The notes under the pieces are model-generated. The model saw only the letters and a program-made list of their open reading frames with translations. It ran no database searches and was not told the DNA's origin. Shown in pieces: positions 1 to 23,169 of a stretch of 23,169 bases of DNA. Position numbers and translations under genes: made by a program. Source of the DNA: Candidatus Desantisiibacteriota bacterium (GTDB lineage Bacteria; JACRDZ01); contig JACQWU010000312.1 of assembly GCA_016209155.1 (NCBI GenBank), forward strand, positions 1 to 23,169. The letters are read 5' to 3'. Position 1 is the first letter of the stretch. Each line of letters starts with the position of its first letter.

Positions 1-14
1 CGTTCTGAATAATC

Positions 15-350
15 CTAAATATTCACTTGAATAGCTCTTTCACTATTAAGAACGCTTGATAGCATAGCAACCCCATTCTCGGTAAAAACATAAGGCAAAT
101 ATTTGATATTCTTCCCTCTTTTCAAGATCACAAATTGTGACCTTGAAAGTTCAGATACCTCTTCCTGACTCAATTGAAACATAAAATCCAATGGAAATCT
201 TTTGATGTTTCTTTTAACCGCCTGATTTAAAACTCTTGTCTCAACCTCATATAGAACGGCCAAATCTTTATCCAGCATAACTTTCTTATTTCTAATAAAA
301 AGTATTTTATTTTCAATTTGATACTGAGACACAACCTCGATATCTTGCAT
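15..350 (-). CDS. ORF6N-domain protein, cut short (probable pseudogene)
   Basis: A 111-residue protein that is almost entirely an ORF6N domain, a DNA-binding module of the KilA-N/Bro group found in phages and accessory islands. Recognisable segments are the N-terminal [15 protein letters not shown], then [28 protein letters not shown] and the strongly conserved [21 protein letters not shown]. The ATG at 350 has a good GGAGG ribosome binding site. Family members normally continue past AIQVNI with a QIIRTFV-like helix and a C-terminal region. Here a TAG replaces the expected glutamine codon, and the next bases spell the expected residues only if extra bases are skipped. The rest of the gene lies beyond the left edge or is lost. 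Domain identity is secure; the broken state is inferred from family memory. The cellular role is unknown, plausibly DNA binding. Confidence 0.8.
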
Positions 351-411
351 ATTTTCCTCCTTTAATTAACTTGCTAATTGCTCATAAATATTTATTTATA
401 GAACCTGTTAT

Positions 412-436
412 GTAGTGGCAACCCTTGCGGGTTGCC
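412..436 (+). repeat. REP-like hairpin with GTAG head
   Basis: GTAG at 412-415, one T, then a perfect 8-bp stem (417-424 with 429-436) and a TTGC loop. The same design, GTAG plus T plus an 8-bp stem of different sequence, recurs on the minus strand at 12820-12842. In known REP elements a GTAG or GGAG tetranucleotide precedes the hairpin and is recognised by RAYT transposases, so I read this as a REP-like unit. It could also terminate transcription, although no T-run follows it. Confidence 0.5.
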
Positions 437-463
437 CTTCTTTCGATTGCAATATTTTAACCG

Positions 464-872
464 TTATTTTTTCCTTTTAATTTTGCTTTCTATTATCTTT
501 GTTTCATTAACCAATATCTTTGTTTCATTAACCAAAACATCAAATGCATTCCCTTTTTATCATTAGCCAACGGTCTTTTCCTCGCGTACTGATCGTATTC
601 TGTCTCGGCTTTTTCTATTGCAAGCTTGTGGGATATTTTGCCGCATGAGTTAAAATTTCCCTTTCATTGAGCTGTAAAAAACCATCCAACTTTTTAATCC
701 AATCTTTCATATACATTGCAGGGCTAATTCATCAAAATAGTCAAAAGGTTGTTGGGGATTCTTTAACCCGTTCATCATCAAGGACAAAACCTTTTACAAT
801 ATATTCCCGCAAATGACGCGTAGCCCATTGCCTAAAATGCATAGCTACTTTTGATTTAATCCGGTAAACAAC
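464..872 (-). pseudogene. RhuM-family pseudogene with frameshifts and internal deletion
   Basis: Four reading-frame segments on the minus strand join into a recognisable but incomplete RhuM-family protein (Virulence_RhuM, function poorly known, common in accessory islands). At 872-762 the frame reads YRIKSKVAMHFRQWATRHL and then REYIVKGFVLDDERVK. After one extra base, 760-722 reads NPQQPFDYFDELA. From 716 the frame reads MYMKDWIKKLDGFLQLNER followed by EILTH. A further one-base shift near 643 gives GKISHKLAIEKAETEYDQYA. The family's long middle region, between FDEL and MYMKDW, is missing. A tandem duplication follows near the 3' end. The 5' end overlaps the last 17 bases of the Cas3/DUF1016 frame, so the start of rhuM itself is gone. 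The segment matches are from memory of the family. Non-functionality is very likely because no single frame covers the protein. Confidence 0.78.
494..535. repeat. 21-bp perfect tandem duplication
   Basis: Positions 494-514 and 515-535 are identical 21-bp units. On the minus strand one frame reads LVNETKI twice, at the tail of the rhuM pseudogene. The length is a multiple of three, so the duplication keeps whichever frame is read. Confidence 0.9.
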
Positions 873-1737
873 TGAACCAATTCCCTTTCAGACACTCGTT
901 CTCATAAAAAGCCCTTTTCCATGGGTCTTTAACAGAAATCAGGTCAATAAAATGTGTCCACGAAAAGTGGAAAAGTTTTTGAGCCGGAATCAGACGCGGA
1001 CTTGATTTTGCGGACTTTACGGATTTCGTCACCGGCGGTGACGAAATAGTTAACTCATTTGGCAAAATTCCTTTATATAAATTCGCCACCACCGGTGACG
1101 AAAAGCACTCCTTTAACTGTGGGTACGTTACGCAAAATATACGCATACGCTCCAGCATACGAACTTCACAGCCGGAAACACCTCTGGATTTCAAATCGAG
1201 CGCTATTTTTTTCAAAAGCCCAATTCCGTAGTTCGCCCGGTCTTTCCCGTGTAAATTTTTATTAGTAAATTCTTGCGTTTGCTCTATCAAATTAATTTGA
1301 TCAAGTTCTTTTATATTTAAAATTCCTGAAAGCGGATCTATGTAAAGACGATTAGTAAGATCGCCACCGGCATTATCAGGGTTCCAATCTGGCAGTCCTG
1401 CATGATGACCGGCAACAATATAAGCAATAATACGAGCAACGGCAGGATTTTTTATGCGCGAAAATGATAGAATTGCTCCAACAGTACTATGATTAGGACG
1501 TCCTCCATAACCTTCCATGTGGGCATCTTCATCATATCCTGACACTTTAGACAGATATTTTTGCCAGTCAGGAAGGTATTTTCCAAGATCATGCCAAAGT
1601 CCTGTAAGTTCAGCCCAATCTTGATTCCCAAATCCTGATGCAAAATCTTTCGCCTTATTTGCCGTTGCATAAAGATGTTCTTTTATACTCTGGGTTTCCC
1701 ATTTTCCATTTGCATTTTTCTTTACATGCGCAAACAT
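856..1737 (-). CDS. Chimeric ORF: Cas3 HD nuclease domain fused to DUF1016/YhcG N-terminal domain
   Basis: A 293-residue ORF with an ATG at 1737 and a strong GGGGGG-rich ribosome binding site. Residues 1-120 are a Cas3 HD (Cas3'') domain: H21 in KEHLYATANKA, the HD pair H49-D50 in LWHDLGKYLPDWQKYL, H83 in PNHSTVGA, and H111-H112 in IVAGHHAGLPDW. In type I CRISPR systems this domain is the metal-dependent nuclease that degrades DNA behind the Cascade complex. The Cas3 helicase half is absent. From about residue 160 the protein instead resembles the DUF1016 N-terminal domain of YhcG-type proteins: GKDRANYGIGLLKKIALDL, RMLERMRIF, LFHFSWTHFIDLI and VKDPWKRAFYENECLKGNW. It stops where that domain normally continues toward its PD-(D/E)XK nuclease part, and rhuM debris follows at once. 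A 40-residue linker (213-252) contains two DNA hairpins. There is no CRISPR array or other cas gene. It could be a decayed recombination product or, less likely, a working small nuclease. Domain calls are from motif recognition. Confidence 0.75.
   Translation of the reverse strand: MFAHVKKNANGKWETQSIKEHLYATANKAKDFASGFGNQDWAELTGLWHDLGKYLPDWQKYLSKVSGYDEDAHMEGYGGRPNHSTVGAILSFSRIKNPAVARIIAYIVAGHHAGLPDWNPDNAGGDLTNRLYIDPLSGILNIKELDQINLIEQTQEFTNKNLHGKDRANYGIGLLKKIALDLKSRGVSGCEVRMLERMRIFCVTYPQLKECFSSPVVANLYKGILPNELTISSPPVTKSVKSAKSSPRLIPAQKLFHFSWTHFIDLISVKDPWKRAFYENECLKGNWFSCLPD
1023..1103. repeat. Two related hairpins inside the chimeric ORF
   Basis: 1023-1047 is a perfect 11-bp inverted repeat with a 3-base loop. 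1082-1102 is a similar 9-bp inverted repeat with one mismatch and a 3-base loop. Both contain a GGTGACGAA core. They encode the low-complexity linker of the DUF1016-like part and look like inserted palindromic units that left the frame open. Confidence 0.65.
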
Positions 1738-1758
1738 ATTTTCCCCCCTAAAAACAAA

Positions 1759-1808
1759 AAAACCTTCGCCGGCTAAATCTAAACATAGATTCAGCCGGCG
1801 AAGGTTTT
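1759..1808. terminator. Long hairpin with A/T tracts on both sides (bidirectional terminator-like)
   Basis: An almost perfect stem of about 21 bp, with one mismatched pair between two paired blocks and an AACA loop at 1782-1785. The GC-rich part includes CTTCGCCGGCT and its complement. A-rich sequence precedes the stem and T-rich sequence follows it, so it could stop transcription from either side. It lies about 10 bases upstream of the ribosome binding site of the chimeric ORF, an odd place for a terminator. That suggests attenuation or a rearrangement breakpoint nearby. Confidence 0.6.
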
Positions 1809-1882
1809 AGTTTTTTTGTATAAAGTCATCAATGGTAGCTCTTAACAAAAAGTGCCGGATTTACTCCTTCGAACTCAGCACG

Positions 1883-2008
1883 TTATCTGAAAGTGCCATT
1901 AATACGTATGCCTTTTTAAGGCATGGATGAATTGGCACTAAAATAAATGATAAATAATTCCTATCAGAGACAGAAGACACCCTGTAGCTTCTATCACAGG
2001 GTTCTTCC
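1883..2008 (+). repeat. Dispersed two-hairpin element, copy A (divergent)
   Basis: Plus-strand copy of an element of about 128 nt that occurs twice more on the minus strand (12870-12998 and 16889-17017). It begins TTATCTG, has an outer GTGCCA/TGGCAC stem enclosing an inner hairpin (ATGCCTT-TTT-AAGGCAT), then an AT-rich spacer, ATTCCTATCAGAGACAGAAGA, and a second hairpin CCCTGT/ACAGGG ending near TTCTTC. Compared with the other copies it has paired changes in both hairpins (A-T for C-G in the first, T-A for C-G in the second), so structure seems conserved. It lies upstream of the promoter at 2083-2112, so it is not the leader of the following gene if that promoter is used. Confidence 0.8.
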
Positions 2009-2082
2009 TATTTTTCATATAATACCACAAATCAACAAATTTGCAAGGTTTTTTTACTTATTCAGCCAAACACAAAATATTA

Positions 2083-2112
2083 TTGACTTCCATGAATTTT
2101 TGGAATTATAAT
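2083..2112 (+). promoter_or_regulatory. Sigma70-type promoter for the large lipoprotein gene
   Basis: TTGACT at 2083-2088 and a perfect TATAAT at 2107-2112, separated by 18 bases. Predicted transcription would begin near 2119, about 54 bases before the GTG at 2173. Confidence 0.6.
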
Positions 2113-2172
2113 GAAATCAGATTTTTGGTTTGCCTATACATTTGAATAACCATTTTGGTTGGGGAGGAAAAT

Positions 2173-5079
2173 GTGATAGACATTGCAATTAAATCCGGGA
2201 AAAAATTCATTCACCCATTACATGGAAACTATAAACCCTCGCAAATGCGTATCAAGATACAAAAAATCCGGTACATAGTCTTATCTCTTGTCATTATAAC
2301 CATACTCACTGCCTGCGGAGGCAAAAGCAGGGGGAATAGCAATTCTAATTTAAAAAACACTGATTCATCACAGCCCTCTTTGTTTCCAGCCCCTGTTCAA
2401 ACAGCTTCAACGAAGGGCGATATTTCTGCCGCTCTTGGCGGAGAAATTAGTGTTGGTACGGCTGTACTAAAAGTCCCTCCGGGAGCGCTTGCCAAAGATG
2501 CTTCATTGGAAATCCGGGAGTATGATGTCCCAACGCTCTTGCTTAACGCCGGAGATGGTGCGTTTGGAGGTCAGGTTCCTCTTAACAACCGCGCAGTAGC
2601 AATGGTAGCAAAAGACAAAACCGGCCTTAATGCGCCGGTCACGCTTGTGCTGCCGATAGATCCGAATCTTTTGCCTGAAAACATATCACCAGAGACAATT
2701 CATATTTCCGCTGTGGTCAGGGGCATGCTTGTACCTCAAGACCTGCCGGTTATATATGACCCGGCTTCGAATAAAATTTCCGTTCCTCTGGCTCTTTCTA
2801 ATCTGCCATCAGCACATGAACTGAGTGCGGAGGGAATTCCTCCCCTTGGAGCAGGGATTCCGCTGCTTGTAATATTACCGCTTTTGGCGGGAAGTGAGCT
2901 AATAAACCCGGTCATTGCCACATATGACGACGCACGCTCACTCTTTATGTATGATGTTGTTAAGACTGACTATTTTTGCGTTAGATACAGACCGCAGTTC
3001 GCGTCAAAAGATCAGGCTGAAAAGATTGCTGCCGCCTTAGAGAAGGCACGACCTTTATTTGTAGATCAACTGGGATTTAATCTCCCAAACTTGTTTAACT
3101 TCGACTTCCGATACACTGTCTTTGTTGACGATTTTGAGAACTACGAATATGTTAAACGAGTGATAAAAAATACGAAAGCCGATGGATTTTGCCTTCCCGG
3201 ATCTGCTCTTTTTGAGGGAGCAAGTTATATCAATGCCGCTCAGCCGAAAGACCAATGGCCAACTATCGCCGTGCATGAATACTTCCACGCACTTCAGTTT
3301 GGAGTGCTGGAGACTTTTATCCCTAACCTTGCTCACAAAAACTTATATCCCGAGTCCGGATGGATGTTTGAAGGTTCCACCTCAGCCCTGGCTGGCAGGG
3401 TAATGCAAGGCGAAACTACTAAACCGGCACGTGTATCATATTTGGTTGACCAAAATTTTCCCCAGCTTGTTTCTCTCTTCGATCCTAATCCCTATCCGGT
3501 GGCTGGTGTAGCCCAGGACTTTTTTTATTTTCTGGAGAAGCACTATGGTAATGTAAACTTCTACAAACCGATGTTTGCGGCACTTTGCTCAGAATTTGCG
3601 ACAGGCATCCCGGCTTCAGTCGCCGCGGCAGATGAGGTAATCAGACAATTGGATTCAACAGCCACAGACAACCTTGGGAAGTCATGGACAGAGTTTGTAA
3701 AGGATATGTGGATCGACCACCCGACCGAGTATGGCGGCAAACTCTTACCTAAACATTTATGGGACATAGAGCCCACGGGCAAAATCGATGACCGGACAAT
3801 CACCATTCCGCCTCTCTGCTTTTATGTGAGGGAATATAAAATACCGGCTCTTGGATTAGCGCCTCAAAACACCGATTTCGAACTCAAAATAACCATACCC
3901 TCACAAGATACACAGTGGTTCACTTTCTGGCTGGACGTCGAAAAGGATAGCTCCAGGTTATCCGGTTATCCGGATCTCATTGTCCCGATTGACAGACCGG
4001 AAACAGTGCGTGTACCAAATTTACGTTCAGCGGTAGACAACAAGGTCAGGCTGATTACCGTCAGCAGAAACCCGTTTAAAAACGGTAATATCGACATCAG
4101 ACTCGAGGCTAATCTGAGCGCGCCGCTCACACCTAAACTAACACTCCAGGCTAAAGATGAATCAATCAACATGGTGTACGGGGTGGATGTATCCGGCGAA
4201 AATGCCTGTATCGTTACGTGGGGAGGATACTCTGATAAAAACGCAAGACTACGCATTTATGATGCTGCAGGGGCTGTTCAAAAAGGTTCAGTTGAAGTAA
4301 TATGTGCTACCGGCGTTAAGATGTCTGGAGGATATGCGTACGTAGCCACCGGCTATAGGAGTCCTGCAACCTATATAGATATGGGACTATTTACCGTGGT
4401 AGATATATCCAGCCCATCAGCTCCAAAAATCGCCGCTGATATAGGACTGGACGGGAAAGTCAGATCAATAGACATTGCTGGAACTACTGCCTACGCGACT
4501 GTTTATAATCAGGACAATTATAAATATAACACACTATGGCGCATAGACGTCTCCAATCCCTCATGGTGCGATAAACCGCCATGCAGTCTCTTCAATTTTA
4601 CTACACCTGTATATACAGGTCTTGAAGGGGGTTATGATATAAAAATTGTGAATAATCTGGCTTTTATCGGCGACGGAATCGGCGGGCTTAAAATCATCGA
4701 TACCGCAAATTCAGAGCTCATCGGAGAATGGGACCCGGACGAATCGGGATCAGTGCATGGATTGGCAGTAGACGGAAATCGGGCATACCTTGCTGATGTC
4801 GAAGAGGGTATATGGATTATGGATATATCGGACCCGGCAGTACCAAAGGTAATAGGAAAGTCAGACATCGCAGGATTCAGCAAGGTTGCAGTCTCAGGAC
4901 GCTGGCTTTTTGCAGCGGGAAGCAGCGGACTTGCAGTGCTGGACATCGCAAGTGAAACCTCACCGGTCTGGCTCGACACCTACTTTAACACCCCGAGTCA
5001 GGCAGAAGACATTGTCTGCCAGTTACCGCTTGTATACCTGGCTGCCCGCAGCGGGTTATATGTTTTACGCTTTGAATAG
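2173..5079 (+). CDS. Large lipoprotein with HExxH metalloprotease-like domain and LVIVD propeller repeats
   Basis: About 968 residues. I chose the GTG at 2173 because GGGGAGG lies 5 bases upstream. A TTG at 2155 is also in frame, and the ATG at 2245 would give the cleanest lipoprotein signal: basic n-region, hydrophobic stretch YIVLSLVIITIL, lipobox LTAC, modified Cys at residue 48 in this numbering. After a Ser/Asn-rich linker comes a beta-rich region with LKVPPGALAKDASLEI. HEYFH follows at residues 368-372, with a possible third zinc ligand E400 in WMFEGSTSALAG, the spacing of a gluzincin peptidase. From about residue 667 the protein resembles LVIVD beta-propeller repeats (LFTVVDISSPSAPKIAADI, IWIMDISDPAVPKVIG). 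Expected location is the outer membrane or cell surface. The gene is visibly richer in G+C than its neighbours, suggesting transfer. The family name and substrate are unknown to me. Confidence 0.75.
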   Translation: MIDIAIKSGKKFIHPLHGNYKPSQMRIKIQKIRYIVLSLVIITILTACGGKSRGNSNSNLKNTDSSQPSLFPAPVQTASTKGDISAALGGEISVGTAVLKVPPGALAKDASLEIREYDVPTLLLNAGDGAFGGQVPLNNRAVAMVAKDKTGLNAPVTLVLPIDPNLLPENISPETIHISAVVRGMLVPQDLPVIYDPASNKISVPLALSNLPSAHELSAEGIPPLGAGIPLLVILPLLAGSELINPVIATYDDARSLFMYDVVKTDYFCVRYRPQFASKDQAEKIAAALEKARPLFVDQLGFNLPNLFNFDFRYTVFVDDFENYEYVKRVIKNTKADGFCLPGSALFEGASYINAAQPKDQWPTIAVHEYFHALQFGVLETFIPNLAHKNLYPESGWMFEGSTSALAGRVMQGETTKPARVSYLVDQNFPQLVSLFDPNPYPVAGVAQDFFYFLEKHYGNVNFYKPMFAALCSEFATGIPASVAAADEVIRQLDSTATDNLGKSWTEFVKDMWIDHPTEYGGKLLPKHLWDIEPTGKIDDRTITIPPLCFYVREYKIPALGLAPQNTDFELKITIPSQDTQWFTFWLDVEKDSSRLSGYPDLIVPIDRPETVRVPNLRSAVDNKVRLITVSRNPFKNGNIDIRLEANLSAPLTPKLTLQAKDESINMVYGVDVSGENACIVTWGGYSDKNARLRIYDAAGAVQKGSVEVICATGVKMSGGYAYVATGYRSPATYIDMGLFTVVDISSPSAPKIAADIGLDGKVRSIDIAGTTAYATVYNQDNYKYNTLWRIDVSNPSWCDKPPCSLFNFTTPVYTGLEGGYDIKIVNNLAFIGDGIGGLKIIDTANSELIGEWDPDESGSVHGLAVDGNRAYLADVEEGIWIMDISDPAVPKVIGKSDIAGFSKVAVSGRWLFAAGSSGLAVLDIASETSPVWLDTYFNTPSQAEDIVCQLPLVYLAARSGLYVLRFE

Positions 5080-5084
5080 CAAAA

Positions 5085-5495
5085 CTAACATATAGGAGCT
5101 AAACTTGCATATATGTTTTTTTCAAGACCAACCTTTTTATACATATTATAGAAAAATATATCTCCAAATGATTTAATATTTTCTTTTTGCAATGGCTTAA
5201 AGGAAATTCCATATTCATTTTTATTATTGGTTCTTATTATTTGACCTTCAACATTTATTGTTTCACATTCAAATTGCACAGATGGTATCAAAAGTTCAAT
5301 TGCAGTATTTAAAGGCAGTGTTTCATTTGTTAATAAAAGACATCCGTTATATGAAATATCTTTTATTAAAGCATCAATTAAATATGCAGTAGACTGTATA
5401 TTTTTATCTTCCTCCTTAATTCTGTATTTAAGATTTATTGGAACATCTAATCGTGACGCTTTCCTTCTGTTTTTAACACTCTCAATATTATTCAT
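5085..5495 (-). CDS. PilZ-domain protein
   Basis: A 136-residue protein made of one PilZ domain, the usual cyclic-di-GMP receptor fold. The N-terminal NRRKASRLDVPINLKY carries the RxxxR ligand-binding arginines, and DISYNGCLLL matches the (D/N)xSxxG motif. The strand-rich core continues through VEGQIIRTNNKNEYGISF. ATG at 5495 with an AAGGAGG ribosome binding site. It would act in the cytoplasm, coupling c-di-GMP to an unknown partner. It converges with the large lipoprotein gene (5 bases between stop codons) and lies downstream of the decayed Rhs gene, separated by a hairpin terminator, so it is probably transcribed alone. No cyclase or phosphodiesterase gene is visible nearby. Confidence 0.85.
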   Translation of the reverse strand: MNNIESVKNRRKASRLDVPINLKYRIKEEDKNIQSTAYLIDALIKDISYNGCLLLTNETLPLNTAIELLIPSVQFECETINVEGQIIRTNNKNEYGISFKPLQKENIKSFGDIFFYNMYKKVGLEKNIYASLAPIC

Positions 5496-5522
5496 ATTTG
5501 TTTCCTCCTTAAATAATTAAAG

Positions 5523-5556
5523 ATATAACCTGAATCTTGCACTTCAGATTCAGGTA
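5523..5556 (-). terminator. Hairpin terminator, identical to one at 17019-17051
   Basis: Stem ACCTGAATCT (5528-5537) with AGATTCAGGT (5546-5555) and an 8-base loop. The 33 bases 5523-5555 are identical to 17019-17051. Both copies lie just downstream of minus-strand genes, which fits a mobile or duplicated terminator. Confidence 0.7.
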
Positions 5557-5630
5557 TAAAATTTCAAAAAACCCTTATACCATATTTATCGATTTTTTTT
5601 TATACTTCTTTAATTATTTATTTACAAATT

Positions 5631-6677
5631 TTAATCAAAAATCCCAAGCCATTTACCTGCGGAATAGATTTTATCGCTTAGTCCCAGTTCTTTTTCATAA
5701 TACTCTCCCGCTAAATAGGCTTCTTTTACAACAAATCCGCATTGCCCTGATTTCATTGATTCAGCGGCATTTCGTGTCTGCTGTTCAGTACCGGCAAGCG
5801 CAACCGGAACACGTACTACCTGTTTCATGCTGTTAGTAAAATTACTTCCTGTTGCAGCATCAAGGATTGAAATCGGGAAACTTGCTACTCCCAAAGCAAC
5901 TTCGGCAGTTCCGGATGCAGTTGCGCGAATAACAGTAGCAGTTGTACTTTGTCCTTCATCCATTGACATTTTTGCTTCACTATAAGCGCCCAGAACAAAA
6001 TTACCTACATTCCCGATTAAGTTTGCGCCTCGGGCTAATTTTGTAGCAGTCACAGCACCTTTCATACTATATGTTCCTGATGCTCTTCCTGCTTCAACAA
6101 GATTTTTCCCTACTTTAATAAAACCTTCTTTTGCACCTTCAGCGCCTAAACTTACACCTAAATTTGCATAATCCGGGTCAAGACCTGAAGCAGATTCGGG
6201 AGAATAATTACCGGATTGTTTTCCGGGATTAGCGGGCTGCCCTGCTCTTCCATCAAATGCGCTGCCATTATCAAAACTAAAACCAGCATTATAATCACTG
6301 AACCCGCCAAAACCATTCATCCACGGTCCCAATGAGCCATCATACACACACCCGAAATCAATTCCCCTGTATTCTCCGTCTGCATGATAAGTGAGACTGC
6401 CTTTATTCTCACCAAGTGCATTAATAAGCATTGTAATACTTTCATCTCCGAAAGTATTAGTTGGAAAACCTAATATATCATAAGCATCATTATTGGTTAT
6501 AGCACCAAACATGACACCCATGTATGTACTTGCGACCGCCATATCTAAGCTATCATCGCTTCCATATTCTGCAACCGGGATATCACTTCCATACATAAGT
6601 TTTGATGTATTATAATTTGATTCAGTACTTATTTGAACTATTATAATAAAAAATATTATTTGCAGTCTCATTTTCAT
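5631..6677 (-). CDS. C-terminal piece of a broken Rhs-type protein, Gly/Ala-rich
   Basis: A 348-residue frame overlapping the YD-repeat ORF by 56 bases in another register. The formal start MKMRLQIIFF is probably an accident of the frame change, because the same bases encode the tail of the upstream ORF. KLMYGSDIPVAEYGSD resembles the late Rhs core. A Gly/Ser-rich stretch follows (about 100-150), then a Gly/Ala-rich helical region of about 180 residues (ANLGVSLGAEGAKEGFIKV to the end) with alternating hydrophobic and small residues. In Rhs and WapA proteins the segment after the core is the variable effector. I do not recognise a catalytic motif here, and the normal core-ending DPxGR boundary is missing. 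No immunity gene is apparent downstream, where a terminator and pilZ follow. Rhs origin is inferred from context. Confidence 0.6.
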   Translation of the reverse strand: MKMRLQIIFFIIIVQISTESNYNTSKLMYGSDIPVAEYGSDDSLDMAVASTYMGVMFGAITNNDAYDILGFPTNTFGDESITMLINALGENKGSLTYHADGEYRGIDFGCVYDGSLGPWMNGFGGFSDYNAGFSFDNGSAFDGRAGQPANPGKQSGNYSPESASGLDPDYANLGVSLGAEGAKEGFIKVGKNLVEAGRASGTYSMKGAVTATKLARGANLIGNVGNFVLGAYSEAKMSMDEGQSTTATVIRATASGTAEVALGVASFPISILDAATGSNFTNSMKQVVRVPVALAGTEQQTRNAAESMKSGQCGFVVKEAYLAGEYYEKELGLSDKIYSAGKWLGIFD

Positions 6678-8907
6678 TCGTTAAAATATATGAAGTCTTA
6701 TTTCCGTTAGCATCATAATAAGTTCGAGTTTCATATTTGTTTATACCTTCAAAACCCCCGGTTTCTTTTATTACTCTGCCCATTGAATCATAAATATAAT
6801 TAATAATTTCACCGGATTCTCTATCAATTCTAATAACACGGCCTGCTTTATCTCTCGTTTCCTCAAAATTTCTAAGCAGTGTTGTATTATAATAATGAAT
6901 TGTTGATTTAATCCTGCTGTTTTTATCATAATCATAAAAAGTTTTTGCACCGCTTTTTCTTTTTACGGAAACACATTGCCCGTTTGCATCGTAATCAAAC
7001 AAAGAGGTATCTCCCTGAAAAATAATTTTTGAACATTTGTCTATTTGATTATACTTATAAATTGTTGTATGCCCTTCAGGCCCTATTTTGGATGTTAAAT
7101 TTCCTTCATTATCATAGGCATAATTTACCGATTTATGCATATTGTTATCTGTATATAATGTTTTATTGCCGAAAATATCATACACATATGAAAAATCACT
7201 GCTTGAATCTTTTGCGGTTAGAAGTGAGCCGATTGCATTATAGGTAAAACTTGATTTGGTTAAATCAGGAAAATTCTGTTCAACAAGACGATTTAAAGAA
7301 TCATAACTGTTTACTGTTGTCAGCCCTTTTGCATCAGTATGAGAAACTAAATTCCCTTCTGCATCATAACCATAATTCCATGTGCAATTATCAGGATTAG
7401 TGCTTTTTATCATTCTATTTAAAGCATCATACTCTCTTTTCCATTCAAAACCGCGTTTATCTATATACGAAATACAGTTACCGTTTGCATCATAAGTTCT
7501 TAAATCAGAATAATTTAATTGATCAGTCACACTTTTTATTTGATTAAAATCATCATATGAATATGAAATATGATTTCCTTCCTGATCCTGATAGAAAATC
7601 TTATTACCATAAGCGTCAAATTTTGTTGAATCTGAATTTCCATATACATCAATAGTTTTAACTAATCGATCTAAATTGTCATAAACATAATTAATTTCAT
7701 TACCCCTGGCATCAATTGTTTTACTTAAACGGCTTGCATTATCATATATTGACTGTCTATTATTACCCAAAGGATCATTAATAGCACAAATATTTCCATT
7801 ATCATCATAAGAAAAATTTACAGTATTTCCATTTCTATCAGTCTGCGAAAGCATTTGTCCGAATACGTCATAATTACTTTGAGTAAAATTATTTAATGGA
7901 TCCGTAATACTAATCCTGTTTCCGAAATTATCAAAGGAATATGTCCATGTGTTACTAAGTGCATTGGTAAAACTTGCGATACGATTAAAATTCGGCTCAT
8001 AAGTCCAGGATGTAACATTTCCCAGCGGTTTTATAATTTTGGTTATATTCCCATTTTCATCATAAATAAAAGATGTAGTAATCCCGTTTTTATCAGTAAT
8101 AGTAGAAAGAGATTTAGTGTTATTCCATGTAAAAATTATATTTTTATTCAGCGGGTCTTGAATTGTGCTAATCAAACCGGCTGAATCATAAATAAAATTA
8201 GTTGTTTTGTTGCTTGGGTCTGTTACTTTTGTAGTATCATTATTAAATTCAAAATTAAAAGAACTATTTGATTTTGTTATAGTTTTTGGAATTATTGAAT
8301 CTCCCGTAGTTAAGTATTCCACATTAGCGGCTTTATTATTTTTATCAATTATTTTAGTGATATTGTTTTCGGAATTATATTCAAATTGATCAGCATTATT
8401 CAGGGGATCAGTTATAGAAATTAAATTCCCTTTATCATCGTAACTAAATTTATAAGACCTGATGTCATTTAAATTTGTGTCTTCAATTTCAACTAACATA
8501 TTATCATTATCGTATATAAAATTATAACTTCTTCCGCCGGCATCATTAATTGATGTAAGCAGATAATCATCATTCTCATAATTAAAAATAATACTATTAT
8601 TATTAGGATCATTGATTGATGTTATTTTTTTGTGTGTTATATTGTTAAAAATATATTTAATCCCATATTTTGTTGTTAAAGTAATGACTCCGGAGTTATC
8701 CTCCAAAATTTTCATATAAACACCGGCAGGTGCGGCATAATCCGTCCCGTTTTTAATGAATTTATCCTGCCTCCCGTCTCCCCATATAATATAAATATTT
8801 CCGGAAGAATCTTTTGTATATCTAATATTATATGAATGATTCCAACCATTGCCCCATTTAGACCGTATCATTCTATGATCAGAGTTATATGTTAAAAAAA
8901 TTTCCAC
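6622..8907 (-). CDS. RHS/YD-repeat protein core (fragment of a larger gene)
   Basis: 761 residues made of YD repeats in tandem (YDANGNCISYIDKRG, YDNLDRLVKTIDVYG, YDAEGNLVSHTDAKG and many more), the beta-cage that encloses toxin domains in Rhs, WapA and teneurin-like proteins. The N-terminal EIFLTYNS...WGNGWNHSYNI is the usual Rhs entry region. The open frame starts at a GTG (8907), but the homologous sequence IIPGKGIPVEIFLTYNS extends upstream of it in the same frame, which shows the ORF is a fragment and not a free-standing gene. A 16-base overlap in another register joins it to the preceding ORF, and a 56-base overlap joins it to the next. The protein would normally be secreted or displayed. 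As it stands it has neither a signal peptide nor an in-frame effector. Confidence 0.85.
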   Translation of the reverse strand: MEIFLTYNSDHRMIRSKWGNGWNHSYNIRYTKDSSGNIYIIWGDGRQDKFIKNGTDYAAPAGVYMKILEDNSGVITLTTKYGIKYIFNNITHKKITSINDPNNNSIIFNYENDDYLLTSINDAGGRSYNFIYDNDNMLVEIEDTNLNDIRSYKFSYDDKGNLISITDPLNNADQFEYNSENNITKIIDKNNKAANVEYLTTGDSIIPKTITKSNSSFNFEFNNDTTKVTDPSNKTTNFIYDSAGLISTIQDPLNKNIIFTWNNTKSLSTITDKNGITTSFIYDENGNITKIIKPLGNVTSWTYEPNFNRIASFTNALSNTWTYSFDNFGNRISITDPLNNFTQSNYDVFGQMLSQTDRNGNTVNFSYDDNGNICAINDPLGNNRQSIYDNASRLSKTIDARGNEINYVYDNLDRLVKTIDVYGNSDSTKFDAYGNKIFYQDQEGNHISYSYDDFNQIKSVTDQLNYSDLRTYDANGNCISYIDKRGFEWKREYDALNRMIKSTNPDNCTWNYGYDAEGNLVSHTDAKGLTTVNSYDSLNRLVEQNFPDLTKSSFTYNAIGSLLTAKDSSSDFSYVYDIFGNKTLYTDNNMHKSVNYAYDNEGNLTSKIGPEGHTTIYKYNQIDKCSKIIFQGDTSLFDYDANGQCVSVKRKSGAKTFYDYDKNSRIKSTIHYYNTTLLRNFEETRDKAGRVIRIDRESGEIINYIYDSMGRVIKETGGFEGINKYETRTYYDANGNKTSYILTNENETANNIFYYNSSNKY

Positions 8908-9422
8908 AGGGATACCTTTCCCGGGAATAATAAAAATACTCCTTTGAACAATAATGTACTTGCATTGATAGTTGATGTATCCATTGTTTCGCTAAATACG
9001 GCGCTGATTTCTGTATTAACAGCAATATCTTTTGAACCGTTTGCAGGAATTACGGAAATTATATTTGGAGGGATATTGTCCTGATCCGAAAAAGATAAAT
9101 TTAAAACAGTTGTTGTTCCATATTTAACTTCAGTTGACTTATAAATTTTTTTTAAATCCGATTTTGCAAATATGGTATAAAAACCCGGAGCATCTAAATA
9201 AAAAGAATAATTTCCATTAATATCAGTTCTGGTATTATGTCCTGCTATAGTATATACTTTCGCATCATTTACCGGACTTTCATTTTCATCTACTACCTGC
9301 CCTTTTAATTCACAAGGTTTATAATTCGTTCCATATTGACCTAAATTGCTTCCGGCCCTTGCAAAAATAGTACTGTGGAGAAATAACAAAATTAAAACAA
9401 TCAATGGATTTTTAATTTTCAT
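8892..9422 (-). CDS. N-terminal piece of a secreted Rhs-type protein: signal peptide, CarboxypepD_reg-like and Big_5-like domains
   Basis: 176 residues. A clear signal peptide (MKIKNPLIVLILLFLHSTIFARA) is followed by a carboxypeptidase-regulatory-like beta-sandwich (ELKGQVVDENESPVNDAKVY, TDINGNYSFYLDAPGFYTI) and then the start of a Big_5/SbsA-type Ig-like domain (IPPNIISVIPANGSKDIAV, ISAVFSETMDTSTINAS). The Ig-like domain breaks off after STLLFKG, and the last 15 or so residues are out-of-frame translation of the Rhs entry region. ATG at 9422 with AGGAGG seven bases upstream. It would be exported, but as encoded it lacks everything the signal peptide was meant to carry. Together with the next two ORFs it represents one original large gene. 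Confidence 0.8.
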   Translation of the reverse strand: MKIKNPLIVLILLFLHSTIFARAGSNLGQYGTNYKPCELKGQVVDENESPVNDAKVYTIAGHNTRTDINGNYSFYLDAPGFYTIFAKSDLKKIYKSTEVKYGTTTVLNLSFSDQDNIPPNIISVIPANGSKDIAVNTEISAVFSETMDTSTINASTLLFKGVFLLFPGKVSLWKFF

Positions 9423-9447
9423 TACATATCCTCCTGTGATAAATTTT

Positions 9448-9465
9448 AAATTTCAAATCTCAAAT
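9448..9465. repeat. Heptad motif YTCAAAT, two units, upstream of an Rhs start
   Basis: TTCAAAT-CTCAAAT on the plus strand (ATTTGAG-ATTTGAA on the coding strand), 26 bases upstream of the ATG at 9422. The same motif lies just upstream of cstA and ccdA. Confidence 0.6.
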
Positions 9466-10623
9466 CACTATATTTTCTTTCCGGTATTTAATAAGCGCTT
9501 TTATCCCGTCATAAGCCAGAATAATTGCCGCGGCAAAAAGTGCCATGCCGATTATACCTGCGAAAAGATTTCCTATAATTGAACTTGAAGTTAACTCTTT
9601 ACCTGTAAGGTCAATACCTTTTACAGCCTGTTCGATAAGCTGATAATCAGTAATTGCAAGCGCTGCCATAGTTGTCAGATACATAAAAATCATGGGATAA
9701 AAAGTAAAATAAGAAGGTTTTTTCTGAGAGACCAGCCATATACTGCATATTAAAAGCGCCAGGCTTGCCATCAACTGGTTTGCTGAACCGAATAATACCC
9801 AGATATAATTAAAAGTACCGGTATATACAAGGATGAATGTTAATACAAGTGCCAGCAATGTACCAATTATCTGATTTCGCAGAAAAGGTAATGTTTTGCC
9901 TAACAGTTCGTTTGTAGCTATACGCATAAATCTAATTACAAGATGAAGTATTGTAATAGCTAAAATTATTATCATTACAGGTCCATAAGCATTGCCCCAT
10001 GCAGCCGGAAGACCTAAATAATGAAAAATATCACCCATCCCGTTTCCAAATAATGTAAACCATGGACCTTTTGATGTTGATACACTTACTATTATAAGAG
10101 CAAGAAGCGCCAGTATCATTTCCAGAAACATTGCGCCCGCGGCAACAGGCCTTGCGTCAGTCTCTTTTTCCAGCTGCCGTGATGTTCCGGTTGATGAAAC
10201 TATGCTGTGCCATCCGGATGTTGCTCCGCAGGCAAGCGTGACAAAAAGCATAGGCCATAAAGGCATATTATCAATATTAAATTTAGTAAATGCCGGTGCG
10301 GTTAAATTTGGATGTCCTATTATTACTCCTAATATAATACCTATCATCCCAATAAAAATAATGTAAAATCCAAGATAATTAATCGGTTGAACAAAACTCC
10401 ATATTGGAAGTATTGAACCGAAAAATGAAAAAACTAAAGCAAAAATTACCCAAAAAATCTGATTTGCCTCAGGGCTGCCGAATTTAAGCGGCAATGAATT
10501 TCCAAGTACCATAGCTCCGTAAAATAAAGAAAGTCCAATAATTGTAACAATCGCCAGATTAATCTGACTTTTATAAATCATGAAACCGACAAAACAATTG
10601 CACTTGTATAATCCTGTACCCAT
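9460..10623 (-). CDS. cstA: CstA family transporter, C-terminal part (disrupted gene)
   Basis: The larger part of a CstA-type membrane protein (peptide or pyruvate uptake in known members). Multiple transmembrane helices and the family landmarks LTAPAFTKFNIDNMPLWPML, CGATSGWHSIVSSTGTSRQL, EMILALLALI and FGSANQLMASLALLICSIWL are present. The frame is open from 10623, but the first 14 residues (GTGLYKCNCFVG) are out-of-frame reading of the upstream ORF; homology begins near GFMIYKSQINLAIV. The ATG at 10581 overlaps the stop of the upstream ORF as ATGA. Compared with E. coli CstA, about 65-70 residues following the QDF/QDY segment are missing between the two parts. It may be translated by coupling, but a transporter lacking two helices is unlikely to work. 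Confidence 0.8.
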   Translation of the reverse strand: MGTGLYKCNCFVGFMIYKSQINLAIVTIIGLSLFYGAMVLGNSLPLKFGSPEANQIFWVIFALVFSFFGSILPIWSFVQPINYLGFYIIFIGMIGIILGVIIGHPNLTAPAFTKFNIDNMPLWPMLFVTLACGATSGWHSIVSSTGTSRQLEKETDARPVAAGAMFLEMILALLALIIVSVSTSKGPWFTLFGNGMGDIFHYLGLPAAWGNAYGPVMIIILAITILHLVIRFMRIATNELLGKTLPFLRNQIIGTLLALVLTFILVYTGTFNYIWVLFGSANQLMASLALLICSIWLVSQKKPSYFTFYPMIFMYLTTMAALAITDYQLIEQAVKGIDLTGKELTSSSIIGNLFAGIIGMALFAAAIILAYDGIKALIKYRKENIVI

Positions 10624-10913
10624 CCGCTAAAAAAAGTACCCAGTAGAATCCATAAAAGACCCGGAAGCCAGCCCCATTTAATGGCAATTATCGGACCTAA
10701 AACCGGCGCCGCTCCCGCTATGGATTTAAATTGGTACCCAAAGAGAATATTTTTTGATGTAGGCATAAAATCCACTCCGTCAGCATACATTCGCGCCGGA
10801 GTCGCGCGTTTAGGATCACTTTTAATGATTTTTTCATCAATGTACTTAGCATATACATTTATACCTAAATAATAAACAATTACTCCAAGAACAAGTATAA
10901 TAACTGAATTCAT
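10578..10913 (-). CDS. cstA: CstA family transporter, N-terminal part (disrupted gene)
   Basis: 111 residues forming the first two or three transmembrane helices of CstA: MNSVIILVLGVIVYYLGINV, then RMYADGVDFMPTSKNILFGY, QFKSIAGAAPVLGPIIA, and WGWLPGLLWILLGTFFSGWVQDY. ATG at 10913 with GGGAGGATTCT upstream. The frame ends in SVS and a TGA exactly where family members continue into RxDGRS and two further helices. That segment is absent from the DNA, so this is a deletion plus frame change and not a simple base error. The stop overlaps the ATG of the downstream part by four bases (ATGA). Confidence 0.8.
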   Translation of the reverse strand: MNSVIILVLGVIVYYLGINVYAKYIDEKIIKSDPKRATPARMYADGVDFMPTSKNILFGYQFKSIAGAAPVLGPIIAIKWGWLPGLLWILLGTFFSGWVQDYTSAIVLSVS

Positions 10914-10930
10914 AGAATCCTCCCTGTTAG

Positions 10931-10954
10931 AATCTCAAATCTCAAATTTCAAAT
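10931..10954. repeat. Heptad motif YTCAAAT, three units, upstream of cstA
   Basis: CTCAAAT-CTCAAAT-TTCAAAT on the plus strand, 18 bases upstream of the cstA ATG at 10913, just before its ribosome binding site. Confidence 0.65.
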
Positions 10955-11027
10955 TACAGACAATGACTCATTCCAAATATTTAATTTATTCATTCTCTAT
11001 CACTGTTCATTTTACTTTTTAATATTC

Positions 11028-11744
11028 TTATATTTTTATAAAATTTAAATATCCTGATAATCTTTGAAGATTATCGGTAAAGATAAGTAATCCTATAATA
11101 ATCAGCAATATACCGCTTAAAAATTCAAGCACGCGAAAATATTTTCGTATTTTAGTATAAAATGTTAAAAAATGATTAATAGTAAGCGCTATCAGAAAAA
11201 AAGGAATTCCAAGGCCCAGAGAATAAATACTTAATAATGTTATACCCTGCAATATTGTTTTCTGTGTTCCGGCATAAAATAAAATACCGGCTAATATCGG
11301 GCCGATGCATGGAGTCCAGCCAAAAGCAAATGCCATTCCAATCAGGACAGGTGAAAAAAAATTCAGTTTAATATTTTTAAAATTAAAACGCTTCTCCATA
11401 TACATCCACTTGAAATTCAATATTCCCATAACATGTAAACCAAAAAGAATTAAAACCATACCTGCTATTTTCATAAGATGAGTATATCTGCTTAAAAGAA
11501 ATCTGCCCATTACTGTTGCCGATGCTCCCAGCACAATAAAAATTATAGAAAACCCCAGAATAAACAAAAAAGAATTTAATGCTACCTTATACCTGACTTT
11601 ATTTTTTGCATTTCCGGTATTAATTTCTTCTATGGATATATTTGTTATATATGAAATATAGGGGGGAATGAGCGGCAAAACACACGGAGAAAAACATGAA
11701 ATAACCCCCGCAAAAAAAGCCGCAATCAAACTTATTTCCTGCAT
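11028..11744 (-). CDS. ccdA: CcdA-type thiol-disulfide transmembrane protein
   Basis: 238 residues, about six transmembrane helices, the usual length for CcdA. It passes electrons from cytoplasmic thioredoxin across the membrane to periplasmic thiol-disulfide partners, for example in cytochrome c maturation. The paired motifs are clear: CFSPCVLPLIPPYISYITN near the N-terminus and GWTPCIGPILAGIL in the second half, each with one of the redox-active cysteines. ATG at 11744 with GAGGAG upstream. No cytochrome or thioredoxin-like partner gene lies next to it. It is upstream of the disrupted cstA on the same strand, separated by 114 bases containing a heptad repeat, and may be co-transcribed with it. 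Confidence 0.88.
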   Translation of the reverse strand: MQEISLIAAFFAGVISCFSPCVLPLIPPYISYITNISIEEINTGNAKNKVRYKVALNSFLFILGFSIIFIVLGASATVMGRFLLSRYTHLMKIAGMVLILFGLHVMGILNFKWMYMEKRFNFKNIKLNFFSPVLIGMAFAFGWTPCIGPILAGILFYAGTQKTILQGITLLSIYSLGLGIPFFLIALTINHFLTFYTKIRKYFRVLEFLSGILLIIIGLLIFTDNLQRLSGYLNFIKI

Positions 11745-11758
11745 ATCATCTCCTCATT

Positions 11759-11780
11759 AAAATTTCAAATTTCAAATTTT
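11759..11780. repeat. Heptad motif YTCAAAT, two units, upstream of ccdA
   Basis: TTCAAAT-TTCAAAT inside an AT-rich tract on the plus strand, about 15 bases upstream of the ccdA ATG at 11744. Third member of the set at 9448 and 10931. Confidence 0.55.
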
Positions 11781-11812
11781 TTTATCATATCATTTTTCTA
11801 AAAATAAAAAAC

Positions 11813-11842
11813 TTGACAATGTGATGTTATTTACATTAATAT
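11813..11842 (+). promoter_or_regulatory. Promoter for rpsT
   Basis: Perfect TTGACA (11813-11818) and TAATAT (11837-11842), 18 bases apart. The predicted start is about 45 bases before the rpsT GTG. Strong fit for a highly expressed ribosomal protein gene. Confidence 0.7.
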
Positions 11843-11895
11843 ATATAACTTACAACTTTATAATATTTTAAATTCCAAAAAAAAGGGGGATACCT

Positions 11896-12150
11896 GTGCC
11901 AACTCATAAAGCTGCAGAAAAAAGAATACGTGCTGATAAAAAACTAAGCCTGCGCAATGCATCAGCAAAATCTACATTGAGAACTTTACGCAATAAAGTA
12001 CTGAAGGAAACAAACAAAGAAGAAGCTGTTAAAACATTAAACACGGCAATTTCAGGCTTTGACAAAGCAGCACAAAAGGGAATTATTCATAAAAATACTG
12101 CTGCGCGTAAAATTTCCCGTTTAGCAAAAAAAGTAAATGCAATAAAATAA
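11896..12150 (+). CDS. rpsT: 30S ribosomal protein S20
   Basis: 84 residues, the normal length of bS20, which binds 16S rRNA early in small-subunit assembly. Typical features are the N-terminal HKAAEKRIRADKKLSLRN, the Lys/Arg-rich helices and the conserved KGIIHKNTAARKISRLAKK end. The start is a GTG at 11896 preceded by AAAAGGGGG; S20 genes often use non-ATG starts. It is a single gene on the plus strand with its own promoter, followed by a hairpin at 12155-12175 that could end transcription from either direction. Confidence 0.97.
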   Translation: MPTHKAAEKRIRADKKLSLRNASAKSTLRTLRNKVLKETNKEEAVKTLNTAISGFDKAAQKGIIHKNTAARKISRLAKKVNAIK

Positions 12151-12154
12151 AGAA

Positions 12155-12175
12155 CCCTGTGGCAGAACCACAGGG
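12155..12175. terminator. Hairpin between convergent rpsT and lptE
   Basis: CCCTGTGG (12155-12162) pairs with CCACAGGG (12168-12175) around a 5-base loop. The T-rich flank is on the minus-strand side, so it suits transcription from lptE better than from rpsT. Its stem resembles the second hairpin of the dispersed element, but the rest of that element is absent. Confidence 0.55.
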
Positions 12176-12237
12176 CATATTCCGTCTCTTAAAACTTTTT
12201 ATTTCAACCGGTTCAGTTCACCGGCATTTCAGATAAA

Positions 12238-12258
12238 CAGGCGGTTTTTTACCGCCTG
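12238..12258 (-). terminator. Hairpin just downstream of lptE
   Basis: CAGGCGGT (12238-12245) pairs with ACCGCCTG (12251-12258) around a 5-base loop, 23 bases past the lptE stop. On the minus strand it is followed by TTTATCT. Probable lptE terminator. Confidence 0.6.
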
Positions 12259-12281
12259 GAAATTGCGCATCAATTATTTTT

Positions 12282-12782
12282 TTATTCCTTTTCAATAATC
12301 TGTATTACTATTTTACGGGATAAATTTTTTATCAATCTTACCATTGCATCCTGTTCTGATTGCCTCTCCGGATAATTGTAAGATTCACTAATATTTTTCT
12401 TTTCAAGTATTACATTTCCCTTCTTATCCTTAAGTATAATATTAATTATTAATGTAAGCTTATTCTCAAGCACATTATTACTTCTGTCTGTATTTACAGG
12501 TTGTTTCAAAAACTGTACTATCTCACCGCTTAAACTACAGTCAGATTCAGACTGCTCGACGACTTTTAATCTGCCATCCATAATTAATTCTTCAATAATT
12601 GCATCTGAAAGCAGGTTCTCCAATCTATATTTTAAAGTTTTATTCAAAAACATTGAGACATTAATATTTCTGATATTTTCAGGTAAAATTCTATTTGCTG
12701 TATAAGAACATCCTGATACAAAAATAAACAAAAAAAGAACTACTGCAAAAAACTTTGATTTATTTTTTTTAATTTTTTCCAA
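12282..12782 (-). CDS. lptE: LptE-like LPS-assembly lipoprotein
   Basis: 166 residues with a lipoprotein signal: Lys-rich n-region, FFAVVLFLFIFV and lipobox VSGC. The mature part follows the LptE pattern: CSYTANRILPENIRNINVSM, FLNKTLKYRLENLLSDAII, a DGRLKVVEQSESD strand and a long final helix. LptE plugs the LptD barrel that inserts lipopolysaccharide into the outer membrane, so this gene is the best evidence for a Gram-negative envelope. The start is a TTG at 12782 with AAAGGA ten bases upstream. It stands alone on the minus strand downstream of tmRNA and faces rpsT. No lptD is in the window. LptE sequences diverge widely, so the family call is good but not certain. Confidence 0.75.
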   Translation of the reverse strand: MEKIKKNKSKFFAVVLFLFIFVSGCSYTANRILPENIRNINVSMFLNKTLKYRLENLLSDAIIEELIMDGRLKVVEQSESDCSLSGEIVQFLKQPVNTDRSNNVLENKLTLIINIILKDKKGNVILEKKNISESYNYPERQSEQDAMVRLIKNLSRKIVIQIIEKE

Positions 12783-12819
12783 TTTTCAATTTTCCTTTCT
12801 TATAGGATGTTAATAGATA

Positions 12820-12842
12820 GCGAGGCTAAAGCCTCGCACTAC
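12820..12842 (-). repeat. REP-like hairpin with GTAG head
   Basis: On the minus strand: GTAG (12842-12839), T, then GCGAGGCT-TT-AGCCTCGC, a perfect 8-bp stem. Same architecture as 412-436 with a different stem, which fits a REP-like family whose stems covary. Confidence 0.5.
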
Positions 12843-12869
12843 AAATACAATATATTTAATAAATTTAAT

Positions 12870-12998
12870 GAAGATACCCTGCGGCAGAGACCGCAGGGTA
12901 TCTTCTGTCTCTGATAGGAATTCTTTATTATTTATTTTTGTGCCAATTCATCCCTGCCTTAGAAAGGCAGGGTATTAATGGCACATCCAGATAAAAAT
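12870..12998 (-). repeat. Dispersed two-hairpin element, copy B, abutting the tmRNA 3' end
   Basis: 129 bases on the minus strand, nearly identical to copy C (16889-17017): one indel and two substitutions by eye. It has the outer GTGCCA/TGGCAC stem, the inner CCCTGCCTT-TCT-AAGGCAGGG hairpin, and the terminal CCCTGCGG/CCGCAGGG hairpin, whose loop strand GTCTCTG can instead pair with CAGAGAC upstream. The first base follows the CCA end of tmRNA directly, and lptE starts about 90 bases further on. It may end tmRNA transcription. Origin (mobile element or structured RNA) is unresolved. Confidence 0.85.
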
Positions 12999-13375
12999 TG
13001 GTGGAGACGGTGGGAATTGAACCCACGTCCGAAAATAGTTTATTATCTGCATCTACATACTTAGTTCAGATTTTTTTTCTTACCTTAAAATCTCCTCTGA
13101 ACAGGACACCTGAAAAAAAGTTCAGGCATAAATTTTAAAGCGCAGCCTATATGAATTTCGCCATACCGCTTCGGCGTTGGCACAGCTATTCTGCCATAAT
13201 CGACATTCAGCATAACCTTGCAGACCAGGCCATGAAGAACGTAGCAAACTTATTTAACTAAGCTGCTAAAGCTAATTCTTGGTTAGCATTTAAATGTTTC
13301 CATTTGTTTTACGAGCCAATGGGACCTCGGTATGCAGCCTATAACTCCCTAAATCCGTCGAACCCTTTCGTCCCC
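12999..13375 (-). ncRNA. ssrA: tmRNA (transfer-messenger RNA)
   Basis: A one-piece tmRNA of 377 nt including an encoded CCA. The 5' end GGGGACG (13375-13369) pairs with CGTCTCC near the 3' end to form the tRNA-like acceptor stem, followed by AAAGGGTTCGACGG, typical of tmRNA. The 3' part has the T arm GTGGG-TTCAATT-CCCAC and ends ACCA. The tag reading frame is at 13287-13258: GCT resume codon, then a peptide reading ANQELALAA and a TAG stop, with the LAA ending that targets tagged proteins to proteases. It rescues stalled ribosomes together with SmpB, whose gene is not in the window. Its first 37 bases overlap the 3' end of cooC. Confidence 0.95.
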
Positions 13376-14121
13376 AAAGAATCAAATAAACTAAATAATA
13401 CATTTACTATTTTACTATCTTCCGGAAGCTGAGTCAACGGAATTCCTTTTTTATCATATTCAGTTACTTTTTCGTCCTCAGGTAACATCCCGAGTAATAA
13501 TAAATTATTTTCTAATATTTCTTCATAATATTCTTTGTCATACTCACCTGATATTCTATTTATTATAAGCACCTGCTTCTTTATATTTAATTTCAACTCC
13601 TCAACAAGTTTTTTAATCCTTAATCCCGCCTGAATGCCCCTCCATGACGAATCTGAAACAATAATTAAGAGATCAACATTCTGTGTTGTATGACGGCTAA
13701 GATGTTCCATCCCTGCTTCATTATCTATTACAGTAAAAGCATATTTACTGCTTAAATCATCCATTGCCTTTTTTATCTGATTATTTGCCGCGCAGTAGCA
13801 GCCTGACCCCTCCGGTCTGCCCATTACAAGCAGATCAACTTTTGATCCTTCAACCACTGCCTGATTTATCATTAATTGGAAATATTCTATTCTGGACATC
13901 CCGCCGGGCATATTTTCATCATTTTCTCTTACTTTTTCTCTTATACTTCCAATAGTATGATCTACCTTAACTCCCAAAACCTCATTTAAATTCATATTGG
14001 GATCCGCATCAATAGCGAGTACCGGTTTTTTAAATTTTTCATTTATATATCTTATCAACAAACCGCAAATTGTGGTCTTCCCCGTACCCCCTTTTCCGGC
14101 TACAGCAATAATAAAACTCAT
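13339..14121 (-). CDS. cooC: CooC/AcsF-type nickel-insertion ATPase
   Basis: About 260 residues, MinD/SIMIBI-class ATPase. Deviant Walker A GKGGTGKTT near the N-terminus, DADPNMNLNEVLG, VMGRPEGSGCYCAANN with the CxC metal-binding pair, VIDNEAGMEHLSRHTT, and IINRISG. In known members this dimeric protein inserts nickel into carbon monoxide dehydrogenase or acetyl-CoA synthase. I prefer the ATG at 14121, with AGGAGA six bases upstream and the fold starting at once, over the ATG at 14142. The last dozen residues (GTKGFDGFREL and neighbours) are encoded by the 5' end of tmRNA, so the natural stop may have been lost or the overlap tolerated. No CODH gene is in the window. A weak divergent promoter with TTGACA at 14169-14174 is possible. 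Confidence 0.85.
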   Translation of the reverse strand: MSFIIAVAGKGGTGKTTICGLLIRYINEKFKKPVLAIDADPNMNLNEVLGVKVDHTIGSIREKVRENDENMPGGMSRIEYFQLMINQAVVEGSKVDLLVMGRPEGSGCYCAANNQIKKAMDDLSSKYAFTVIDNEAGMEHLSRHTTQNVDLLIIVSDSSWRGIQAGLRIKKLVEELKLNIKKQVLIINRISGEYDKEYYEEILENNLLLLGMLPEDEKVTEYDKKGIPLTQLPEDSKIVNVLFSLFDSLGTKGFDGFREL

Positions 14122-14203
14122 ATATCTCCTAATTTTTTCCATAATGGTAACATGGGATAAAGAAATTTGTCAAGAGAACGTAATTCCAAAATTTAATGAA
14201 AAT

Positions 14204-14232
14204 TTGACAAAAGTTTTATTTTTGCCTATTAT
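14204..14232 (+). promoter_or_regulatory. Promoter for the TPR protein gene
   Basis: TTGACA (14204-14209), a 17-base spacer and TATTAT (14227-14232). Predicted start about 57 bases before the ATG at 14297. It sits in the divergent gap shared with cooC. Confidence 0.65.
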
Positions 14233-14296
14233 AGTATAGGTATAGTGAATACATAATATTAGAATATTTTTCAAATTAAATTCGGGAGATTAAATC

Positions 14297-16111
14297 ATGA
14301 TTTCAAAAAAATCTATTTATTTTATAATTGCTTTTATCCTGATGTCCTTTATAGCGCGGAATATTATAGCAGGGGCAGATTATCTTGATATAGAAAAGAA
14401 AGCTAAAGAGGATATAACCAGATTTGAAAATGAAAAACAAAATGCGAAAAAAAATGTTGAGATAGCCTATTATGATTTTTTACTGGCTGAACGCTACCTG
14501 CTCTATCCGCATCGTAATATCGATAAAGCGGTAAAATTACTGGAAGAAATTTCAGAAATTGATCCTAAAGGAAAATATGGCGATGATGCTTTATTTTTTC
14601 TTGGATACATATTTAGAAAAGAAAAAAAAGATGCGGAAAACTCACTGAAATATTTTAAACTTTTGCTGGAGAAATATTCCAATGGAGCAGATAATACTGA
14701 ATATTTTTATGATGACATTTATAGTACACGAAATAAAAAAACCTGGAATGATGATGCCGAGTATCAGATTGGAATAATTAATAGATTTATGCTCAAGGAT
14801 ACAAATGCCGCTATTGAAAACTTCCAAAAATTACTTATAAATTATCCTAAAAGTCCTTTTGCAAATGATGCCTTATATGAAATGGCTTTGATCTATGAAG
14901 AAAATCAGGATTGGGAAAAAGCTTATGAATTATATCAAAGAATTTGTGAAGAATATCCGTTTGGCACAGCCGATCTTTATTTAAGAGGAACAATGAGCGC
15001 AAGTCTGCTTGCCAAACAAAAAATTGAAGCGCTTCACCTTCAGCATAATACTCCTCCATTCACATTAAAAAATAGTTCTTTTATTAATCCTGATACTGAA
15101 CTGGAATGCAAACTCCTTACAAAGGAAGCCATACCCGAAGGAGAAAATGTAAAAATTTTATTTGAAAGAACGAATAAATCATCTTATCCGATAATTCTTT
15201 CCAGTGTATATTCTGTTGAAAAGGATTCAACCCCTTCTTTCTGGTCACGCTGGGGTTCAACTGAATATACAGTTACATGGATTAATACCAGAGCCGGTGA
15301 TCTAAGATATAACGAAGGAGAAAAACGCATGGATGAATTTCCGGTATTAAAACAACTCACCCCTGACTGGTATCCATATGCATCCGGACTTTTACTCCCC
15401 GGACAATCAAAAAGCTTTTCTTTAAAACAATATATACAAAATGAAAATCCAATAAAGATTAAACTGATTTACCTTCCTGTTTCTTTCAGCAGATTATCGG
15501 AAGCAACTGTTTCTCTGTCAATTTATAAAAAAATACCTAATTTTACTGCCGGCTTTAATGTAAGCGGGGCAGTTTCATACGGACATCCTATCGCAGAGGA
15601 ACTTGAACAGGGAAGACACGGGATATTAATTTTTACTATCGGAGGACTTCCTGATTTTTCCGAATATGAATATTCTTTTACAGTTAAAACTAAAGCACAG
15701 GAATTTTCCTTAAGCAAAGCTATTGAAGCAATCGGCGGAACCAGGCCTGATAATTTTTTATATTCAAAAAAATCTAATGCATGGATTTTATCCTCAGATA
15801 ATAATTTATGGATAGTAACAAAAAATACAGTGGATAAATTATCAAATATTTCTTTCCATGTTTTTGAATATATAGAAAACAATTCATTTAAACCTATGCT
15901 TTTTATAAAAGGAGACACACCCAATATAAATAAACATCCATTGATTAAAAAATTAACATCGGTTTATAAAAGCGAAATAAAAGAAAATTTTATAATTATA
16001 TCCTTAAAAGATGAGGATGTACTTGAAGTAATAAAAGAACTTAATAAAAACGAATTACGGATAACAGTAGACTCATGGTATCTGAATCCTATATTATTGG
16101 TAAGTGAGTAG
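14297..16111 (+). CDS. Exported TPR-repeat protein of unknown function
   Basis: 604 residues with an N-terminal signal or anchor (KKSIYFIIAFILMSFIA). Residues of about 45-220 hold tetratricopeptide-like repeats of the YbgF/BamD style: AVKLLEEISEIDPKGKYGDD followed by ALFFLGYIF, NAAIENFQKLLINYPKSPFA then NDALYEMALIYEE, and AYELYQRICEEYPFG. Such repeats mediate protein contacts in the periplasm. The remaining 380 residues are beta-rich and unfamiliar to me; they include SFWSRWGSTEYTVTW and a GLLLPGQSKSFSL segment. ATG at 14297 with GGGAG eight bases upstream, and its own promoter. The last 23 bases overlap the convergent pth gene with no terminator between them, so the two transcripts must overlap. 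Confidence 0.75.
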   Translation: MISKKSIYFIIAFILMSFIARNIIAGADYLDIEKKAKEDITRFENEKQNAKKNVEIAYYDFLLAERYLLYPHRNIDKAVKLLEEISEIDPKGKYGDDALFFLGYIFRKEKKDAENSLKYFKLLLEKYSNGADNTEYFYDDIYSTRNKKTWNDDAEYQIGIINRFMLKDTNAAIENFQKLLINYPKSPFANDALYEMALIYEENQDWEKAYELYQRICEEYPFGTADLYLRGTMSASLLAKQKIEALHLQHNTPPFTLKNSSFINPDTELECKLLTKEAIPEGENVKILFERTNKSSYPIILSSVYSVEKDSTPSFWSRWGSTEYTVTWINTRAGDLRYNEGEKRMDEFPVLKQLTPDWYPYASGLLLPGQSKSFSLKQYIQNENPIKIKLIYLPVSFSRLSEATVSLSIYKKIPNFTAGFNVSGAVSYGHPIAEELEQGRHGILIFTIGGLPDFSEYEYSFTVKTKAQEFSLSKAIEAIGGTRPDNFLYSKKSNAWILSSDNNLWIVTKNTVDKLSNISFHVFEYIENNSFKPMLFIKGDTPNINKHPLIKKLTSVYKSEIKENFIIISLKDEDVLEVIKELNKNELRITVDSWYLNPILLVSE

Positions 16112-16706
16112 ACCCGGGGTTAAGATCAATCGCATTAAATTTATTCATAGCGCATGATATCCCGTCATTGATAAAAACATCTACCGCCTTTATCGCAGTT
16201 TTAATGATATTCTCTTTAATCAGAGTAATTTCTTCACCTGTAAAATTCATAAGCACATATTTTTTTAAATCTAATTTTGATAAACTATCTCCAATACCAA
16301 TTCTAAGACGCGGGAATTTATCTGTACTAAGGCTGTCAATTATTGACAACAGCCCATTATGTCCGCCATGAGTTCCGGACGGACGAAAACGGAATTTTCC
16401 AAATGGAATATTTACATCATCGCTTATTATCAAAATATCTTCGAGAGAAATAGAAAAATCCATAATCAGTTCGCTGAGCGCTTTACCGCTGGAATTCATA
16501 TAAGTCTCTGGTTTTGCAATTATTATTTTTTTACCGTCCTGTTCCGATTCATTTATCATTGCCAGTAAACTATTACACTTTTTAAAATTGAAATTCACAT
16601 TATGATATGCGGCATAAGCATCAACAACTAAAAATCCGATATTATGTCTTGTAAAAGAATATTTCTGACCCGGGTTCCCCAGCCCAACTATTAATTTGCG
16701 TATCAT
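16089..16706 (-). CDS. pth: Peptidyl-tRNA hydrolase
   Basis: 205 residues, slightly longer than the usual 185-195. It hydrolyses peptidyl-tRNA released from stalled ribosomes. Family motifs: LIVGLGNPGQKYSFTRHNIGF with the catalytic His, PETYMNSSGKAL, the catalytic Asp in ISDDVNIPFGKFRFRP, and GTHGGHNGLLSI. ATG at 16706; the ribosome binding site is weak (GAGA). It is the last gene of the conserved spoVG-glmU-prs-rplY-pth order, but a MITE-like element and copy C of the dispersed element separate it from rplY, so it may need its own promoter. Its 3' end overlaps the convergent TPR gene. Confidence 0.96.
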   Translation of the reverse strand: MIRKLIVGLGNPGQKYSFTRHNIGFLVVDAYAAYHNVNFNFKKCNSLLAMINESEQDGKKIIIAKPETYMNSSGKALSELIMDFSISLEDILIISDDVNIPFGKFRFRPSGTHGGHNGLLSIIDSLSTDKFPRLRIGIGDSLSKLDLKKYVLMNFTGEEITLIKENIIKTAIKAVDVFINDGISCAMNKFNAIDLNPGSTHLPII

Positions 16707-16725
16707 TTATATTCTCAAGTTAAAT

Positions 16726-16880
16726 GGGGCTGCCCAAAAAGGTACTAAACACCGCTTTATGTCATTCCCGCGAAAGCGGGAATCCAGTATTTAAGCCATT
16801 GTTCTAAAAGCTGGATTTCGCATCAAAGCCTGTCCTCAACTAGATTGGGGATGCGGAATGACACCTTTTTGGACAGCCCC
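16726..16880. mobile_element. MITE-like palindromic element
   Basis: 155 bases bounded by 18-bp inverted ends, GGGGCTGCCCAAAAAGGT on the left and its complement with one mismatch on the right. Inside are inverted GTCATTCC blocks and an 8-bp hairpin with a GAAA loop (16764-16783). It has no coding capacity, and no convincing target duplication is visible. The shape fits a non-autonomous element moved by a transposase elsewhere. Confidence 0.65.
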
Positions 16881-16888
16881 TCTCTTAT

Positions 16889-17017
16889 GAAGAACCCTGC
16901 GGCAGAGACCGCAGGGTATCTTCTGTCTCTGATAGGAATTCTTTATTATTTATTTTTATGCCAATTTATCCCTGCCTTAGAAAGGCAGGGTATTAATGGC
17001 ACATCCAGATAAAAATT
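16889..17017 (-). repeat. Dispersed two-hairpin element, copy C
   Basis: Nearly identical to copy B. A G-to-A change at the foot of the outer stem turns a G-C pair into a G-U wobble and so keeps pairing. It is flanked by the MITE-like element on one side and the rplY terminator on the other, upstream of pth on the same strand. Confidence 0.85.
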
Positions 17018-17018
17018 C

Positions 17019-17052
17019 ATATAACCTGAATCTTGCACTTCAGATTCAGGTT
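17019..17052 (-). terminator. rplY terminator hairpin, identical to 5523-5555
   Basis: AACCTGAATCT (17023-17033) pairs with AGATTCAGGTT (17042-17052), a perfect 11-bp stem 4 bases past the rplY stop. 33 bases are shared exactly with the hairpin downstream of the Rhs remnant. Confidence 0.75.
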
Positions 17053-17056
17053 ATTA

Positions 17057-17779
17057 CTATTTTTTTTCTTTGGTTTCTTTAGTAGCTTCTTTTGGAGTTT
17101 CCTTAGCTTCTTCTGCTTTACCTTTCTTAGCCACTAATTCCGGTTCAGCTGCCGCAGTAGTTCCTGCAGCTGCCTCTTCTTTCTTAACTACTTTTTCTTC
17201 TTCTTCTTTACGTATTGTTGAAACAACAACTATAGTCATATCAGGCTGTGATACAATTCTAACCTTGTCAATTGGAGGAATAGATTTAACATGATATGAT
17301 TCGCCGATTTTTAAAGCTGTAACATCAATAGTGATATTCGGGGGAACATCCTGCGGGAAACATTCTACTTCAATCTCATGAACCAGATATTCAAGAACAC
17401 CTCCGGATTTTACCCCTTCTGCTTTACCCTGAACTTTTACAGGAACCGAAATACGTATTTTCTTATCCAGTGCAACCTGCTGAAAATCCACATGAATAAC
17501 ATTATCTGTCAGTGGATTCTTCTGAATATTTTTCAATATAGCTGTTTTTGTACCGATAACAGCATCATTTTCATCAATCAGTTTGAGAGGTAAAATAATA
17601 TGTTCGTTTTCCTGATTTGCCATAAGTTTTGAAAATGTATTTGCACTCACGGTAATATTTGTATTCTGCTCATTATTACCATAAATTATACCCGGTATCT
17701 GACCTGTCTTTCTCATTTTTTTTGCTTTGCTTTTGCCCTTACTTTCTCTTATTTTAACAACTAATTCTATCTGTTCCAA
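17057..17779 (-). CDS. rplY: 50S ribosomal protein L25/general stress protein CTC
   Basis: 240 residues, the two-domain TL5/CTC form of bL25, which binds 5S rRNA. The N-terminal domain has ESKGKSKAKKMRKTGQIPGI, IYGNN and the NPLTDNVIHVDFQQV strand; the C-terminal domain has VPVKVQGKAEGVKSGGVLEY. A charged Lys/Glu/Ala-rich tail of about 45 residues (EEEEKVVKKEEAAAGTTAAA onward) is low complexity and probably disordered. The start is a TTG at 17779 with AGGAG seven bases upstream. It lies downstream of prs in the conserved order and is followed by its own terminator. Confidence 0.95.
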   Translation of the reverse strand: MEQIELVVKIRESKGKSKAKKMRKTGQIPGIIYGNNEQNTNITVSANTFSKLMANQENEHIILPLKLIDENDAVIGTKTAILKNIQKNPLTDNVIHVDFQQVALDKKIRISVPVKVQGKAEGVKSGGVLEYLVHEIEVECFPQDVPPNITIDVTALKIGESYHVKSIPPIDKVRIVSQPDMTIVVVSTIRKEEEEKVVKKEEAAAGTTAAAEPELVAKKGKAEEAKETPKEATKETKEKK

Positions 17780-17799
17780 CTTAATGCTCCTTTCTTAAA

Positions 17800-17827
17800 A
17801 TAGTGATTATTAATTATTTATCACTAT
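17800..17827. repeat. Inverted repeat upstream of rplY
   Basis: ATAGTGAT (17800-17807) and ATCACTAT (17820-17827) lie 21 bases upstream of the rplY start. Could be an operator or a weak hairpin; function not shown. Confidence 0.3.
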
Positions 17828-17855
17828 CTGTTTATTGTTATTTATTATCTTATTG

Positions 17856-17899
17856 CAGGGGCAGTTCACCGTGCCTGCCTAATTCTTGCACCTGCCCTG
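17856..17899 (-). repeat. GC-rich imperfect palindrome between prs and rplY
   Basis: CAGGGGCAG and CTGCCCTG border a region with an inner GGCAG/CTGCC pairing, 5 bases after the prs stop. It stands out in AT-rich surroundings and may be a dispersed repeat or a transcription stop between prs and rplY. Confidence 0.35.
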
Positions 17900-17903
17900 A
17901 ATT

Positions 17904-18839
17904 TTATATAAAAAGTGAACTTACCGAAGTATTTTCATGTATACGCTTTATTGCCTCCCCCAAAAGTTCCGCCACAGAAAGAATTGTAATTTGCGGAATC
18001 ATTTTTTCCGGAGGAATAGGAATAGTATTGGTTACCACTACTTCTTTAATGGCTGAATTTTTAATACGTTCAATTGCAGGGCCTGACAATATAGGATGTG
18101 TCCCGGCGGCAAAAATTTCCTTAGCGCCGCGCTCTTTTAGTACTTTTGCTGCTTTTGTCAATGTCCCCGCTGTATCTATTATATCATCAAGTATTAATAC
18201 GCTTCGCCCCTCTATATCTCCAATTATATTCATAACTTCTGCTTCATTCGGGCCCACTCTCCTTTTATCAATAATAGCGAGAGAAGATTTGAGTCTCTTT
18301 GCCACAGCTCTTGCTCTTTCCACTCCGCCGGCATCAGGAGATACCACAACCAGATTGGGAATATTTTTTTTATTAAAATAATCAACCACTACCGGTGCTG
18401 AAAAAAGATGATCAACCGGGATATCAAAAAATCCCTGTATCTGACCGGCATGAAGATCCATTGCCACGAGTCTATCTATACCGCTTGTAGCAAATAAATT
18501 AGCCACCAGTTTTGCGGTTATTGGAACTCTCGGCTCTGTCTTCCTGTCCTGTCTTGCATAAGCATAATAAGGAATAACAGCTGTTATTCTCTGAGCGGAA
18601 GAACGCCTTAAAGCATCTATCATTATCAATACTTCAAGTAAATTTCTATTAACATCTCCGCAAACAGCTTGAATTATAAAAATATCTCCGCCGCGCACAT
18701 TATCAAGAATCTTAACAAAAATTTCACCATCGCTAAACTGCAGAGTTTCCGAATTACCAACAGGTATTTTTAAATAATTACAAATTTCTTTTGCCAAAGC
18801 CGGATGAGCAGTACCGGAAAAAATTTTCAGTTCAGGCAT
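17904..18839 (-). CDS. prs: Ribose-phosphate pyrophosphokinase (PRPP synthase)
   Basis: 311 residues, normal for class I Prs. It makes PRPP from ribose 5-phosphate and ATP, for nucleotide, histidine and tryptophan synthesis. Motifs: [72 protein letters not shown] and the PRPP loop [18 protein letters not shown] at 18839 with AGGAG. It is placed between glmU and rplY as in Firmicutes. The gap from glmU (171 bases) contains a long inverted repeat, so prs may not depend fully on the upstream promoter. Confidence 0.97.
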
Positions 18840-18871
18840 TTTGTTCTCCTATTAAAATGCATAGTAATATC

Positions 18872-18936
18872 AAAATTTAACCACATAGAACACAGAGGAT
18901 TTCATATTTTATCAGTGTTCTCTGTGGTGAAATTTT
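18872..18936. repeat. 22-bp inverted repeat between glmU and prs
   Basis: 18872-18893 and 18915-18936 are inverted copies with two mismatches (AAAATTT, then ACCACA and GAACAC blocks), separated by 21 bases. A dispersed palindrome or terminator-like structure; no coding content. Confidence 0.6.
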
Positions 18937-19010
18937 TTTCCTATAGCTCATTTTTTTATCCTTTTATTTTCGACAGTGCCAAATACATCATTGTAGAACA
19001 TATGTATTTA

Positions 19011-20402
19011 TTACTTATTATGACTTATTTTCTTTTTCCTTTTCTTATTATATTCCGCTATATTAAACTGTTTTTCACGGGCAATTCCAAGGGCTTTTTC
19101 CGGAACATTCCTGGTTATAGTAGATCCTGCGGCAACCAAAGCGCCTTTTTTTATGCTAACAGGCGCAATAAGATTTGTATTGCTTCCAATAAAAACATTA
19201 TCCTCTATAATTGTTTTATGCTTACTTTCCCCGTCAAAATTACATGTTATTGTTCCCGCGCCAATATTAACATCTTTTCCTATATCACTGTCACCAATAT
19301 AACTCAAATGAGAGACCTTACTTCCCTCTCCAATATGAGATTTTTTTATTTCACAAAAATTTCCAATCCGCGTACTCGCTTCCAGAACTGTTCCCGGGCG
19401 AATATTGGCAAAAGGACCTACTTTAGCTTCTTTATTTATTATACCTTTAATTACTCTTGAATTATTTAATTCTACTCCATTGGATAAAGAAGAGTCCTTT
19501 ACATAAGAAAACGGACCTATTATACAATTTGATTTTATTATACTCTTACCTTCGATTATTGTAAAGGGATAAATTGTTACATCATTTTCTATTTTAACAT
19601 CCGCATCAATAAAAGTACTTTCAGGATGAATAATAGTAACACCGTTTCTCATCCAGTATTCTAAAATAGACTTACGTATAAGCTCAGAAACTTTTGCAAG
19701 TTCAGAGCGGTTATTAATCCCCATAATTTCCTGCTGGTTTTCTGCTTCCTGCGTATTTATTTTATATTTTTTCTTTGAAAACATTTCTATAACATCTGTA
19801 AGATACAACTCTTTTTGTTTATTATCAGGCTGTAAAAATTTCAGCATTTCAAATAATTTGCGCGAATTAAAACAATAAATACCTGTATTTATTTCTTTAA
19901 CTTTTTTTTCAAGAATAGTAGTGTCTTTTTCTTCTGTAATTTTAATCACTTCATTCTGTGAATTGCGGATTATCCGTCCATAACCTGTTGGATCTGTCAT
20001 TACACATGTTAATATAGTTACACCTGCACCTGTAGAATTGTGAGATTTTATCAAATTCTGTATGGTTTCTTTTTTTAAAAGCGGAGTATCTCCGTAAAGT
20101 ATCAACACATTTCCATTGTAGTTTTCTAATTCCTTCTCAACCTGCATAACTGCATGGCCTGTCCCCTGCTGCACATCCTGGATGACAAAAGAAATATCTT
20201 TTTCATCTTCCAGATTCCTTTTCACAAGTTCTTTTTGATTGCCGATGATTACTATTTTATTATCCAGTTTTATAGTACGGATTACATCCAATATATATTT
20301 AATCATTGGTTTACCGAGAATCGGATGCAATACTTTTGGCAAAGCCGATTTCATCCTTGTTCCTGCTCCGGCAGCAAGTATCAACGCACTTAATTTTTCC
20401 AT
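19011..20402 (-). CDS. glmU: Bifunctional GlmU: N-acetylglucosamine-1-phosphate uridyltransferase and glucosamine-1-phosphate acetyltransferase
   Basis: 463 residues. It makes UDP-GlcNAc for peptidoglycan and lipopolysaccharide. The N-terminal nucleotidyltransferase has LILAAGAGTRMKSALPKVLH, QQGTGHAV and LYGDTPLL. From about residue 250 a left-handed beta-helix follows, with hexapeptides through IGPFSYVKDSS, FANIRPGTVL, SHLSYIGDSDIGKDVNIGAG and TITCNFDG, typical of the acetyltransferase half. The frame is open upstream through tRNA-Gln, but the real start is the ATG at 20402 with GAGGAT just before it and the protein beginning MEKLSALILAAG. It lies between tRNA-Gln and prs. Confidence 0.96.
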   Translation of the reverse strand: MEKLSALILAAGAGTRMKSALPKVLHPILGKPMIKYILDVIRTIKLDNKIVIIGNQKELVKRNLEDEKDISFVIQDVQQGTGHAVMQVEKELENYNGNVLILYGDTPLLKKETIQNLIKSHNSTGAGVTILTCVMTDPTGYGRIIRNSQNEVIKITEEKDTTILEKKVKEINTGIYCFNSRKLFEMLKFLQPDNKQKELYLTDVIEMFSKKKYKINTQEAENQQEIMGINNRSELAKVSELIRKSILEYWMRNGVTIIHPESTFIDADVKIENDVTIYPFTIIEGKSIIKSNCIIGPFSYVKDSSLSNGVELNNSRVIKGIINKEAKVGPFANIRPGTVLEASTRIGNFCEIKKSHIGEGSKVSHLSYIGDSDIGKDVNIGAGTITCNFDGESKHKTIIEDNVFIGSNTNLIAPVSIKKGALVAAGSTITRNVPEKALGIAREKQFNIAEYNKKRKKKISHNK

Positions 20403-20425
20403 ATATCCTCTTATAAAGCTCAAAT

Positions 20426-20500
20426 TGGCTGGGGCGGGAGGGCTCGAACCTCCGCATCCAGGATTCAAAGTCCCGTGTCTTACCACTTGACTACGCCCCA
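20426..20500 (-). tRNA. tRNA-Gln (anticodon TTG)
   Basis: 75 nt with an encoded CCA. Acceptor TGGGGCG pairs with CGCCCCA, followed by discriminator G. D arm with AGTCAAGTGGTAAGAC, anticodon loop CTTTGAA reading TTG, and T arm GGAGG-TTCGAGC-CCTCC. It sits 23 bases upstream of the glmU start and was probably cut from the same transcript. Confidence 0.95.
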
Positions 20501-20567
20501 AAAAATGATACAGGGTTCAGATCTAAATACTTAAAAGACCCAAACCCTTTTTTTATCTTTAAAAATG

Positions 20568-20972
20568 CTAATCAGAAAGAGCCCCGCCTGCGGAATCACT
20601 ACCGCCTTCCTGTATTTTCTTTTCATAAGCTTTTAAAATTGTATCCTGCAAATAATTTCTCATTTCAGAAGTAATCGGATGCGCGATATCTTTATGCTCA
20701 TCTTTTTTATCTACTTCTTCTTTAGAATTAATACTTTCGATATTAGTTCCACAGCTGTTACAAAATTTACTATGAATTCTATTTTTATAACCGCACTTAC
20801 TACAGGAGACACGAAGTTTTCTGCTCGGCATAGCCACAAAAAGTCCATTTTTACCATTTAATATTTTCAAATCTCTGACCACAAAACTGTTATCAAAAGT
20901 AATAGTCACATAAGCTTTAACTTTTTCTGAATCCTTATTCCTTGGATAAACACGCACTTCAGTAATTTCCAT
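20568..20972 (-). CDS. spoVG: SpoVG-family regulator with an inserted zinc-ribbon-like segment
   Basis: 134 residues, against about 85-100 in ordinary SpoVG. The body is canonical: MEITEVRVYPRNKDSEKVKA, ITFDNSFVVRDLKILNGKNG, LFVAMPSRK, and after the insert DIAHPITSEMRNYLQDTILKAYEK. In the loop after AMPS, where SpoVG usually has a short RTPDGEFRD-like turn, there are about 35 extra residues with C57-x2-C60-x10-C71-x2-C74 (CSKCG...FCNSCG), a zinc-ribbon pattern, and then a charged linker. SpoVG is known as a site-specific nucleic-acid-binding regulator in Firmicutes and spirochaetes. The insert may add a metal-dependent nucleic-acid or protein contact; that is inference. ATG at 20972 with a GGTGGTG-type ribosome binding site, 32 bases after ispE. 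Confidence 0.9.
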   Translation of the reverse strand: MEITEVRVYPRNKDSEKVKAYVTITFDNSFVVRDLKILNGKNGLFVAMPSRKLRVSCSKCGYKNRIHSKFCNSCGTNIESINSKEEVDKKDEHKDIAHPITSEMRNYLQDTILKAYEKKIQEGGSDSAGGALSD

Positions 20973-21004
20973 AAGTATTCACCACCTTCCATGATATCAA
21001 TAAT

Positions 21005-21874
21005 TTATGTAATTGAACAGCACACATAAACTTCCCCTAAACTACAGGGAGTTATTTTATTATATATAGAATAAGCATCTTTTTTATTTTTGCAAATACC
21101 AAAAATTGTTGATCCGCTTCCTGACAATAAAGCATTCTGAGCACCTGATCCAAGCAAAAAATCTTTAATATCTTTTAATTCAGGATAATACTTAAAAACA
21201 ACTCTTTCCATATCATTATACAGCATTTTAAATATTTTTTCTTCATTGCCTTTTTTTAAACAGTTTATTATTTCATTAATATCCTTTTGTTCAGGCGTAT
21301 CATTTATAAGATCAAAATTTTCATATGCCCATCGCGTTGAAACACCTTTGGGAGGTTTTATCAAAATAAACCAGATTTTTGGAAGAGACGGCAAGGAAAA
21401 AACTTTTTCACCTTTTCCTGTGACAAGAGCAGTTCCTCTATAGAGAAAAAAAGGAACATCAGAACCTATTTTTTCTCCCATCTGCGCTAATATCTCTTTT
21501 GGCAAATTAGTATTCCATAGTCTGTTAACCCCAATTAGTGTTGCCGCTGCATCACTGCTCCCACCACCCAGGCCGGCGGAGGCGGGAATACCTTTTTTTA
21601 TTTTTATTATACAGCCGTCTTTTATTTTTAAAGTTTCCTTAAAAATTTTCGCGGCTTTAAAAACCAAATTTGTTTCATCCCAGGGGATGTCAATACTATT
21701 ACTTCCGCCTGAATTAAGTATCTCAATTATACCCGTAGAATTTATTTCTAATGAAATTACATCATGCAAATCCAATTTCTGCATAATGCTTTCAATCTCA
21801 TGATAACCATCCGTACGTTTTTCTTTTATTTTTAAAAATAAATTTACTTTAGCATATGCATTTAATGTTATCAT
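21005..21874 (-). CDS. ispE: 4-diphosphocytidyl-2-C-methyl-D-erythritol kinase
   Basis: About 289 residues. GHMP kinase of the MEP pathway of isoprenoid synthesis. Motifs: LNAYAKVNLFLKIKEKRTDG and YHEIES at the N-terminus, the ATP loop PASAGLGGGSSDAAATL, GSDVPFFL, and LLSGSGSTIFGI near the C-terminus. The frame extends upstream to a TTG at 21955, but that would add 27 unrelated residues; homology begins at the ATG at 21874. No clear ribosome binding site precedes this ATG, and a TTGACA lies at 21908-21913, so the mRNA may be leaderless or nearly so. First gene of the ispE-spoVG-glmU-prs-rplY run, divergent from wzz. Confidence 0.94.
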   Translation of the reverse strand: MITLNAYAKVNLFLKIKEKRTDGYHEIESIMQKLDLHDVISLEINSTGIIEILNSGGSNSIDIPWDETNLVFKAAKIFKETLKIKDGCIIKIKKGIPASAGLGGGSSDAAATLIGVNRLWNTNLPKEILAQMGEKIGSDVPFFLYRGTALVTGKGEKVFSLPSLPKIWFILIKPPKGVSTRWAYENFDLINDTPEQKDINEIINCLKKGNEEKIFKMLYNDMERVVFKYYPELKDIKDFLLGSGAQNALLSGSGSTIFGICKNKKDAYSIYNKITPCSLGEVYVCCSIT

Positions 21875-21941
21875 TACAAAGTATAAATAACATATAAAAT
21901 CAAAAAATGTCAAGAAAAATTTGGGAATCAATGTTTTTTTC

Positions 21942-21970
21942 TTGATTTTATTCAAATTTCCTTATATTAT
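21942..21970 (+). promoter_or_regulatory. Promoter for the wzz-like gene
   Basis: TTGATT (21942-21947), a 17-base spacer and TATTAT (21965-21970), with the predicted start about 20 bases before the ATG at 21998. Confidence 0.5.
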
Positions 21971-21997
21971 ATAAAATTCAAATAAAGGGTATAATAA

Positions 21998-23169
21998 ATG
22001 ACGACTAATGACGAAATTGATTTAAAGCAATATATTGCTATTTTGAAAAAAAGGAAAAAATTAATTTTTCTAATATGGATATTAATAACTTTTTCAGCAT
22101 TTTTTTACAACATTTTAATGCCTAAAACTTATAGAGCCTCGGGTAAAATTTTTATTGACAAAAAAAAGATGGAAATTAAAATGGAACCTCAATTCCAAAC
22201 CTATTCTGAAGATATTTCAAGTAATACTTATGTTATGTTATTAACAAATAGAACATTATTAAATAACGTGATAGACAAGCTGAATAAATCAAATAAATTT
22301 AATATTAATCTGACTTATGACCAATTATCAAAAATGATAGTTATGAATAATATCCATAACGATCTGGACTCAAAAATAAATATTTTTGAAATAATAGTAG
22401 ATACGAGTGACCCGAATTTATCAAAAGATATATCTAATATCTTATTAGAAGAATATGTAAACTTTTTCCAGCAATTAAATTCAAAAAATAATAAGGATAT
22501 AAATGAATATATTACAAAACAGATTAGTGTAAGCCGGAGTACCTTGAATGAAGAAGAAACTAAATTAAAAAAATTTAAAGAAACTAATTCCCTGGAATTA
22601 TTACAAAAACAGATAAAAACCCATATCGATGATTTATCTGACAATGAAAGCAGTTTATTGAGAATAAATAATGATTTAATTGAAATGGAATACTTATATA
22701 ACCAGCTAAAGGAGGAATATAACCTGGGAAAACTTATTATATCCTCTCCTCTGGTTGAGAATAGTATTTTATACCAGGATTTAAGAAGAAGAATTCTGGA
22801 TTTGGAAATTAAAAAAGAATTAAAGGATACGATTAATGATACAAAAGAAACTCTTTCCGGTGTAATAAAAAATATTTTAGAAAAACAGGATTTCCAAATT
22901 GATAATCTAAAAATTAAGAAAATAAATATTGAAAAAAACATTGAAAAACTCAAAAAAGGAATATTTGAATATCAATCTAAAATTGCCTCTCTTGAACTGT
23001 CAAAGCAGGTATTGGAAAGAAATTTTACTTTGGCTCAAAAAGCATATTTAATGCTTTCCAATAAACTTGAAGAAATTATCATAGAAGATAAAGTTCAACC
23101 GGCTTCAATGAAAATTATTGAATATGCGGAAGCTCCCAAAAATCCAATTTCCCCTAAAATTTTAAGGAA
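21998..23169 (+). CDS. Wzz/GumC-type polysaccharide chain-length or export protein (5' part)
   Basis: 390 residues to the window edge, with the frame still open. The N-terminus DEIDLKQYIAILKKRKK leads into a transmembrane helix (LIFLIWILITFSAFFYNIL) and then MPKTYRASGKIFIDKK, the Wzz domain signature. A long coiled-coil region follows (about residues 165-345, rich in Lys, Glu, Asn and Leu). The last residues, VQPASMKIIEYAEAPKNPIS and PK, are the proline-rich GNVR-region motif that precedes the second transmembrane helix of polysaccharide co-polymerases. It should span the inner membrane and control or export a surface polysaccharide. ATG at 21998 with AAAGGG eight bases upstream. A C-terminal kinase domain could follow outside the window; this cannot be decided here. 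Confidence 0.88.
   Translation, partial: MTTNDEIDLKQYIAILKKRKKLIFLIWILITFSAFFYNILMPKTYRASGKIFIDKKKMEIKMEPQFQTYSEDISSNTYVMLLTNRTLLNNVIDKLNKSNKFNINLTYDQLSKMIVMNNIHNDLDSKINIFEIIVDTSDPNLSKDISNILLEEYVNFFQQLNSKNNKDINEYITKQISVSRSTLNEEETKLKKFKETNSLELLQKQIKTHIDDLSDNESSLLRINNDLIEMEYLYNQLKEEYNLGKLIISSPLVENSILYQDLRRRILDLEIKKELKDTINDTKETLSGVIKNILEKQDFQIDNLKIKKINIEKNIEKLKKGIFEYQSKIASLELSKQVLERNFTLAQKAYLMLSNKLEEIIIEDKVQPASMKIIEYAEAPKNPISPKILR

What the first reader, a model, noticed from the sequence alone, without database searches (positions are those of the whole stretch)
1883..2008. Three-copy element of two hairpins with compensatory changes (copies at 1883, 12870, 16889)
The copies share about 128 nt: TTATCTG start, nested stem, AT-rich spacer, CAGAGACAGAAGA, and a second hairpin. 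Copy A differs from B and C by paired substitutions in both hairpins, and copy C keeps a stem by a wobble. In B and C a CAGAGAC/GTCTCTG pairing competes with the terminal hairpin. Two hairpins near the ends resemble non-autonomous IS200/IS605-type elements, and structure conservation also fits an unknown RNA. Copy A lies upstream of a good promoter, which argues against a leader riboswitch there.
Basis: partly seen in the sequence, partly recalled or inferred. Interest (0 to 1): 0.6.

Follow-up and report, generated by a model that had tools for sequence, protein, structure and literature searches.

The report
Dispersed two-hairpin mobile DNA repeat
The three copies belong to a family of at least 50 short, gene-less repeats scattered between the genes of one poorly sampled bacterium; they look like miniature single-stranded-DNA transposons with a hairpin at each end, a known kind of element in a new family.

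Summary
The three ~127-bp copies are members of a family with about 55 full or partial copies in the same 3.08-Mb draft genome, including a fourth, degenerate copy in the window (12147-12236). The family was not found in the other genomes of its phylum held here, in 59 relatives, in GTDB contigs (exact pattern) or in plasmids. Ends are sharp: TTTATCTG on the left, TTCTTCAT on the right. Flanks are unrelated, 45 of 46 copies are intergenic, and orientation to genes is random. There are no terminal inverted repeats and no target duplication. This is the anatomy of a PATE: a transposase-free IS200/IS605-style element with near-terminal palindromes, apparently inserted 3' of TTTAT.

The paired changes are real (hairpin 2: 7 of 20,000 shuffles reach the observed pairing) but do not prove an RNA. 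At least eight copies turned the imperfect hairpin 1 into a near-perfect palindrome, six using the 5' arm as template and two the 3' arm: the signature of template switching on DNA hairpins. Orientation follows GC skew (44 of 63), as lagging-strand transposition predicts, but weakly.

The cognate transposase was not found: six Y1 genes exist, none flanked by these ends; the genome is 79% complete. New member of a known kind.

The parts
1883..2009 (+). Element copy A (full length, divergent subfamily; TTATCTG...TTCTTCCT); upstream base G instead of the usual T
   Evidence: 136.5 bits
1892..1939 (+). Hairpin 1 of copy A (left, imperfect, nested)
   Evidence: DNA fold; alignment
1973..2007 (+). 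Hairpin 2 of copy A (right, next to the right terminus)
12868..12994 (-). Element copy B (full length), 4 nt beyond the 3' end of the tmRNA gene
   Evidence: (155.1 bits)
12939..12985 (-). Hairpin 1 of copy B
12870..12905 (-). Hairpin 2 of copy B
16887..17012 (-). Element copy C (full length), between the ORFs at 16089-16706 and 17057-17779
   Evidence: 158.2 bits
16957..17003 (-). Hairpin 1 of copy C
16889..16923 (-). Hairpin 2 of copy C
12147..12236 (-). Fourth, degenerate copy (TTATCTG...ACAGGGTTCTTTAT), with a different hairpin 1, abutting the end of the ORF at 11896-12150
   Evidence: E 9.2e-6; z -3.8

Best explanation
A multi-copy family of ~120-130-bp transposase-free mobile DNA elements of the PATE kind (palindrome-associated, IS200/IS605-like). 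Shown: copies scattered with sharp, fixed ends and unrelated flanks, a hairpin near each end, no terminal inverted repeats, no target duplication. Inferred: a Y1 (HUH) transposase acting in trans binds the two hairpins on single-stranded lagging-strand template, cuts after TTTAT on the left and after TTCAT on the right, and inserts the excised single strand 3' of another TTTAT. Copies then decay by deletions across the hairpins, and hairpin arms are rewritten by template switching during replication, which makes a share of the compensatory changes.
For: About 55 copies by covariance model (56 matches at E<=1e-5 in 0.70 Mb of fetched contigs; whole genome; blastn; pattern 43 hits against 0 for the reversed control). 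Left base -1 is T in 38 of 46 copies (TTTAT) and the right end is TTCTTCAT in nearly all, followed by unrelated A/T-rich DNA. No target duplication: longest flank repeat 4.42 against 4.35 (sd 0.19) in shuffles; no terminal inverted repeat. 45 of 46 copies intergenic although ~87% of those contigs is in ORFs; gene context ++ 13, -- 12, divergent 11, convergent 5. Orientation agrees with the sign of contig GC skew in 44 of 63 copies (p 0.002; 37 of 56 after counting each contig and strand once, p 0.02). Pairwise identity 57-100%, including copies on C70 and C77 with equal top score, which suggests continuing amplification. Hairpin-2 arms pair better within copies than between copies (7 of 20,000 shuffles reach it). 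Quasi-palindrome conversions in hairpin 1 in both directions. PATE definition and IS200/IS605 mechanism from PMC3119063, PMC6006769, PMC7290912.
Against: No transposase carries these ends. The six Y1_Tnp genes in the assembly have other repeats in their flanks where inspected, and none has a full element within 1.5 kb. No TnpB. No empty site is available because no close relative is held, so actual movement and the exact cut positions are not shown. Some solitary left-end-only and right-end-only copies exist, which plain IS200-type transposition does not make directly. The skew test is confounded by gene orientation and draft contigs, and is not significant on strong-skew contigs alone (23 of 36, p 0.13).
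Confidence: 0.68

Rival explanations
1. REP/BIME/REPIN-type repeat mobilised by a domesticated TnpA-REP (RAYT), one of the Y1 genes in this genome.
For: Six Y1 genes of this broad kind exist; two-hairpin, intergenic, high-copy repeats are typical of REPINs (PMC3116915, PMC6006769).
Against: The two hairpins are not inverted copies of one REP, carry no GT[AG]G tag at the foot, and do not occur beside any of the six genes; a GTAG-tagged REP is present as a separate repeat.
Confidence: 0.14
2. A structured RNA gene or cis-regulatory RNA family present in many copies.
For: Stable folds (the hairpins fold on either strand) and paired substitutions in both hairpins.
Against: Random orientation to genes, including between divergent genes; only 9 of 32 copies keep the competing pairing; internal deletions of hairpin 1; no Rfam match at gathering score and only chance-level scores below it; paired changes are also expected from template switching (PMC8794818, abstract).
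Confidence: 0.08
3. RNA-mediated (SINE-like) repeat copied by one of the reverse transcriptases of the genome.
For: Reverse transcriptase genes are present; several right-end-only copies begin near the base of hairpin 1, as if synthesis stopped there.
Against: Left end is as sharp as the right end and preceded by a fixed T; left-end-only copies exist; no 3' tail; no target duplication. The apparent boundary near hairpin 1 is blurred by AT-rich sequence.
Confidence: 0.05
4. DDE-transposon MITE or simple segmental duplication.
For: Short, repeated, non-coding.
Against: No terminal inverted repeats, no target duplication, unrelated flanks around the copies.
Confidence: 0.03

Closest known systems
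PATEs (palindrome-associated transposable elements) of Haloquadratum walsbyi (PMC3119063)
   Same: Transposase-free; palindromes near both termini; no terminal inverted repeats; no target duplication; short left targeting sequence; internal and core deletions; other small repeats found joined to them within the left palindrome.
   Different: Not known to be related in sequence; bacterial candidate phylum instead of haloarchaea; no IS605-type transposon with the same ends found; the two hairpins differ from each other.
IS200/IS605 family insertion sequences (IS608, ISDra2)
   Same: Subterminal hairpins, insertion 3' of a fixed 4-5 nt sequence, orientation bias expected with the lagging-strand template.
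   Different: No tnpA or tnpB inside; the TTTAT target and TTCAT right end are inferred here; hairpin 1 is longer and nested.
REP/REPIN with TnpA-REP (RAYT)
   Same: Intergenic, high copy, hairpins, single-stranded DNA model.
   Different: No GT[AG]G tag, no inverted REP pair, no RAYT beside copies.
ERIC and similar ~127-bp intergenic repeats (from memory)
   Same: Length, intergenic placement, extensive secondary structure.
   Different: ERIC is one long palindrome; this has two separate, unlike hairpins.

Membership tests
PATE / non-autonomous IS200/IS605-type element | Palindromes near both termini | tested here: met
PATE / non-autonomous IS200/IS605-type element | No terminal inverted repeats | tested here: met
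   TTATCTGGATGTGCCATTAA against ATGAAGAACCCTGCGGCAGA
PATE / non-autonomous IS200/IS605-type element | No target duplication | tested here: met
   31 copies, flanks only; no empty site available
PATE / non-autonomous IS200/IS605-type element | Too short to encode a transposase; several dispersed copies | tested here: met
PATE / non-autonomous IS200/IS605-type element | Fixed 4-5 nt targeting sequence flanking the left end | tested here: inconclusive
   T at -1 in 38 of 46, then TTAT conserved; whether TTTAT is target or part of the element is not resolved
PATE / non-autonomous IS200/IS605-type element | Ends shared with an IS200/IS605 transposon (tnpA) | tested here: not met
   six Y1 genes, none with these ends; genome 79% complete, so the absence is weak
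PATE / non-autonomous IS200/IS605-type element | Lagging-strand-template orientation bias | tested here: inconclusive
   44 of 63 with positive GC skew, p 0.002 naive, 0.02 deduplicated, 0.13 for strong-skew contigs only
PATE / non-autonomous IS200/IS605-type element | Guide sequence at the hairpin foot pairing with the cleavage site | not testable with these tools
   candidates GGA(A/T) at hairpin 1 and GAAGA at hairpin 2 are inference only
REP/REPIN (TnpA-REP) | GT[AG]G tetranucleotide at the foot, REP pair in inverted orientation, beside tnpA-REP | tested here: not met
Rfam-described RNA family | Match at gathering score | tested here: not met

The most novel reading that the evidence does not exclude
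A two-hairpin single-stranded DNA element moved by an enzyme other than a classical IS200-type TnpA, for example a diverged RAYT acting on a non-REP substrate, since no Y1 gene in the assembly carries its ends.
Probability: 0.2. Interest if true: 0.5.

Novelty: new member of a known kind. Interest (0 to 1): 0.3.

Why it matters
It adds an abundant PATE-like family in a poorly sampled bacterial candidate phylum. It also shows a trap for RNA discovery: dispersed DNA hairpins can show compensatory changes, partly made by template switching, so covariation among paralogous copies in one genome is not enough to call a structured RNA. The set of about 55 copies, with quasi-palindrome conversions in both directions, is a usable natural record of that mutation process.

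Tried and rejected
Rfam: nothing. Relatives in the same phylum: only chance-level scores (E 0.03-0.08). GTDB exact left-end pattern and plasmids: none. IMG/VR matches to CTATCAGAGACAGAAGA are chance 17-mers in unrelated sequence. TnpB (PF07282): absent. Y2 transposase (PF04986): nothing, but the control also rang nowhere, so uninformative. Empty-site search by joining flanks against the fetched contigs: no convincing site. First hairpin-2 arm test was out of register and was redone. Naming the organism by its PRPP-synthetase-like protein: best hits 63% or less across many phyla, no placement. RNAalifold on the full 32-row alignment loses inner pairs, probably because of gap placement and the decayed row L190; pair counts rest on A1 and the arm test.

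Full report
Observation. They align over their whole length, and what lies outside differs. Folded as single-stranded DNA, each is far more stable than dinucleotide shuffles (z -5.5, -9.9, -6.8), with two hairpins in every case. The paired changes between A and B/C are partly compensatory and partly broken.

Census. The window is one contig of a 3.08-Mb, 352-contig genome, 79% complete. Blastn with copy B gave about 40 places beyond self-palindrome matches; the left-end pattern with up to 2 mismatches gave 43 matches in this genome, none in 59 others, and 0 for the reversed control in this genome. A covariance model from 13 diverse copies found 102 matches at E<=1 in the genome, some of them the opposite strand of the same palindromes, and 56 at E<=1e-5 in the contigs fetched. 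Same-phylum genomes gave only E 0.03-0.08. GTDB contigs and plasmids gave none. A fourth, degenerate copy lies in the window at 12147-12236.

Anatomy. Consensus: TTATCTG(G/A)A(T/A) - hairpin 1 (GTGCCATTAATACCCTGCCTTTCTAAGGCAGGGATGAATTGGCAC) - AAAATAAATAATAAAGAATTCC - TATCAGAGACAGAAGA - hairpin 2 (TACCCTGCGG..CCGCAGGG) - TTCTTCAT. The base before TTATCTG is T in 38 of 46 copies, so the conserved left edge is TTTAT. There is no terminal inverted repeat, and flank repeats are no longer than in shuffled flanks (4.42 against 4.35, sd 0.19).

Placement. By a simple ORF heuristic, 45 of 46 copies are intergenic although about 87% of those contigs is in ORFs; neighbouring gene directions relative to the element are ++ 13, -- 12, -+ 11, +- 5. 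This argues against a consistent leader or terminator role. Copy orientation agrees with the sign of contig GC skew in 44 of 63 (p 0.002; 37 of 56, p 0.02, when each contig and strand counts once; 23 of 36, p 0.13, for strong skew). That is the direction expected if the top strand is taken from the lagging-strand template, but gene orientation also shapes skew, so it is weak support.

Paired changes. Hairpin-2 arms pair better within than between copies: 5.59 of 7 against 5.06 (sd 0.135), 7 of 20,000 shuffles. Hairpin 1 is normally imperfect (ATTAATAC opposite ATGAAT). In at least six copies the 3' side has been rewritten to match the 5' side (L112, L159 at 19.4 kb, L167 at 1.45 kb, L169, L176, L208), giving long perfect or nearly perfect palindromes, and in two (L178, L181) the 5' side matches the 3' side. 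Such block changes toward perfect palindromes are the known outcome of template switching in quasipalindromes (PMC7202029), and template switching has been reported to create and maintain hairpins (PMC8794818; abstracts). So the covariation shows that the hairpins form and matter, or are copied, as DNA; it does not by itself show an RNA. A few copies carry mismatched arms of two types (L177, L180), as expected of recombination between copies. Others have lost hairpin 1 or the whole core (L109, L110, L094, and C84 at 13.2 kb), which recalls the core deletions of PATEs (PMC3119063).

Mechanism. Shown: dispersal, fixed ends, hairpins, no duplication. Inferred: single-strand excision and insertion by a Y1 transposase in trans, cutting after TTTAT and TTCAT. 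The assembly has six Y1_Tnp genes; two show a DnaA-like C-terminal domain below the Pfam cut-off, a feature described for TnpA-REP subclass 2.1 (PMC6006769). None has the element ends within 1.5 kb. TnpB is absent. The enzyme may lie in the missing fifth of the genome, be lost, or be one of these six.

Comparison. The published PATE definition (no terminal inverted repeats, palindromes close to the termini, no target duplication, too short to code; PMC3119063) fits on each of these features. The one feature tested and not met is ends shared with an IS200/IS605 transposon; therefore I describe it as PATE-like and as working like an IS200/IS605 derivative, not as a proven member of that family.

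Verdict. Real, multi-copy, mobile-looking; a new family of a known kind; modest interest.

Noticed in passing
window 12868-12994 and L172 18984-19112: Two element copies begin 2-4 nt beyond the 3' end of a structural RNA gene: copy B after tmRNA (12999-13375, -) and another after tRNA-Glu (L172 18907-18981). Only 7 such genes were found in the contigs checked.
   Followed up: partly
window 16726-16880: A separate repeat with inverted ends GGGGCTG(T/C)CCAAAAAGG...CCTTTTTGGACAGCCCC lies just beyond the right end of copy C; 12 matches to its end in 0.69 Mb. In L092 and L098 similar ends follow directly on the left part of this family's hairpin 1.
   Followed up: partly
window 12820-12842: REP-like hairpin with a GTAG tag (GTAGTGCGAGGCTTTAGCCTCGC), 18 matches with up to 3 mismatches in 0.69 Mb, 0 for the reversed control; resembles the repeats beside the Y1 gene on C349.
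   Followed up: partly
window 17025-17050 and 5529-5554: Another dispersed hairpin, CCTGAATCTTGCACTTCAGATTCAGG, 6 matches in 0.69 Mb.
   Followed up: no
window 1760-1807: A strong terminator-like inverted repeat (20 pairs, 4-8 nt loop, T-rich tail on the - strand) just upstream of the start of the - strand ORF at 856-1737.
   Followed up: no
L035 1042-2121 (G000:C89): A Y1 transposase domain lies in frame inside a longer ORF that looks like a DNA methylase or restriction gene, flanked by translated repeat sequence (GQAFLPV...MSDLP).
   Followed up: no
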